A DNA stretch of 64,000 nt, from NCBI GenBank assembly GCA_027484425.1, contig JAIXSZ010000084.1:1-64000 (forward strand), given 5' to 3'. Each line of letters begins with the position of its first letter. Position 1 is the first letter of the stretch. Of this stretch, positions 1 through 64,000 are shown piece after piece. This stretch comes from Sphingobacteriales bacterium (GTDB lineage: Bacteria; Bacteroidota; Bacteroidia; Chitinophagales; Chitinophagaceae). Both the position numbers and the translations under genes were made by a program. The notes beneath the pieces are model-generated. The model did not search any database and was not told where the DNA came from. It saw nothing but the letters and a program-made list of their open reading frames with translations.

Positions 1-3000
1 CCTACTAACAGTGTTCCAATTTGTAATGGTGGTACTGTAACACTCACTGCTAACCCAAGTGGTAGTACTACAACTTATGCTTGGAGCGGACCAGCTTTGT
101 CGTCTACAACTACCGCCAACCCAACTGCAACTCCTTCGGTAACTTCTGTCTATTCGCTCACAGTTACTAACGGAACCGCAAGTGCAGGTTGCTCACCTTC
201 TACAGTGTACACTACTACTGTTACAGTAAGAGCAAAACCAATAGCTGCTCCTACCAATAATGGGTACATCTGCGTAGGCGGGACAGTGACACTTACTGCC
301 AACCCTGCTAATGGTGCTAATACCTTCGTTTGGAGCGGTGCTGCTTTGTCTTCCACAAGTGCTGCAATACCAACGGCAACGCCTACCGCAACTGCTGTTT
401 ACTCACTCACTGTTAGTGATGGAACTACTGACAATGGTTGTAGCCCAGCCACCGTTTACACTACATCGGTAACCGTAAACAGTACACCTACTGCTGCACC
501 TACTAACAGCAGCCCAATTTGTAATGGTGGTACTGTGACATTTGCAGCAAATCCTGCAGGTGGTGCTAATACATTCAACTGGAGTGGTGCTGCTCTTGCG
601 TCTACTACCCTAGCTAACCCAACAGCGACTCCAGCGGTAACTTCAATTTACTCTCTCACTGTTAGCGATGGTTCTAGTCAACCAGGTTGCACGCCGGCCA
701 CCGTGTATACAACGATCGCTTCAGTAACAAGTGCACCCTCCGCAAGTCCAACCAACAATGGACCAATTTGCTTAAATAATACAGTTAATCTTACAGCAAA
801 TCCAGCTGATGGAGCTTCATTGTTTAGCTGGAGTGGCCCTGGACTATCGTCTACTACTGCGGTAAACCCGACAGCGACCCCAACAGTTACGTCGGTATAC
901 TCTTTAACTGTCTCTAATGGCACAAGTGGTGCAGGTTGCGCACCTTCAACAACCTTCACAACCACAGTGGTAGTTAATCCATTACCAACTGTTGCAACTA
1001 TTACTGGTGCAAACAACGTATGTGTAGGTGGCAGCATCACGCTTTCAAATGCCACGATGGGTGGTGTGTGGAGTAGTAGTACACCAACAATCGGTACTGT
1101 AAGTTCGAGCGGTACTGTCACAGGCATTTCGTCAGGTACCACCCAAATAACTTACTCTGTTACGAATAGTTTTGGTTGTGTAACTGAAGTATACACTATC
1201 GTGTCGGTAAATCCGCTACCGACCGCTGCAAATATTACAGGTACTTTAGTATTGTGCGTAAATAATAATTCAACACTCACCAGTAGTGTAACGGGTGGAG
1301 TATGGAGCAGTAGCAATATAGGCGTTGCAACTATTAATCCATCAGGATTTGTAACTGGCATATCAGCTGGTAACTGTACCATTTCTTACACAGAAACATC
1401 GCCATTAGGTTGTATTACAGCAGCTACCAGAGTATTAACTGTTAATCCAATTGTGTTAGTTAACAACATAAGTGGCGTTAAAGTGGTTTGCGAGAATTCC
1501 AACACTTCACTTTTTTGCGCTACTCCTTCTGGTGTTTGGTCAAGCAGCAACACGACTGTGGCTACCGTTGGCACTAGTGGCTTAGTTACTGGTCAAAATG
1601 CTGGAACAAGTACAATTAGTTACATTGTAACAAATGGATTTGGCTGTACGACGTTTTCCACAACTGTTGTTACAGTTAATCCACTGCCTTCCATAACAGC
1701 AATAACTGGAACTACTGAAATATGCAGTGGTACGGTTGCTTCTCTAAGTGCTGGTGCATCTGGTGGATTATGGACTAGCAGCAGCTACCCTATTGCATCT
1801 ATAGGTGGTGGGTCTGGAATACTAACTGGAGGAATAGCAGGAAATGCAACTATTTCCTACAGCCTTACAAATAGTTTTGGTTGTAACAAGATTTTAACTG
1901 CTTTGATTACAGTGAATCCATTGCCATCACCCTCGCCTATTTTAGGCCCTTCTGGAGTTTGTAAGGATGGGAACATAACACTTACAAATGCCGTAAGTGG
2001 TGGTACTTGGATTAGTAGCAACCCTACTGTTGCAACAATCAATGTAAGTGGTGTATTAAACGGAAACAACACTGGTTCTGCTATTATCACATACTCAATT
2101 TCAAATAGTTTTGGTTGCACAAATAATTCAATCAAATCTGTAGTTGTTAATCCACTTCCAATAATTACGTCGACAACGGGATTATGGCAGGTATGTGAGA
2201 ACGCAACGTTAAATCTAAGTAGCTCCATTCCTAGTGGAACGTGGACAAGTAATAATACTTCAATTGCATCCGTTGGTCTCACATCAGGTTTGGTTACAGG
2301 TGTAAATGATGGTGCTACCATTCTAACATATCAAACCAACGCTACCGGATGTATTGACACAGCCTTAGTCAATGTAAATAATAGCCCAGACATTTCAGGT
2401 ATATTGTTTGTGTGCGTTGGTAATAGCGCTGAATTGATTAGTAGTGTCGGAGGCGGCACATGGGTTAGCAGCAACACTGCTAGGGCGACTATTCACCCAA
2501 CAACTGGTATGTTAACAGGTTTATCCGCAGGCACCACAAACATTACCTACACTATCCCCTCTGGTTGCAGGGACATAGTACAGGTAACAGTAAACAGTGC
2601 GGTGCCAAACATTACTGGAACTACTACAATCTGTCAAAGCAACTCCACAACACTCACACACTCAGTAAGTGGTGGTTCATGGAGCAGCAGTAATACTGCA
2701 ATAGCAAGCATTAATAGTACAACCGGAAGTGTTACTGGTGTTAGTGCTGGTACGGCAACAATAACCTATTATTTGGATGCAGGCTGCTACAGTACTACTT
2801 TGTTTACTGTTACTCCTGCACCATCTGCTATCGTCGGAAATAGTTCTGTTTGCTTAGGTAGTTTTTCTTACTTAACTAATCCAGTAAGTGGCACATGGAG
2901 TAGCAGTAACGCTGCTGTTGCATCAGCTAGTGCTTCGGGTGCTATTGGTGGCATAAGTATAGGAGTAGCCAATATTACCTTTACGGCTGGAAGTTCAGGT

Positions 3001-5286
3001 TGTTTTACCACTAGACCTGTTACTGTAAATCCTCTCCCAAATGTAATTTCTCCAGCACCAGCTCTTTGTCCGGGTGCAACTGCCACTCTTGTTGGCAGCC
3101 CTGCTGGCGGAACATGGAGTAGCAGCAATACTGAGGTTGCCACTGTGGACTCAATATCTGGTTTAGTTAGTGCTATAATTTCCAACTTCTCTACTATTTC
3201 AGCTACTGGTATTTACTACACATTACCTACAGGTTGTGCCCGACTCACAGTAGCAACTGTGAATCCAATTCCTTCTCCTATTTACGGAGGTCCACTAACT
3301 GTCTGTATAGGTGGAACAACAAATTTGAATTCAGGTACAGCTATCGGCACTTGGAGTAGTGCTAACACTGCAATAGCTACAGTTTCATCATCAGGTTTGG
3401 TAAGTGCATTGAGTGCTGGGACAGTACAAATAAACTATGTGAATAGCACTGGATGCAATACAAATGTCGTTGTTACGATAAATAGTTCAATTCCTGCAAA
3501 TACCGGAACTCCTACTTTATGTGTTGGAGAAACTACAGTGCTTTCAAATACTGTACCGTCAGGTACTTGGATAAGTAGCAATACTTCAATAGCCAATGTC
3601 AATATTACTTCGGGAGTAGTTTATGGTATTAATCCTGGAACGACAAGTATTACTTATAGCATCGGATCAGCTTGTCAAAGTGTAACTACTGTTTCTGTGA
3701 ACATCAATACAATTCCTATAGGCGGAACCCTTACTGCATGTGTAGGGACTATTACTACGCTTACTTATCCGCTGTCAGGTGGCACTTGGATTAGTAGCAA
3801 TCCGTCCGTGGCTACTGTATCTGGATCAGGAGATGTTACTGGTGTAAGTATCGGTACGTCTACAATTACATATACATCTGGAATTGGCTGTTACAGAACC
3901 GCTGTAGTAACGATAAATGCCCTGCCTGCACCAATAACTGGCACACCTATAGTGTGTGCTGGGTCTACCGTTACTCTATCGCACAGTGGAGGAACTTGGA
4001 GCAGCAGTAATACGTCTATTGCTACAATTACCAGCGGTGGTACTGTGTATGGAATCAATGCTGGCAATGCTATCATAACATATCGCCTTTCTTCAAATGG
4101 TTGTTATGTTACAACTGAAGCTACGGTAAATGCTATACCTGTCATTGGTACTGTCCCTGCAATTTGCCCTGGTAATTCCACTATGCTATCTGCTATACCT
4201 TCTGGCGGAATCTGGAGCAGTAGCAATTCTTCTGTTGCGTCCGTCGATTCTAGTACTGGATTATTAACAGGTGTCATATACAATACATCATCAAACTCTA
4301 GTGTCCTAATCAGTTATGTTTTCCCAGCTACAGGTTGTGTCAAATCAGTAGTTGCCACAGTTAACAGAGTACCTAATTTAATTGGCGGTGGAAGCAGAAA
4401 TATTTGTGTTGGTGTGACTACTAATCTTACTTGTAGTCCAGGCGCAGGTAGTTGGAGCAGTTCATCAACCTCTGTAGCAAGTGTCGCCACCACTGGTGCT
4501 GTATTGGGCCTAACAGCGGGCACCACAATAGTAAGTTACACTAATACTCTAGGATGTGCAAGGACTGCTACTGTAACTGTAAATAATCCACCAAGCGCTA
4601 ATACTGGTACTCCAATATTGTGTGTGGGACAAACAACAGCTTTGAATAATACTACTGGCTCAGGTACATGGAGCAGTAGTCACCCATCAGTAGCTTCTGT
4701 AAATACTACAGGTTTGGTTACTGGTTTTAACACCGGGACATCAAGAATAACATATAGCATTGCTTCTGGCTGCCAAAGTATTACAATTGTATCTGTCAAT
4801 CCTGCACTTACAAACAGTATTTCTGGTCCATTGGCAGTATGCGTAGGCAGTACTACAACATATACACACAGTACCAGTGGAGGTAGTTGGAGTAGCAGTA
4901 ATACATCGGTTGCTACCGTCAGTGCAAGTGGTTTGGTTACGGGCATTTCAGTTGGTACAGCGGTTATATCCTATCAAGTAGGCTTCTGCTTCAGAACAAG
5001 AACAATAACTGTAGGCTGCTCTGCAAGACCTATCACCGAAAACGAGGCTAGCATAGAATTCTCTGTATTCCCTAACCCAACCTCGGGAACATTGAATATT
5101 CTATCATCTATCGAAGGCTCAGCAACTATTTACTCAATAGACGGAAAAATGGTTAAACAATACAAGGTAATGCAAGGTTCAACCGACATCACACTACCTT
5201 ACACATTAACTTCAGGAGTATACATGTTGCGTTTTGAGGGTAGTGATGGAAGCAGTAAAATAACAAGACTAGTATATAATCAGTAA
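1..5286 (+). CDS. Giant Ig-like (Big_2-type) repeat surface protein with T9SS sorting domain, 5' end outside window
   Basis: The frame is open from the first base to the TAA at 5284-5286, so the gene starts upstream and its signal peptide is not visible. The first ~330 codons hold four ~80-residue units with a W-S-G core and a conserved Cys pair (C-x-GG and G-C-x-P). About 18 bacterial Ig-like (Big_2/BID_2-like) units of 65-85 residues follow, each with WSSSN, then A-T-V, then G-x-V-T-G and a late Cys. The last ~80 residues are a type A T9SS C-terminal sorting domain with FPNPTSGT and a Lys/Arg-containing tail. By family knowledge such proteins cross the outer membrane through T9SS and are displayed or released as adhesins or filaments; the ligand is unknown. 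It is paralogous to the gene at 17356-21792, but its DNA is more AT-rich. Antisense frames under the repeats are composition artefacts. Confidence 0.9.
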   Translation, partial: PTNSVPICNGGTVTLTANPSGSTTTYAWSGPALSSTTTANPTATPSVTSVYSLTVTNGTASAGCSPSTVYTTTVTVRAKPIAAPTNNGYICVGGTVTLTANPANGANTFVWSGAALSSTSAAIPTATPTATAVYSLTVSDGTTDNGCSPATVYTTSVTVNSTPTAAPTNSSPICNGGTVTFAANPAGGANTFNWSGAALASTTLANPTATPAVTSIYSLTVSDGSSQPGCTPATVYTTIASVTSAPSASPTNNGPICLNNTVNLTANPADGASLFSWSGPGLSSTTAVNPTATPTVTSVYSLTVSNGTSGAGCAPSTTFTTTVVVNPLPTVATITGANNVCVGGSITLSNATMGGVWSSSTPTIGTVSSSGTVTGISSGTTQITYSVTNSFGCVTEVYTIVSVNPLPTAANITGTLVLCVNNNSTLTSSVTGGVWSSSNIGVATINPSGFVTGISAGNCTISYTETSPLGCITAATRVLTVNPIVLVNNISGVKVVCENSNTSLFCATPSGVWSSSNTTVATVGTSGLVTGQNAGTSTISYIVTNGFGCTTFSTTVVTVNPLPSITAITGTTEICSGTVASLSAGASGGLWTSSSYPIASIGGGSGILTGGIAGNATISYSLTNSFGCNKILTALITVNPLPSPSPILGPSGVCKDGNITLTNAVSGGTWISSNPTVATINVSGVLNGNNTGSAIITYSISNSFGCTNNSIKSVVVNPLPIITSTTGLWQVCENATLNLSSSIPSGTWTSNNTSIASVGLTSGLVTGVNDGATILTYQTNATGCIDTALVNVNNSPDISGILFVCVGNSAELISSVGGGTWVSSNTARATIHPTTGMLTGLSAGTTNITYTIPSGCRDIVQVTVNSAVPNITGTTTICQSNSTTLTHSVSGGSWSSSNTAIASINSTTGSVTGVSAGTATITYYLDAGCYSTTLFTVTPAPSAIVGNSSVCLGSFSYLTNPVSGTWSSSNAAVASASASGAIGGISIGVANITFTAGSSGCFTTRPVTVNPLPNVISPAPALCPGATATLVGSPAGGTWSSSNTEVATVDSISGLVSAIISNFSTISATGIYYTLPTGCARLTVATVNPIPSPIYGGPLTVCIGGTTNLNSGTAIGTWSSANTAIATVSSSGLVSALSAGTVQINYVNSTGCNTNVVVTINSSIPANTGTPTLCVGETTVLSNTVPSGTWISSNTSIANVNITSGVVYGINPGTTSITYSIGSACQSVTTVSVNINTIPIGGTLTACVGTITTLTYPLSGGTWISSNPSVATVSGSGDVTGVSIGTSTITYTSGIGCYRTAVVTINALPAPITGTPIVCAGSTVTLSHSGGTWSSSNTSIATITSGGTVYGINAGNAIITYRLSSNGCYVTTEATVNAIPVIGTVPAICPGNSTMLSAIPSGGIWSSSNSSVASVDSSTGLLTGVIYNTSSNSSVLISYVFPATGCVKSVVATVNRVPNLIGGGSRNICVGVTTNLTCSPGAGSWSSSSTSVASVATTGAVLGLTAGTTIVSYTNTLGCARTATVTVNNPPSANTGTPILCVGQTTALNNTTGSGTWSSSHPSVASVNTTGLVTGFNTGTSRITYSIASGCQSITIVSVNPALTNSISGPLAVCVGSTTTYTHSTSGGSWSSSNTSVATVSASGLVTGISVGTAVISYQVGFCFRTRTITVGCSARPITENEASIEFSVFPNPTSGTLNILSSIEGSATIYSIDGKMVKQYKVMQGSTDITLPYTLTSGVYMLRFEGSDGSSKITRLVYNQ

Positions 5287-5308
5287 ACTGCTAGTTACAA
5301 TAACACAT

Positions 5309-5348
5309 AAAATGGTCCCTGTAAAACAAAAAATACAGGGACCATTTT
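5309..5348. terminator. Bidirectional intrinsic terminator
   Basis: A perfect 15-bp inverted repeat (arms 5309-5323 and 5334-5348) has an A-rich left flank and a T-rich right flank. It lies between the convergent Ig-repeat gene and hemL and can serve both. Confidence 0.85.
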
Positions 5349-5374
5349 TATTTTAAATTTTATGGTATTGCTAG

Positions 5375-6649
5375 TTAATTAAACTTCGCTGCTGACGCTA
5401 TTGTATGTTGAATATCTAATTCAGAAATAGCATGGCAAACAAACCAAGTCTCAAATGCAGATGGCGGTAAATAAACACCATTATCGAGCATGGAATGAAA
5501 AAATCTATTAAACATCGCATTGTTAGCAGAAGCGGCATCTGTAAAGTTGTTAACAGGCTTATCGCTAAAGTGAACACTTATCATCGAGCCAAGCCTATTG
5601 ATGACGAATGGATGATCTAATTTATTAAAAACGCTTTCTAAACCTGCATGAATCTGTTCAGTTTTTTGATCTAACTCAGCATATATTTCTGGATGGTCTT
5701 TAAGAGTTTTCAACAATGTATATCCTGCTATCATTGCTATAGGATTGCCACTCAGTGTACCAGCTTGATATACATTACCTAACGGTGCAATGCATTGCAT
5801 AATTTCCTTTTTACCACCAAAAGCACCTACAGGTAAACCACCACCTATTACTTTCCCAAAGGTCACAAGATCTGCGTTCACACCTAATCTCTCTTGAGCA
5901 CCGCCAGCAGCTAATCTAAACCCAGTCATTACTTCGTCAAAAATCAAAACGATCCCTTCCCTATCACATATCAATCTTAGCCCCTCTAAAAAACCAGGAA
6001 CAGGAACTATGCAACCCATATTACCTGCGACAGGCTCAATAATAATAGCCGCAATTTCATCCTTGTTTTCAGAAACTAGCTCAGCCACTGCATCCAATTC
6101 ATTATAGGGTGCTGTCAACGTGTCCATCGAGGCACCAGCAGTAACACCGGGCACTGTCTGTATATTAAAAGTAGCCATACCGCTGCCAGCCTTAACAAGA
6201 AAAGCATCAGCATGTCCGTGATAACAACCTTCAAATTTTATGAACTTATTTCTACCCGTGTAACCTCTAGCCAGTCGCAAAGCACTCATACATGCCTCGG
6301 TACCACTACTTACCATCCTTACCATATCCACATTTGGAGCCATGCTTATGATAAGTTCTGCCATTTCAATCTCTAGCTCTGTGGGCGCTCCAAAAGACGT
6401 TGACAAAACAGCCTTGTCCTTTATTGCTTTTATCACAGGTTCATAAGCGTGGCCCATTATCATTGGCCCCCACGAGTTTATATAATCGATATACCTGTTC
6501 CCATCCGCATCATACATATATGCCCCGTTAGCATGAGACATAAAAATTGGTGTACCTCCTACACTTTTAAATGCACGAACAGGAGAGTTGACTCCACCAG
6601 GTATAGATTGCTGTGCTCTTTCAAATAGCTGTTTACTTCTACTGATCAT
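5375..6649 (-). CDS. hemL: Glutamate-1-semialdehyde 2,1-aminomutase
   Basis: This cytoplasmic PLP enzyme converts glutamate-1-semialdehyde to 5-aminolevulinate, the last step of the C5 route into tetrapyrrole and heme synthesis. The 424-residue length is normal for HemL. The class III aminotransferase fold is clear: N-terminal [11 protein letters not shown], the SSGTEA phosphate-binding loop near residue 114, G-C-Y-H-G-H near 141, F-D-E-V near 238, and the Schiff-base lysine in TFGKVIGGG near residue 266. The start is the ATG at 6649. The gene is monocistronic: its 3' end faces the Ig-repeat gene across a shared terminator, and 230 bp separate it from the divergent DUF4476 gene. No other heme genes are in the window. 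Confidence 0.96.
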
Positions 6650-6901
6650 TTGGATTTTTAATTTGACAAGGAATCAATGAAAAAATACTGCGTAAATTAA
6701 TCCTGCAATATCAGCATATTTGGTGGTTTAGTAGATGGCTATTTGTCATTTTGATGCAATTATACGGTTCTGCAGTTTTTAACTTCTCAGTATTTAACAT
6801 CAAATTTCACAATGATTGCAATAGATCTGGCACATTTGTTGAGTTAGTAAGTAAGAACATGTGAACATTATTTACTAATCTTGCAAAAAACAAAATTTAA
6901 A

Positions 6902-7822
6902 ATGACACGCATCCACTTTTTATTATTCTTAGCATTGCTGCTACCTTTCTCTTCAGACGCTCAACGTGGTGGATATAACAATGGCTATCCACAATACCGA
7001 TATGACAACATGCAGTACGACAATAGTGTTCTGTCAATTTTTTCGGAAAATGGAGAGCAATTTTTAGTGGTCATCAATGGCATAAAACAGAACATGATAC
7101 CACAAACCAAAATAAGAATTGAAGCATTACCGAAATTTCAAAATGACGTGCAAATTTTCTTTGCTGACAACCGTATTCAGCCTATAAGACGCACAATAAA
7201 CATTGCTGATCCCATTGATGGAAGAGCAGTAAACCTAACATTAAGAATATCAAGAAATAGAGGTGGAATGCGTCTAAAATTTCATAGAATGTCTGAATGT
7301 GATAGAAACTATCATGGACCAAGAGATGAGTATGTTATGTATTTTGGACGTCCTCAACAAATGAATACTGTAACCGAAAACAGCTATATGGACCCAATAA
7401 CTGGTCAGTGGATTACAGAAACTACTACTACCACCACTGATAATTATTATAACAATAATAATACTCACTTCAACAACAACAACAATTTCAATAATAACAC
7501 CTACACTCCGCCACCACCACCAGCACCAATAGAAATGGATATGCGCAATTTTAATGATGCTAAACAAAGTATATCTTCCGCTTCTTTTGAAGACACAAAA
7601 CTGTCAACCGCTAAAACAATATTTGGTGCAAACTACATGAATACCAATCAGGTAATGGAAATATGTAGGCTATTCTCCTTTGAGAATACTAAAGTTACAT
7701 TTGCAAAATTTGCCTATGAAAGAACTGTTGACCCACAGAACTACTTCAAGGTGGCAAGTGTATTTGACTTTGATTCAAACAAAAAACAACTAAATGATTT
7801 CATATCAAGAGGCGGACGATAA
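6902..7822 (+). CDS. Secreted DUF4476-family protein with Asn-rich linker
   Basis: About 306 residues from the ATG at 6902. An upstream in-frame TTG at 6881 exists, but it overlaps a TAnnCTTG promoter-like element, so the ATG is preferred. A signal peptide ending S-D-A-Q is followed by an N-terminal beta-rich region (residues ~25-140). Next come a Thr-rich stretch, a low-complexity Asn run with a Pro run (residues ~170-215), and a helical C-terminal DUF4476-like domain with M-N-x-x-Q-V-M-E-I and F-A-K-F-A-Y-E-R-T-V-D-P. DUF4476 is common in exported Bacteroidota proteins and has no assigned biochemical role. The Asn/Pro linker probably joins two folded domains. The gene stands alone. Confidence 0.8.
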   Translation: MTRIHFLLFLALLLPFSSDAQRGGYNNGYPQYRYDNMQYDNSVLSIFSENGEQFLVVINGIKQNMIPQTKIRIEALPKFQNDVQIFFADNRIQPIRRTINIADPIDGRAVNLTLRISRNRGGMRLKFHRMSECDRNYHGPRDEYVMYFGRPQQMNTVTENSYMDPITGQWITETTTTTTDNYYNNNNTHFNNNNNFNNNTYTPPPPPAPIEMDMRNFNDAKQSISSASFEDTKLSTAKTIFGANYMNTNQVMEICRLFSFENTKVTFAKFAYERTVDPQNYFKVASVFDFDSNKKQLNDFISRGGR

Positions 7823-7965
7823 ATGAAATCAAAATACCGGATTAAGTCCTGATTTATTTTTTCCTATTTAACTACAACTTTTGATTACAATCATTTTTTT
7901 TTGACATTTCGATCATACTTTGTCAAAATAATTTAATATCTTGCAATAGCATAACGCCACATAAT

Positions 7966-8379
7966 ATGAAACAGTTTCTGATAATACCAGCTTTACTTTT
8001 ATCTTCCGTAGTTGTAAGTGCACAAAGTATTCAAGATGCTAACAAGAATACAATAGCCTACATTACCAAAAATGGCGAACTCCAAGACCTAAACAAAAAA
8101 ACTGTTTGTACTTTCAGGCAAGATGGCAAAATTGTGGACGTCAAGGCAAATACTCTAGGCTACATAATTAATGAAAATGAGCTTCAAGATAAAGATCATA
8201 AAACCATTGGTTATATCCTCGTTGATGGTACTGTAGAAAACAGCAATCACAAAGTAATTGCTCACATTAGCAATTCAGGTAGTGGACCAATAACTGACAA
8301 CAATGATAAAACAATCGCCTATATCGATACAATCGAACCAATGTGGGCAGCGGCTTATTTATTTATTCTAAAAAAGTAG
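7966..8379 (+). CDS. Small exported beta-repeat protein
   Basis: 137 residues with a signal peptide (hydrophobic residues 4-18, cleavage near V-S-A-Q). The mature part is about five short units of ~20 residues with the pattern [IV]-x-D-x-N-x-K-x-I-A-Y-I followed by x-[DN]-G-x-[LIV]-x-[DN]. This resembles small beta-flower or WG-like repeat proteins of Bacteroidota, but I do not assign a named family. It probably sits in the periplasm or on the surface, with no predicted catalysis. A TATCTTGC element about 25 bp upstream is a near-match to the phylum promoter. The gene ends at a terminator shared with the convergent radical SAM gene. Confidence 0.75.
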   Translation: MKQFLIIPALLLSSVVVSAQSIQDANKNTIAYITKNGELQDLNKKTVCTFRQDGKIVDVKANTLGYIINENELQDKDHKTIGYILVDGTVENSNHKVIAHISNSGSGPITDNNDKTIAYIDTIEPMWAAAYLFILKK

Positions 8380-8403
8380 AAAGATCATTTACTGAAACCT
8401 AAT

Positions 8404-8438
8404 AACAATGCCTTACTAGTTTCAAGTAAGGCATTGTT
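8404..8438. terminator. Bidirectional intrinsic terminator
   Basis: A perfect 14-bp inverted repeat (8404-8417 with 8425-8438) with a 7-nt loop. It lies between the 137-residue repeat protein gene and the convergent radical SAM gene, and T-rich sequence follows on the plus strand. Confidence 0.85.
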
Positions 8439-8462
8439 GTTTATTCCTAGTATTGTTTTTTT

Positions 8463-9749
8463 TTAGTGGGCAAAGTCAATATCAAAGTTTTTCATTCTTT
8501 CTATCGGTGGATTAAAATAGCCAAATTTCACATTAGGAAACTCTTCATGAATCAACTCCAACATTTGTTTTACACCCATACATTCACCAGCATCTACTAC
8601 CCCCATTTTACCCAAATACCAATCAGGGTCAATATTAAAACTTCTCCATTGTATCATATCTAATCCGGTAGTTCGAATTAAATCACATAACGCATCAAAC
8701 TCAGCTATACTGTCGGTCATACCTGGGAAAACAAAATAATTGATAGATGCCCATCCACCATATTGTTTCACCACTTTCAAACTTTCAACTATATCTTCAA
8801 ATTTATAGTTATTCGGCCTGTAGTACTTAGTATAAATATCTGATTGAGCTGAGTTGAGGCTCACTCTAATACTATTCAATCCCACCTTCATCAATTGTTC
8901 TACCGCCGCCGGCTTACTACCATTAGTATTTATGTTGATGCTTCCTTTTGCAGTATGTTTTCTTATTTCTATTATGGCATCTTTAATAGTTTCCCACATT
9001 AACAGCGGTTCGCCTTCGCACCCCTGCCCAAAACTAACTATCGGATAAGCAGCTGTTTCAAGATGTGGAACCGTAAATTCTACTATCTCTGCGGCTGTAG
9101 GTTTAAATTGCAACCTTTCCTGTGGCGAAACAATTGTTTCATCCTCTGGCTGAAACGAAATACAGCCAATACAGTTGGCATTACATGCAGGCGATGTAGG
9201 TATAGGGCACTCCCACCTACCTAAAAAATAGTTTCGGGCAGCAGGACAATTGTACGTAAGCGCACAATTATCGGCTAGGTGCTGCACCAACCTATTGTGC
9301 GGGTATGCAGCTACAATTTCATCTACTCCAGCGTTTATCTTATCTTGGTCATAGCCGCTACATTCTTGGCGTATGTCACGCTCTATCCGCACAGCAGGCA
9401 CATAAAACTTATCATCGAGCCAGCCAGCCGCAGTGTAACAAAATAAAGGCAAAGTGGGTGCATCAGGCAAAGTTTCGTAAGCAGCCAAGTAAAATCCCGT
9501 ATGTGCTGGCGGTAGAAATGCAGCCACAGCCCATCCTTTTTCACACAGGCGCATCTCGCCCGAATTTACATCAATACCTATCCCCCTTCTACCAGGCAAC
9601 TCATAAAGATTACCACCATCTGGCAGCTCAATCCAGTCTTCATCTGGAATAGGCATTGCATCCCATCCAGCTCGTCCTACCACATACAATGATGTATCCT
9701 CAAAAATATTTCCTTCTCCGTCGGAGTATAATAAAAAACGGCTATTCAT
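8463..9749 (-). CDS. Radical SAM protein with a Cys-rich N-terminal extension
   Basis: 428 residues. The radical SAM cluster motif is CNANCIGC at residues 189-196 (CX3CX2C), so a [4Fe-4S] cluster and SAM cleavage are expected. The barrel follows with S-F-G-Q-G-C-E-G-E-P-L (SAM-binding GxP-like region near 240) and N-I-N-T-N-G-S near 272. The ~185 residues before the motif are unusual for a minimal radical SAM enzyme. They contain further Cys at about 130, 162, 168 and 181, which could ligate a second cluster. The substrate cannot be read from the sequence, and no peptide substrate or maturase lies beside it. An exact TATCTTTGC promoter element lies ~125 bp upstream. Confident to superfamily only. 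Confidence 0.88.
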   Translation of the reverse strand: MNSRFLLYSDGEGNIFEDTSLYVVGRAGWDAMPIPDEDWIELPDGGNLYELPGRRGIGIDVNSGEMRLCEKGWAVAAFLPPAHTGFYLAAYETLPDAPTLPLFCYTAAGWLDDKFYVPAVRIERDIRQECSGYDQDKINAGVDEIVAAYPHNRLVQHLADNCALTYNCPAARNYFLGRWECPIPTSPACNANCIGCISFQPEDETIVSPQERLQFKPTAAEIVEFTVPHLETAAYPIVSFGQGCEGEPLLMWETIKDAIIEIRKHTAKGSININTNGSKPAAVEQLMKVGLNSIRVSLNSAQSDIYTKYYRPNNYKFEDIVESLKVVKQYGGWASINYFVFPGMTDSIAEFDALCDLIRTTGLDMIQWRSFNIDPDWYLGKMGVVDAGECMGVKQMLELIHEEFPNVKFGYFNPPIERMKNFDIDFAH

Positions 9750-9871
9750 TTATATTAAATTATAAAACTGTCCGAGTAAAAATACTACTTCATTTTTTTA
9801 TGACTTTGGCTACTCGCTACCCAAAAAACTTAACTCGGTCTTGCTTTCAACCATACCAATCGCAAAAAGGG

Positions 9872-9879
9872 CAAAGATA
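9872..9879 (-). promoter_or_regulatory. TAnnTTTG promoter element for the radical SAM gene
   Basis: On the minus strand this reads TATCTTTG followed by C, an exact match to the Bacteroidota -7 consensus. It implies a leader of ~120 nt. No good -33 TTTG is seen at the usual spacing. Confidence 0.5.
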
Positions 9880-9929
9880 TTCACAATAGTTTCAAAAGCT
9901 TTAAAACAAAATCAAAAGCTATCTATCGC

Positions 9930-9974
9930 AAAAAAACCGTTGTCAGTCCCAGTTCAACGGGGAAGCGACAACGG
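9930..9974 (-). terminator. Intrinsic terminator of the GH3-family gene
   Basis: Perfect 8-bp arms (9937-9944 with 9967-9974) enclose an inner CCC/GGG pairing. On the minus strand the stem is followed directly by a run of seven T, as expected just downstream of the GH3 gene. Confidence 0.7.
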
Positions 9975-10001
9975 ATTATATTGGGGCTATAACAACAATA
10001 A

Positions 10002-11546
10002 TTATGCTGTTACTATTTTATTGTGCTTTTGCAGGTATTGTTCCCAGTCTTGTAGTTGAGCACCTTTTAGCACTCTCGGAAATTTACTCATTGCACCTGC
10101 TTTGCCTTTAGAGCGCAAATAATCAATGAAAGTATCTGCCGGAAGTACTTTTACAAATACCTCTTTGAGTGCTGATGTACGTTCCACCAAGTAGTCATCA
10201 TTCAATTGAGCTAACGTTTCGTCAAGTAAATTTCTTAACGAATCTGGGTCTACATCATTGTCACAACCTATGTACCATTGATGTGCAAATAAATTATCGT
10301 ATTTCATGCCAGAAACTGCAAACTCGCAAATTGTGATATTCATTTGATTTGAAACCATCTCAATAGCTTTATTCATATTGTCAACCGACAAATGTTCTCC
10401 GCAAAGACTTAAGAATTGTTTGGTTCTGCCTACTATAGCGATTTCATGCTCAGCAGCATCAGTAAATCTAATAACATCACCTATCATATATCTCCATGCA
10501 CCAGAGCACGTACTCAACAGCACAGCATATTCTATACCTTCTTTTATATCGCTGATAGTAAAAGTTTCAGGATTAGGTTTTGGATTACCATCATCGTCAA
10601 AGTTGGAACTATTAAACGGAACAAACTCAAAAAACACTCCTGTATTTAATACTAGTTTGATACCAGCATTAGGTCTAGCTTGAAAACCAAATGACCCTTC
10701 AGATGCCATGTAAGTTTCAATAAAAGTGACTGGCTTACCCCAAATATTCTGAAAACTATGCCTGTATGGCTCTATAGAAACCCCACCATGAATATAAACA
10801 CTGAGATTTGGCCATATATCATGTATATTCTTCACCCCGTAGTGCTTAATTACTCGCTCAAGGACTATCTGAACCCAAGCTGGCACACCACAAACTATTC
10901 CTACATCCCATTGAGAAGCATTCTCAACAATCAAATTTATTCGATCTTCCCACTGCGGTTTACGCGAGATACGCTGACCAGGTTTGTATAAAAGAGACGA
11001 CATCCATCTAGGCATGTTTTTGGCGCTAATGCCACTCATATCGCCCTCGTAATATTCTCCTTTTTCAAACAAGGAGGTAGTGCCTCCCAACATCAAAACA
11101 CCCTTCTCGAAAGCCACCGGCTGTATCTTGAAGTTGGCCATGCTGTAAAGCTGCTTAAACCCTACATTTTTAATAGATTTTATCATATCCTGAGTAACAG
11201 GTATATGCTTGCTGGCAGATTCGGAAGTACCAGAACTTAGTGCAAAATATTTGACTTTACCAGGCCAAGATACATTTTCTTCTCCTGCTTGGCACCTACT
11301 CCACCATTTCTCATACATGTCAGAGTAAGTATGTATGGGAACCCTACTCCTGAAAGCTTGAACAAAATCTATTTCCTTACTAAGGATATCACCAAAACCA
11401 TAATGCTTGCCAAAAGACGTATACTGTCCTCTTTCCAACAACTGTCTCAAGGTGTGTCTTTGGTATGCCTGTGGACTAGCCACCGACAGCTTGAATTTCT
11501 TGCGTAATTGTAATGACCGGGCTATCAGATTACCTAATATTGCCAT
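10002..11546 (-). CDS. GH3-family acyl-adenylating protein
   Basis: 514 residues, the full length of bacterial homologues of the plant GH3 (auxin-responsive) family. GH3 proteins belong to the ANL adenylase group: they activate a carboxylate with ATP and usually transfer it to an amino acid. The nucleotide loop is SSGTSES at residues 104-110, followed by K-H-I-P-V-T. Y-M-A-S-E-G (acyl/adenylate pocket) lies near 280, and a Y-M-I-G-D-V-I-R-F hinge-like motif near 355. The substrate of bacterial GH3 proteins is largely unknown, and nothing nearby suggests auxin metabolism. It has its own promoter (11582-11589) and terminator (9930-9974). Confidence 0.88.
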   Translation of the reverse strand: MAILGNLIARSLQLRKKFKLSVASPQAYQRHTLRQLLERGQYTSFGKHYGFGDILSKEIDFVQAFRSRVPIHTYSDMYEKWWSRCQAGEENVSWPGKVKYFALSSGTSESASKHIPVTQDMIKSIKNVGFKQLYSMANFKIQPVAFEKGVLMLGGTTSLFEKGEYYEGDMSGISAKNMPRWMSSLLYKPGQRISRKPQWEDRINLIVENASQWDVGIVCGVPAWVQIVLERVIKHYGVKNIHDIWPNLSVYIHGGVSIEPYRHSFQNIWGKPVTFIETYMASEGSFGFQARPNAGIKLVLNTGVFFEFVPFNSSNFDDDGNPKPNPETFTISDIKEGIEYAVLLSTCSGAWRYMIGDVIRFTDAAEHEIAIVGRTKQFLSLCGEHLSVDNMNKAIEMVSNQMNITICEFAVSGMKYDNLFAHQWYIGCDNDVDPDSLRNLLDETLAQLNDDYLVERTSALKEVFVKVLPADTFIDYLRSKGKAGAMSKFPRVLKGAQLQDWEQYLQKHNKIVTA

Positions 11547-11581
11547 TGGTTCTTAAGAATTGGTTTTAAAAATTTAAAGAA

Positions 11582-11589
11582 CAAAAGTA
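11582..11589 (-). promoter_or_regulatory. TAnnTTTG promoter element for the GH3-family gene
   Basis: The minus strand reads TACTTTTG, an exact consensus match about 36 bp upstream of the start codon. Confidence 0.55.
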
Positions 11590-11731
11590 CATTTTACTTT
11601 GTTAACGTGAATGGAATAATAATGAAAGAACATAATAATTAATTAGCATTGAGTTGTCAAACATAATCCGCCACCTACAATTGAAACATCAAAATAAACA
11701 TAAAGACAATATTTACTAACTTGCACCCATT

Positions 11732-11911
11732 ATGAATTGGAGAGCAATTATTGGCCTTATTCTACTTATACTGGGGGTAAGGGTTTTCTACATTGCACAA
11801 GAGGGAGCTGGCAACTCTGGGTCTTATGGCAAAATAGGTGGTTTTGTTTGGATAGCTGTGGGTGTATTCTTCATACTCAAAGCAATGACACAAAAAAAAG
11901 AAGAACTTTAA
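11732..11911 (+). CDS. Small two-helix membrane protein
   Basis: 59 residues from the ATG at 11732 to the TAA at 11909-11911. Residues ~5-21 (I-I-G-L-I-L-L-I-L-G-V) and ~34-50 (I-G-G-F-V-W-I-A-V-G-V-F-F-I-L) form two hydrophobic helices joined by a Gly/Ser-rich loop, with a basic/acidic tail K-K-E-E-L. A promoter-like TAACTTGC lies ~15 bp upstream. The same DNA also reads open in another frame (11737-11937), but that product lacks sensible composition, so this frame is preferred. No family is recognised. It precedes the transaldolase gene, which has its own promoter element. Confidence 0.65.
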   Translation: MNWRAIIGLILLILGVRVFYIAQEGAGNSGSYGKIGGFVWIAVGVFFILKAMTQKKEEL

Positions 11912-11992
11912 GTAGTTACTACTTACCCAACAGTTAAGTAAAATGTGGGAAAGGGGTGGGAAAAGCTCAATGAAATATCCTATTTTATTGAC

Positions 11993-12000
11993 TAATTTTG
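11993..12000 (+). promoter_or_regulatory. TAnnTTTG promoter element for the transaldolase gene
   Basis: TAATTTTG, an exact match ending 21 bp before the ATG at 12022. It overlaps an upstream in-frame TTG at 11998, which argues against that TTG being the translation start. Confidence 0.6.
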
Positions 12001-12021
12001 TACCATAAAAGACAAATTAAT

Positions 12022-12675
12022 ATGAAATTTTTTATTGACACGGCAAACCTTGCCCAGATTCAAGAAGCCAATGACTTAGGCATATTGGATGGTGTAACCA
12101 CCAACCCTACACTAATGGCAAAAGAAGGCATAAAAGGTACCGATGCCATAGCAGCACATTACAAGACTATTTGCGAAATGGTAGACGGTCCAGTAAGTGC
12201 CGAAGTACTGGGCACTACTTTTGAAGGTATAATAGCTGAAGGACAGAAACTTGCCGCTATACACCCCAATATAGTGGTTAAAGTACCTATGATAAAAGAT
12301 GGTATCAAGGCTATAAAATGGTTTACAGATCATGGTATCAAAACCAACTGTACGCTGGTGTTCTCTGCGGGTCAGGCTATTTTGGCTGCAAAAGCAGGTG
12401 CTACATTTGTTTCTCCTTTCATAGGTCGCATAGACGATGGTAGCTGGGATGGTGTACAACTGATAGAACAGATTGTAAACATTTACAACACTCAAGGATA
12501 CATGACAGAGGTTTTGGCAGCATCTATCCGCAATCCTTTACACATTGTGCGTTGTGCAGAGGCTGGTGCAGATGTGTGTACTTGCCCACTCAGCTCTATA
12601 TTGGGTCTACTCAAACACCCTCTTACTGACATCGGCTTGCAGCAATTTTTGGCAGATGCCCAGTCTATGCAGTAA
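12022..12675 (+). CDS. tal: Transaldolase, short TalC/FSA-type
   Basis: 217 residues, the size of the short transaldolase/fructose-6-phosphate aldolase family. It acts in the cytoplasm in the non-oxidative pentose phosphate pathway, moving a dihydroxyacetone unit between sugar phosphates through a Schiff base. Landmarks are F-I-D-T-A-N at the N-terminus, G-V-T-T-N-P-T near residue 24, the Schiff-base lysine in N-I-V-V-K-V-P (K87), and S-P-F-I-G-R at 131-136. Phe at position 133 corresponds to the residue that is Phe in transaldolases and Tyr in FSA, so transaldolase activity is the better guess. The start is set by the promoter element just upstream. Its 3' end faces the next gene with only 16 bp between stops. 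Confidence 0.93.
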   Translation: MKFFIDTANLAQIQEANDLGILDGVTTNPTLMAKEGIKGTDAIAAHYKTICEMVDGPVSAEVLGTTFEGIIAEGQKLAAIHPNIVVKVPMIKDGIKAIKWFTDHGIKTNCTLVFSAGQAILAAKAGATFVSPFIGRIDDGSWDGVQLIEQIVNIYNTQGYMTEVLAASIRNPLHIVRCAEAGADVCTCPLSSILGLLKHPLTDIGLQQFLADAQSMQ

Positions 12676-12691
12676 TGTGTGGGTAATTCAA

Positions 12692-13216
12692 TCAAAACAA
12701 TAAGTCAATACTTTTCTTTAACTGATGTGCAGTGAGCTCTTGGGCCAACTGCACATCTTTCATTTTACGCAGTTGGTCCATTATTAAATGTACATCATGC
12801 CCCGATTGAGCAGTTTGAATTAACCATAAATAATCGAGGTGCTTAACCTCTGGTAAAAGTACTCTATTCTCAGACTTTAGCTGATACAGAACGTAATAAT
12901 AGCTACTGTTGACGAAATAATGACTGTAAGTAGGAAAATAAAAGAACGAACCTTTATCGTCTTCAACAGCACCAAACATATCAGGTTGCACCTGCTTCAC
13001 CAGTGACTGAGCAGCATTTTTACCACTTTTATTATCCTTCACCTCCTTCATCGTAATAGTATTCTCGGGCACATTTATAAATTCTGTACCAAAAAACTTA
13101 TTGATAGCCCAGCACATTCTGTATCCAGGCAGTGACGAGGCAATGCCCACCATAGCGGTCTCTAGAAAGAAACGCTCCTGCATTTGGGTCATATCCAGAA
13201 CATTATCTGCTGCCAT
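12692..13216 (-). CDS. IPExxxVDY family protein
   Basis: 174 residues, no signal peptide, cytoplasmic. The C-terminal half carries the family signature as L-P-E-V-K-H-L-D-Y-L-W-L-I near residue 120; the canonical I-P-E-x-x-x-V-D-Y is conservatively altered to L-P-E and L-D-Y. The family is specific to Bacteroidota and has no established function. The N-terminal half has F-F-G-T-E-F and Y-F-P-T-Y. It is convergent with the transaldolase gene and no terminator is visible between them, so read-through antisense transcription is possible. Confidence 0.75.
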   Translation of the reverse strand: MAADNVLDMTQMQERFFLETAMVGIASSLPGYRMCWAINKFFGTEFINVPENTITMKEVKDNKSGKNAAQSLVKQVQPDMFGAVEDDKGSFFYFPTYSHYFVNSSYYYVLYQLKSENRVLLPEVKHLDYLWLIQTAQSGHDVHLIMDQLRKMKDVQLAQELTAHQLKKSIDLLF

Positions 13217-13243
13217 GTAGTTAAAAACTGCTTAGTGCTACTA

Positions 13244-13251
13244 CAAAGATA
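13244..13251 (-). promoter_or_regulatory. TAnnTTTG promoter element for the IPExxxVDY gene
   Basis: The minus strand reads TATCTTTG, an exact match about 28 bp upstream of the start codon. Confidence 0.55.
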
Positions 13252-13302
13252 CCTACTGCCGCAAAAATCTACGACATAAAGTAGAAGACCTAAAAATTAC
13301 CA

Positions 13303-13336
13303 TTCATGAACTCAAATCGACGGTTGGTGTATTGAT
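13303..13336 (+). repeat. Upstream repeat copy 1 (paralogue leader)
   Basis: A 34-bp block recurs at 15580-15613 with two mismatches, at a similar distance (55-90 bp) before the start codons of the two S74 paralogues. The duplication therefore included regulatory DNA. It may be an operator or promoter segment; this is inference. Confidence 0.7.
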
Positions 13337-13390
13337 AAATGTTAAAAACAGGAAGTGTAGCTAATGTTGCTGAATTAAAAAACAACCAAT

Positions 13391-15340
13391 ATGAAACTAC
13401 TACAACCAATTTGCCTTATTGCAATGACAATAACTGCAAACGAACTGAAAGCACAAGGAGTAGCCATCAATAATGGCGGCACACCAGCACATAGTTCTGC
13501 AATGCTAGATGTGAGTGCCACCAACAAAGGTATGCTGGCACCACGCATGACTATGACTCAGCGAAATGCTATAAGCAGCCCAGCAACAGGACTATTGATA
13601 TTTCAGACTGATGCCACGCCTGGTTTTTACTACTACAACGGAACAGCATGGGTAGCTGTGAGCGGTGGGGCTAGCGGTGGATACTGGGACCCATCTGGCA
13701 CTGCTGATATACACAACAACAACAGCGGTAATGTGGGTATTGGCACCACAACACCACTAGCAAAACTACATGTAAGTGATAGTAATGTAGTGTTTAACGC
13801 CATAGGATATACTACTGCTACCACACCCGGCAACCCACCCATATCAGGTGCAGGTAGACGCATGATGTGGTATGCCGACAAGGCGGCTTTCAGGGCAGGT
13901 GGTGTAAATGGTACACAATGGGATGCCGCAAACATTGGTAATTATTCATTTGCTGCTGGTAATAATTCTACTGCATCTGGTGAAAATTCAACAGCAATTG
14001 GATTAAATAACGATGCCAGTGGAGAGACTTCCACTGCGATGGGTGTTAACGCTACTGCTAGCGGAGTGAATACAACTGCAATAGGTTATTACTCTAATGC
14101 TACCGGCGACTATTCAGCAGTTTTGGGAAGAGGCACAGCGTTAGGGATGAACTCAATAGCAATAGGTGGCTGGGCGGAAGGTAATGAATCTGTAGCTCTA
14201 GCAAATGGAGTTACAACTGGACATGGCAGCCTTGCAATGGGTACTGGCGCTACAGCAACGGGTGATGTGGCTATTGCTTTCGGTTCCACTGTTGCTTCTG
14301 GTGAATACTCCACTTCAATGGGGTTCAATACATCTTCCAGCGGGTCAAGAGCTACCGCAATGGGAAACTCAACAACAGCGAGTGGTCTGAATGCTACTGC
14401 AATGGGATTAAATACTGTAGCAAGTGGAGAGACATCAACTGCAATGGGTGTTAACGCTACCGCTAGCGGAGTGAACACAACTGCGATAGGTTATTACTCT
14501 AATGCTACCGGCGACTATTCAGCAGTTTTGGGAAGAGGCACAGCGTTAGGGATGAACTCAATAGCAATTGGTGGCTGGGCGGAAGCTAATGAATCTGTAG
14601 CACTAGCAAATGGAGTTACAACTGGATATGGCAGCATAGCAATGGGTAGTGGAGCGACAGCAAGCGGTGATGTGGCTATTGCTTTCGGTTCCACTGTTGC
14701 TTCTGGCAGTAACTCAACATCTATGGGAAATAATGTAGGAACCAATAATCACATGGGTTCATTTGCAATAGGTGACAATTCACCATCAACCTTTTCTGGT
14801 TCTTTCACATTTACTAATAACGATGCAGATCATCAAATGATGATGCGTTTTGCAGGTGGGTATAAGTTGTATAGCGACGCTGATGCCACTGTAGGCACAC
14901 AACTGGCACCAGGTGGAAGCAGCTGGAGCACAATAAGTGATGTGCGTAAGAAAGAAAACTTTGTGCCTGTGAATGGTGAGGAGTTTCTGAATAAAATAGC
15001 AAAATTCAGCCTCACTAGCTGGAACTACAAAGGACAAAACCCTAAAGAATATCGCCACTATGGCCCAATGGCGCAAGACTTCTACGCTGCCTTTGGTAAA
15101 GATAGTTATGGTAATGTGGGTAATGATACTACCATCAGTCAGGCAGATATGGAAGGTGTGAGCTTTGTGGCGATACAAGCACTGGAAAGACGCACTCGCG
15201 AGCAACAAAAACAAATAGAGGCCCTGACCAAAGAAAATATGGAACTAAAAGCCGCAAGCAAGCAAATAGCCGATCTATCGGCTAGGCTGGAAGCTATGGA
15301 GGCTACTATTAACAACAATAAAGGACTGACTACTAAATAG
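13391..15340 (+). CDS. Trimeric fibre-like protein: YadA-type head repeats plus S74 intramolecular chaperone
   Basis: 649 residues. A signal peptide (cleavage near L-K-A-Q) is followed by a conserved N-terminal domain of ~140 residues with [14 protein letters not shown] and M-L-A-P-R-M-T. A long head (residues ~190-455) is built of ~14-residue units such as A-S-G-x-x-S-T-A-M-G, the left-handed beta-roll pattern of trimeric adhesin heads. The C-terminal S74 peptidase/chaperone domain has I-S-D-V-R-K-K-E-N near residue 514, and a coiled coil of Gln/Lys/Glu follows. By family knowledge S74 domains drive trimer folding and self-cleave before the Ser. The head contains an internal 135-codon duplication. 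No T9SS sorting domain or autotransporter barrel is present, so how it reaches the surface is unclear. Confidence 0.88.
14021..14306 (+). repeat. Internal duplication, copy 1
   Basis: This block recurs at 14426-14711, offset exactly 405 bp (135 codons). It includes a run of about 80 identical bases from ~14086. It encodes the [10 protein letters not shown] to A-F-G-S-T-V-A-S-G stretch of the head. Confidence 0.9.
14426..14711 (+). repeat. Internal duplication, copy 2
   Basis: Second copy of the 14021-14306 block, in the same reading frame, so the head was lengthened by one in-frame duplication. Confidence 0.9.
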
Positions 15341-15667
15341 TGTTTAACACAACTGGCAAATCTCTTGGCAGCGATATCAATACCTATAACAAGGCTTGAT
15401 GTATTGCCGCAGGAGAAGTGACAATAAAATAGTATTCTGCCAATTCTATATACACCGTCAGGCACTATTACCAGATACCATCTTCTTTAAAACTAAATGA
15501 ATTAGACTCTAAGGAAAGTAGTGTAATTGATATGTTATAAAAGCAGCAAAAAAACTAAAAATCAGGTAACTACATGCAGTTCATGAACTCAAATCGACTA
15601 TTGGTGTATTGATGATTTATTAAAAACAACACTCTAATTAACATTGCCTAATAAAAAACAACCAAAT
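15341..15667 (+). other. Intergenic region between the S74 paralogues
   Basis: 327 bp without a credible gene. The 3' half contains the duplicated 34-bp leader block and an A-rich stretch before the next start. No convincing terminator was found after the first gene. Confidence 0.6.
15580..15613 (+). repeat. Upstream repeat copy 2 (paralogue leader)
   Basis: Second copy of the 13303-13336 block, two mismatches in 34 bp, 55 bp before the ATG at 15668. Confidence 0.7.
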
Positions 15668-17299
15668 ATGAAACTACTAAAACCAATCTGCATCATTGCT
15701 ATGACAATGGCCGCAAACGAACTGAAAGCACAAGGAGTAGCCATCAACAATGGAGGCACACCTGCACATAGCTCTGCAATGCTAGATGTAAGTGCTACCA
15801 ACAAGGGTATGCTAGCACCCCGCATGACTATGACTGAACGAGATGCAATAAGCACCCCTGCAACGGGATTATTGATTTTTCAGACTGATGCCACACCGGG
15901 CTTTTACTACTACAATGGTACCGCATGGGTAGCGGTGAGCGGTGGGGCGAGCGGTGGATACTGGGACCCTTCTGGCACAGCAGACATACACAATAACAAC
16001 AGCGGGAATGTAGGTATAGGCACAGCCACACCACTAGCAAAACTACATGTAAGTGATAGCAATGTAGTTTTCGCTGCCGAAGGCGCAGATGTCTCATTAC
16101 TTCCTGGCAACCCACCAGTAGCTGGGGCGGGTAGGAGAACAATGTGGTATGCCGACAAGGCAGCTTTTCGCACAGGCGCAGTTTATGCAACACAGTGGGA
16201 TATAGAAAATGTAGGAAACTATTCATTTGCAGCAGGTAGCAACAATATCGCCTCCGGTATATCTTCAACTTCATTGGGCGACTCCAATTTGGCAAGTGGC
16301 GGATATTCAATGGCGACTGGCTTCAGTACAATTGCTAGTGGCTTGTATTCTACTGCAGCTGGGAACAACACAACTGCCAGCGGATGGTGTTCCAAGGCTG
16401 GGGGATACAACGCGGTAGCCAGTGGATCATATGCTAACGCTATGGGATATAACGCATTAGCCAGTGGAGAAGCTGCCATAGCAATGGGATTCAGGGTAAC
16501 AGCGAGTGGAGCTTACACCATTGCAATGGGGTCTGATGCTAACGCAAGTGGTGGTGTCGCAATTGGTGGAGGGACAAACGCAAGCGGATTGTACTCTACT
16601 GCAATGGGTTCGAGTACAATCGCCAGTGGATGGTATTCTACCGCATTAGGCAGGCAAACAACCGCTAGTGGCCTTCTGTCTACCGCAATGGGCACACATG
16701 TCTCAACAAACGGGAAAGAAGGTTCTTTCGCAATTGGAGACAAATCCCCGGTGTTCACTACAGGAGTCTATACTTTGAACGATGCAAATAACCAAATGAT
16801 GATGCGCTTTGCTGGTGGTTATAAGTTGTATTCAAATGCAGCGACGACGATAGGGGTACAAGTAGTTGCAGGCGGTAATAGCTGGAGCACTATAAGTGAT
16901 GTGCGTAAGAAAGAAAACTTTGTGCCTGTGAATGGGGAGGAGTTTCTGAATAAGATAGCAAAATTCAACCTGACTAGCTGGAACTATAAAGGGCAAAACC
17001 CTAAAGAGTACCGCCACTATGGCCCTATGGCGCAAGACTTTTATGCTGCTTTTGGGAAGGATAGCTATGGTACTGTGGGCAATGATACTACCATCAGTCA
17101 GGCAGATATGGAAGGTGTGAGTTTTGTAGCGATACAAGCTCTGGAAAAACGCACCCGCGAACAGCAACAGCAAATAGAAGCACTTTTGAACGAAGTAAGG
17201 GCGCTAAAAGAAGCCAATAGTCTGAAAGTAGACGCAACAGAAAGGCTGGGAGTACAAGAAGCTGCTATTGATAACAAAACGAAAAACAACAACAAATAG
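15668..17299 (+). CDS. Trimeric fibre-like protein, paralogue of the preceding gene
   Basis: 543 residues from the ATG at 15668; an in-frame TTG at 15644 would extend it but lies upstream of the signal peptide. The first ~130 and last ~140 residues are nearly identical to the 13391-15340 product: same signal peptide, N-terminal domain and S74 domain (S-D-V-R-K-K-E-N near residue 408). The middle head has the same A-S-G-x-x-S-T-A-M-G unit but a different, shorter series without the 135-codon duplication. Conserved ends around a variable head suggest a tandem duplication followed by divergence or recombination. The next gene starts 56 bp downstream, so cotranscription is likely. Confidence 0.88.
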
Positions 17300-17355
17300 T
17301 GCAGGGAGCAATCCCCCCCTATTCATCATATTCAATACTTCAAAAAACACTCTTT

Positions 17356-20300
17356 ATGAAAAAAATAATATTGCTTACACTATGCTGCATCATGCAGTAC
17401 TGGGTCCATGCTCAGGCACATTTCACCATAGGTAGCGGCACACACTTCAGCGTCAGTAATGCTGCGTCTGTGGTAATGGATACAGGTGAATTTGTAAATA
17501 ATGGATTTTATACCGACTCTTCAGGCAATTTCTTTGCTGAGGGTGGCATCAACTTTGGTGGTACTGGTGTAACTCGTATGAACTCGCTGTATATCAACAA
17601 TACACAGCACACGAAAATGAATTCGTTGGTATCAGTGTACAATACCACAAAAATCACTGCTGGCAATGTAGATGCAAATGACCAACTCTACATAAGATCA
17701 GACGTCAACTTAATTGCTAACTTGATAGTAATAGGTGTGCTGAGCAATCCGGTAAAGGGCATAATAGCCAGAGCTAGTATGACTAGTGGTACAGGCTGTT
17801 TACCCTACACATCTAACCTGACACTAAATATATCTGGTGCAGCAATGCTGTATCAGTGGCAGTCATCGGCAGATAGTAGCGTATGGACAAATATAGGTGG
17901 AGCTACTAATGCTACCTATACAGCTACCGTATCTGCTACTACATGGTATAGATGTAGCCTTGCTACCAATAATAGTGCCTTTACTCAAGCTACCCCTGGT
18001 GTGAAACATACTTTCACAGGTACTTTACCCAATATAACTGGTGATAGCAGTGTATGTGCTGGGGCTTCTCTACCACTGGCTATAGCGGCTACAGGGGGTA
18101 CATGGATCAGCCAAAACACAGGCATAGCTACTGTAAACATAAGTACAGGAGTAGTAACAGGTGTAAGTGCAGGGGGGGTACTGATAACTTACCGACAGAC
18201 TCCAACCTGTTTCAAAACAAAGTTGATAATTGTAAAAGCACAGCCATCTGCCATAGGTGGAATAGCAGCAGTTTGTTTGGGATCGAGCAGCATACTTACT
18301 AATACCGTAACAGGGGGAATATGGACCAGCACCGCGACTAGTGTGGCTACTATAGGTTCTACTTCTGGTGCAGTAACAGGTGTAGCTGTAGGCAATAGTA
18401 CAATAACGTATGATAAGGCAGGATGTATAGCTACCAGAGTGGTGACGATAAACCCTGTACCAGATGTAGTGACAGGAACATTGTTTACCTGTATTGGTAG
18501 CACAACAGTGCTGAGCTGCGCCACATCAGGTGGTGTTTGGAGTAGTACTAATCTGCCAGTGGCAACGGTGAACAGCACTGGTGTAGTAACAGGCGTGGGC
18601 ATTGGAAGCACTATAATAAGATATACGCTGCCAGTTACAGGATGCAGAAGTTCTGCTACAGTAGCCGTGAATACACAACCAGCAGCGTTTACAGGCTCAC
18701 TAAGTGTCTGCGAAGGAACTACTACTACAATAGCTACATCCACTGCAGGTGGTACATGGTCTACCGCCAATCCAGTTATAGCTAGTATATCTGCAACAGG
18801 AGTAATTAGCGGATTAGTAGCAGGCAACACAACTGTAAGCTATAGTATGGGAGGCTCATGTATGCGTACTGCGGTTGTTACGGTAAACCCAGCGGTAGGC
18901 CCTATTACCGGAGATATGGTGGTGTGTTTGGGACAAACCACCCCATTGACAAATGTATCTGGTGGTGGCACATGGATAAGTAGCAGCCCAAGCACAGCAA
19001 CAGTGACTGGAATTTCGGGTATAGTATCTGGTGTGAGTGCTGGCACTGCTACTATTACCTATCGCCGCGCAACTGGATGCTTCACAACTACTGTAGTGAC
19101 AGTAAATAGTGCATTGGCAGCAATTAGTGGCACACCCAACGTATGTGTGGGCGAAACCACTACCCTCACCCACCCTAGCGCAGGCGGCACATGGAGCAGT
19201 AGTAACGTACTAAGAGGTACAATAGGTGCAACTAGTGGTGTAGTGACAGGCATTAGCGCAGGAGCCATGATTGTTACTTATCACCTCACGACTGGCTGCT
19301 ACAAGACACTAGCATTTACAGTAAAGGCATTACCATCAGCAATGGTAGGAACTGGTATTGTGTGCGAAGGTGCTACCACTACACTTCCATCAGCAACAGG
19401 TGGTGGTACATGGAGCAGCAGCAACACTAGTATAGCTACTGTGCCACTGACCAGCGCTACTGTGACTGGCATAGCGGCTGGAAATGCTACTATTACTTAT
19501 AGGGGTAGTAATGCATGTATTACTACCAGAGTGGTAACAGTAAACACTACACCAGCAGCGATAACAGGTACTCCTATTGTGTGTGTGAGCGCCACTACAG
19601 TATTGAGCTCGGCTACCGCGGGTGGCAACTGGATAAGCAGCAATACAACAAGAGCCACAGTAACCTCAACAGGAATAGTGACTGGAGTAAGCAGTGGTGG
19701 ATTGACAATTTCGTATGTGATGCCTACTGGCTGCAGAGCGTTACTACCAATAACGGTAAACGCAATACCTACCGCAATAACTGGTACACTAACTGTATGC
19801 GCTGGCAGCCACACCACACTATCCAACGCTATTGTGGGCGGCACATGGAGCAGCAGCAACCCTACTACAGCTACTGTACCCACCACGCCGGGTACTGTGA
19901 GCGCACATGCTACTGGTACTGCAACTATAACCTACACCATAGCCAACGGATGTACCCGTACAGCAGAAGTAACAGTAGCACCTGCTGTGAGCAACACTAC
20001 TGGTGCTGCTACAGTGTGCACAGGTGTAAACACACCACTGAGCAATACTAGTACTGGCGGTACATGGACAAGCAGCAACACAACAATAGCTGCCGTAAAT
20101 GTAACAACAGGATTGCTTGTACCAATAAGCACGGGCACTGCAATCATTACATACAGAGTATCGCCTGCATGCTACAACATACACCCCATAACGGTGAACC
20201 CTACCCCTGCTGCAATTACTGGCACTTTGAGGGCATGCCATGGTACCACTACCCTACTGAGCAGCGCTACTGCTGGTGGCACCTGGAGCAGTGCCAACAC

Positions 20301-21792
20301 TGGTGTAGCTACTGTGGATGCGTTGACAGGAGTGGTAACGGGTGTGGCTACTGGTACTACACATATTTCTTACCTATTACCTGCAGGCTGTTATAGAACA
20401 GTAATCGTAACCATCAACCCCATACCAACAGCTATAGGCGGTACTCCAACAGTTTGTGTGGGTGGCACGTCCCTACTTACCAACACAACTGGAGCCTGGA
20501 GCAGCAGTAATACTGCTGTGGCTACAGTAGGTGCATCGGGAGGGGTGACTGGTATCAGTGCTGGCACTGCGGTTATAACCTTTACATCAGGGGCTACATT
20601 GTGCAGCACTACTACTGTGGTGACCGTGAACCCACTGCCAGTGGCTATAACTGGTGCGGCAGCTACGTGTCCGGGTAATAGCTTTGCGCTAACATCTGGC
20701 ACAGTTGGTGGTACTTGGAGTAGCTTTAACCCTGCTGTGGCTAGTGTAGATGCTGCTACTGGTTTGGTGACTGGTGTGTATATACACAACTCGTTGACAA
20801 CTGTAACCACAATCTACTATACACTACCCACTGGTTGCCGTACATCTGTTATCGTAACGGTGAACCCGAGACCAGCGGCAATAGCTGGTGCCGTACCGAA
20901 TATATGTATCGGCAACACCACTGCTCTGACCAACAGCACCGCGGGTGGTAATTGGAGCAGCGATAATGCCAGTGTGGCCACAGTATCGTTGACTGGGGTA
21001 ACAACTGGCATAGCGGCAGGTACTGCCACCATCAGTTATGCCAATAGCTACGGATGTGCTGCCATTAGAGTAGTAACTGTAAACACCCCTCCGGGGAGCA
21101 ACAGTGGAACGCCAAGCCTTTGTGTAGGTGGCACAACCCTACTGACCAATGCTAGTGGTAGCGGCACCTGGAGTAGCAGCAATGCTGCCAGAGCTACTGT
21201 AGGGCTAACTACTGGTGTGGTAACTGGTATTAGTACTGGTACTGCCTTCATAACCTATACCGTGGCTACTGCATGCAACAGTGTAACTATGGTGACTGTG
21301 AACCCTGCACTAGCTGCCATAACTGGCGATAACACGGTTTGTATTACACTTAGTACTACCTACACCCACCCTGTAACTGGTGGCACCTGGAGCAGCAGCG
21401 ATGGGGCTGTGGCTACCGTGTCCAGCACTGGCACGGTGACAGGTGTGGCTATGGGCACTGCTACTATATCTTACCAAAGTGGAAGCTGTGTGGCTACCAA
21501 GATAGTAACCGTAAACTGTACTGCACGACCCACTGTGGCTGAAACAGATGAAGTGAAAGCAGCATTTAACCTCTACCCCAATCCGACTACTGGCGCCATA
21601 AACATCTATACTAGTGTAGCTGGCAAGGGCTGGATACAAACTGTAGATGGCAAACAGCTACAAGAGTTTGAGGTGGAAGCTGGCAATACTTCACTGACAT
21701 TACCTAATGATATCACTTCTGGTATATACCTACTACGATTTGTAGGGGTAGATGGTAGCAGTAATATGGTGCGCCTGATACTTAATCATTAG
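17356..21792 (+). CDS. Giant Ig-like (Big_2-type) repeat T9SS surface protein
   Basis: 1478 residues from the ATG at 17356 (M-K-K-I-I-L-L-T-L), chosen because it begins a clean signal peptide ending V-H-A-Q; the in-frame GTG at 17299 would add 19 non-signal residues. Residues ~20-150 form an N-terminal domain, followed by one PKD/Ig-like unit with Y-Q-W-Q-S-S. About 16 Big_2-like units come next (W-S-S-S-N, A-T-V, G-V-V-T-G, each with an early and a late Cys). The C-terminus is a type A T9SS sorting domain with L-Y-P-N-P-T-T-G near residue 1406. It is paralogous to the gene cut by the left edge. Probably a long surface stalk or adhesin, with no catalytic domain seen. Confidence 0.92.
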   Translation: MKKIILLTLCCIMQYWVHAQAHFTIGSGTHFSVSNAASVVMDTGEFVNNGFYTDSSGNFFAEGGINFGGTGVTRMNSLYINNTQHTKMNSLVSVYNTTKITAGNVDANDQLYIRSDVNLIANLIVIGVLSNPVKGIIARASMTSGTGCLPYTSNLTLNISGAAMLYQWQSSADSSVWTNIGGATNATYTATVSATTWYRCSLATNNSAFTQATPGVKHTFTGTLPNITGDSSVCAGASLPLAIAATGGTWISQNTGIATVNISTGVVTGVSAGGVLITYRQTPTCFKTKLIIVKAQPSAIGGIAAVCLGSSSILTNTVTGGIWTSTATSVATIGSTSGAVTGVAVGNSTITYDKAGCIATRVVTINPVPDVVTGTLFTCIGSTTVLSCATSGGVWSSTNLPVATVNSTGVVTGVGIGSTIIRYTLPVTGCRSSATVAVNTQPAAFTGSLSVCEGTTTTIATSTAGGTWSTANPVIASISATGVISGLVAGNTTVSYSMGGSCMRTAVVTVNPAVGPITGDMVVCLGQTTPLTNVSGGGTWISSSPSTATVTGISGIVSGVSAGTATITYRRATGCFTTTVVTVNSALAAISGTPNVCVGETTTLTHPSAGGTWSSSNVLRGTIGATSGVVTGISAGAMIVTYHLTTGCYKTLAFTVKALPSAMVGTGIVCEGATTTLPSATGGGTWSSSNTSIATVPLTSATVTGIAAGNATITYRGSNACITTRVVTVNTTPAAITGTPIVCVSATTVLSSATAGGNWISSNTTRATVTSTGIVTGVSSGGLTISYVMPTGCRALLPITVNAIPTAITGTLTVCAGSHTTLSNAIVGGTWSSSNPTTATVPTTPGTVSAHATGTATITYTIANGCTRTAEVTVAPAVSNTTGAATVCTGVNTPLSNTSTGGTWTSSNTTIAAVNVTTGLLVPISTGTAIITYRVSPACYNIHPITVNPTPAAITGTLRACHGTTTLLSSATAGGTWSSANTGVATVDALTGVVTGVATGTTHISYLLPAGCYRTVIVTINPIPTAIGGTPTVCVGGTSLLTNTTGAWSSSNTAVATVGASGGVTGISAGTAVITFTSGATLCSTTTVVTVNPLPVAITGAAATCPGNSFALTSGTVGGTWSSFNPAVASVDAATGLVTGVYIHNSLTTVTTIYYTLPTGCRTSVIVTVNPRPAAIAGAVPNICIGNTTALTNSTAGGNWSSDNASVATVSLTGVTTGIAAGTATISYANSYGCAAIRVVTVNTPPGSNSGTPSLCVGGTTLLTNASGSGTWSSSNAARATVGLTTGVVTGISTGTAFITYTVATACNSVTMVTVNPALAAITGDNTVCITLSTTYTHPVTGGTWSSSDGAVATVSSTGTVTGVAMGTATISYQSGSCVATKIVTVNCTARPTVAETDEVKAAFNLYPNPTTGAINIYTSVAGKGWIQTVDGKQLQEFEVEAGNTSLTLPNDITSGIYLLRFVGVDGSSNMVRLILNH

Positions 21793-21823
21793 TTTCCAAT
21801 GTTTCCTTACACTGTGATTAATC

Positions 21824-21853
21824 GTCCCGGCTCTAGTAGCTGGGACTTTTTTG
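21824..21853 (+). terminator. Intrinsic terminator of the Ig-repeat gene
   Basis: 9-bp stem (21824-21832 with 21838-21846, one G-T wobble) followed by a T run. Confidence 0.8.
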
Positions 21854-21860
21854 TGCGTGG

Positions 21861-22705
21861 TTAGTACGGATATTTTTGGTATGTGTTTTTCGGATTTTCC
21901 GGTTTGTTTCCGGTGATTTCATGGGTTTTGGTGCATAAGTCGTTGATTATCAATACTATTCGTTTTTGCTGGTTGTGAGGGGTGAAATGGGTGATGTAGT
22001 GGTATTTATTGATGTGTATTTTCTGTAGTGGGTGATTGTTGGTAGGTATCCTATTTTTTGGGTTTGTTGGGTTCATGGGATGATGATTAGTACGGATATT
22101 TTTGGTATGTGTTTTCTAGATTTTCCGGTTTGTTTCCGGTGATTTCATGGGTTTTGGTGCATAAGTCGTTGATTATCAATACTATTCACTTTTCCGGTTG
22201 TGAGGGGTGAAATGGGTAATGTAGCGGTATTTATTGATGTGTATTTTCTGTAGTGGGTGATTATTGGTAGGTATCCTATTTTTTGGGTTTGTTGGGTTCA
22301 TGGCATGATGATTAGTACGGATATTTTTGGTATGTGTGTTGCCGATTTTCCGGTTTGTTTCCGGTGATTTCATGGGTTTTGGCACTTAAGTCGTTGATTA
22401 TCAATACTATTCACTTTTCCGGTTGTGAGGGGTGAAGTGGGTGATGTAGCGGTATTTATTGATGTGTATTTTCTATAGTGGGTGATTGATGGTAGGTATC
22501 CTATTTTTTTGGTTTGTTGGGTTCATGGGATGATGATTAGTACGGATATTTTTGGCATGTGTTCTTCGGATTTTCCGGTTTGTTTCCGGTGATTTCATGG
22601 GTTTTGATGCTTAAGTGGTTGATTATCAATGCTATTCGTTTTTGCCGGTAGTGATGGGTGGAAAGGATGACGTGATGGGAATTATTGATGTGTATTGTAT
22701 ATAAT
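21861..22705. repeat. Tandem array, about 3.7 copies of a ~225-bp unit
   Basis: Units begin with TTAGTACGGATATTTTTGG at 21861, 22087, 22312 and 22537 (spacing 226, 225, 225 bp). The last unit degrades after ~150 bp and fades near 22705. Identity between units looks above 90 percent, with a small variable patch ~25 bp into each. The plus strand is strongly G/T-rich. Each unit holds the palindrome TTGATTATCAA. Stops occur in all frames at unit boundaries; the longest minus-strand frames (21861-22076, 22182-22385) look like simple-composition artefacts. Function unknown. Confidence 0.92.
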
Positions 22706-22770
22706 GCATAGGGTTTCTTGAGTTTGGCAGATGATTTTATAATTATTGTTGTTTTTTGGAGTTATTGCAG

Positions 22771-22893
22771 GTGGTGGTGTAGCTGGTGGCTGATGTGAGT
22801 TGTACTTTACCAGAAATAGAACGCCATCTACCCCACCCTATACCACAAATAGCGAGCCAAAGTGGGGTTTGGCAGAGGGTATTTTATCCACAA
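22771..22893. repeat. ~122-bp direct repeat, copy 1
   Basis: Matches 23069-23190 at roughly 88-90 percent by eye with one 1-bp indel. The paired copy lies just beyond the first hairpin module. Confidence 0.85.
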
Positions 22894-22943
22894 ATTTTGT
22901 TGTCGTAAGCAGAATGCTTGCGGTGTTACGTAGAGAAAGAGAT

Positions 22944-23066
22944 GGCTGGACCAAGGGGAGATTAACTAAAAACAAAATTTATCTAGCTGCAAAAAAGTGA
23001 AGGCGTTCGGGAGAACGAATTTTATTGGCAGTTCCAGTTGACCCTGCGGAACAACTGGAACAACGG
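22944..23066. repeat. 123-bp composite hairpin module, copy 1
   Basis: Aligns without gaps to 24158-24280 with about six differences, all in the first ~40 bp. It starts GGCTGGACCAA, contains a shared TTATCTAGCTGCAAAAAAG stretch, and ends with the 65-nt double-hairpin element (23002-23066). Confidence 0.88.
23002..23066. repeat. 65-nt double-hairpin element, copy 1
   Basis: Hairpin I is CGTTC-GGGA-GAACG. Hairpin II has perfect 10-bp arms GTTCCAGTTG and CAACTGGAAC around the 11-nt loop ACCCTGCGGAA. Confidence 0.9.
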
Positions 23067-23068
23067 TG

Positions 23069-23190
23069 TGGTGGTGTAGCTGGTGGCTGATATAAGTTAT
23101 ACTTTACTAGAAATAGAACGCCAACTACCCTACCCTATGCCACAAATAACGAGCCAAAGTGGGGTGTGGCAGAGGGTATTTTATCCACAA
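23069..23190. repeat. ~122-bp direct repeat, copy 2
   Basis: Second copy of 22771-22893. It begins within 3 bp of the end of double-hairpin copy 1, so the two repeat families are interleaved. Confidence 0.85.
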
Positions 23191-23252
23191 TTATTATTAT
23201 CTAATGCGTTGCGACAGCAGTAGTTAGGACAGAGTAGTTTGTAAAACATACT

Positions 23253-23260
23253 TATATTTG
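23253..23260 (+). promoter_or_regulatory. TAnnTTTG promoter element for the nucleotidyltransferase cassette
   Basis: TATATTTG followed by C, an exact consensus match 52 bp before the ATG at 23313. No repeat sequence lies between it and the gene. Confidence 0.55.
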
Positions 23261-23312
23261 CTAAGAAATACTATGAAGGGTTATTACTTTTTACTTCTAA
23301 AAAACTGCTAAC

Positions 23313-23489
23313 ATGGCTGAAATAATTAAATATTCAACTTTTGAGGAAGCAAAAATTGCAAACAATGCAACTGTAATAACAAATACAGAAGCACATAGAG
23401 ATTATGAATCATTCATCTCATTATTACAGAATGCTCTATCTGAAAAAAAGAAAATAAAGCATATTGAGAAAATGAATGAAAATGGATAA
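23313..23489 (+). CDS. Small protein upstream of and overlapping a nucleotidyltransferase
   Basis: 58 residues from the ATG at 23313 to the TAA at 23487-23489. Mostly polar and helical: M-A-E-I-I-K-Y-S-T-F-E-E-A-K-I at the start, a Lys-rich end (S-E-K-K-K-I-K-H-I-E-K), no signal peptide and no Cys. It overlaps the next gene by 14 bp in a different frame, which indicates translational coupling and a linked function. A small partner encoded just before a nucleotidyltransferase is the layout of toxin-antitoxin-like pairs, so an antitoxin-type role is possible. That is inference from gene order; the family is not recognised. Confidence 0.65.
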   Translation: MAEIIKYSTFEEAKIANNATVITNTEAHRDYESFISLLQNALSEKKKIKHIEKMNENG

Positions 23490-23988
23490 GGTATTTCAAG
23501 AAAGCTTATTGCACGTTTGTTCCTTACTGAATAAAAACAAGGTAGAATATCTTATAGTTGGTGGAACTGCTGTTGCATTATATGGTTATTATAGAATGTC
23601 AATAACAGTAAACGGAAAACCGGCTGAAAAACCAGACTTGGATTTTTGGTACAATCCCACATATGACAATTACTATAAATTACTGCGAGCGATTGCCGAT
23701 ATGGGAGTAGATGTATCTAGATACAAAAACGAAAAAAATCCAAACCCTAAAAAATCATTTTTCAGGTTAAATTTCGAACTTTTTACTGTTGACTTTATTC
23801 CTGAACTTCCTGGTTTACTTAAATTCAACCAATCTTATTTAAAAAAAGAAGTCATCATATTGCAAGGAACTGAAATAATCTTTGTTGATTTTGATGATTT
23901 AATTGAGAATAAACTAGCAATTGCAAGAGAAAAGGACTTAGAAGATGTTGAAGAACTCAAAAGAATACGGAACAATAATATTTTGTAG
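23476..23988 (+). CDS. Nucleotidyltransferase-fold protein (AbiEii/MNT-like)
   Basis: 170 residues. An N-terminal helix is followed by Y-L-I-V-G-G-T-A-V-A-L-Y-G (residues ~25-37), the GG-[ST]-x-x-x-x-G nucleotide loop. The paired acidic motif P-D-L-D-F-W lies near 53-58 and a third Asp in F-T-V-D-F-I-P near 107; together these form the metal-binding triad of the Pol-beta-type nucleotidyltransferase fold. The C-terminal helical part has D-F-D-D-L-I-E-N-K-L-A-I-A-R, typical of the AbiEii-like superfamily. Such proteins modify tRNA or protein partners and often act as toxins or antitoxins. The AT-rich base use and hairpin-repeat surroundings suggest a mobile or acquired cassette. Start: ATG at 23476, with 23482 (M-D-K-V) as an alternative. 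Confidence 0.8.
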   Translation: MKMDKVFQESLLHVCSLLNKNKVEYLIVGGTAVALYGYYRMSITVNGKPAEKPDLDFWYNPTYDNYYKLLRAIADMGVDVSRYKNEKNPNPKKSFFRLNFELFTVDFIPELPGLLKFNQSYLKKEVIILQGTEIIFVDFDDLIENKLAIAREKDLEDVEELKRIRNNNIL

Positions 23989-24041
23989 AAGGAATTCTAG
24001 TGAGAAAATTTCAACCCATTATCTACACATTTTTATTTTCG

Positions 24042-24056
24042 CAAGCGCAACGCTTG
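24042..24056. repeat. Hairpin CAAGCG-CAA-CGCTTG
   Basis: Perfect 6-bp stem with a 3-nt loop. A similar but imperfect hairpin occurs at ~22907-22923 in the other arm of the island. Confidence 0.7.
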
Positions 24057-24102
24057 TAAAAGGGAGGAATTAGAAAATATAGAATAGAAATGAATGATAC
24101 GC

Positions 24103-24116
24103 CGGTCAGGAGACCG
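24103..24116. repeat. Hairpin CGGTC-AGGA-GACCG
   Basis: Perfect 5-bp stem with loop AGGA. This loop is also found in hairpin I of double-hairpin copies 3 and 4, although the stem sequence differs. Confidence 0.75.
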
Positions 24117-24129
24117 AACACCACTATGA

Positions 24130-24147
24130 CGTAGACGATAGTCTACG
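24130..24147. repeat. Hairpin CGTAGAC-GATA-GTCTACG
   Basis: Perfect 7-bp stem with a 4-nt loop, 13 bp after the preceding hairpin. Confidence 0.8.
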
Positions 24148-24157
24148 CCAAGCTGAG

Positions 24158-24280
24158 GGCTGGACCAATGGGAGGTAGACTAAGAACAAAAATTATCTAG
24201 CTGCAAAAAAGTGAAGGCGTTCGGGAGAACGAATTTTATTGGCAGTTCCAGTTGACCCTGCGGAACAACTGGAACAACGG
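24158..24280. repeat. 123-bp composite hairpin module, copy 2
   Basis: Gap-free match to 22944-23066. It ends with double-hairpin copy 2 (24216-24280), which is identical to copy 1. Confidence 0.88.
24216..24280. repeat. 65-nt double-hairpin element, copy 2
   Basis: Identical to copy 1. Hairpin I has loop GGGA; hairpin II arms are GTTCCAGTTG/CAACTGGAAC. Confidence 0.9.
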
Positions 24281-24345
24281 GGCGTTCAGGAGAACGAATT
24301 TTATTGGCAGTTCCAGTTGACCCTGCGGAACAACTGGAACAACGG
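24281..24345. repeat. 65-nt double-hairpin element, copy 3
   Basis: Directly abuts copy 2. The hairpin I loop is AGGA instead of GGGA; stems are unchanged. Confidence 0.9.
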
Positions 24346-24389
24346 GTGATAGACTACTAACAAAATTTATCTAGCTGCAAAAAAGTGAA

Positions 24390-24454
24390 GGCGTTCAGGA
24401 GAACGAATTTTATTGGCAGCTCCAGTTGACCCTGCGGAACAACTGGAGCAACGG
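24390..24454. repeat. 65-nt double-hairpin element, copy 4
   Basis: Hairpin II arms are GCTCCAGTTG/CAACTGGAGC: both sides of one base pair changed (T-A to C-G) relative to copies 1-3, so the stem stays perfect. The hairpin I loop is AGGA. It is preceded by the same TTATCTAGCTGCAAAAAAG stretch as copies 1 and 2. Confidence 0.9.
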
Positions 24455-24472
24455 GAACAACTAGGCATAATA

Positions 24473-25378
24473 TCAATAATAGTAAAGCCTGTTTTTCTTA
24501 AAGTCAAGGGTGGTGATATACTTCTCAAGGAACTGGGTTCCTATTAACGACACATCGCTTAATACTTCCGCTCGAACATTGTCAAATACCAGCTTTGATC
24601 CTATTCTCAAGTTATCTATATTAATGAAAGTTATGTCATTTAATTTTGCTTGACCAAAAATTGTTCCACGCTGTCCAGAAATATGCTCAGATCTTTCATC
24701 TGAAAAAACAGATCTTTCGCATCCTAACTTGTAAATTCCCGTACTTAAGGTAAATAGCAGATCAGAACCCGTATCAAAAATCGCTTCTTCATCAATTCTA
24801 TCATTGTGCGTCACCTTTATCAATGGACTACCTTGTAAGCCATACCTCCGGAATGATAAAAACTGATTTTTTGTGTGATTAGCTAACCTAGATATTTTAT
24901 CGGTAATGAAAAGTTTGCGGTTGTTTAGGTCGAATTGCCAGATACATAATTGAAGAACATTTGCGCCTATTATTCCGGAAATATTAAGTCCCTGTGCGTT
25001 GAGATAGGTAAGGTCTACAGCTGATGCTAGTGTATTTATGAAGATTATGTTGCTTAAGTGTATTTTGGGTACAACAACCAGTTCTGTAGAATCTTTCTGG
25101 TTTTCAATTGAACTTCCTGTTGCAATCTTCTTAATAGATGCTAAACCAAACTTTTGTTTGATTCTTTTGTCAATACATGTTGGAGCTCCAGAGTCCAGAA
25201 GAAATCTATATAATGTAGTATCCTCTGATATTTTTATGCATAAAAATATTCGTCCATGTTCATAAACGAGAGAACTGCTGTCTAGAAAATTGTTCTTATT
25301 CTCTATCCAGGATTCTACTACTTGTGCCTGAGCTTCCGTTACGAAAATAGTTAGTATGTAAAGGATTAGCTTTTTCAT
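24473..25378 (-). CDS. Exported retropepsin/pepsin-like aspartyl protease
   Basis: 301 residues with a signal peptide (M-K-K-L-I-L-Y-I-L to A-Q-A-Q). Two catalytic-type Asp motifs are visible: F-L-L-D-S-G-A-P-T near residue 60 (DSG form) and A-I-F-D-T-G-S-D near 200 (DTG form), each followed by a hydrophobic strand. This two-lobe arrangement fits the clan AA aspartyl proteases of Bacteroidota, probably acting in the periplasm; the substrate is unknown. DSG in place of DTG in lobe one is tolerated in the clan. An exact promoter element lies ~90 bp upstream. The 3' end stops 19 bp from double-hairpin copy 4. Confidence 0.85.
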   Translation of the reverse strand: MKKLILYILTIFVTEAQAQVVESWIENKNNFLDSSSLVYEHGRIFLCIKISEDTTLYRFLLDSGAPTCIDKRIKQKFGLASIKKIATGSSIENQKDSTELVVVPKIHLSNIIFINTLASAVDLTYLNAQGLNISGIIGANVLQLCIWQFDLNNRKLFITDKISRLANHTKNQFLSFRRYGLQGSPLIKVTHNDRIDEEAIFDTGSDLLFTLSTGIYKLGCERSVFSDERSEHISGQRGTIFGQAKLNDITFINIDNLRIGSKLVFDNVRAEVLSDVSLIGTQFLEKYITTLDFKKNRLYYY

Positions 25379-25464
25379 TTTTAAGCGTGGTTTGTTTCGT
25401 TTTTTCTATCGGATCAAAATTTATTATGACCAGACTTATAGGAAGTCTAATATTTTACTTTGGG

Positions 25465-25472
25465 CAAATGTA
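25465..25472 (-). promoter_or_regulatory. TAnnTTTG promoter element for the aspartyl protease gene
   Basis: The minus strand reads TACATTTG followed by C, an exact match ~87 bp upstream of the start codon. Confidence 0.5.
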
Positions 25473-25680
25473 AAAAATACGGGTAAATTGCGGGTAACTC
25501 ATTTTGGGGGATTTCCTATTCGGTAAGTTTTATGCACAGAAAGCATTATATTATAAAAATACAGATAAATTAGCGCGTTTTTCCAATGCAAAAAAGCCAG
25601 CCTTACAACACGCCAGCCCTGCTATTACCTCTACAAGCATAAAACAAAACAGCCCAACATTGCTATTGAGCTCTTGAGAT

Positions 25681-25746
25681 GTCAGGGCGACTGGATTCGA
25701 ACTTTGACACAATCCAGCTTTACAATATTAGTATACGGCCCCTCAC
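25681..25746 (-). pseudogene. Degenerate tRNA-like sequence
   Basis: The minus strand contains GTTCGAATCC, the T-loop consensus of tRNA genes, followed at tRNA-like distance by CCCTGAC. GTGAGGG at the other end pairs with it at 6 of 7 positions. The total is only ~66 nt, no CCA follows, the T stem does not close and no standard D or anticodon arm is seen. The alternative is a chance 7-bp inverted repeat (CTGGATT/AATCCAG). Confidence 0.35.
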
Positions 25747-25901
25747 TGCCCCAACCGCACAAGGGTGCGACGCAAGGAACGATGAGTAGCGAGGTGGACG
25801 CTGGTAGCAAAAAGTTGTTGTAAAAATTGCACAAAGGGTGTGTGGTGTGAAGGGGGATTGTAGTAAATTAGTGGTACAAAAAAAAACACACAATAATAGC
25901 T

Positions 25902-26330
25902 ATGATGAGTCCTTATTTGAGTTTTGATGGTACTACGCTGGAGGCGTTTACGTTTTATAAATCGGTATTTGGTGGAGAATTTAGTGATGTGAATGTAATG
26001 ACGGATGCGCCGGGTACGGACCATCTGCCAGAGGAGGAAAAAAGAAGAATCATGCACATATCGCTACCGATAGATGCGCATACGGTGCTGATGGGGTCGG
26101 ATATACTGCCGTCGGCTGGGCATGTGCTGGTGATGGGCAACAACATCAACTTGTCGCTACACCCAAGTAGTAAGGAAGAGGCGGACAGACTGTTTAACGG
26201 GCTAAGCGAGGGTGGCACGGTGGAGATGCCTATACAGGATACGTATTGGGGTGCTTACTTTGGCAACTTCAAAGATAAGTTTGGTATCAACTGGAGTGTG
26301 AATTATCAGTATCCGGAGGTGAAGGGGTAA
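25902..26330 (+). CDS. VOC-superfamily PhnB-like protein
   Basis: 142 residues of the vicinal oxygen chelate fold, PhnB/glyoxalase-like subgroup. Landmarks are P-Y-L-S-F-D-G at the start, A-F-T-F-Y-K-S-V-F-G-G near residue 16, M-H-I-S-L-P-I near 52, and the C-terminal W-G-A-Y-F-G-N-F-x-D-K-F-G-I-N-W, typical of PhnB-type members. These are small cytoplasmic metal-binding or resistance-type proteins whose substrates vary, so no reaction is assigned. M-M at the start leaves 25902 or 25905 as initiation codon. It ends at a terminator shared with the next, convergent gene. Confidence 0.87.
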   Translation: MMSPYLSFDGTTLEAFTFYKSVFGGEFSDVNVMTDAPGTDHLPEEEKRRIMHISLPIDAHTVLMGSDILPSAGHVLVMGNNINLSLHPSSKEEADRLFNGLSEGGTVEMPIQDTYWGAYFGNFKDKFGINWSVNYQYPEVKG

Positions 26331-26365
26331 GCTGAGCTTTCTACAACAAATATTATATGAACAAA

Positions 26366-26400
26366 AAAATGGACCAGATGCTGAGGCTTTGGTCCATTTT
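26366..26400. terminator. Bidirectional intrinsic terminator
   Basis: Perfect 11-bp arms (26366-26376 with 26390-26400), A-rich before and T-rich after, between the convergent VOC and lipoprotein genes. Confidence 0.85.
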
Positions 26401-26440
26401 TGGTTACAAGAATGAGGTATGTATTAATAAATATGTGCTA

Positions 26441-26689
26441 CTAGTAAAGTTTACAGGATTCTACAGTTTTGATGCCGTTTTCGGTTTTGTCGATAGAGGC
26501 ATCTTTACAGATAGATTCTGCGGCAGATTTGGAGTTGTAAATCTTGTATTCGGTGATGGTGCTATCGGGTAAGCCGGGGTAACCATCGTAAGTGGTGATG
26601 CACTGACAGGTATAACTCTTGAGGCAAGAACTAGTGGATAAAACAGCACCTGCTGCGAGGATCAATAAAAGGGTATTGCGAAATTTCAT
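26441..26689 (-). CDS. Small Cys-rich lipoprotein
   Basis: 82 residues. A signal peptide ends with a lipobox-like T-S-S-C (Cys22), so lipid anchoring is likely. The mature part has further Cys in C-Q-C, near the middle (S-I-C-K) and near the end (E-S-C-K-L-Y), and may be disulfide-linked. No family is recognised. Among the overlapping frames here, this one alone has a signal peptide and sits correctly before the shared terminator. Confidence 0.72.
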   Translation of the reverse strand: MKFRNTLLLILAAGAVLSTSSCLKSYTCQCITTYDGYPGLPDSTITEYKIYNSKSAAESICKDASIDKTENGIKTVESCKLY

Positions 26690-26778
26690 GTAGCTGCAAA
26701 TTATAAAGGGATGAAGTTACAGAGGGATAGTTAGAATTCAAAATTTAGGAAAGATAATTGTACATGAGTGGGTTGGCA

Positions 26779-28728
26779 TTACTGCCCGCCGAGGTAACGA
26801 TAGTTTTTGAGGATGAGCCCTACATCGTAGCCTGGTGTGTATTGGCGGGCATAGGCAGTATTGATATTGGACATGACCTCGTGAGAGGGGTGATAACCAA
26901 AGAGCACATTGTAAGGGCACAACACACTGGCGCGTATGCGCGGCAGGTGGGCTGTGGACGGACCAGCGGCATAACCTACCCATGTGCGCTTGCCAGCGAG
27001 CACTTTACCACAATTGGCAAGGAACGCAGCGGGCTTGCGGACCAAAAACAGTAGCACAGGTGACAACAACAAGAAAATAAGTGTGGCTGAGATATCGACC
27101 ATACGCTTGTTGCGCAGTTGTGCAAAGTCGGAAAGGTTGTACCGCTTATCGATGGTGTATAGGTCGCCAGAGGTGGCACTGGAGTTGCTGCCCACGAAGC
27201 TTTGTCCGCCGGGAAGGTGTATTTTGTACTCGTAGCGGTCGCCACACTCCTGCATTTTGCTGAATACGTCTTGGTACCGAAGCCCATTGATACAGAAAAT
27301 GACCTCGTTGACATTGGTGACGAAGAGGAGCTGTTTCATGTCGTGTATGGTAGCGAGTGCATTGGTGCTGGTGTGCGAGGGACTGATGCGCCCGGTGAGC
27401 TCGGGGGCATAGTTGACCTGGCGCAGCACATCGGCGGTTTGTTTGTAAGCAGGCTCATCTGCCACAATAACTGCCTTGCGAGGAAGGGTGTCGTAGGGTA
27501 TGAACCTGAGTATGCCCATGCGATAGAGCAGCTCGTGCAAGCCCAATAGGATAACTGTGCCGGCAAAACCTGTGAAGATGATGATGGCACGAGAGTAGCG
27601 ATACTCGGGCGGGAGCAAGCCATAATAAGCTAGGATAACTATGGTGCCAAATATCATGCCCCGAGTGACCTTGAGCGAGCGGTAAGGCTGGTCGTAAGCA
27701 CCATTGAAGTACAAAGACAATAGCCAGAGGGATATATAAGCAGGGAAGGTGGCGTAAACCACGGCTGCCTTGATAGGTAATATGTTTTTGACCTCTGTGA
27801 CCCAAAACTCCTTGATGCCCCAAAGGGTGACGAGCAGTATCAGCGCATCGAACAAGGGCATGTGCAGCACCTTGAGACCACGCTTGAGTGTGCCGAGTAT
27901 GGCACGTAGTACTATGCCGGCATTGATGAAGAGGATGAAAAGACCTGCTTGTTTTTTGGTATAGTGTTTCTTGACGAAGGTGACGAGTGCCTCATTGAAT
28001 ATACGGACATAGGAGAGGGTCATTTTGCGGGTGCTTTCGCCCTTGTAGTGTATGAGGTCTACCTCTGGGAAATAGATGTTTTTGAAGCCAGCCTTTTGTA
28101 TGCGGTAAGAAAGGTCTACATCTTCGCAGTACATAAAGTAATCTTCATCGAACGGGCCACCAGCAATATCCATAGCAGACCTACGCACCAACATGCAGCA
28201 ACCCGAAAGGACATCGACCTCGGCTATTTGCCGCTCTGCGACGTGTACTGCATAGTACTTATTGATGTAAGCAGACTTAGGAAATAGCTTGTTGATGCCA
28301 GTGGTTTTGAAGATGGCAACTGATAGGGATGGAAAGGATTTTTTGGAGTCGGGCGCAAACTGCCCCTTACCATCAATGAGCCTTGGCCCCAGCGCACCAG
28401 CATCGGGGTGGGCATCCATGTAGGCTACAGTGGTGGAGAGGAAGTTCTCGGGCATGACGGTATCGGGATTGAGAAAGAGGATGTACTCCCCTTTGGCAAT
28501 AGCTACCGCTTGATTATTGGCCTTAGAAAAACCTTTGTTGTCTTTGTTGGGGATAAGTAGTACCTGCGGAAAACGATCGAGGACCATTTGGCAGCTATCG
28601 TCGGTAGAGTTATTGTCGACTACTATGACCTCTACGGGCATATCGCCAGCAGCACGCAGCACTGAGTGCAGGCATACCTCGAGGAAATACTTCACATTAT
28701 AATTGACAACGATAACCGATACCTTCAT
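26779..28728 (-). CDS. GT2 glycosyltransferase fused to membrane and sugar-transferase-like region
   Basis: 649 residues. Residues 1-~240 are a family 2 glycosyltransferase of the rhamnosyltransferase (WbbL-like) type: V-I-V-V-N-Y-N at the start, V-V-D-N-N-S-T-D near 36, the D-x-D-like L-N-P-D-T near 91, and C-E-D-V-D-L-S-Y-R near 203. Several transmembrane helices follow (~265-400). A Rossmann-like segment (~415-520) resembles the nucleotide-binding part of polyprenyl glycosylphosphotransferases. The C-terminal stretch has K-R-M-V-D-I, a membrane hairpin, then K-R-T-W-V-G-Y, like the end of that family but without its central catalytic block. It probably acts at the inner membrane in surface polysaccharide synthesis. 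No other polysaccharide genes lie beside it. Confidence 0.85.
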   Translation of the reverse strand: MKVSVIVVNYNVKYFLEVCLHSVLRAAGDMPVEVIVVDNNSTDDSCQMVLDRFPQVLLIPNKDNKGFSKANNQAVAIAKGEYILFLNPDTVMPENFLSTTVAYMDAHPDAGALGPRLIDGKGQFAPDSKKSFPSLSVAIFKTTGINKLFPKSAYINKYYAVHVAERQIAEVDVLSGCCMLVRRSAMDIAGGPFDEDYFMYCEDVDLSYRIQKAGFKNIYFPEVDLIHYKGESTRKMTLSYVRIFNEALVTFVKKHYTKKQAGLFILFINAGIVLRAILGTLKRGLKVLHMPLFDALILLVTLWGIKEFWVTEVKNILPIKAAVVYATFPAYISLWLLSLYFNGAYDQPYRSLKVTRGMIFGTIVILAYYGLLPPEYRYSRAIIIFTGFAGTVILLGLHELLYRMGILRFIPYDTLPRKAVIVADEPAYKQTADVLRQVNYAPELTGRISPSHTSTNALATIHDMKQLLFVTNVNEVIFCINGLRYQDVFSKMQECGDRYEYKIHLPGGQSFVGSNSSATSGDLYTIDKRYNLSDFAQLRNKRMVDISATLIFLLLSPVLLFLVRKPAAFLANCGKVLAGKRTWVGYAAGPSTAHLPRIRASVLCPYNVLFGYHPSHEVMSNINTAYARQYTPGYDVGLILKNYRYLGGQ

Positions 28729-28920
28729 AAACTATGTACGACCTGCAAGCTGTGGAGCCAGTATGTGGTGTGCGACAAAAAGCACAGCAATAATGAAGCC
28801 AAAAAGCAATAATCGTGCAAATAACGAAAAAAGATGTCAATAGATTGCACAGGAGGTGTAATTAATGTGTGAGGTAGAAGAGCATGACAAAAGAATAAAT
28901 GCCGCTAATTTTCTAATTTT

Positions 28921-29925
28921 ATGCCCATGAAGAAGTTCATAAGATTCAATTTGTGGTTGTTGCTGATAGTGGCAGCCATCATACTGACGCTGGCTGTGGT
29001 GCAGCCCAATGATGTGGTGGTGAAAAGAAGTGTGCTGATAAAGGCACCTAAAGAGGTGGTGTTTGAGCAGGTATCGAAGTTGAAGAACTGGGCCAACTGG
29101 AGTACCATACTGAGTAATGACAGCACGATAGCCATCACCTACACTGGTACTGATGGCACACCGGGTAGCGCACTGCAATGGAAGGGAGATGAGGGCGTGA
29201 GCGGAAGTGGCACCATAAAAAATGATGGTGTAGAAGGTACTACCCTGAAATACTCGTTTAACGTAACAGAACCTGCCGAAATGATAGCGGACGGTGCGAT
29301 AATAGTGGCCGATACGGCAGATATGGTAAAGGTGACGTGGACATTTCACAAGCACTTTCCGTTTCTGGCCAATGCGGCACTGGTGCTGTTTGACCTAGAC
29401 AAGTATATGGGCGCAGACCTAGAACGGAGCTTGGGAAACCTAAAAACATACTTAGCCACAAATGCCAAATCATTAATAGACATAAAAGAAACAGAATATG
29501 CTGCACGTATAGTAGCGGGCATACGCGACACTGTGAAATGGAGCGATATGGAAACATTTATGGGTGACACCTATAATCTACTGGCAAGTACATCGCCAGT
29601 GAAGGTGACTGGTGCTAGAACGGGTATCTACTACACATGGGACACGGTAGAACAAAAGACTGATGTGATGATAGGTGTACCTGTAACTGATACTGATCTA
29701 CCTATAAAGGGTATTATTTTTGCTACGGTGCCGGCAAGTAAGGCCTACATGGCCACCCACAAAGGCGGTTATGCCAGTATAAAAACTGTGCATGAGGCAC
29801 TGAACAAACATGTGACCGATGCTGGACAGGTAAGCTGGCTGACCATAGAGGAGTATATGCTATACCCCGGCAACCAAAGCGATAGCAACAAATGGGTGAC
29901 TAATGTGTATTATCTGATACAGTAA
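28921..29925 (+). CDS. SRPBCC plus GyrI-like effector-binding domain protein, membrane-anchored
   Basis: 334 residues. A single N-terminal transmembrane segment (residues ~8-26, W-L-L-L-I-V-A-A-I-I-L) acts as anchor. A START/polyketide-cyclase-like SRPBCC domain covers ~38-165, opening with V-x-R-S-V-L-I-K-A-P-K-E-V-V-F and containing N-W-A-N-W-S. A GyrI/AraC-effector-type ligand-binding domain fills ~195-334, ending with Y-x-x-Y-P-G-N-Q and N-K-W-V-T-N-V-Y-Y. Both domains bind small hydrophobic ligands in other proteins; no ligand is assigned. M-P-M at the start makes 28927 an alternative start. Confidence 0.85.
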   Translation: MPMKKFIRFNLWLLLIVAAIILTLAVVQPNDVVVKRSVLIKAPKEVVFEQVSKLKNWANWSTILSNDSTIAITYTGTDGTPGSALQWKGDEGVSGSGTIKNDGVEGTTLKYSFNVTEPAEMIADGAIIVADTADMVKVTWTFHKHFPFLANAALVLFDLDKYMGADLERSLGNLKTYLATNAKSLIDIKETEYAARIVAGIRDTVKWSDMETFMGDTYNLLASTSPVKVTGARTGIYYTWDTVEQKTDVMIGVPVTDTDLPIKGIIFATVPASKAYMATHKGGYASIKTVHEALNKHVTDAGQVSWLTIEEYMLYPGNQSDSNKWVTNVYYLIQ

Positions 29926-29995
29926 GTACTAGCGAGATACTGGATTGTAAACAGTACAAATACTACCGAATCTAATAACCGAGTAGACATAAATA

Positions 29996-30033
29996 AACAA
30001 GGGATAAACCTCGAAAAAGGTTTATCCCTTGTT
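29996..30033. terminator. Bidirectional intrinsic terminator
   Basis: Perfect 15-bp stem (29996-30010 with 30019-30033), 8-nt loop, between the convergent SRPBCC gene and proS. Confidence 0.88.
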
Positions 30034-30051
30034 TTATATAGCAATTATTTT

Positions 30052-31530
30052 CTAGTAGGCTCTGGCAAATAGCACCCTTTGCGAAGAAGGATTGCCGGTG
30101 AGGATACATTTACCCTCTTCCTGCTCATTGTTGAGTGGTATACACCTGATGGTAGCCTTGGTGAGTTCTTTGATTTTCTCTTCGGTAGCAGGCGTACCAT
30201 CCCAATGGGCTGCTACAAAACCTGCCTGCTCGTCGAGCACACGAATAAATTCGTCCCAAGTATCTACCTTTCTGGTGTTTTCGTTGCGGAAGTTAGTGGC
30301 TTTGATGAACATGTTAGACTGTATGTCGGCAAGCAGGTCGATGACATGAGCAGCTAAGTTATCGAGCGATACACTTGCTTTTTCTTTGGTATCTCTGCGC
30401 GCTACTTCTGCAACATTGTTTTCCATATCGCGAGGGCCAAGTGCTATACGAACAGGTACACCTTTGAGTTCATACTCGGCAAACTTCCATCCCGGACGAG
30501 CATTGTCATCATTGTCGTACTTCACTCTTACGCCTTGAGCTTTAAGCGTAGCTATTAGCTCATTAGCATAGTTATTGATACGCTCCTGAGCGGCTACATC
30601 TTTGTTGAATATCGGCACAACTACTACCTGTAGTGGCGCTATGCGGGGAGGCAATACGAGTCCTTGGTCGTCGCTATGAGCCATAACCAAGGCACCTACC
30701 AGGCGGGTGGATACCCCCCAAGAAGTAGCCCAAACATAATCGAGCTTGTTGTCTTTGTCCCTGAACTGGACATCGAACGCCTTGGCGAAATTTTGACCTA
30801 AGAAGTGAGATGTTCCCGCCTGCAGTGCCTTGCCATCTTGCATGAGCGCTTCTATACAATAAGTATCCTCGGCACCAGCAAAACGTTCGTTGGCGGTTTT
30901 TACGCCGCGCACTACTGGCAGAGCCATATATTCCTCTGCGAAAGTGGCATATACTTCCAGCATTTTTTGGGTTTCTTCTATTGCCTCCTCACGAGTAGCA
31001 TGCGCTGTATGCCCTTCTTGCCACAAAAACTCAGTAGTACGCAAGAACAAACGGGTACGCATTTCCCAGCGAACGACATTAGCCCACTGATTGATAAGTA
31101 GTGGTAGGTCGCGGTAAGACTGTATCCAGTCTTTATAGGTATTCCATATAATGGTTTCGGAAGTAGGGCGTACTATTAGTTCTTCTTCCAGTTTAGCATC
31201 GGGGTCTACTATTACACCACCACCATTGGGGTCGTTTTTGAGCCTATAGTGGGTTACTACAGCACACTCTTTAGCAAAACCTTCTACGTGAGCGGCTTCT
31301 TTACTCAGGAAGCTTTTGGGAATGAATAAAGGGAAGTATGCGTTTTGATGTCCTGTATCTTTGAACATTTTATCCAGCACATCTCTCATGTTTTCCCAAA
31401 GGGCATAGCCATGTGGCTTTATGACCATACAGCCTTTTACGGCTGAGTAATCTGCCAGACCGGCTTTAAGGACTATATCATTATACCATTGGGCATAATC
31501 GGCGGTTCGTGATGTGATTTCTTTAGACAT
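30052..31530 (-). CDS. proS: Prolyl-tRNA synthetase, archaeal/eukaryote-like type
   Basis: 492 residues. This class II synthetase charges tRNA(Pro) in the cytoplasm. It is the short form without the bacterial INS editing insertion (which would give ~570 residues). Motifs are [12 protein letters not shown] near residue 60, R-P-T-S-E-T near 137, R-W-E-M-R-T-R near 165 (motif 2) and W-G-V-S-T-R-L near 270 (motif 3). An anticodon-binding domain follows. The C-terminal domain has a Cys pair (R-C-I-P and G-K-C-I) and ends in R-A-Y; a terminal Tyr is characteristic of this type. It is the usual version in Bacteroidota. Confidence 0.96.
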
Positions 31531-31637
31531 AAAATTTTTGGCACGCTTTTAGTAGTATTATTTGAGACATCAGTGAGGCAAAAGGATGGCATATCCAGTA
31601 TTTGTTAAATTTGACAAACTGACCTTACTGATTGGCG

Positions 31638-31645
31638 CAAAAGTA
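31638..31645 (-). promoter_or_regulatory. TAnnTTTG promoter element for proS
   Basis: The minus strand reads TACTTTTG followed by C, an exact match ~108 bp upstream of the proS start codon, in the divergent intergenic region. Confidence 0.5.
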
Positions 31646-31686
31646 GTAATTTCACTTAAGGAATTTTAAGCAAAAAACTATTCATA

Positions 31687-32928
31687 ATGAAACGTTTCGT
31701 GATAACCAGCCTATTACTGGCAGGAATCTTTCAAGGGGTTCATGCTCAGGTAGATGATATTTATGCAACTGGTTCAGACCAGAGCAAAAATACCAGAGAA
31801 GAAGAAAGGCGTGAAAGAAGGAGAAATAAGGGTGCTGACAGATTTGACAATGGGTTTAACAGCCAGCAAAATGACAATTCTAGTCTGCCAGATAATTATC
31901 AAGACGATGGCAATGGTGCTGACTATGTAGACTATGACAATGACTATGACTACAGCACAAGGCTCAACAGATTTGATAATGACTTTTATAATATGGGCTA
32001 TTACAGCACATTTTATAATCCGTTTTGGTACAACCGCTATTGGTACGACCCATTTTGGGGTTATAACCCATGGAGACCAGGCATTACAGTAGGTTTCGGC
32101 TGGGGCTATGGCTCCATGTGGGGCTCGCCTTGGGGCTGGAACAACTGGTGGGGTTATGGTGGCTTCAATAGCTGCTGGAATCAGCCAGGATGGGGCTATG
32201 GCTGGGGTGGCTACTATGGTGGCTGGGGTGGTTATCATGGTGGTTGGGGAAATGGCTACTATGCAGGCAACGATCGCTACAATGCCCCCTACAGAGCCAC
32301 AGTCTATGGCCCTCGTGGAAATGGCGGCAGCAATGTAAGGGCTTATCGTGGTAGCAATGTGAGTCAACTGGGATTGCGCACAAGTGGCGTAACTGCCTAC
32401 AGAGGAATGAACAATGGTGGCGGTAGAAATAGTTATGCTCCCAACCAGCGCGCTACACAACAAAGCTATAACCAAGGCTATCAGGGGAATAATGCCCGTA
32501 GCGAAAGAGGTAATTTCTGGGGTGGAACCAGAACGATGAATGGTCAGGCTCAAAACAACAGCCAGGTTCAGGGTAGCGGCGTACGCAGGTTCTTTAACAA
32601 TGCTACAAGTGGTGCTATGAATAACAATCCGTCATCAACAGGCAGGGGAATACGTACAGATGTAAACCGTGGTGGATCTCCTGGCGGTGCTATAAACAGG
32701 GGGTATAACGGAGGCAGCAACTATGGTGGCGGCAGCAGAAGCATAGGTAATGGCGGGGGCGGTTCTTACCAAGGCGGTGGTAGTAGCCCGATTAGAGGCG
32801 GCGGTTCTTTTGGTGGTGGCAGTAGTAGCCCCAGTCCTAGCAGAGGCGGTGGTTCTTTTGGTGGCGGCAGTAGTAGCCCCAGTCCTAGCAGAGGCGGTGG
32901 TTCTTTTGGTGGCGGTGGCAGAAGATAA
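31687..32928 (+). CDS. Exported Gly/Tyr/Trp/Asn-rich low-complexity protein
   Basis: 413 residues with a signal peptide (cleavage near V-H-A-Q). A charged stretch (R-E-E-E-R-R-E-R-R-R, ~35-45) and an Asp/Asn/Tyr-rich part (~55-100) follow. A Trp/Gly/Tyr-rich block (~100-205) has repeated W-G-Y-G and G-G-W-G-G-Y, then comes an Arg/Gly/Asn-rich region. The C-terminus has 2.75 copies of R-G-G-G-S-F-G-G-G-S-S-S-P-S-P-S. Composition suggests a disordered or adhesive matrix or cell-surface protein. No domain is recognised and no T9SS signal is present. A clear terminator follows. Confidence 0.78.
   Translation: MKRFVITSLLLAGIFQGVHAQVDDIYATGSDQSKNTREEERRERRRNKGADRFDNGFNSQQNDNSSLPDNYQDDGNGADYVDYDNDYDYSTRLNRFDNDFYNMGYYSTFYNPFWYNRYWYDPFWGYNPWRPGITVGFGWGYGSMWGSPWGWNNWWGYGGFNSCWNQPGWGYGWGGYYGGWGGYHGGWGNGYYAGNDRYNAPYRATVYGPRGNGGSNVRAYRGSNVSQLGLRTSGVTAYRGMNNGGGRNSYAPNQRATQQSYNQGYQGNNARSERGNFWGGTRTMNGQAQNNSQVQGSGVRRFFNNATSGAMNNNPSSTGRGIRTDVNRGGSPGGAINRGYNGGSNYGGGSRSIGNGGGGSYQGGGSSPIRGGGSFGGGSSSPSPSRGGGSFGGGSSSPSPSRGGGSFGGGGRR
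32794..32925 (+). repeat. 48-bp coding repeat, 2.75 copies
   Basis: Copies at 32794-32841, 32842-32889 and 32890-32925 (partial), nearly identical, encoding the 16-residue Gly/Ser/Pro unit. Prone to slippage. Confidence 0.88.
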
Positions 32929-32948
32929 CCTCGTTAATAAAAATGTAA

Positions 32949-32982
32949 AAAAGGCATTGTTACTGTTGTAACGATGCCTTTT
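32949..32982 (+). terminator. Intrinsic terminator
   Basis: 14-bp stem with one G-T wobble (32949-32962 with 32969-32982), A-rich before and TT after. Confidence 0.78.
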
Positions 32983-33092
32983 GGCTGTAAAGTGTATTTT
33001 AGGTATGGTTTTTGCAACCGTTTACACAACAAAATGTACCTAAAAGAAGCTAACGACACACATTATCCTTCATTAATCCATAACTAGTACAT

Positions 33093-34643
33093 ATGCGTTT
33101 CAACAAATCATTAATATTATTTCCTGCTTTAGGTTTAGGAAATATTATAGCTCAAGCACAAGATTTAAATTTGGCTTATAATATGTCGAACCTTACAGTG
33201 CAGGGCACGGCCAGATCTATGGGGTTTGGCAATGCTTTAGGCTCCATAGGTGGTGACTTTAGCAGCGCTAGCGTCAATCCAGCAGGATTAGGCGTATACC
33301 GCAGTTCTGAGCTTACATTGACTCCAACATTGCGTTTGAATAGTGCAAGCAGCAGCTATCTTGGTGAAACTACGATTGACAACAATGCTCGGTTTAATTT
33401 CAACAACTTTGGGATGGTATTTACAGATGCACCTAAGGGCAAAAGGTATGATAGAAGAAGTTGGAAAGCCGTTTCTTTTGCATTTGGGATGAACAGAGTA
33501 GCAGATTTTAATAGAAACTATGCATACGGGGGTGATAATTATAAGAATTCTGCCACATTAGCCTTTGAAGCAGATGCCAATCAATATCCGGGTGATGCGA
33601 GTAGTACATCTCCACTTAGCGTGCCAGGCTATATAGGCTATCAGGCATACTTGCTGAATGCAAATACTAATGGTGATTTTTACTCGATAGCTCCGGTATC
33701 TGGAGGCATAAGACAAGATAAATTCGTAAAAGAGAGAGGTAGAATAAATGAATATGCAATATCGTTAGGAGGTAACTATCAAGAACAACTAATGATAGGC
33801 GCCACATTAGGCATACCATCGGTAAAATATGACATCACCTCCACTTTTAGTGAGTCATTATCTATCAATAACGCTGCGAGCAATCCCTACAGATTCAACT
33901 ACTTTAATTATACTCAGAACTTGAAAGTAACCGGAACAGGTGTGAACCTAAAACTGGGTGCTATTTACAAGGTGAATGACAATGTTAGAATAGGCGGAGC
34001 ATTCCATACACCGACAGTGTATGCACTGAATGAGACATATACACCAAGCATCAACTCGAATGTAGGAAATACTACTACTGTGGCTACGGTAGACAATGGA
34101 GTATTAGCATCAAATAGATTTGACTACAGTTTTGTGTCGCCATGGCGTGGCATACTAAGTGGGTCATACATTTTGAAAGGAAAAGGATTTCTGACCCTCG
34201 ATTACGAGTATATAGGCTATAACTCTATGAGTTTCATATACCCAGTAGGAGATGGGTTTGGAAATAATTATGAACAGCAAGAGCAGGCAATGAACAGAAG
34301 TATTAAAAACACCTACAAAGGCACGTCCAATGTACGTATTGGAGCGGAAGCCCTACTTACTAAATACTTTATGCTTAGGGCTGGGTTTGGGTACTACAGT
34401 AATCCATACAAAGCAGAAGGCGTGGGTGGTGAGCGTATGGACTTTAGTGGCGGTCTTGGTTTCCGTGGAACTAATGGTTTCTTTGCAGATCTTGGTTTTG
34501 TGCATAGCGCTTATCAGGTGCAGGCAGCACCCTACTCTATCGATTACAACTATGTAGTTTCGAGCCCAATCTCTGCAGTGCCTATGTACACTACAGACTA
34601 CAGCATCAACAACATAGCGCTGACAGTAGGCGTAAAATTTTAG
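33093..34643 (+). CDS. OmpP1/FadL/TodX-like outer membrane protein
   Basis: 516 residues with a signal peptide (near A-Q-A-Q). The mature start has L-T-V-Q-G-T-A-R-S-M-G-F-G-N-A-L-G-S-I-G-G-D, then S-V-N-P-A-G-L-G-V-Y-R-S-S-E, the conserved opening of Bacteroidota outer-membrane beta-barrels of the OmpP1/FadL-like or hemin-receptor-annotated group. Alternating amphipathic strands continue to the C-terminal A-L-T-V-G-V-K-F with a terminal aromatic residue, as expected for barrel insertion. Probably transports or binds a hydrophobic molecule; the substrate is unknown. The following OmpA-like gene has its own promoter element. Confidence 0.85.
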   Translation: MRFNKSLILFPALGLGNIIAQAQDLNLAYNMSNLTVQGTARSMGFGNALGSIGGDFSSASVNPAGLGVYRSSELTLTPTLRLNSASSSYLGETTIDNNARFNFNNFGMVFTDAPKGKRYDRRSWKAVSFAFGMNRVADFNRNYAYGGDNYKNSATLAFEADANQYPGDASSTSPLSVPGYIGYQAYLLNANTNGDFYSIAPVSGGIRQDKFVKERGRINEYAISLGGNYQEQLMIGATLGIPSVKYDITSTFSESLSINNAASNPYRFNYFNYTQNLKVTGTGVNLKLGAIYKVNDNVRIGGAFHTPTVYALNETYTPSINSNVGNTTTVATVDNGVLASNRFDYSFVSPWRGILSGSYILKGKGFLTLDYEYIGYNSMSFIYPVGDGFGNNYEQQEQAMNRSIKNTYKGTSNVRIGAEALLTKYFMLRAGFGYYSNPYKAEGVGGERMDFSGGLGFRGTNGFFADLGFVHSAYQVQAAPYSIDYNYVVSSPISAVPMYTTDYSINNIALTVGVKF

Positions 34644-34731
34644 CAATTGAATTAACTATTGATAATCAATAGGTTATGTATGCTTTCATGATTTTTTATT
34701 TTCCTTAACGCATTTTTAAGCCTATTATAAA

Positions 34732-34739
34732 TAGTTTTG
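34732..34739 (+). promoter_or_regulatory. TAnnTTTG promoter element for the OmpA-family gene
   Basis: TAGTTTTG followed by C, an exact match 45 bp before the ATG at 34785. Confidence 0.55.
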
Positions 34740-34784
34740 CCATCAATCCATTATATCAACAAATAAAAGATCAAATTAGAATTT

Positions 34785-35636
34785 ATGAAGCTAACGCACA
34801 TCATGTTTATCGGACTGGCATCGGCAGTAATGTTTTCTTGCACAGCACCCAAGAAACTAAAACAAAGTGAAGAAAAACTGGCAAAACTCGACAGCGCACA
34901 TCGTGCATTGCTTCTAGAAAACGCAAAATGCCAAACAGCCCGCAACTCAGATATTGAAAAAATGAAAATGCTGGAAGCTCAGCTGGCAGACAGCAAAGCA
35001 AATAGCAATCAGGTATTAAGCCAATTGAAAGACCTATCTGTAATAACTGGCTCACAAGCGGAAAGCATCAAAAAATCGCTAGATAATATAGGTGTTAAAG
35101 ATGCGTACATTAAAGATTTACAATCTGCTATCAACCGTAAGGATTCATTGAACATGGCACTGGTGATAAACCTGAAGAGTGCTATAGGTAATCTGGATGA
35201 TAAAGACATCAACGTAAAGGTGGACAAAGGAGTAGTATATGTAGATATATCAGATAAATTGTTGTTCAAAAGTGGCAGCTACGATGTAACCGATAAAGCA
35301 CAAGAAGTACTGGGTAAAGTAGCTAAGGTGATCAACAACCAGCCAGACCTAGAGTTTTTGGTGGAAGGCCATACCGATAATAAACAATTCAGAGGTAACG
35401 GTGCACTACTTGACAACTGGGACCTGAGCGTAAAAAGAGCCACATCGGTAGTACGCATATTGGAAACAAAATACAAAGTACCAGCAAGCCGCATGACTGC
35501 TGCCGGCCGCAGTGAATATGTGCCAATAGCATCGAACGATACTAAAGAAGGTAATGCTATCAACAGACGCACACGCATAGTGATACTTCCACAGTTGGAT
35601 CAGTTCTTTAAGCTGCTTGAAAAACCACAAGAATAA
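34785..35636 (+). CDS. OmpA-family peptidoglycan-binding lipoprotein
   Basis: 283 residues. A signal peptide ends with M-F-S-C (Cys19), so a lipid anchor is likely. A coiled-coil segment (~25-90, E-K-L-A-K-L-D-S-A-H) is followed by an OmpA-type domain (~155-270) with Y-V-D-I-S-D-K-L-L-F, V-E-G-H-T-D-N, W-D-L-S-V-K-R-A and N-R-R-T-R-I-V-I. The TD and NRR residues are those that bind diaminopimelate in this fold. It tethers the outer membrane to the cell wall. A strong terminator follows directly. Confidence 0.92.
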   Translation: MKLTHIMFIGLASAVMFSCTAPKKLKQSEEKLAKLDSAHRALLLENAKCQTARNSDIEKMKMLEAQLADSKANSNQVLSQLKDLSVITGSQAESIKKSLDNIGVKDAYIKDLQSAINRKDSLNMALVINLKSAIGNLDDKDINVKVDKGVVYVDISDKLLFKSGSYDVTDKAQEVLGKVAKVINNQPDLEFLVEGHTDNKQFRGNGALLDNWDLSVKRATSVVRILETKYKVPASRMTAAGRSEYVPIASNDTKEGNAINRRTRIVILPQLDQFFKLLEKPQE

Positions 35637-35655
35637 TATCATCGATTTTATAGTG

Positions 35656-35690
35656 AAAAGGCTGTTTCCGCACCAGAAACAGCCTTTTTT
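35656..35690 (+). terminator. Intrinsic terminator
   Basis: Perfect 13-bp stem (35656-35668 with 35676-35688) followed by T run. Confidence 0.88.
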
Positions 35691-35847
35691 ATATTAGCTT
35701 AGGCCATCAAAGCAAAGAGCGAAGTTTAGGAATAATGCAGTTGCAGAATAGGTGCCCCTCACCATCTTAAAACTACATTTTCTGTCAACTAATTTTTAAC
35801 CTTTCGGGCTCGGAAAAATGACCTAAATTGCGGGTACAGAGTACTCT

Positions 35848-38800
35848 ATGAATAATTATGATTGGTTAGTAGGTAGGCTAGATGCTTTCATCAGGAAGTA
35901 TTATGCCAATAAAGTGATACGTGGCACACTAGTGTTCCTGAGTTGTTTATTGTTTTATGTAGTTACGGTAAGCGTGGGTGAGTACTATTTGTACTTGCCT
36001 GTGTGGTCGAGGGTTGCTATCATGTCGGTGTTTGTGCTACTGGGCTTATCAGCCCTAGTGGCATGGGTAGTAGTGCCGCTGACCAAAATGGCAAGACTAG
36101 GATCTGTAATATCTCACGAAGAGGCAGCTAAGATAGTGGGCACACACTTTCCGGAGGTGAGCGATAAACTGCTGAACATACTGCAACTGCGCAACAGCAA
36201 CACAAATGCGGGCAGCAGAGAACTAGCTGAAGCAAGTATTAGCCAGAAGATCAGCCAGATATCGGTAGTGCCCATCACATCTGCCATTGACTTATCGGGC
36301 AACAAAAAATACATACCCTATCTGCTACCACCATTGCTGGTGGGCATATTTATATTTATAGCTGCGCCCAATGTATTTAAAGAAAGCTCATCGAGACTAC
36401 TACAACCTACCAAGGCATTTGAAAAACCAGCCCCTTTCAGCTTTAACATCTTGAACGAATCGTTGGTGGCTGTGCGCAATGCGGACTTTACAGTAACTGT
36501 GCAAATGAAAGGTGCTGCACTACCTGCCGAAGCCGCAGTGGAACTAGGCAACGAACTGGTATCTATGCAGACATTGCCAGAACATTCGTTCAGGTACACC
36601 TTTCGTAATGTAACCGAGGCTTTTAGCTTTCGAATATATGCAGCAGGCTATTACTCACAACCCTATAAGGTGAGAGTAATACAAAGACCTGTGCTCAAAT
36701 CGTTTAATATAGCTGTGAATTATCCGGCATACATAGGCAAAAAGAACGAAGTGCGTAATAGTCTGGGAGACATGATAATTCCAGCGGGCACTACCCTACG
36801 CTGGACGCTGGCTACTGGGCATACTGATGCTGCTACGATACACTTTGGTGATGGCAGCCCCATAGCACTGAATGGCGAACCGGGAAATTTTGAGTACAGT
36901 TACAGATTTCTGAGCGATACTGCATACACCATTACCCTTCTCAACAAAAAAGAAGCTGTGGCAGATAGCTATAAATATGTGGTGCAGGTGATACCAGACC
37001 AATACCCTGTAATACAACTACAACAGTATAAAGACAGTGTAAGTGGTAAACAAATACTACTGAGTGGCAGTGCTGGTGACGACTACGGCATCACCCGCAT
37101 AGCATTCAAATATGAAGTGACCGATAAAACCAAAACCATAGCCTCTAAAACTATACCCCTAAAAACTGGTGGTGGGGCAACAGCGAGTTTTGAACAGTAC
37201 TTTGATATACAAGCACTAAACCTTAAAGCTGGGCAGAAAGTAACCTACTATATAGAAGCATGGGACAACGATGGCGTGAGGGGCAGCAAATCTTCGCGCA
37301 GCGACATGCTAAGCTATCAGATGTTTGAGGGAGAACAACTAGACTCTGCGATAAAAGAAAATGCTGAACAAATAAACGCTGGTATAAGCAGCAGCGCAGA
37401 ACGTACCAAAGATTTGCAAAACGACTACAAAGACGCTCAGAACAAAATGCTGCAAAACAACAATATAGACTGGCAAATGGAGCAGGCTATACAGCAGATG
37501 ATGGAGAAACAAAAAGAGCTGAAAACAGAAGTAGAAAATGTGAAACAACGCTTTGAAGAACAAATGCAACAAAGCGAGCAAAAAAACTACAGTGAAGACC
37601 TAAAAGAAAAACAAAAAGAACTTAATAAACAGCTAGATAACCTACTGAACGATGAGCTGAAAAAACAGATGGAAAAACTGCAAGAACTAATGCAGAAACT
37701 GAATAAAGAGCAGGCAATGGAAGCCATGAAGCAGCTGGAGCAGGAGAATAAACTGTTTGACATGGACATGAACCGTATGCAGGAACTGATGAAGCGTATG
37801 GAAATGCAGATGCGCATGGAAGACATGGCCAACACAATGGACAAACTGGCAAAAGAACAACGTGACCTGAAAAAAGAAACAGACCAAGGCAAAAAAGATG
37901 CTGCTGCACTAGCCAAAGAGCAGAAAAAGCTAGAAGAAAAACTGGATAAGGCACTGAAAGAAGACATGAAAGAGGTGCAGCAACTGGCCAAGGAAACTAA
38001 AGAAAAAGACAGACTGGAAAAAGAAGAGCAGAAAGGAAAGGAAGCCCAGGATGAAATGAAGGAAAGCGAGCAAGAGCTGAACGAAAAACAAAACAGCAAA
38101 TCTTCCAAGTCGCAAGATAAAGCTGCTGAAAACCTAGAACAAATGGCCAAAAGCCTGCGCGAAAAAGCTGCAGGCATGGATATGGAACAGATAGAACTAG
38201 ACATAAAGGCTACCAGACAAATACTGAGTAACCTGATAAGACTATCGTTTGCACAGGAAGACCTGATGGATAAGGTAAAACGTACCCAACCATCTGCCAA
38301 GGCTTATATAGAGAACCAAGAAGAACAAAACACGCTGCATCGCAACTCTAAAATGATTCGGGATAGCCTGTATGAACTGAGTAAACGTATAGCCAAACTA
38401 GCACCAACCATCAACAAAAACACAACCGACCTAGAGCGCAGAATGCAAAAAGCGGTGACTAACCTAGAGAACCGTAGAGTGGACCTGGCAGTTACTGACC
38501 AGCAATATGTGATGACCTATACCAATAACCTGGCTCTACTGCTGAATGAACTACTATCGAACCTGATGCAAATGCAGAGCGAAGGTAAGAAGCCAGGTGG
38601 GCCTGGCATGTGCAAAAAGCCGGGTGGACAGAAATCGCCGGGATCAGGATCGCAGCTATCAGACATCATATCTGAACAACAACAACTGGGCGAAGGCATG
38701 CAAAAGATGCAGAAACCCGGTGGCAAAAAACCCGGTGGTGAGCAAGGACAACAACCTGGTGAAGGAAAAGGACAGCAGGCTGGCAAATCGGGTCAGTCGG

Positions 38801-39288
38801 GCAAAGGGGGTAATGGTAGCGGTGAAGGAAGTGAAGGTGAAGATGGAGAAAATGGTGACTCGGAAAAACTGGCTAAACTTGCACAAAAACAAGCCGCTAT
38901 ACGCCGCCAACTGGCAGATCTAGCTAGTCAGCTAAATAGTAAGGGCCTAGGGAACTTTGCCAAAGAACTGCGTGAGCTGGAGCAGAAAATGGATAAAAAC
39001 GAAACTGACTTAGTGAATAGGAAAGTGAATCCGGACCTGCTGTTGCGCCAGAAAGAAATACAAACTAGACTGCTGGAGGCAGAAAAATCGCTGAGAGAAC
39101 AAGAACAAGACGACAAACGCTCATCGAAATCGGCAGAAGATATGAGCCGCCCTGTACCACCCGCATTGCAACAATACATCACCGACAAAAAACAAATGCT
39201 GGAGCAATACAAAACTGTGCCACCACAACTAAAGCCCTACTATAGAGATATGGTAGACAACTACTTTAGGATAATAGGTACTAAGTAG
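35848..39288 (+). CDS. Large DUF4175-like membrane protein with long coiled coil
   Basis: 1146 residues. N-terminal transmembrane helices (~25-45, ~53-75) and another at ~153-172 (L-L-P-P-L-L-V-G-I-F-I-F-I) anchor it in the inner membrane. A beta-rich, probably periplasmic region (~185-490) follows. Then comes an exceptionally Gln/Lys/Glu/Met-rich coiled coil (~495-800) and a second helical part with a Gly/Lys/Pro/Gln-rich linker (~915-1000, repeated K-P-G-G). The C-terminus is helical with Y-R-D-M-V-D-N-Y-F-R. This matches the architecture of Bacteroidota DUF4175 proteins, whose function is not established. Antisense open frames under the coiled coil are codon-bias artefacts. Confidence 0.8.
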   Translation: MNNYDWLVGRLDAFIRKYYANKVIRGTLVFLSCLLFYVVTVSVGEYYLYLPVWSRVAIMSVFVLLGLSALVAWVVVPLTKMARLGSVISHEEAAKIVGTHFPEVSDKLLNILQLRNSNTNAGSRELAEASISQKISQISVVPITSAIDLSGNKKYIPYLLPPLLVGIFIFIAAPNVFKESSSRLLQPTKAFEKPAPFSFNILNESLVAVRNADFTVTVQMKGAALPAEAAVELGNELVSMQTLPEHSFRYTFRNVTEAFSFRIYAAGYYSQPYKVRVIQRPVLKSFNIAVNYPAYIGKKNEVRNSLGDMIIPAGTTLRWTLATGHTDAATIHFGDGSPIALNGEPGNFEYSYRFLSDTAYTITLLNKKEAVADSYKYVVQVIPDQYPVIQLQQYKDSVSGKQILLSGSAGDDYGITRIAFKYEVTDKTKTIASKTIPLKTGGGATASFEQYFDIQALNLKAGQKVTYYIEAWDNDGVRGSKSSRSDMLSYQMFEGEQLDSAIKENAEQINAGISSSAERTKDLQNDYKDAQNKMLQNNNIDWQMEQAIQQMMEKQKELKTEVENVKQRFEEQMQQSEQKNYSEDLKEKQKELNKQLDNLLNDELKKQMEKLQELMQKLNKEQAMEAMKQLEQENKLFDMDMNRMQELMKRMEMQMRMEDMANTMDKLAKEQRDLKKETDQGKKDAAALAKEQKKLEEKLDKALKEDMKEVQQLAKETKEKDRLEKEEQKGKEAQDEMKESEQELNEKQNSKSSKSQDKAAENLEQMAKSLREKAAGMDMEQIELDIKATRQILSNLIRLSFAQEDLMDKVKRTQPSAKAYIENQEEQNTLHRNSKMIRDSLYELSKRIAKLAPTINKNTTDLERRMQKAVTNLENRRVDLAVTDQQYVMTYTNNLALLLNELLSNLMQMQSEGKKPGGPGMCKKPGGQKSPGSGSQLSDIISEQQQLGEGMQKMQKPGGKKPGGEQGQQPGEGKGQQAGKSGQSGKGGNGSGEGSEGEDGENGDSEKLAKLAQKQAAIRRQLADLASQLNSKGLGNFAKELRELEQKMDKNETDLVNRKVNPDLLLRQKEIQTRLLEAEKSLREQEQDDKRSSKSAEDMSRPVPPALQQYITDKKQMLEQYKTVPPQLKPYYRDMVDNYFRIIGTK

Positions 39289-39373
39289 TTACTCGTTAGT
39301 CATTTAAAAAATCGGCACTCAGACAATCGTCAGAGAGGCTTTTATTTGTAGGTCTATCCAAATGTAATAAGAA

Positions 39374-39420
39374 AGAAAGAGGGCTGAACGAAATTTGATA
39401 CTTCATTCAGCCCTCTTTCT
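39374..39420. terminator. Bidirectional intrinsic terminator
   Basis: Perfect 15-bp arms (39374-39388 with 39406-39420), between the convergent DUF4175-like gene and the OYE reductase gene. Confidence 0.85.
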
Positions 39421-39441
39421 AATATTACTATTCACTAAATA

Positions 39442-40512
39442 TTACAATGTAGCATAGTCATTATACCCTTCTGCACCGGGTGTGTAAAAAGTGTTAGGGT
39501 CGGCAGGAGTAAGGGCTGCACCTTGCTGCATACGAGACACTAGGTCTGGATTGCTGATATAGGTGTTGCCAAAAGAGATGAGTTGTGCCTTACCAGCCTG
39601 TATATCTGATGCTGCGCGGTCGGCAGTATAGCCACCATTCAGCATTACAGTACCCTTATATTCTTTCTGTATAGATTGCAATAGTACATCTGGTAATGTA
39701 AAGCCCAATATGTGAATGTAACTGACCCCTATCTCGTTGAGCCCTTTAGCCAATGCTGTATATTGTGCATCTTCATTCACTTCGTCAGGTGTCATGCTGT
39801 TATAAGGATTGTAGGGAGATATGCGAATACCCACATAATCTTTACCTACAGCAGCTACCATTGCAGCTGCCAACTCCAACACAAATCTGTTACGATTTTC
39901 GAAGCTACCACCATAAGCATCAGTACGCTGATTAGACGCCACGTTCAAAAACTGCATAGGCAAATATCCGTTGGCTGAGTGTATCTCTACCCCATCAAAC
40001 CCTGCTGCAATAGCATTTTTCGCAGCATGCACATACTCTTCTATCACTGCCGCAATACCTTCTGTAGGTATCTCTGAAGGAGTTGGCATAGGCTGCATGC
40101 CTTGTGCATCTGTCCACATATCACCAGTAGCTGCAATAGCAGATGGTCCCACTACCGTAGCACCTTCAGGCAGATTCAATTGATGACTTACACGACCTGT
40201 ATGCATTAGCTGAACAACAATCTTTCCATTGTTAGCATGTACGGCATCTGTTACCGCTTTCCAGCCAGCTACCTGTGCCTCACTGAATATGCCCGGTATA
40301 CGTGCATATCCTAGTCCATTGGGCGAAGGAGATACACCTTCTGTAATTATCAGTCCAGCACTAGCACGGTCTGCATAATATTTTGCCATCAATTCGTTGG
40401 GCACATTACCTATGGCACGGCAGCGTGTCATTGGAGCCATCACTACCCTATTTTTTAGGGTTAAGGCTCCTAATTTATACTCTCCAAAAAGTATTTCGTT
40501 GTTTGATTGCAT
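39442..40512 (-). CDS. Old yellow enzyme family alkene reductase (NemA-like)
   Basis: 356 residues. This FMN-dependent TIM-barrel ene-reductase uses NAD(P)H to reduce activated C=C bonds, such as N-ethylmaleimide and other electrophiles. Motifs: L-K-N-R-V-V-M-A-P-M-T-R near residue 20, Q-L-M-H-T-G-R near 100, the substrate-binding pair in G-V-E-I-H-S-A-N-G-Y-L near 175-184 (His and Asn), and Y-G-G-S-F-E-N-R near 200. The length is standard. A detoxification role is likely. It has no operon partner; its 3' end meets the DUF4175 terminator. Confidence 0.93.
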   Translation of the reverse strand: MQSNNEILFGEYKLGALTLKNRVVMAPMTRCRAIGNVPNELMAKYYADRASAGLIITEGVSPSPNGLGYARIPGIFSEAQVAGWKAVTDAVHANNGKIVVQLMHTGRVSHQLNLPEGATVVGPSAIAATGDMWTDAQGMQPMPTPSEIPTEGIAAVIEEYVHAAKNAIAAGFDGVEIHSANGYLPMQFLNVASNQRTDAYGGSFENRNRFVLELAAAMVAAVGKDYVGIRISPYNPYNSMTPDEVNEDAQYTALAKGLNEIGVSYIHILGFTLPDVLLQSIQKEYKGTVMLNGGYTADRAASDIQAGKAQLISFGNTYISNPDLVSRMQQGAALTPADPNTFYTPGAEGYNDYATL

Positions 40513-40646
40513 AACGTTTGTTGTTTAATTTTGCGTGTATATACATGTAAATGTACGCTTACTTTAGCTACCCAGAGTATTTAATTACCAATTGGAGGAT
40601 AGTCAAAAAAAATAACGGTCTTTTGATTATTAGTCCCTAAAAAAAG

Positions 40647-40680
40647 CCGTAAAAAAGGCGACATCGAAATGCCGCCTTTC
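40647..40680 (-). terminator. Intrinsic terminator of the Hsp20 gene
   Basis: 11-bp stem with one mismatch (40654-40664 with 40669-40679); on the minus strand it runs into a T-rich tract. Confidence 0.7.
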
Positions 40681-40701
40681 AATCATCCTCATTCACACTT
40701 A

Positions 40702-41139
40702 TTAGTTTACAGCTATCTCTAGGGTACTAGATTCTACTGTTTCTTTTTTGGGCAAAGCCACCACCAGTATACCATCGGCATATTTTGCAGCTACTTTGGT
40801 TACATCCACTTTTTCATTCACAGTGAAGTTTCTTTTGAACGAGCGCATGCGGTACTCGCTTCTCAGCCATTTACCTTCTTTGTTTTCTTCTTTTTGCTCT
40901 TCTTTGTGCTCAAAGGCGATGGTGAGCAAATTTTTGTCGATACTGATTTTGAAGTCTTCTTTTTTAAGACCGGGAGCCACTACATGGAGGTCGTAGCTAG
41001 TGTCAGTTTCCAGGATGTTTACTGGTACCTGAAACAACGCTGTTTCTTCGTGTACCTTGTTGACACCATTGAAGAAAATGTCTTCCATCAATCCGTTTAC
41101 TGTGCGTGGCAGAATGCCGTAATTTCTTTTTGTGTACAT
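40702..41139 (-). CDS. Hsp20/alpha-crystallin small heat-shock protein
   Basis: 145 residues. This ATP-independent holdase chaperone is cytoplasmic and oligomeric. The alpha-crystallin domain spans ~38-130, with L-H-V-V-A-P-G-L-K-K-E-D-F near 50, a middle strand rich in Glu/Lys, S-E-Y-R-M-R-S-F-K-R-N-F near 95, and A-K-Y-A-D-G-I-L-V-V-A-L-P-K near 118. The short tail T-L-E-I-A carries an I-x-[IV]-like motif for oligomer contacts. No CIRCE-like inverted repeat was noticed upstream. Confidence 0.93.
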   Translation of the reverse strand: MYTKRNYGILPRTVNGLMEDIFFNGVNKVHEETALFQVPVNILETDTSYDLHVVAPGLKKEDFKISIDKNLLTIAFEHKEEQKEENKEGKWLRSEYRMRSFKRNFTVNEKVDVTKVAAKYADGILVVALPKKETVESSTLEIAVN

Positions 41140-41309
41140 AATTGTTTGTTTTTAGTTGTTTGGTATAACTATTACAAACAGTGTGCCTTTTCAAAAGTTG
41201 CGCCATAATGGCATTACCTAAATAAACTAAGCGCCATATTGTCTGCATCAACAATAAAACGAACAAAAATTCATGTCAAAAACGTATAAAAGCTGTATGA
41301 TGACAAAGA

Positions 41310-41345
41310 AAAAGGGCTTTCTCAGTTGAATGAGAAAGCCCTTTT
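41310..41345 (-). terminator. Intrinsic terminator of queA
   Basis: Perfect ~15-bp stem (41310-41324 with 41331-41345), 6-nt loop, followed on the minus strand by a T-rich tract. Confidence 0.85.
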
Positions 41346-41366
41346 AAAGAATAATTAGTAAATAAC

Positions 41367-42416
41367 CTATATCACAAGCATAGCATCGCCATAGCTGAAG
41401 AAACGATATTTTTCTTTGATTGCAGTTTCGTATGCAGTCATCATAAGATCATAACCAGCAAAAGCACAGGCCATAATCATGAGGCTAGTTTTGGGCAGGT
41501 GGAAGTTGGTGATCAATGAATCGGCAATAGAAAATTTGTAAGGAGGGTGAATAAATACATTAGTCCATCCTTCTTCTGGCTTCAACAGACCTTGAGCAGT
41601 AACCGAACTTTCTAGTGCGCGCATAGTAGTAGTGCCTATAGAACAGATGTGCCTTTTCTCAATTTTGGCTCTATTCACCAGATTAGCAGAATATTCATCT
41701 ACTCTGAAGTATTCAGCATCCATTTTGTGCTTAGAGAGGTCCTCAACCTCAATAGGGCGGAAGGTGCCTAAACCAGTGTGGAGCGTAACCTCGGCAAACT
41801 TAACACCTACTATTTCCAGTCTTTTAATAAGCTCGCGGCTGAAGTGCATACCAGCAGTGGGGGCAGCTACTGCACCTTCATACTTGGCATATACCGTTTG
41901 GTAACGCTCTTTATCTTCTTCTTCGGGTTTGCGCTTGATGTATTTAGGCAATGGAGTTTCGCCCAAAAGATCGAGCATACCACGGAATTCCTGGTCATTA
42001 CCATCAAACAAGAAACGAATAGTACGACCTCTCGAAGTAGTATTGTCTATTACTTCTGCTACCAGCTCATCGTTGTCGCCAAAATACAGTTTGTTACCTA
42101 CACGTATTTTACGAGCAGGATCTACTATTACATCCCAAAGATGATTGGGCTTATTGAGCTCGCGAAGCAAGAAAACCTCAATTTTTGCACCTGTTTTTTC
42201 TTTACGACCATACAAACGAGCCGGGAAAACCTTGGTGTTATTGGCTATCATTACATCTTTGTCGTGAAAGAAACCCAAGATGTCTTTGAAAGTTTTGTGT
42301 TCTATTAAGCCAGTATCACGATGGATAACCATCAGGCGACTTTCGTCACGTTTTTTGGCAGGATGTTGCGCTATGAGATTTAATGGTAAGTCGAACTTAA
42401 ACTGCGACAACTTCAT
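41367..42416 (-). CDS. queA: S-adenosylmethionine:tRNA ribosyltransferase-isomerase
   Basis: 349 residues from the ATG at 42416 ([11 protein letters not shown]); an upstream frame extension of 14 residues is not typical and contains the promoter element. QueA transfers and isomerises the ribosyl group of SAM onto preQ1 in tRNA to make epoxyqueuosine, a cytoplasmic queuosine pathway step. Diagnostic stretches are L-I-A-Q-H-P near the start, [15 protein letters not shown] near 60, P-L-P-K-Y-I near 150, A-A-P-T-A-G-M-H-F near 175, H-T-G-L-G-T-F-R-P near 205, and S-L-I-T-N-F-H-L-P near 300. A full-length orthologue. Confidence 0.96.
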
Positions 42417-42445
42417 ATATTGGAAGAGATTGATTGAAAAGTGTG

Positions 42446-42453
42446 CAAAGTTA
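42446..42453 (-). promoter_or_regulatory. TAnnTTTG promoter element for queA
   Basis: The minus strand reads TAACTTTG followed by C, an exact match 30 bp upstream of the chosen ATG; it supports the shorter start. Confidence 0.6.
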
Positions 42454-42604
42454 AACAAAAGTAACGATAACTAGAGAATATACGTTAGTATAATATTTTA
42501 ACAAAATGTGTGACTGTAAATGATTAGGAAAATCAGACATTTCGCTAATTGAACAGAATCGTATAACATTGCCCAAGAATGATAACTGTAACAGCTGAGT
42601 GCAT

Positions 42605-43654
42605 ATGCAAATAAACTTTAGTGAAGCGGTACTGAAAATGGTTTCGGTACATTATGTAGGCAATAAGGGTAACGGACAGGACGTAAGAACCACTGATACT
42701 CCTATAGCATTAACTATAGACGAAGGCAAAGTGATAAAGGAGGCTTTTCTGGGTAAGTTCAATCTGGAATCTGACAAATATTCTTTCAGTCATGGGGCCT
42801 CGCTGAGCTTTAATGAGGTCTATACATTCTGTCTGGAAAGTTTGGCTGATGAAACAGTTTTTCAGAAAAACGCTATCAATATAGCCAAACATCTGTATGA
42901 AAACAGCACCCACCCAAAGATAAAACCTGGCGAGCTCTACGTGTGTTACTTTGGCAATTGCTTGGTAAATGGCGCATTTGTAGATGCAATGGGCATCTTT
43001 AAAACAGAAAACAAGAGCAACTTTCTGGATATAACAGACGAGAACAGCCTGTCTGTGAAGCTAAGAATAGGGGCTGACGTGTCGAAATTTGACAAGGCAT
43101 GCCTGGTACTGCCCACAAATGCCGAAAATGGATTTGATGTGCTTATCTACGACAGCAATGGCAATAGAGGCGAAGAAGCAGCTTTTTGGCGCGAGGGCTT
43201 TCTGGGAGTGACACCACAAGCAACTGGATTCTACCATACCAATCAGTTTTTGGGATTGGCCAAAGAGTTTATAACGGCACAGCTGCCACAGGAGTATGAC
43301 ATAGAAAAAACTGGACAAATTGATTTGCTAAACAAATCGATGGAATACTTCAAGGCTAATGAATCGTTTGATAAAGAACAGTTTGCTGAAAATGTATTTG
43401 AAGACAAAAGAATCATCAAAGCATTTAAAAGTTTTGAGGATAGCTATACGGAGATGAATGAAATAGAACTGCCTGACAATTTTGATATATCTACACAGGC
43501 GGTAAAAAAACAAGTTAGGGTGTTTAAAAGTGTGTTGAAGCTAGACAAAAACTTCCATGTGTACATACATGGCGACAAGAGTTTAATAGAAAAAGGATTT
43601 GACGAACGGACTGGGAAAAACTTCTACAAAATATACTTTGACGAAGAAGAATAA
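42605..43654 (+). CDS. NdpA/YejK-like nucleoid-associated protein
   Basis: 349 residues from the ATG at 42605; an in-frame GTG lies two codons earlier at 42599. The whole length matches the 37-kDa nucleoid-associated protein family, with N-terminal A-V-L-K-M-V-S-V-H-Y-V-G, the middle L-R-I-G-A-D-V-S-K, W-R-E-G-F-L-G-V and the C-terminal K-S-V-L-K-L-D-K-N-F-H-V-Y-I-H. E. coli YejK is nucleoid-associated; the role in Bacteroidota is unproven. It is highly acidic at the end (F-D-E-E-E). No signal peptide, so cytoplasmic. Confidence 0.85.
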   Translation: MQINFSEAVLKMVSVHYVGNKGNGQDVRTTDTPIALTIDEGKVIKEAFLGKFNLESDKYSFSHGASLSFNEVYTFCLESLADETVFQKNAINIAKHLYENSTHPKIKPGELYVCYFGNCLVNGAFVDAMGIFKTENKSNFLDITDENSLSVKLRIGADVSKFDKACLVLPTNAENGFDVLIYDSNGNRGEEAAFWREGFLGVTPQATGFYHTNQFLGLAKEFITAQLPQEYDIEKTGQIDLLNKSMEYFKANESFDKEQFAENVFEDKRIIKAFKSFEDSYTEMNEIELPDNFDISTQAVKKQVRVFKSVLKLDKNFHVYIHGDKSLIEKGFDERTGKNFYKIYFDEEE

Positions 43655-43709
43655 AACGTTCTGCCACTTTTCTTTGTAAAGCATCACAATTTACAAGCAA
43701 CAAATCAGG

Positions 43710-43717
43710 TAATTTTG
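43710..43717 (+). promoter_or_regulatory. TAnnTTTG promoter element for the small lipoprotein gene
   Basis: TAATTTTG followed by C, exact match 49 bp before the ATG at 43767. Confidence 0.55.
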
Positions 43718-43766
43718 CAGCCCACAGTAGCTGGTAACCTAAACACCCAAAATCAAGTGTAGCAAA

Positions 43767-44195
43767 ATGAGATACATAACCATAGTAACACTGTCGCTAA
43801 TATCATTACTGGCGTCATGCAAAAAGAAAGATGATAAGATAGATCCTTTTGTAGCTGCAAAAACCGGCAACTTCAATTTTTTCGCATCGGGCAAGATGGT
43901 TACCAACACTAAGACACCAAGTGGCGTAAACCAATCGACCGAGATAATAGGAGTAATGGCATCTGGCGCTACAATAAAGATATGGATGAGAAACTTTGAA
44001 GGCAGACTAGAAACACTGCCGCTAGATAGCACATTAGCTAGTGCATCCTACTTGGCACCTACACCCAGCGTAGAATTGGTATCTGTGCATGGCGCTCTTA
44101 CTATTACCTCTGTTACACCCGCTATAAGGGGAAGGTTCTCATTCACATGTATTGACTCATCGGTAGTGACTGGCGACTTTGGAGTAAATCCATAA
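43767..44195 (+). CDS. Small lipoprotein with surface-export-like signal
   Basis: 142 residues. A signal peptide ends with L-L-A-S-C (Cys18), a good lipobox. The next residues K-K-K-D-D resemble the lysine/acidic lipoprotein export signal that sends Bacteroidota lipoproteins to the cell surface. The mature part is a beta-rich domain of ~115 residues, similar in outline to DUF6252-type small lipoproteins; the assignment is tentative. The next gene is convergent, with only 3 bp between the two stop codons and no terminator between them. Confidence 0.78.
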   Translation: MRYITIVTLSLISLLASCKKKDDKIDPFVAAKTGNFNFFASGKMVTNTKTPSGVNQSTEIIGVMASGATIKIWMRNFEGRLETLPLDSTLASASYLAPTPSVELVSVHGALTITSVTPAIRGRFSFTCIDSSVVTGDFGVNP

Positions 44196-44198
44196 GCA

Positions 44199-45722
44199 TT
44201 ATCTGCTTCCAAAAAATTGCTCGGCACGGGAGTTAGAACTATTGCCACCAGAACTGGTAGAAGAGTTGGTGGTAACATATAAGAACATGCGCCATGACAA
44301 GTTAACTACCTCGCCAGGCACAGTAGAATGTAACAGTCTGTAACTACTCATCATTTGAGCTGGCTTATAAAACAGGAACAATGCATTGGGTAGCTCCTTT
44401 TTGTTGCTGAATTGTGTAAGGGTATTGTATTGCCATATCTCATAAGGCAAGGAGCCCGTTTCGCCCGATACTGTAATGATATCTGATGGTTTGCCATACC
44501 TGAGATATATCATCCCCCTGTCTGTTTCGTAACCTGCAGTACCGCTTTCTGTAAATCTTTTATTTACACTCATTATCAGCTCAGAATATTCTTTCCATGC
44601 TTTGGCCGGGTCTTTAGGGTTTAACGCCAGGTAATAGTTGTAGATGTAGTAACGCATATACATTTCATCTGGCTTTTTCAAGAAATTATTGATGGTACTC
44701 GCCTGCATAGGGTCGCTGAGAGGCAGTAGCATTTTCAGCATAGACTTAATTTGAGGGAGTGTATATTTTGCCAAAAAAGTTTTTTCAAGATCTAGAACAG
44801 TAATATTTTCCATTGTAGAATCTTTAAAAATTTCTTTTGTTGGCGCTTTTTTCACCTCTTCTTTGTCAGGATTTAAATTGAGACGTTGGAAAAATAAGTT
44901 TTGTGTAGCTAGATTGTAACCGAGTTTGTCGTCGAGAGATGCAGTTACATAATAATTACCAGAAGTTAATTTGCCTAGATAGAATCTGCCATGCAAACCT
45001 GTATCGGATGGGCTGCTGATGGTATCGGTAATAGTATACTCAGGCGAAAACCCTTCGGTAAGCTTTTTGCTAATTCTTATTCTTGAAAAAACTGGGTATC
45101 TATCGGTGGGAACATTATTGAGATTATTTAGTTCTACGTAATAATACAACCTACGCATGTGATCATCCAGAAAATTGGCACATAATGGGATATACTGCGT
45201 GCCTTTCTTATTAAACTGTGTGTTAGCTTTGGACTGAATGATAGTATCTAGCAATTGAATATGACTAAAAAAGGGCTTAGTAGTGTCAGTAGAGATGGAT
45301 GTACTATCTAAGTAATTAAAAACGCTAAGGGTATCATTCAGATCTGTAAGACGTAGGGACATCTTGTATTTACCATATGACAATGAATATCTTCGTAACT
45401 CTATGATATTCAATTCGGCTAGCAAAGCCACTGTAGCTTTGGGTGGTGTTTGAAGGATAAAATGATCTTCTTTGAAAATTCCTTTATCGTCATAAATTAT
45501 AATGTCAGTTTTTATTCGTGCTACTATCATTTTTTGTGGAGTAGTAGCAAAGTGTAATTTAGCTGGGTTGACCTGCCAGTAAATCTCAATGTTAGGGGTA
45601 TAACCTGAATGTATTGGAGCACTATGCTGGTAGAAAATACTGAAATTGGCTGAAGCATCGATACCTGAAGCCCTTTGAAACATGGATAGGAAAAACAAAC
45701 AAAGTATACTTACTCTTGTCAT
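44199..45722 (-). CDS. GWxTD domain-containing exported protein
   Basis: 507 residues from the ATG at 45722 (M-T-R-V-S-I-L-C-L-F-F), which begins a signal peptide; an in-frame TTG at 45743 lies farther up. Residues ~30-300 are beta-rich repeats. The C-terminal domain (~370-470) has the GWxTD-family core as Y-E-T-D-R-G-M-I-Y-L-R-Y-G-K-P-S-D-I, with the signature Gly-Trp replaced by Gly-Tyr. A Ser/Asn-rich tail follows (S-S-T-S-S-G-G-N-S-S-N). Such proteins are widespread in Bacteroidota and have no proven role. Probably periplasmic or outer-membrane-associated. Confidence 0.85.
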   Translation of the reverse strand: MTRVSILCLFFLSMFQRASGIDASANFSIFYQHSAPIHSGYTPNIEIYWQVNPAKLHFATTPQKMIVARIKTDIIIYDDKGIFKEDHFILQTPPKATVALLAELNIIELRRYSLSYGKYKMSLRLTDLNDTLSVFNYLDSTSISTDTTKPFFSHIQLLDTIIQSKANTQFNKKGTQYIPLCANFLDDHMRRLYYYVELNNLNNVPTDRYPVFSRIRISKKLTEGFSPEYTITDTISSPSDTGLHGRFYLGKLTSGNYYVTASLDDKLGYNLATQNLFFQRLNLNPDKEEVKKAPTKEIFKDSTMENITVLDLEKTFLAKYTLPQIKSMLKMLLPLSDPMQASTINNFLKKPDEMYMRYYIYNYYLALNPKDPAKAWKEYSELIMSVNKRFTESGTAGYETDRGMIYLRYGKPSDIITVSGETGSLPYEIWQYNTLTQFSNKKELPNALFLFYKPAQMMSSYRLLHSTVPGEVVNLSWRMFLYVTTNSSTSSGGNSSNSRAEQFFGSR

Positions 45723-45832
45723 TACATGCGAAGTTTGGTGCAAATTATGAATAATAGCAACAGCGAACTATCGGTAATAAGTACACTACAGCATAATAAA
45801 TGGCGTCATATCAAAAAATTGGGTTAAAAATG

Positions 45833-45840
45833 TAGATTTG
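45833..45840 (+). promoter_or_regulatory. TAnnTTTG element before the histidine kinase
   Basis: TAGATTTG, exact match but only 7 bp before the ATG at 45848; if used, the leader would be almost absent, so this is a weaker call. Confidence 0.35.
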
Positions 45841-45847
45841 AAACGAA

Positions 45848-47233
45848 ATGACTAAAAAACTGTTGTTTATACTTATTGCATTTAGTGTATCCTTCTTAGT
45901 GATGGTGGGGTTATCGCTGTTCTCTATTGAGCGGTTAACCACCTTTACCGCCTATTCAAATGAATTACTACAAAGCAACAAAATCATAAGAACATTATAC
46001 AAAACCGAGGTATGTCTTAAAGACTTAGACCGATGGGAAAGAGGTTACATGCTGACAAAAGACACTGTATACATCAGACTAGTAAACAGTGCAGTAGACA
46101 GTATATACCCTACTATTGATGACCTAGAACTGTTAGTTAAAAAAGACAATATTGACTACAAAAACATTCTTGAACTCAGAGATCTTATCATATTAAGAAT
46201 AAGATATAGCAAATATAATTTTGCACTTATCGATACAACTAAACCAGAAGTAGCATCTACTTTCTATTTCGAAGGCAGGAAAAAAATGATTGCTGCCAAT
46301 AGGCTTATTCGCAAGTTACATAGCAACCAAAACATAATATTATCACAGAGATATAACAAACATCAATTTTATCAACAATTAACAACAAATACACTTAAGT
46401 TGTTATTGATTGTTTTTTGTACTGTTACACTGTTACTTTTTGTACTATTAGTTAAACTAATGAAAGTCAGCACTTTATATCAGAACAAACTACAGTCAAA
46501 AGTGCAAGAATTAAAAAATTCTCATTCGGAACTTCAGGATATTACTTACGCTATTTCGCACAACCTTCAAGAACCGCTAAGAAAAATTCAGGTTTTTAGC
46601 AATATGTTGATCTACAAAAACGATGAAATAGACAATGAAACTAATGAAACACTTAGTAGAATAAATAAGTCGGCATACAAGATGCATGTACTCATTGCCG
46701 ACCTATCTGATCTTACCAACCTCACAAAAACTGATGAGAATAAAAGCCCAACCGATTTAAATAGAATAGTACAACATGCACTGATAGATCTAAGTGAAAT
46801 TATTAAGGATAAGAATGCGAAATTTGAAATATGCGAGTTACCTATTCTTGATGGTTATGAGCCACAACTAAAAATGTTGTTTAAGGCTCTGCTAGAAAAT
46901 GCACTCAAATTTTCTAAAACTAATGAAAATTCGAAAATCACGATTAGTTATAACAAAGGAGCTAAAAAAAGAGAAAGTGCATCATCAAACCTTACCAATA
47001 AAGTATCCTATCATATTATTTCAGTAGCAGACGAAGGAATAGGTTTTGACAATAAGTACAACCATAACATATTCAAAATATTCGGTCGATTACACACCGA
47101 CCATTCAGCTTATGATGGCAAAGGACTGGGGTTAGCAAAATGTACTAGAATAATGAGTAACCATAATGGCTACATTGAGGCGGAAGGCAAAGCGGGTAAT
47201 GGAGCTACCTTTCATTTGTATTTTCCATATTAG
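45848..47233 (+). CDS. Membrane sensor histidine kinase
   Basis: 461 residues. TM1 at ~5-26 and TM2 at ~183-204 flank a ~155-residue periplasmic helical sensor domain of the CHASE3-like type. A short coiled coil leads to the phospho-acceptor region S-H-N-L-Q-E-P-L-R-K (His238, with the Asn/Gln variant seen in phytochrome-like kinases). The ATPase domain has the N box L-L-E-N-A-L-K-F, the G1 box D-E-G-I-G-F, an F box and the G2 box G-K-G-L-G-L-A. No response regulator is adjacent, so it is an orphan kinase here. The signal is unknown. The gene stands between GWxTD (divergent) and pckA. Confidence 0.92.
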   Translation: MTKKLLFILIAFSVSFLVMVGLSLFSIERLTTFTAYSNELLQSNKIIRTLYKTEVCLKDLDRWERGYMLTKDTVYIRLVNSAVDSIYPTIDDLELLVKKDNIDYKNILELRDLIILRIRYSKYNFALIDTTKPEVASTFYFEGRKKMIAANRLIRKLHSNQNIILSQRYNKHQFYQQLTTNTLKLLLIVFCTVTLLLFVLLVKLMKVSTLYQNKLQSKVQELKNSHSELQDITYAISHNLQEPLRKIQVFSNMLIYKNDEIDNETNETLSRINKSAYKMHVLIADLSDLTNLTKTDENKSPTDLNRIVQHALIDLSEIIKDKNAKFEICELPILDGYEPQLKMLFKALLENALKFSKTNENSKITISYNKGAKKRESASSNLTNKVSYHIISVADEGIGFDNKYNHNIFKIFGRLHTDHSAYDGKGLGLAKCTRIMSNHNGYIEAEGKAGNGATFHLYFPY

Positions 47234-47463
47234 CTTAGTTACAATATAACTAATAAACCATAAAATACAAATTCAGCATTCTAAATTGAATATACTTATA
47301 TTCTACTGAAATAAATATCAGAATGGGAATTCCGAAAATGAATCCAAAAAACTAAAAAAATATTTTCATTTCTTATCAACCAGATTACTGGCCCTTAAAA
47401 CAATGTTAGTAAAGTGAGAATAAAATTGAAAAATTTAACACACACTATTACGGCATTATGTAT

Positions 47464-47471
47464 TACTTTTG
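47464..47471 (+). promoter_or_regulatory. TAnnTTTG promoter element for pckA
   Basis: TACTTTTG followed by C, exact match 31 bp before the ATG at 47503. The rest of the 269-bp region after the kinase gene is AT-rich with nothing else recognisable. Confidence 0.6.
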
Positions 47472-47502
47472 CCCCCGAAAATTCTTAATAAAAATTTAAT
47501 CT

Positions 47503-49110
47503 ATGCAGGAATTCGGCAGAAAAAATCCATCAGTAAATTTAGCTGATCTAGGGATAAATGTTGGTATTGCACACTGGAATCTAACTCCGGAAGAACTGGT
47601 GAATACTACCCTATCATTAGGGCAAGGAGTGCTTAATGACACAGGAGCACTTTGCGTAAGTACTGGTAAATTTACAGGCCGCTCGCCCAAAGACAAATTC
47701 ACGGTACAAGATGCTATAACTGAGCATAGTGTAGATTGGGGAGATGTGAACATTCCAATGTCGCCTGATACCTTTGATAAGCTATATGATAAAGTATGCG
47801 CTTACCTTACTGGTAAAGAAGTGTGGGTAAGAGATGCATATGCATGTGCCGACCCTACCTACAGGCTGAACATAAGAGTAGTAAACGAAACACCATGGGC
47901 AAACTTGTTTTGTAATGACCTATTTCTACGTCCAACTGCTGACGAAATAGACAATCAAAATCACGACTGGCTCATACTACAAGTGCCTAGCTTTCAGGCA
48001 GACCCAGCTGTTGATGGTACTCGTCAGGCAAACTTTACAATTGTAAACTTTACTCGTAAGATCATTCTGATAGGTGGCTCTGGTTACACTGGAGAAATGA
48101 AGAAAGGTATATTTGGTGTACTTAACTTCATATTACCACACAATCATAAAGTACTAAGCATGCACTGCTCTGCCAACGAAGGCAAGAATGGTGATGTTGC
48201 TTTGTTCTTTGGTTTGAGCGGTACCGGCAAAACTACTTTGAGCGCAGATCCTGAGCGTGCCCTTATCGGTGATGACGAACACGGATGGTCAGAAACCAGT
48301 GTCTTCAATTTTGAAGGTGGATGCTATGCAAAATGTATAGATCTGAGCGCAGAAAAAGAACCACAAATTTTTGCTGCAATCAAACCGGGTGCATTGCTTG
48401 AGAACATTGTTTTTACCGATGGTACCAACACTGTAGATTACACAAATGCTAGTATTACGGAAAATACACGTGCTGCATATCCGATTGACTTTATAACGAA
48501 TGCCAAAGAACCATCTTATGGTGGTCAACCACAAAACATTTTCTTCCTTACTTGCGATGCATTTGGTATTTTGCCTCCTATATCTAAGCTTACAAAAGCG
48601 CAGGCAATGTATCACTTCATAAGCGGTTATACTGCTAAAGTAGCCGGTACAGAAGTGGGAGTAACTGAGCCTCAAACTACTTTCTCAGCTTGTTTTGGTC
48701 GCGTGTTTTTACCACTACACCCTGCTAAATATGCAGAATTATTAGGTAAAAAACTAGAAGAACACAGCAATGTAAATGTGTGGCTTATCAACACAGGCTG
48801 GAGTGGTGGTGCGTATGGTACAGGAAGCCGTATGAAATTGAGCTACACAAGGGCTATGATAACAGCTGCCATGAATGGGCAACTTGATAATGTGTCGTAC
48901 GAAGCACATCCAGTTTTCGGCATGTTAATGCCAGCTGAAGTACCAGGTGTGCCATCTGAAATATTGACTCCACGCAATACATGGAGCGACAAAGCAGCTT
49001 ATGACAAAAAAGCGAACGAATTGGCAAAACTGTTTGTGAACAACTTTGCAAAATATGCCGATAAAGCAAATGAGGAAATACGCTCTGCAGCACCAGTAGT
49101 TGTGGAATAG
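47503..49110 (+). CDS. pckA: Phosphoenolpyruvate carboxykinase (ATP)
   Basis: 535 residues, the normal length for the ATP-dependent enzyme. It converts oxaloacetate plus ATP to phosphoenolpyruvate and CO2, the entry step of gluconeogenesis, in the cytoplasm. Motifs: F-T-G-R-S-P-K-D-K-F near residue 58, substrate-binding G-S-G-Y-T-G-E-M-K-K near 195, the kinase-1a P-loop G-L-S-G-T-G-K-T-T at 237-245, L-I-G-D-D-E-H-G-W with the metal Asp near 255, and N-T-G-W-S-G-G-A-Y-G-T-G near 430. The gene has its own promoter element and a strong terminator. Confidence 0.97.
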   Translation: MQEFGRKNPSVNLADLGINVGIAHWNLTPEELVNTTLSLGQGVLNDTGALCVSTGKFTGRSPKDKFTVQDAITEHSVDWGDVNIPMSPDTFDKLYDKVCAYLTGKEVWVRDAYACADPTYRLNIRVVNETPWANLFCNDLFLRPTADEIDNQNHDWLILQVPSFQADPAVDGTRQANFTIVNFTRKIILIGGSGYTGEMKKGIFGVLNFILPHNHKVLSMHCSANEGKNGDVALFFGLSGTGKTTLSADPERALIGDDEHGWSETSVFNFEGGCYAKCIDLSAEKEPQIFAAIKPGALLENIVFTDGTNTVDYTNASITENTRAAYPIDFITNAKEPSYGGQPQNIFFLTCDAFGILPPISKLTKAQAMYHFISGYTAKVAGTEVGVTEPQTTFSACFGRVFLPLHPAKYAELLGKKLEEHSNVNVWLINTGWSGGAYGTGSRMKLSYTRAMITAAMNGQLDNVSYEAHPVFGMLMPAEVPGVPSEILTPRNTWSDKAAYDKKANELAKLFVNNFAKYADKANEEIRSAAPVVVE

Positions 49111-49132
49111 TATACAATCAATAAAATGATAC

Positions 49133-49168
49133 AAACAGGGGTAGAATCATTTTCTACCCCTGTTTCTT
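49133..49168 (+). terminator. Intrinsic terminator of pckA
   Basis: Perfect 14-bp stem (49133-49146 with 49152-49165), 5-nt loop, followed by a long T run. Confidence 0.9.
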
Positions 49169-49248
49169 TTTTTATACTTAATGCAACCACCTCTATAAAA
49201 CCAACATAGTATCTAATCGAAGTGCACCAAATTGTGATATAATTATTG

Positions 49249-49256
49249 TATATTTG
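49249..49256 (+). promoter_or_regulatory. TAnnTTTG promoter element for the DEAD-box helicase
   Basis: TATATTTG followed by C, exact match; implies a 5' leader of roughly 125-130 nt. Confidence 0.6.
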
Positions 49257-49259
49257 CAA

Positions 49260-49389
49260 TGTAACATTTTGTTCCAACCTTTTAGTGTCGGTTTTTTTAG
49301 GTACACCGGCTGTCAAATCCTGATCTCAAGTATCGGAATTATCAATACACTTCAGGGTTTCACTTTTTTATTTAATAAACAGATTACAA
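49260..49389 (+). promoter_or_regulatory. Long structured 5' leader of the DEAD-box helicase
   Basis: About 130 nt between the promoter element and the ATG. Possible pairings include GTCGG (49288-49292) with CCGGC (49306-49310), a bulged stem TCC-T-GAT with ATC-GGA (49318-49337), and an alternative CCTGA (49319-49323) with TCAGG (49352-49356). The last two share bases and are mutually exclusive. Helicases of this type are often cold-induced through their leaders; this is inference. Confidence 0.4.
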
Positions 49390-50658
49390 ATGACATTTAA
49401 TGAGTTAAACATTATATCGCCGATCCTCAGTGCGCTGGATGCGGAAGGATATAAAAACCCTACTCCCATCCAGGAGCAGGCAATACCAATATTGCTGGCA
49501 GGAAAAGACCTGCTAGGATGTGCACAAACAGGAACAGGCAAAACAGCAGCTTTTGCCATACCCATATTGCAACTGCTGGATGCAGCACATGCTGAACGGA
49601 ATCATAGAAACATAAAAGTATTGATACTGACTCCTACACGCGAGCTAGCTATACAAATAAATGAAAGTTTTGGAGCCTATGGTCGCAATCTTAAGTTAAA
49701 ACATACTGTTATATTTGGAGGTGTGCCACAGGGCGCACAAGTACAAGCTTTACAAAAAGGAATAGACATTTTGATAGCCACACCCGGCAGACTACTTGAC
49801 CTTATGAGTCAGGGTTATATCAGCCTGAAAGACCTAAGTATTTTTGTGCTAGATGAAGCTGACCGAATGCTGGACATGGGCTTTATACATGATGTAAAAA
49901 AAGTAGTAGCCAAACTACCATTGAAACGCCAAACACTGTTTTTCAGTGCCACGATGCCACCCGAAATACAAAAGCTGGCTAATACCATACTAGTGAATCC
50001 GGAAAAGGTAGAAGTAACACCAGCATCTACCACCGCCGAAACCATAGACCAAGCTGTATATTTTGTTGATAAAAAAGACAAAAGGCTACTACTCAACTTT
50101 GTGCTGCGCGACCCGAAGATAAAAATGGCATTAGTGTTTACCAGAACTAAACACGGAGCAGACAAGGTGGTAAAAGAACTGCATAAAGTAGACATAACGG
50201 CCGAGGCTATACATGGTAATAAATCACAAAATGCCAGACAACGTGCTCTTAGTAACTTTAAAGATGGAAAAATACGTGTACTGGTAGCAACAGATATAGC
50301 TGCCAGAGGAATAGACGTAGACAGCCTCACCCACGTTATCAACTACGAAATACCTGAAGTACCCGAAACCTACGTACACCGCATAGGACGTACTGGCCGT
50401 GCTGGAGCAGCAGGTATAGCAGTATCCTTTTGTGATGATGAGGAAAGAAGTGACTTCAAAAACATACTAAAGCTGATAGGCAAACAAATACCAGTGATTG
50501 AAGGTCATCCCTACCCTGCCTCAGGCTCGGGACAACTGACCATCAATCCGCCTAAAAACAAACAGGTTGTAGCACGCCCTGGTGCTGTGCCAGGAGCCGG
50601 AAATGGCACTGTAAGAAGGAGACCAACTGGAAGTACGAGAAGTTTTGACAAGCGATAG
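49390..50658 (+). CDS. DEAD-box RNA helicase (RhlE-like)
   Basis: 422 residues. An ATP-dependent RNA unwinding enzyme of the RhlE-type group in Bacteroidota, acting on rRNA or mRNA structure in the cytoplasm. Motifs in order: Q motif [11 protein letters not shown] near 19-29, motif I A-Q-T-G-T-G-K-T near 45, Ia P-T-R-E-L-A, Ib T-P-G-R, II D-E-A-D near 155, [31 protein letters not shown] basic Pro/Gly/Arg tail of ~50 residues probably binds RNA. The long leader suggests post-transcriptional control. Confidence 0.95.
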
Positions 50659-50832
50659 TATTAAAAGCACATGATTGAAATAATTTAAGGCACGATATTT
50701 GTACTCAAATTAATTGTAACGATATTAACAGCTATTGAATTGTTATTTTTTTTGCTCTAGAAAGTATTTTGAATTCAAAAACCGCTTAACTTTACAGAAA
50801 CCATTTTTTATCTCAAAAATCAATTACGAAAA

Positions 50833-52281
50833 ATGAAAAAATTACTTTTACTCCTGGCCTCTGGCTCAATCGCCTTCTCGGCAGGTGCACAGCAGCGTGT
50901 AATGAGTGCAGTATCTACATTGCGCTCAGAAGAAGGTTTTACCAAAGTGAAGAAGTCTGATGAAATGCGCGCTTACATCAAATCAAAAAACAATGCAGCA
51001 TCAAAAGGCACAGCTCCTAATCGTTGGTACTACTATGCAGAATATTTCGATACACTGATGGAAATTCAGGGTTTCGGTACAGATCTTACAGTTCCGTTGT
51101 TGTGGAATGATACTTTGGCTCGTTACCAAACTACAACTGGTGAAGCTAACAACACAATGGTATCTGTAGCCAACGTTTTTGATCCTTCTTTCCCTGGTTT
51201 CAACAACTACGATTATTATCCAGGTATAATGAGAGTGACTCCTACAGACGCAGTTACTGTCACCAAAGTGGACGTATGGGGTGTATATGGTTATAACACA
51301 TCTAAATCTGCTGTAGTAGATACTATCCGTTTGTCTTTTGTTAAAGGTTCTGGTGGCCCAATGGCTTCTGATGATATCTTCAGTGGCTATTCTTTAGGTC
51401 CTGGTGGTCATTATGGTTCTACTTGTGTGTTCATGGACGTTCACTATGATAGCGTACGTAACTATCTACAGAAAGCAGGTATCCTTCCTACTTTGGCAGG
51501 AACTCCAAACACTGGCTTCACTTATGACATTCTATTGAACAACTCTGGTGCTACTCCAGCATGGGGTGATACACTTGCAAACGGTTTGTGGCATAAAGAA
51601 GTAACATTGCCTACTCCATTAAACGTTCCAGCTAATGGTTATGCAGCAGCTTCTATCTCTTTCAAGAGCGGTGATGCTTCATTCCCTACTACTACTCCTG
51701 GTACACGTGTTTTCAACAGCGATGGTACATACAACTACAACATGTTCCGTCCATTGGTAATGTACAAAACAGACGGTACTACAACTGATCCACAATGGGT
51801 AGATTACACTCACCCAATCACTGATAGTAACGCTAACTTATCTTATTATCGCAGACTGCCTGCATACCTTAACGGTTGGGAAGATACATACGTTCCATTG
51901 TGGGCATGGTCTACTAACAGTGGTGCTAACGCAGCTACATTACAGCACGTTTATATTGGTTATGAAGTACAGTGCGCAGCTTGCGGTGTAACTTTCGAAC
52001 CAGTTGTTGGTGTTAATCAAGTGGCTAACGTTACGAAAGCAAATGCTTATCCTAACCCAGCTAACGACCAAGTAAATGTACCTTTCACTGTTAGCGCTGC
52101 TACAGAAGTTACAGTAACTTTGAGCAATGTATTAGGTCAGGTAATAGCTACTCAGAACATGGGTAAAGTATCTACCGGTACTGCTGTATTCAACACTGCT
52201 TCTTTTGCTCCAGGTGTATACACTTACAGTGTTAACGCTAACGGTCAAAAAACTACAGGTCGTGTTGTATTGGCTCACTAA
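50833..52281 (+). CDS. T9SS type A sorting-domain protein, cargo 1
   Basis: 482 residues. A signal peptide (M-K-K-L-L-L-L-L-A, cleavage near A-G-A-Q) is followed by a ~380-residue beta-rich region without a recognised catalytic domain. That region includes F-N-N-Y-D-Y-Y-P-G and a Cys pair C-A-A-C-G just before the end. The C-terminal ~80 residues are the T9SS sorting domain: A-Y-P-N-P-A-N-D-Q near 405, L-S-N-V-L-G-Q, G-V-Y-T-Y-S-V, G-R-V-V-L-A. It is paralogous over its whole length to the next gene. Secreted or surface-attached; the role is unknown. Confidence 0.88.
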   Translation: MKKLLLLLASGSIAFSAGAQQRVMSAVSTLRSEEGFTKVKKSDEMRAYIKSKNNAASKGTAPNRWYYYAEYFDTLMEIQGFGTDLTVPLLWNDTLARYQTTTGEANNTMVSVANVFDPSFPGFNNYDYYPGIMRVTPTDAVTVTKVDVWGVYGYNTSKSAVVDTIRLSFVKGSGGPMASDDIFSGYSLGPGGHYGSTCVFMDVHYDSVRNYLQKAGILPTLAGTPNTGFTYDILLNNSGATPAWGDTLANGLWHKEVTLPTPLNVPANGYAAASISFKSGDASFPTTTPGTRVFNSDGTYNYNMFRPLVMYKTDGTTTDPQWVDYTHPITDSNANLSYYRRLPAYLNGWEDTYVPLWAWSTNSGANAATLQHVYIGYEVQCAACGVTFEPVVGVNQVANVTKANAYPNPANDQVNVPFTVSAATEVTVTLSNVLGQVIATQNMGKVSTGTAVFNTASFAPGVYTYSVNANGQKTTGRVVLAH

Positions 52282-52304
52282 TTGCTAAAACAAATTTTCG
52301 GTTG

Positions 52305-52342
52305 AAAGAGAGTAATGGAAACCCCATTACTCTCTTTTTGTT
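52305..52342 (+). terminator. Intrinsic terminator after cargo 1
   Basis: Perfect 14-bp stem (52305-52318 with 52324-52337), 5-nt loop, T run. Confidence 0.88.
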
Positions 52343-52583
52343 TACTAATGTATTCTTATCTGCGCACATATTTGGCGAAAAACAGAACTTCTATTCGCTT
52401 CATTTCGAAGGGCATTTCAACAAAAAAGAGTGACAATCCCCTACTATTAACAAAATGAAAAAATAGAACGTTTATTTTCTTGCCCAACTAGCAAAAGATT
52501 AATGTTTGGTACAATTTTTGCTGTTAATTATTTTATAAAAGTCAATCAAAAACCATCTTAGAATCTTTCCTAAAAACAAAAAA

Positions 52584-53960
52584 ATGAAAAAAACACTTTT
52601 ACTCATTGCTTCGGGTATTGTAGCCCTTTCCGTAGGTGCACAGGAGCGCACCATTAGCGTTTCAGCCAATCCAATACAAAACAACTATGACTACAGAGCA
52701 GTGAAAGAAGCAATCAATCAAAGAGATGCTGCTGCAAGGACAACTGCTGCCGACAGATGGTTTAGTTATGTAGACTATTTCGATCTAAATGAGACAGCCT
52801 TCTCTAGTTCTATTGCACTTGCTGCCCCTTATCTGTGGAAAGACACTATGGCTGTTATGGCATATTCTAGCGCATCAGGTGGCACTACTTGGCAACATAA
52901 CCGTACTGTATCTCTAGGATTGGTAGCGGATCTTGCATATTCTGGATTCAACAACTTCGACTACTTTCCAGGGTTGATGAATATCACCTCAACTAGCACA
53001 TATTCAGTAGACTCTATCCGTTTCTTTGGTAGGTATGGTTTTAATCCTCTGAAAACAAGTGTGGTAGATACCCTACGTGTTTCATTTGTATATGGCAATG
53101 GCGATGCTAGCGCTGACATTTACAGAGCAAACACTACAAATCCTGTAGTATTAGCAAATTATGGTCTTGCGTCTACCGATACTCTCAAAAACCACAGAAT
53201 GAGATTTGATAGTACAGTAACTAGAGCAAATGGTTCTACAGCAGTAGTAAAAGATATACTTTTAGACAATACTAGATGGGGCGACACGCTTTCAAATGGT
53301 ACTTTCGTAGGAGCGATAGCTATAGGAGCTACCGCTGCAGGTGTATCAATCCCAGCCAACAATATGATCGGTGCTTCGTTAACATTCATCAGCGGAGACC
53401 CTACTTTTGTAGCGCATGATACAGTTTTTGGTTCTACATTAGGCTACAAATACAATATGTTCCGTCCATTTGTAGCTTACAAAGGCACAACCTCTACCCC
53501 ACAGTTTGCTTCATACAGCCCACTTGACAGAAATAATGGTATGTTCAAAACGCTGCCTGATACTACACTAGGCTGGGGTGGACAATACATCCCAATGTGG
53601 TTCTGGAGTGCAAGTGGTGGTGCTAGTACAAACCAGTATCCGTATATCGACTTCCATGTTAAATGTGCAGCATGTGGTATAACAGGAAGTGTAAACGATG
53701 TAGCGCAAATAACGAGAATTGATGCCTATCCTAACCCAGCCAATGGAACAGTTAATGTACCATTTACTTTATCTGCAGCTTCAGATGTTACTGTTACGCT
53801 TAGCAATATGTTAGGTCAGGTTGTTGCTTCCTCTACCTTTGCCAATACCAAAAATGGCAAAGCAGTATTTAATACTTCAATTTTGCCAACAGGTATATAC
53901 ACTTACACCGTATCAACCAACGGTAAAAAATCTACAGGAAGAATCGCAGTAGTAAACTAA
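52584..53960 (+). CDS. T9SS type A sorting-domain protein, cargo 2
   Basis: 458 residues and a clear paralogue of cargo 1: a similar signal peptide (L-L-L-I-A-S-G), F-N-N-F-D-Y-F-P-G in the middle, Y-K-Y-N-M-F-R-P, C-A-A-C-G, and a sorting domain with A-Y-P-N-P-A-N-G-T near residue 380 and L-S-N-M-L-G-Q. The middle has diverged considerably. Each paralogue has its own terminator, so they are separate transcription units rather than one operon. Confidence 0.88.
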   Translation: MKKTLLLIASGIVALSVGAQERTISVSANPIQNNYDYRAVKEAINQRDAAARTTAADRWFSYVDYFDLNETAFSSSIALAAPYLWKDTMAVMAYSSASGGTTWQHNRTVSLGLVADLAYSGFNNFDYFPGLMNITSTSTYSVDSIRFFGRYGFNPLKTSVVDTLRVSFVYGNGDASADIYRANTTNPVVLANYGLASTDTLKNHRMRFDSTVTRANGSTAVVKDILLDNTRWGDTLSNGTFVGAIAIGATAAGVSIPANNMIGASLTFISGDPTFVAHDTVFGSTLGYKYNMFRPFVAYKGTTSTPQFASYSPLDRNNGMFKTLPDTTLGWGGQYIPMWFWSASGGASTNQYPYIDFHVKCAACGITGSVNDVAQITRIDAYPNPANGTVNVPFTLSAASDVTVTLSNMLGQVVASSTFANTKNGKAVFNTSILPTGIYTYTVSTNGKKSTGRIAVVN

Positions 53961-53980
53961 TATATCTTTAGTGATATTTT

Positions 53981-54019
53981 AAGTACAGGCTGCTATAAAA
54001 GGCAGCCTGTACTTTTTTA
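53981..54019 (+). terminator. Intrinsic terminator after cargo 2
   Basis: Perfect 13-bp stem (53981-53993 with 54002-54014) followed by a T run. Confidence 0.88.
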
Positions 54020-54086
54020 TCACTTACGTCTTTTTCCACGCTTACGAACAAACTTTTATTGATAATCATACCTAAACAAAAATTAA

Positions 54087-56075
54087 ATGAAAAAAAATCT
54101 ACTCATTTTGTCTATTGGTCTTTTAGCCAATAGCGCCATTGCCCAAAACGCCAAATATGTATTAGACAATACACAGAACGCCACCTGTAAAGTGCCATTT
54201 GTAGCACCACCTACCCACCACAAAAAAAGTATTAAACCGCAACCAGTAACTGCAGCCAGAACAACAGCTTCTACATTTTGGGGACCAGAAACTTTTGGTA
54301 GTGGCACAGCAAGTTCATTACCCACTGGATGGACAGCAAATTCACTACCTTTCTCAGGTAGTAGCACATGGAAGTGGGCGAATACTGCGTCTACATCTAC
54401 GTTCACTATGGGGTTGTTTAACTCTACCACAGCCTCAAATGGCTGGATGATTTTTGACTCCGATCTTATAGGAGCAGCATCTGGCGGTACCCCAAGTGGA
54501 TATTTACAAACACCACTCATCAATGCCTGTGCTACACAATCTTCTGTTCGGTTGAATTTCCAGAATTACTTCCGCAACTTTTACGACTCTTGTTCAGTAT
54601 GGGTATGTACCAATGCATCTTTTACACCTGGCACCTACCAGGTGTATCCTGTTGTGCTCAATAACACAACCCCTGTCAATGTATACACAGACAATCCGTC
54701 ACAAGTACAAATAAACATATCTCCATCAGCAGCTATGCAAACTGACGTGTACATACGTTTTGTATATTACGGATATGCAGGAGGTAGTTACTCGTGGATG
54801 ATAGACGACATCAACCTAAGTGACATGGACCCTGTAGATATATCTCTTGACAAGTCATCAATCGTTTACTATGGTGGAACATCTGCTGGTTTCTCTTCTT
54901 TTGGCGCCAAACCAGCTAAAATGATGGACACCGTTTACCCTGTTTCTTTTGCTACCAACTATGGTACTACTGGTTTTCCAGCAGCTACCGTTAATGCTAA
55001 AATCTTCCAGGGTACTACTTCTGTTTATGATAACAATGTTTCTGTGAATCTACCAGTTAATGCAGTAGACTCTATAGTTGATTTTGTACCGGTAGGCTCG
55101 CCTGCTGGCTACTTTTCTACTACCAATAGCACTTACACTGTACCGTTTGCGGTTAATATGACTGGCGATGCAGTAACAGCTAATAATTATGATTCTACCG
55201 TATATGTGGTTACAGATAGTACGTGGAGCGAAAATTCGCCCAATGCTCGCCTTACAGGAGGAGCATTTGTATACAGAACATCAACACCACCACTCATGTC
55301 GTTCAGCCCAGCTACTGGTTTTGTAGTTACTGCTGGTCGCACAGATACATTAACATCGGTAAGTGTAGCATTTGATGATAATACTGCTGCCGGCCAGGTG
55401 GTAGGTGTTCAAATATTCCATTTTGATGGCAGTAGCTGGCTATATGATGGTGTTACACAATTTAGACCATTGGCGGCCGAGGAAATCAGTACCGCTTCTA
55501 CTATAAGATATGCCTCTTTCAAAGTAGACGCTGACGCATCTGGTGGCAACATCATACTATCAGGTGGTGCTGAGGGCACTACTTATGCAGCAGTTATAAA
55601 AGGACAGGGTAATACAGCTGATGTAGTAGTACTACAAAGCACACCACCAGCACCTAATAGCATTGTAGGATACGTAGGTTTTTCTGACACCTCTTACAAT
55701 GATGGTGCTGGCAGCCAACAATTTGGTCAAGATGGACTTCCGTTTGCAAATGCTTCTGTGCCGTTAATAAACCTCAACTTCGGGCCAGTACCAGAAGTTA
55801 GTGTTAAAGACATTGCCAACAACTTCATAGCTGTCAATGCTTACCCCAACCCCGCCACTGATGAACTAGTAATTTCATTTTCGGGTGCCACTACCTCGAG
55901 TGTAACCGTAAGCATTACCAACATGCTGGGGCAAACAGTAGCTACGCAAACACTGACGAACGCTACGAGCAGCAAGGCAACTTTTAACACTAAGAAAATA
56001 CCATCTGGAGTCTATACCTATAATGTGTACTCTAATGGAATCAAAACTAATGGTCAGGTAGTGATAGCTCATTAG
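54087..56075 (+). CDS. T9SS type A sorting-domain protein, cargo 3, with jelly-roll/adhesin-like domain
   Basis: 662 residues. A signal peptide (I-A-Q-N) is followed by a domain at ~60-250 that resembles the cleaved-adhesin/MAM-like jelly roll: W-G-P-E-T-F-G, L-P-T-G-W, S-N-G-W-M-I-F-D-S-D, then Y-S-W-M-I-D-D-I-N-L. Ig-like beta regions fill ~260-560. The sorting domain has A-Y-P-N-P-A-T-D-E near 584 and T-N-M-L-G-Q-T-V. Cleaved-adhesin-type domains bind carbohydrates or host proteins in other species; the ligand here is unknown. It is not a full-length paralogue of cargo 1 and 2, but its sorting domain is close to theirs. Confidence 0.88.
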   Translation: MKKNLLILSIGLLANSAIAQNAKYVLDNTQNATCKVPFVAPPTHHKKSIKPQPVTAARTTASTFWGPETFGSGTASSLPTGWTANSLPFSGSSTWKWANTASTSTFTMGLFNSTTASNGWMIFDSDLIGAASGGTPSGYLQTPLINACATQSSVRLNFQNYFRNFYDSCSVWVCTNASFTPGTYQVYPVVLNNTTPVNVYTDNPSQVQINISPSAAMQTDVYIRFVYYGYAGGSYSWMIDDINLSDMDPVDISLDKSSIVYYGGTSAGFSSFGAKPAKMMDTVYPVSFATNYGTTGFPAATVNAKIFQGTTSVYDNNVSVNLPVNAVDSIVDFVPVGSPAGYFSTTNSTYTVPFAVNMTGDAVTANNYDSTVYVVTDSTWSENSPNARLTGGAFVYRTSTPPLMSFSPATGFVVTAGRTDTLTSVSVAFDDNTAAGQVVGVQIFHFDGSSWLYDGVTQFRPLAAEEISTASTIRYASFKVDADASGGNIILSGGAEGTTYAAVIKGQGNTADVVVLQSTPPAPNSIVGYVGFSDTSYNDGAGSQQFGQDGLPFANASVPLINLNFGPVPEVSVKDIANNFIAVNAYPNPATDELVISFSGATTSSVTVSITNMLGQTVATQTLTNATSSKATFNTKKIPSGVYTYNVYSNGIKTNGQVVIAH

Positions 56076-56094
56076 TCAATCATTTATTCACTAC

Positions 56095-56135
56095 AAAAGC
56101 AGGTTGAGCACTTCCGAACTCAACCTGCTTTTTGT
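56095..56135 (+). terminator. Intrinsic terminator after cargo 3
   Basis: Perfect 14-bp stem (56095-56108 with 56119-56132) followed by a T run. Confidence 0.88.
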
Positions 56136-56336
56136 TTTGTAGTATTCATTTTTCCTACCTCAGGCACTAAATACAAACTACAAGCATGGTACTGATGTAT
56201 TTTTCTCTATTTTTGGGACTGTAGTTTTGGGGTCTGTAAATAGCCCTAATACTTACAACCACGAGATAGGATATAAAATGATATATACCCTGTCAGATAA
56301 TATTAAGCAGCATTTTACGTTAAAAATAAAAACTGG

Positions 56337-59300
56337 TTGAATAAACCACTAAGATTGAGCATCAGCATTAAAACAATATTTATATGCTTATCGTTTCTTT
56401 TTGTTAGTGCAGGTGCAATAGCGCAAACTGGCAAAAAGACTGGCACAAGTAGTGCCAAGGATGGTCGTGCTCGTACCGATAGTATTGCAAAGGCAAGAAA
56501 AGAAACGCTGGAAGCCTTAACTGCTGCTAGAAAAAGAACACAGGACAGCACAAAAGAAGCCAGAGAAGCTCTTCTAAAATCACAAACCAACAGCAGAAAA
56601 CACTTTTCTGACAGTGTAGCAAAGGCTAGAAAATTCAAAACAGACAGTACTGCCAAGGCTAGAAAAAGAATAACTGATAGCACTGCTAAGGTAAGAAAAT
56701 ATAAAACGAGCAAAAAGTACACTGATAGTGTCGCCAAAGCAAGAAATAATAAACTAAAAGCTACTCAAAAAGAAAGAACTACAAAACTAGATTCTGTTCA
56801 GTCTGTGCGAAAAAAAAGCATGGATAGCATTACAGCTGTACGCAAACAACGAACAGATAGTGTACGTACCAGACAAAAAAACAGAACCGACAGCCTTTCA
56901 AAAGTAACAAAGTACAAAGCCAGCAAAAGGTATGCAGACAGTGTTACCCTAACTAAGCGCCACCGATCAGACAGTATAAAGGCTGTACAAAAATCATCTA
57001 GGGATAGAATAGCTGCTGTGCGCAAACACTCTATGGATAGTGCCAAAGCAGTGCGAACGCGCAAAATGGACAGCACAAAAGCTGTACGTACAAAATTCTC
57101 CGACAGCATAAAACTTGTCAGAAAAAAGAAAACAGACAGCCTGCTGAAAAAGAAAGAAACAAAAGACAAAGTAGCCAAGACTACTGAAAAGAAAAAGCAA
57201 GAAACAATGAAGCTGAAGCTAGAACTTAAGCTAAAGCAAAAAAGAGAGGAGTGGTCGAACAAATCAATGCTGAAGAAAAAGTGGGGGCCAGTTAGGCGCC
57301 TCACCCAAAACTCCTTTACCCATTATAACTACTACTTTAATGCCAACAGAAAGATGGAAGAAGCAGAGTTGAATATGAGGAGGGTAAATAAGGAAAACTA
57401 CGACTCTTTAATAGGTCTCTTCCCCTTCAACCCCAATAAAGACTCTTCCATGATGGCTGCCGATATGGATAGCATTGTGCACAAAGTATCAGTGGGTATA
57501 CAAATACACGACCCAAGGGTAAAGTGGTCTAATGACATGTATCTCCTGCTAGGCCAAGCTTACTACTACAAGGGTAGCTACGAAAACGCATCAATAGCCT
57601 TTAAATACATCATTAGTAACAAACAAAAATCAAAAAAAGGTAAAAACAGCGGCAGGAGCAGTTATTATGCACGCCCCAAAACATCATCATCAGTTGTAGA
57701 AAAAAAGAAAAAATCGAAACTGGGCTTTTTGCAGCACAAGTCAGTGCATAATGATGCATTGTTGTGGCTGGCTCGCACCTATACTACTGCTGGGCAGATA
57801 GAAAACGGCGAATCAGTATTATCTCTACTAGAGTTTGATGGTAATCTACCCGACGACCTTACCGGAAGGCTGGCAGTAGAAAAAGCATTCGCCTTTCTGG
57901 AGGCAAAAAACTACACAGAAGCATCGAAACAATTGTATGTCGCAGTTGATGATAACAACCTTCCAGAGTGGTTAAGACTTCGCATGGCTTTCCTTAACGG
58001 ACAACTATTGCAAAATATGGGCGATTATGCTGCTGCTGCTGCCAGCTACGAAGAGGTGCTAGAACATTACCCAAAAATAGAAATGGACTTTTACACACGT
58101 AAATATATTGCCTACAACAAACTAATGGCGGGTATTGCAGTAGCAGATGCTATGGTGCCACTGAAAAAAATGTTGAAGGACAACAAATACTCCAGCTACT
58201 ATGATCAGGTATACTTTGTATTGGGCAAACTGGCAGCCAAGGCCAATAAAAATGATGAGGCAATCACCTACCTAACCAAAAGCACCAAAACACCCAAGGC
58301 TACAAAACAGCAAAAAGCGTTGTCATTTGCAGCGTTGGGCGATGTTTATTACACTACCGCTAGCTATTCCAATGCCAAAATAGCTTATGATAGTTCTGCT
58401 AAATATGCTGGATCTGCTTCTAAAGACAAAACAATATTAGCCGCCATTCAAAAAAGCTCTGGTTTGGGCGAAATAGCTGGTCCTTCCAATACTATCCGAG
58501 AACTGGATAGTATGTTAAGACTAGCTGCTATGAGCAAAAAAGACCAGCAAAGTGTGGTAAGAAAACAAATTAGGGCCCTAGAGAAAAAACGGGATGACAG
58601 TATATTTAATGCCGAAAACCCCACAGCTTCTGCATTGAAAGAAGTACCAACAGACGGAAGCACCCCGAGTGGCCCTGCATGGTATTTTGCCAATCCGGCA
58701 TTGATGGCACAAGGCAGTGCTGACTTTAAAAGGAAATGGGGTAATAGACCACTGAGCGACAACTGGAGAAGAGCATCAGCGGCGCCATTGGCTGGTGGAA
58801 CAAAAACAGAACCAGGTGCTGCGTCGTCGGATGATAAAGATGAGTCGGATGTGAAAGTAGGTAAGGTGGTTTTAAAAGATGGAATACCCACTGAGGAAAG
58901 CCTACTAGCCACCATACCCAACACCACAGCCCAAAAAGAACAAGCTATAAAAACACAGCAAAAAGCATACGTGCTCTTAGCAAAAGCCTACATCAAACAG
59001 CTAAGCGACTACAAACAAGCATCTAATACACTGGATACGCTGTGTAGACGTTATCCTAATCACTCACAAAAAGAAGAAGAATTATTCTTGAGATATCAGA
59101 TAGCGGTAAAACAAAACAGGCTGGACGAAGCTCAAGGTTATGCCAATGAACTGGTGACTAAGTTCCCCAAGTCGCAGTACGCGAGCATGCTATCTAACAT
59201 CAACAGCGAAAGTAAATTGAGTGATGAGGCTACGGCAGAAGTGGCAGCCTACTTTGACAAAACCTATGACTTGTTGATGAAACACCAATATACAGAAGCT

Positions 59301-60023
59301 GGAATGCGAGCAGAGCTGGCCAAAACAAAATACAAGCACCCAGTGTATAAAAAACGTTTTGAGGTAACAGAAGCAATGGCGCTGGCGGGTGCTGGTGACT
59401 ACGATAAAGCAGATTCGCTAATTTCAAAGTTTATCAAAGCCAATCCATCCGATTCACTAACAACATGGGCTAAATCTGTAAAGCAATACATTGGAGATGT
59501 GCGCACCAATAATGGAAAACCATCATGGTATAAAGAAGGTCCTTCAGTAGCTTCAAAACCTAAAGAAGATAAAAAATCTCCTGATGGCAAACCACTTGGA
59601 GCTATGCCTACGGAACCATCAACACCAGCCAAACCTGCCGAACCTGAAATTCCCAAAATGTATGCATATCATTCTGATAGTAGCCATTACTGCCTTATAG
59701 TACTGCAAGGACTAGATGCCAGAACCGGCAAATTGAAAAAAGCGATTACTTCTTTCGATTCTGCTAAATATGCTGCCTCTAACCTACAAACCTTAATTGA
59801 TTTGTATAAAATGGATCAAGGTATTGTAGTTGTGAAAAACTTCACCAATGCTGCTGATGCTACAAAGTACCTTAGTGAGCTCAAATCATCCAGCGTACTG
59901 AGCGCATACAAACCAGAAGAAATAAGTACCTGTGTCATATCTGGGTTCAACTACAAAAAAATGTTTGCAGACAAGCAGGTTACGGACTACTTGGCATTTT
60001 ACAATAAATATTACCCCAGATAG
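56337..60023 (+). CDS. PorW/SprE-like TPR protein with basic N-terminal repeat region
   Basis: 1228 residues. The start must be the TTG at 56337: a stop lies at 56304, no ATG intervenes, and the signal peptide (A-G-A-I-A-Q) follows at once. No lipobox Cys is seen, unlike typical PorW/SprE lipoproteins. Residues ~40-280 are a very basic repeat of D-S-x-x-x-x-R-K units about 11 residues apart. The middle (~330-700 and ~860-1060) has TPR-like helical pairs. The C-terminal ~110 residues (H-Y-C-L-I-V-L, F-T-N-A-A-D-A-T-K-Y-L-S) resemble the PorW/SprE end. PorW/SprE helps T9SS secretion and gliding in other Bacteroidota. Three T9SS cargo genes lie just upstream. Confidence 0.78.
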   Translation: MNKPLRLSISIKTIFICLSFLFVSAGAIAQTGKKTGTSSAKDGRARTDSIAKARKETLEALTAARKRTQDSTKEAREALLKSQTNSRKHFSDSVAKARKFKTDSTAKARKRITDSTAKVRKYKTSKKYTDSVAKARNNKLKATQKERTTKLDSVQSVRKKSMDSITAVRKQRTDSVRTRQKNRTDSLSKVTKYKASKRYADSVTLTKRHRSDSIKAVQKSSRDRIAAVRKHSMDSAKAVRTRKMDSTKAVRTKFSDSIKLVRKKKTDSLLKKKETKDKVAKTTEKKKQETMKLKLELKLKQKREEWSNKSMLKKKWGPVRRLTQNSFTHYNYYFNANRKMEEAELNMRRVNKENYDSLIGLFPFNPNKDSSMMAADMDSIVHKVSVGIQIHDPRVKWSNDMYLLLGQAYYYKGSYENASIAFKYIISNKQKSKKGKNSGRSSYYARPKTSSSVVEKKKKSKLGFLQHKSVHNDALLWLARTYTTAGQIENGESVLSLLEFDGNLPDDLTGRLAVEKAFAFLEAKNYTEASKQLYVAVDDNNLPEWLRLRMAFLNGQLLQNMGDYAAAAASYEEVLEHYPKIEMDFYTRKYIAYNKLMAGIAVADAMVPLKKMLKDNKYSSYYDQVYFVLGKLAAKANKNDEAITYLTKSTKTPKATKQQKALSFAALGDVYYTTASYSNAKIAYDSSAKYAGSASKDKTILAAIQKSSGLGEIAGPSNTIRELDSMLRLAAMSKKDQQSVVRKQIRALEKKRDDSIFNAENPTASALKEVPTDGSTPSGPAWYFANPALMAQGSADFKRKWGNRPLSDNWRRASAAPLAGGTKTEPGAASSDDKDESDVKVGKVVLKDGIPTEESLLATIPNTTAQKEQAIKTQQKAYVLLAKAYIKQLSDYKQASNTLDTLCRRYPNHSQKEEELFLRYQIAVKQNRLDEAQGYANELVTKFPKSQYASMLSNINSESKLSDEATAEVAAYFDKTYDLLMKHQYTEAGMRAELAKTKYKHPVYKKRFEVTEAMALAGAGDYDKADSLISKFIKANPSDSLTTWAKSVKQYIGDVRTNNGKPSWYKEGPSVASKPKEDKKSPDGKPLGAMPTEPSTPAKPAEPEIPKMYAYHSDSSHYCLIVLQGLDARTGKLKKAITSFDSAKYAASNLQTLIDLYKMDQGIVVVKNFTNAADATKYLSELKSSSVLSAYKPEEISTCVISGFNYKKMFADKQVTDYLAFYNKYYPR

Positions 60024-60073
60024 TGTAACAAGGGGAAGTATATAATAGCCTGCTTCACTAATACAATAAGCAC

Positions 60074-61300
60074 ATGCGCACACTTATTACCAACATCAAC
60101 CAATTACATCAAGTAACAGGTGACACTGCTTTACCTTCCACTATTGCAGGAGCTGAAATGGCTTATATCCCGCATATTGACAATGCATGGCTAGCTATAG
60201 AGAATGGCATCATACTCGACTATGGTGCTATGAGCTCATTGACTGACATTAATGCCGACGAAATACTAGATGCTACTGGTAGAATGATGCTCCCTGCTTG
60301 GTGCGATAGTCATACTCATTTAGTTTTTGCTGCACCTAGAGAAGGAGAGTTTGTAGACAGAGTAAAGGGCATAAGCTATGAAGAAATAGCCCGCAAAGGT
60401 GGTGGAATACTTAACTCTGCCCGTAAACTAAACCTAATGGATGAGCAAGAACTCTATGAGCAAAGCATGGAAAGACTGCATCAGGTAATAGCACAAGGCA
60501 CAGGAGCAATAGAAATTAAAAGTGGTTATGGCTTGTGTACAGAAGGTGAACTGAAAATGCTTCGAGTAATACGTCGTATCAAAGAAAACGTGCGAATTCC
60601 GGTTAAGGCTTCATTTCTTGCGGCACATGCCTACCCACAAGAGTACAAAGAAAACAAGAAGGCCTACATACAACTGATAATAGACACAATGCTACCAATG
60701 GTGGCAGGCGAGGGATTGGCTGACTACATGGATGTATTTTGTGAACAAGGTTTTTTTGGGATAGAAGAAACTGAACAATTACTGGAAGCTGGCTGGAAAT
60801 ATGGTCTCAAACCAAAAATACATGCCAATCAGCTACACTATTCTGGTGGAGTGCAAATAGGCGTTAAGCATAATGCCCTTAGTGTAGACCATCTGGAATG
60901 TGTGGGCGATGCAGAGATAGCCGCGCTTAAAGGAAGTACCACAATGCCTACCCTACTGCCTGGGGCTGCATTCTTTTTAGGTATACAATACCAACCCGCT
61001 CGCAAAATCATAGATGCTGGTTTACCAGTTTGCTTGGCTACCGATTACAATCCAGGTTCTTGCCCATCTGGCAATGTGCCGATATTGCTCACTATTGCCT
61101 GCACCCAACTAAAAATGACCCCCGAAGAGGCCATTAATGCGGTAACAATCAATGGAGCAGCTGCCATGGAACTATCGGAAGCAATGGGTACAATAACTAG
61201 GGGCAAAAAAGCCAACCTGATTCTGACCCAGAAAATACCTTCACTTGCACACATCCCCTACGACTATGGCAATAACCCTGTATATAGAATGCTGTATTAA
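60074..61300 (+). CDS. hutI: Imidazolonepropionase
   Basis: 408 residues. This amidohydrolase opens 4-imidazolone-5-propionate to N-formimino-L-glutamate, the third step of histidine degradation. Zn/Fe ligands and substrate motifs are in place: D-S-H-T-H-L-V-F-A near residue 78, G-Y-G-L near 155, A-H-A-Y-P near 185, H-A-N-Q-L-H near 253, D-H-L-E near 275, and A-T-D-Y-N-P-G-S near 325. Full length. No hutH, hutU or formiminoglutamase gene lies beside it, so the pathway is dispersed. The 3' end faces ispA-like polyprenyl synthase with 15 bp between stops and no terminator. Confidence 0.95.
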   Translation: MRTLITNINQLHQVTGDTALPSTIAGAEMAYIPHIDNAWLAIENGIILDYGAMSSLTDINADEILDATGRMMLPAWCDSHTHLVFAAPREGEFVDRVKGISYEEIARKGGGILNSARKLNLMDEQELYEQSMERLHQVIAQGTGAIEIKSGYGLCTEGELKMLRVIRRIKENVRIPVKASFLAAHAYPQEYKENKKAYIQLIIDTMLPMVAGEGLADYMDVFCEQGFFGIEETEQLLEAGWKYGLKPKIHANQLHYSGGVQIGVKHNALSVDHLECVGDAEIAALKGSTTMPTLLPGAAFFLGIQYQPARKIIDAGLPVCLATDYNPGSCPSGNVPILLTIACTQLKMTPEEAINAVTINGAAAMELSEAMGTITRGKKANLILTQKIPSLAHIPYDYGNNPVYRMLY

Positions 61301-61315
61301 ACTAGCCTATGGTGT

Positions 61316-62281
61316 TTATTTATCTCTGTGTAGCAAATAAGTAGCCAGCTCGCGAAGCGGTGCTTTACGAGCAGATGGCACTGCCACCTCTTCTAAACAG
61401 CTAAATGCTAAATCAGAGTAGTGTTTTGTTGCTGTTCTACAAGCTTCATCTGCACCTGTAGTTACAAATAATGCCAACATCTTAGCTACTTTGTGCGCAT
61501 CATCTTGTGTCAACAAATTTTCTATTATTTGCTTTTGTTCTGGTGTAGCATGCTCTTTGGCTTTAAGCAACAAGTAGGTCTTTTTATTAGCAAGGATATC
61601 GCCCCCGTTTTGTTTACCTAACTTATCTGTATCGCCAAAAGCATCCAGGTAATCATCTTGAAGCTGGAAAGCGATGCCCATATTTTTCCCAAACTCGTAC
61701 AATTTATTGGCATTATCCCCCAATGCACCGCCAGTTATAGCACCCATTTTAAGGCTTGCAGCCAACAATACCGACGTTTTGAGTGTTATCATTTGCAGGT
61801 ATTCTTCAATACTTACATCGTTGCGCGACTCAAAATCCATATCTATCTGCTGCCCTTCACATACTTCAATAGCTGTCTTATTGAATACATGCATTACCTG
61901 AGGCAAAGCTTTTTTGATATGTGCCAACTGTTCGTAGGCGTAGATACACATGACATCGCCACATAGTATACCTGACGTTAAACCGTATTTTTGGTGCAAT
62001 GTTTGTTGACCGCGGCGCAGCGGTGCCTTGTCCATTATGTCGTCATGAACCAACGTGAAATTGTGAAACAACTCTACTGCCGCAGCTGCGCGCCACGCAT
62101 CGTCAGTGATATCTGCAAACAACTCACAAGCCATCAGGCATACTACTGGGCGTACACGCTTACCACCTATACCCAAAAAGTAGTTGCAAGGATCGTAAAG
62201 CGTTGCTGGCTGCAACGGAAATGACGAAAAAGTAGAAAAGCGATTTTCAAAAGTTGTTACAAGGTTCGAAAAAGATTGCAT
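61316..62281 (-). CDS. Trans-isoprenyl diphosphate synthase
   Basis: 321 residues. It condenses isopentenyl diphosphate with allylic diphosphates in the cytoplasm. The first Asp-rich motif is D-D-I-M-D at 80-84 followed by R-R; the second is D-D-Y-L-D at 209-213, with G-G-K-R-V-R-P near 39 and K-T near 168. The residue pattern before the first motif suggests a medium-chain product (geranylgeranyl or longer), but chain length is not certain. It follows rnr by only 6 bp, so the two genes are cotranscribed. Confidence 0.92.
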   Translation of the reverse strand: MQSFSNLVTTFENRFSTFSSFPLQPATLYDPCNYFLGIGGKRVRPVVCLMACELFADITDDAWRAAAAVELFHNFTLVHDDIMDKAPLRRGQQTLHQKYGLTSGILCGDVMCIYAYEQLAHIKKALPQVMHVFNKTAIEVCEGQQIDMDFESRNDVSIEEYLQMITLKTSVLLAASLKMGAITGGALGDNANKLYEFGKNMGIAFQLQDDYLDAFGDTDKLGKQNGGDILANKKTYLLLKAKEHATPEQKQIIENLLTQDDAHKVAKMLALFVTTGADEACRTATKHYSDLAFSCLEEVAVPSARKAPLRELATYLLHRDK

Positions 62282-62287
62282 TTAGTG

Positions 62288-64000
62288 CTATTTGCGTTTT
62301 TTAGTATTTGTTTTCCTGCTTTTGGGTGTACTGTCTTTTGCCTTTGTCCTAGCTACTGGTGCCGATCTTCTCTTGCCTACAGGTAACTCAGGCATTTCTG
62401 CCAATACATAGTCAATTTGACGTTTGGTTAAATTTGCTGCTGCTACTCTTACTTTTACCTTATCTCCCATCGCAAATCGGAGTCCAGTATTTCTTCCTTC
62501 CAGCGCATATTCACCCTCTTTGAACTCAAAATTATCAATATCCGACAAATCTATTGAAGAAACCATTCCCTCACACTTGTGAGCAACAGTTTCTGCCCAG
62601 AAACCAAAGGTAGCAACGCCACTGATAATTGCATCAAATTCTTCGCCCACATAGTCCTGCATATACTCCACTTGTTTGTATTTATTGGCAGCACGCTCGG
62701 TTTCCATCGCCCGTCTTTCTTGGTCAGAACAATGACGACATTGTGCCTCCAGATTCTTTATTGGTTGAATGTTTTGGGTGATGCATTGCTGCAAAATGCG
62801 ATGTACTAATACATCGGGATATCTACGAATAGGCGATGTAAAATGACAATAGTGCTGGAAACCTAAGCCATAGTGACCTATATTTTCTGTAGTATACACG
62901 GCTTTAGACATAGTGCGAATGCCCAATTGCTCCAGCACATGCTGCTCTGGTTTGCCAATTACTGTTTCCAGCATTTTATTGAACGACTTAGCTATTGTTT
63001 CGGGGGCCGACAAATCAAATCTGACTCCAAACTTACCAGCAAACATGGTAAACATCTTCAGTTTATCGGTATCGGGTATATCATGCACCCTGTATGGAAA
63101 CGGCACTTGTTTGTCTTTGTATAATATTCCACCTACATATTCAGCTATAGTACGGTTGGCCAATAGCATAAACTCCTCTACCAACTGATGTGCTGGCTTG
63201 CTCTCTTTTACAATTACCTCCACTGGCTTTGCTTTATCATCTAACCTAAATCTCACCTCCTGCGAAGAAAAATTAATAGCACCTTTCTTAAATCGCTCTG
63301 CTCGCAAGCTTTGCGCCATCTCATTTAGTATCAGTAGTTCTTTATCATAGTCGCCTGATGCACCCTCTATTACTTCTTGCACTTCTTCGTACGTAAATCT
63401 CCGGTTAGAGTGTATCACTGTTTTAGCTATCCAATGATCTTTTACTTTACCCTTTTTATTTATGGTAAACCCAACTGAAAAAGTATACTTTTCTTCATTA
63501 GGCCTTAGCGAACACAACTCATTACTGAGCCGCTCTGGCAACATGGGTGACACTCGGTCTGGCAGGTACACACTAGTAGCTCTACGATAGGCTTCTTTAT
63601 CCAATGCAGAATCAGGCTCTATGTAGTGCGATACATCTGCAATATGAACTCCTACTTCATACCATCCATCATCAAGGGATTTGAAGGATATTGCATCATC
63701 AAAGTCCTTAGCATCAAATGGGTCTATCGTCACAGTCAGCGTGTCGCGCATATCACGCCGCTTTTTTATTTCTTGTTTATCTACCCCCTCTGGGTAGCGG
63801 GCTGCATCTTCCAGCACATCGTCAGGAAAACTAAGCGGAAAGCCATTTTCTGCCAACAATCCCTGCATAGCCACCTCATTCATCGACTCATTAGTCAGCA
63901 CACTTACTATTTCACCCACAGGGTTTTTAGTCTTACCAGTCCACTCTACTACTTTGGCCATGGCACTGTCTCCAGTGCGGGCACCATTTAGCAAATGTAG
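62288..64000 (-). CDS. rnr: Ribonuclease R, 5' end outside window
   Basis: At least 570 residues are visible; the frame stays open to the right edge, so the N-terminal cold-shock domains are missing. RNase R is a 3'-to-5' exoribonuclease that degrades structured RNA. The RNB catalytic domain shows D-P-F-D-A-K-D-F-D-D-A-I-S with the metal Asp cluster, V-G-V-H-I-A-D-V-S-H-Y, L-P-D-R-V-S-P-M-L-P-E-R-L-S and H-F-T-S-P-I-R-R-Y-P-D-V-L-V-H-R. An S1 domain follows, then a Lys/Arg-rich tail (T-K-A-K-D-S-T-P-K-S-R-K). It is the first gene of the rnr-polyprenyl synthase operon as far as visible. Confidence 0.94.
   Translation of the reverse strand, partial: LHLLNGARTGDSAMAKVVEWTGKTKNPVGEIVSVLTNESMNEVAMQGLLAENGFPLSFPDDVLEDAARYPEGVDKQEIKKRRDMRDTLTVTIDPFDAKDFDDAISFKSLDDGWYEVGVHIADVSHYIEPDSALDKEAYRRATSVYLPDRVSPMLPERLSNELCSLRPNEEKYTFSVGFTINKKGKVKDHWIAKTVIHSNRRFTYEEVQEVIEGASGDYDKELLILNEMAQSLRAERFKKGAINFSSQEVRFRLDDKAKPVEVIVKESKPAHQLVEEFMLLANRTIAEYVGGILYKDKQVPFPYRVHDIPDTDKLKMFTMFAGKFGVRFDLSAPETIAKSFNKMLETVIGKPEQHVLEQLGIRTMSKAVYTTENIGHYGLGFQHYCHFTSPIRRYPDVLVHRILQQCITQNIQPIKNLEAQCRHCSDQERRAMETERAANKYKQVEYMQDYVGEEFDAIISGVATFGFWAETVAHKCEGMVSSIDLSDIDNFEFKEGEYALEGRNTGLRFAMGDKVKVRVAAANLTKRQIDYVLAEMPELPVGKRRSAPVARTKAKDSTPKSRKTNTKKRK

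Follow-up and report, generated by a model that had tools for sequence, protein, structure and literature searches.

What are the four short double hairpins that lie close together in a 64,000-nt stretch of the genome of a Sphingobacteriales bacterium (the window, by which we mean the whole stretch of DNA that was analyzed), and what has multiplied them? A sequence-only reading had seen in them a 65-nt element of no nameable family and had proposed a non-autonomous mobile element, a structured RNA, or a nucleoid or recombination site.

The repeat in the window and across the genome

All four copies, which had been described as near-identical double hairpins, are present at 23002-23066, 24216-24280, 24281-24345, and 24390-24454, and their sequences and predicted folds bear out that description (Table 1). 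In the fold, hairpin I of this element, here called REP-A, keeps a stem of 5 bp (CGTTC/GAACG) while its loop is GGGA or AGGA, as had been noticed, and hairpin II is predicted to have 10 bp, a small internal loop, and an apical mini-stem. Fold energies range from -21.5 to -23.9 kcal/mol, and no copy was equaled in stability by more than 2 of its 200 dinucleotide shuffles. In copy 4, GCTCC../..GGAGC replaces GTTCC../..GGAAC in hairpin II, so that the paired change reported there is a true double change from T-A to C-G. The proposed length of 65 nt was too short: the copies are real, but the conserved unit starts about 16 nt farther upstream (GCTGC..AAAGTGAA) and farther still in many copies. Over 126 nt, the sequences that run up to the ends of copies 1 and 2 agree at 94%, and copy 3 stands head-to-tail behind copy 2 without a leader.

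Table 1. Positions of REP-A copies and neighboring features in the window
Feature	Position	Strand	Details
Tandem array ARR	21861..22696	+	unit 225 bp, 3.7 copies; context, outside REP
Repeat module X, copy one	22771..22904	+	5' of REP-A copy 1
Leader of REP-A copy 1	from 22941		common to copy 2
REP-A copy 1	22986..23066	+	hairpin I 23004-23017, hairpin II 23031-23061
Repeat module X, copy two	23068..23201	+	90%; immediately 3' of REP-A copy 1
170-aa ORF	23476..23988	+	flanked by direct REP-A copies
Second double hairpin	24100..24149	+	CGGTC-AGGA-GACCG then CGTAGAC-GATA-GTCTACG
Leader of REP-A copy 2	from 24155		common to copy 1
REP-A copy 2	24200..24280	+	hairpin I 24218-24231, hairpin II 24245-24275
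REP-A copy 3	24281..24345	+	hairpin I 24283-24296, hairpin II 24310-24340
REP-A copy 4	24374..24454	+	paired T-A to C-G change; hairpin I 24392-24405, hairpin II 24419-24449

The 170-aa ORF between the direct copies gave a weak match to a DUF6036 nucleotidyltransferase, which scored 20.1 bits where 23.6 is the cut-off. Immediately 5' of the ARR array, positions 17299-21792 encode a 1497-aa protein built from repeated segments, whose C-terminal stretch we take to resemble a type IX sorting signal.

The genome itself (G000) is a 4.58-Mb draft in 95 contigs. With one copy as the query, and with 40 of 50 candidates scored, REP-A was found at no fewer than 43 places, so that the copies are genome-wide rather than the four of the window only. 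For further analysis we used 49 copies, that is, distinct places in the fetched stretches that were kept by hand from a longer BLAST list rather than a genome-wide census; one place repeated in overlapping loci and weak opposite-strand matches were excluded. Six to seven copies form a subfamily with GTTCCGGATG/CATCCGGAAC in place of GTTCCAGTTG/CAACTGGAAC. Across the REP-A clade, hairpin I has 5 to 6 bp and a loop of 3 to 4 nt, for the most part NGGA, GGA, or GCA, with C-G or T-A as the usual closing pair; a linker of about 12 to 13 nt leads to hairpin II with its 10 bp and an apical part (for instance CCCTTCGGAA or CGCTACGCTAA), followed by ..AACAACGRG.

REP-A is present in many copies, nearly all of them outside long ORFs. 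A complete ORF of at least 150 aa is overlapped by one of the 49 copies (48 are free), and one of at least 100 aa by 6 (43 are free). One frame of the consensus is open (LLESEGVRENDFYWQFQLTLRNNWNNE), as would be expected of a short protein-coding repeat, but an in-frame stop interrupts it in 25 of the 49 copies and frame-changing indels occur among them. Together with the position of 48 copies outside ORFs of 150 aa or more, this led us to reject a coding repeat, for which we see practically no chance.

Transposase genes and their flanking repeats

A Y1 (REP-associated) transposase, which the sequence-only reading had brought up as a possible partner elsewhere in the genome, is indeed encoded there. 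The Pfam Y1_Tnp model found two genes in the genome and NF047646 gave five matches; RAYT-A, with 176 aa and encoded on a contig other than that of the window (C1), and RAYT-B, with 181 aa and on contig C83, pass the NF047646 REP_Tyr_transpos cut-off of 80 with 111.8 and 100.7 bits. RAYT-A is flanked on both sides by outward-pointing REP-A, one copy intact and one decayed. Its motifs (NHIH, WQ, and YIHQNP) and HuH-Y distance of 79 resemble those of TnpAREP subclass 2.6, for which NH[LIV]H, WQ, YIH[QN]NP, a median length of 179 aa, and a distance of 82 are given (PMC6006769). RAYT-B, with WT, IYQNP, 181 aa, and a spacing of 85, deviates from the motifs of this subclass and is flanked by two copies of a different double hairpin, REP-B, which gave 9 BLAST matches. 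The second double hairpin of the window, which is absent from these matches, looks by eye like a member of the REP-B family of RAYT-B. A third RAYT gene, on contig C51, adjoins single hairpins, GTTGTTGGCG-AGGA-CGCCAACAAC (REP-C).

Two traces of past events at such genes were seen in passing. On C51 (L128, 1-2700), the third RAYT gene is followed by tandem duplications of the gene 3' end together with its single-hairpin REP with the AGGA loop. On contig C3 (L029, 1581-1801), a decayed start of a RAYT-A gene, 93% identical over 44 aa and with one stop, lies between two direct REP-A copies.

The transposase gene and its element also co-occur across species. Relatives of RAYT-A were found in 30 of 35 genomes of the genus, its own included. 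At seven congener loci with genes 69 to 85% identical to RAYT-A, the element lies within 400 nt on both flanks in six, and in the seventh (L105) on the downstream flank only. By sequence, REP-A was matched in 22 of 60 genomes, all within the genus, and in none of the 25 genomes outside it. The nearest relative, G129 (a draft genome, 95% complete), has many REP-A copies, and its best match to RAYT-A reaches only 50%.

A scan for NGGA-loop hairpins beside RAYTs had given a mixed result and was replaced by a comparison of the two flanks with each other, which in its earlier form covered 56 of 60 RAYT loci (4 had short flanks). In the full survey, 103 loci were taken, of which 7 had flanks that were too short and 10 were duplicates; the 86 tested include named records of Pedobacter, Fulvivirga, Marinoscillum, Parapedobacter, and Reichenbachiella. 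Outward flank similarity (reached by at most 2 of 200 shuffles) was seen at 72 of these 86 distinct loci and was not found at 14; among 86 similarly sized ORFs picked mechanically from G000 as controls, it was seen at 1. With a simple fold, two or more hairpins were predicted on both flanks of 35 of the 72 significant loci and on at least one flank of 56. At the RAYT loci L072, L073, L115, L120, and L123, both REP hairpins seem by eye to carry the same loop; in such REPs of several species the loop is AGA, GCA, GAAAA, or GGGAC, as if one protein read both.

Compensatory change and the nature of the element

Taken alone, the single double change among the four window copies is weak evidence of covariation. 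Likewise, the alignment of the 49 own-genome copies (A1) is by itself not decisive, since controls in which the partners were slid along the alignment approach or exceed the true structure on two measures. Cells with both sides changed number 20 here and 6.2 after shuffling, but with the partners slid by +2 or +3 columns there are still 16 and 17 of them; in these two slid versions 9 and 10 pairs are changed, versus 8 in the true structure.

The question is settled by 36 RAYT-flanking copies from 18 loci, which were hand-chosen among those with a gene at least 57% identical to RAYT-A and significant flanks; two rows from L152 were shifted by 11 nt by hand to take in hairpin I. In this alignment 92.4% of cells are paired versus 77.4% after shuffling, and both sides are changed in 77 cells, which count sequences and not events, versus 21.7 (sd 5.1) after shuffling and no more than 18 when the structure is slid. 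The covariation score is 0.356 versus 0.104, and none of 500 shuffles reached the observed paired fraction, double-changed cells, or score. One position is occupied by C-G, G-C, and A-T pairs, the next by G-C, A-T, and T-A. The paired stems of REP-A are kept through compensatory change, and the suspicion that the folded form matters, first raised by copy 4, has held on these wider data.

A structured RNA (a small RNA, a terminator-like or a 3'-UTR element) that was passively multiplied and selected for its RNA fold would share the stable folds and the paired changes, but it leaves the outward-pointing copies on both flanks of RAYT genes unexplained. Rfam, moreover, returned no match on the element at E values up to 1, the one sub-threshold hit, to a microRNA, lying elsewhere in the window on the other strand. 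This early suggestion found no support, and we consider it very unlikely.

Instead, REP-A is very probably a two-hairpin REP, that is, a short non-autonomous single-stranded DNA element and the cognate of RAYT-A (TnpAREP subclass 2.6 type). Because of the partner gene, the conservation of the pair, the covariation, and the anatomy, we regard it with fair certainty as the REP of a subclass 2.6 type REPtron, RAYT-A being assigned to this subclass by motifs, length, and spacing. An element that had seemed to match no family can be named in this way, and the early guess of a non-autonomous mobile element agrees with its 43 or more genomic copies, the excess of paired changes, and the flanked Y1 gene.

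Subclass 2.6 (group 5 of Bertels) occurs mostly in Bacteroidetes and is described as flanked by "atypical," "weaker" secondary structures without GT[AG]G (PMC6006769). REP-A resembles it in the presence of a Y1/HUH gene with the REP_Tyr transposase motifs, length, and spacing, in the structured repeats that flank this gene and have copies elsewhere, and in the missing GT[AG]G foot. It differs in that two consecutive hairpins with a short linker and a quantified covariation can be specified here, whereas the main text of PMC6006769 says only "atypical." With the canonical GTAG REPs, REPINs, and BIMEs of E. coli and Pseudomonas (PMC3116915, PMC3733652, PMC8266576), REP-A shares the character of small dispersed palindromes tied to a RAYT, and the bulge described for the E. 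coli REP (PMC8266576) is reminiscent of the internal loop of hairpin II. In contrast to these, no GT[AG]G foot was found within 6 nt 5' of either hairpin in the 49 own copies or the 36 RAYT-flanking copies, and whereas inverted doublets are the basic unit of the canonical elements, REP-A neighbors are mostly direct. IS200/IS605 elements (IS608 and ISDra2) belong to the same Y1/HUH superfamily as RAYT-A but carry their own gene, while REP-A repeats lie apart from one or few genes.

From these sequence features we infer that REP-A is mobile. With the written strand single-stranded, as on a lagging-strand template, both hairpins would fold and might be bound by RAYT-A, which would cut beside the element, with the 3' boundary directly behind ..AACAACGRG as the likeliest place, and join the element to a new single-stranded target. 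Copies would then build up in intergenic DNA, and most of them would point the same way with respect to replication. We assume the common REP-A subfamily to be moved by RAYT-A and not by one of the other RAYTs; since RAYT-A itself is bordered by decayed copies or by members of the minority CCGGATG subfamily, this pairing is made by architecture.

Orientation, breakpoints, and intervening genes

Among neighboring REP-A copies within 3 kb in the fetched loci of its own genome, 18 pairs are direct and 1 is inverted (n = 19), the latter being the pair around RAYT-A; in G129 all 12 pairs are direct. Ten regions of seven other congeners, picked for two or more REP-A matches close together, gave 16 direct and 7 inverted pairs (n = 23). 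Three of the inverted pairs enclose a RAYT gene, and the other four are confined to two contigs, one in G120 and one in G136.

REP-A also shows a modest bias toward the G-rich strand, tested in two ways with uncorrected p values. In flanks distant from the repeats, 21 of 28 clusters have a positive GC skew on the REP strand (p = 0.0125), as have 20 of 26 for the replication component of third-position (GC3) skew (p = 0.009); the gene strand shows no bias (12 of 28). A first GC-skew pass (25 of 28) had included the repeats and was discounted. If leading strands are G-rich here, as is the general rule, the written REP-A strand would be the lagging-strand template. Direct orientation and strand bias fit, with exceptions, single-strand insertion into this template. 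A preference for the lagging-strand template is described for IS608 and IS200/IS605 (PMC6006769), and tandem REP arrays of SBW25 are reported to be oriented oppositely on either side of the genome (PMC3116915).

When G129 was compared with G000, a REP-A 3' end was no more than 11 nt away from 8 of 18 homology-block ends, counted by hand with ARR-only, REP-only, and dispersed-repeat blocks excluded; adding two short L135 blocks makes this 8 of 22. Five of these eight contain the REP and three begin just behind it. At all three of the latter, a different hairpin repeat ends at the corresponding point of G000: in one case REP-C, in another a hairpin with an AAAA loop, and in the third a degenerate sequence resembling the AAAA-loop hairpin (these two by eye). 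Segments that G000 has on its contigs C23, C3, and C37 stand together on one G129 contig, and the G129 stretches L130 and L134, mapped on the own genome, gave no informative unique blocks. Like the strand bias, the 3' breakpoint is supported but modest. At one site with REP-A and its leader in G129, G000 has some 37 to 60 poorly alignable bases between collinear flanks, a near-empty site with blurred edges. A search for synteny through the 301-aa protease gene beside copies matched 2 of 34 congeners, at 28% or less, and revealed no empty site there.

Among the proteins between REP-A copies that were chosen for scanning, ten in each of two scans, were PIN with DUF2281, PemK, HTH_3, AAA_15 (adjoining a DUF4276 match below cut-off), and PDDEXK_4 (PD-(D/E)XK). 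Near two tandem copies on contig C54, PADLOC models matched two proteins, one of type IIG restriction-modification and one TIR-like. Gene orientation between copies is mixed. ARR arrays occur within 1.5 kb 5' of 27 of the 49 REP-A copies and 3' of none, copies in a cluster sharing an array. Their units of about 180 to 226 bp (128 matches to related units genome-wide) have a conserved, CCGGT-rich core of about 75 to 100 nt with TTGATTATCAA; many arrays lie at contig ends, and no family was recognized by eye in the consensus. Arrays are also present on C64, C72, C22, C27, C30, C39, C78, and C84, contigs without a REP-A match among the at least 43 places listed. Separately, L045 (6219-6521) and the G129 stretch L132 (3275-3857) share a 93% block that lies 3' of REP-C in the former and 3' of REP-A in the latter; its 100-aa ORF looks by eye like a RelE/ParE toxin and had no Pfam match.

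Could the repeats also be the recombination sites of an integron-like system? Integron attC sites, which carry the R'' and R' boxes RYYYAAC and GTTRRRY, are directly repeated hairpin sites between small accessory genes, and REP-A shares the direct repetition of hairpins between such genes. REP-A would on this account lie next to an ARR array and exchange would occur at its 3' end. The direct orientation of neighbors in G000 and G129, the arrays that lie 5' and, for the 49 copies, not 3', the block ends near REP-A 3' ends with another hairpin repeat ending at all three block starts, and the G129 contig joined from three G000 contigs all speak for such a system. Nevertheless, an integron integrase above cut-off is absent from the own genome (best TIGR02249 score 73.9 bits versus 265), several ARR arrays lie on contigs without a listed REP-A match, and two further G129 contigs are uninformative. 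Both genomes, moreover, are drafts, and for the five of eight ends that contain the REP an internal crossover or a misassembly would look alike, while a replication bias could yield direct orientation without cassettes. The mixed neighbor orientation on two contigs of other congeners lowered our estimate slightly further, and we consider such recombination sites unlikely. That the cassettes would be toxin-antitoxin, defense-like, and unknown genes between directly repeated hairpins agrees with the toxin-antitoxin and defense-like genes among the scanned proteins but not with their mixed orientation, and appears equally doubtful. Unlikely, too, is a REP-based counterpart of the integron in which, with no integron integrase involved, a domesticated single-strand transposase makes its cuts at REP 3' ends and reshuffles toxin-antitoxin and defense genes among ARR-anchored arrays. 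The 3' breakpoints and the genes between copies allow, without proving, REP-delimited gene cassettes, and it is only in this possible form that the early guess of a recombination site survives; the breakpoint pattern could also come from draft assemblies, REP-internal crossovers, or island turnover.

In conclusion, REP-A, very probably a two-hairpin REP, supplies a structure and a measure of paired change for repeats that the main text of PMC6006769 terms only "atypical," those of a transposase group of Bacteroidota; in the open-license PMC literature searched, we recognized no description of double-hairpin REPs or REP cassettes. From species to species the stems change in sequence but the two-hairpin architecture stays, so that recognition by the transposase can be put to the test. 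Should the 3' breakpoints prove to be transposase cuts, REPs would be joining points of accessory and defense genes and not just passive repeats.
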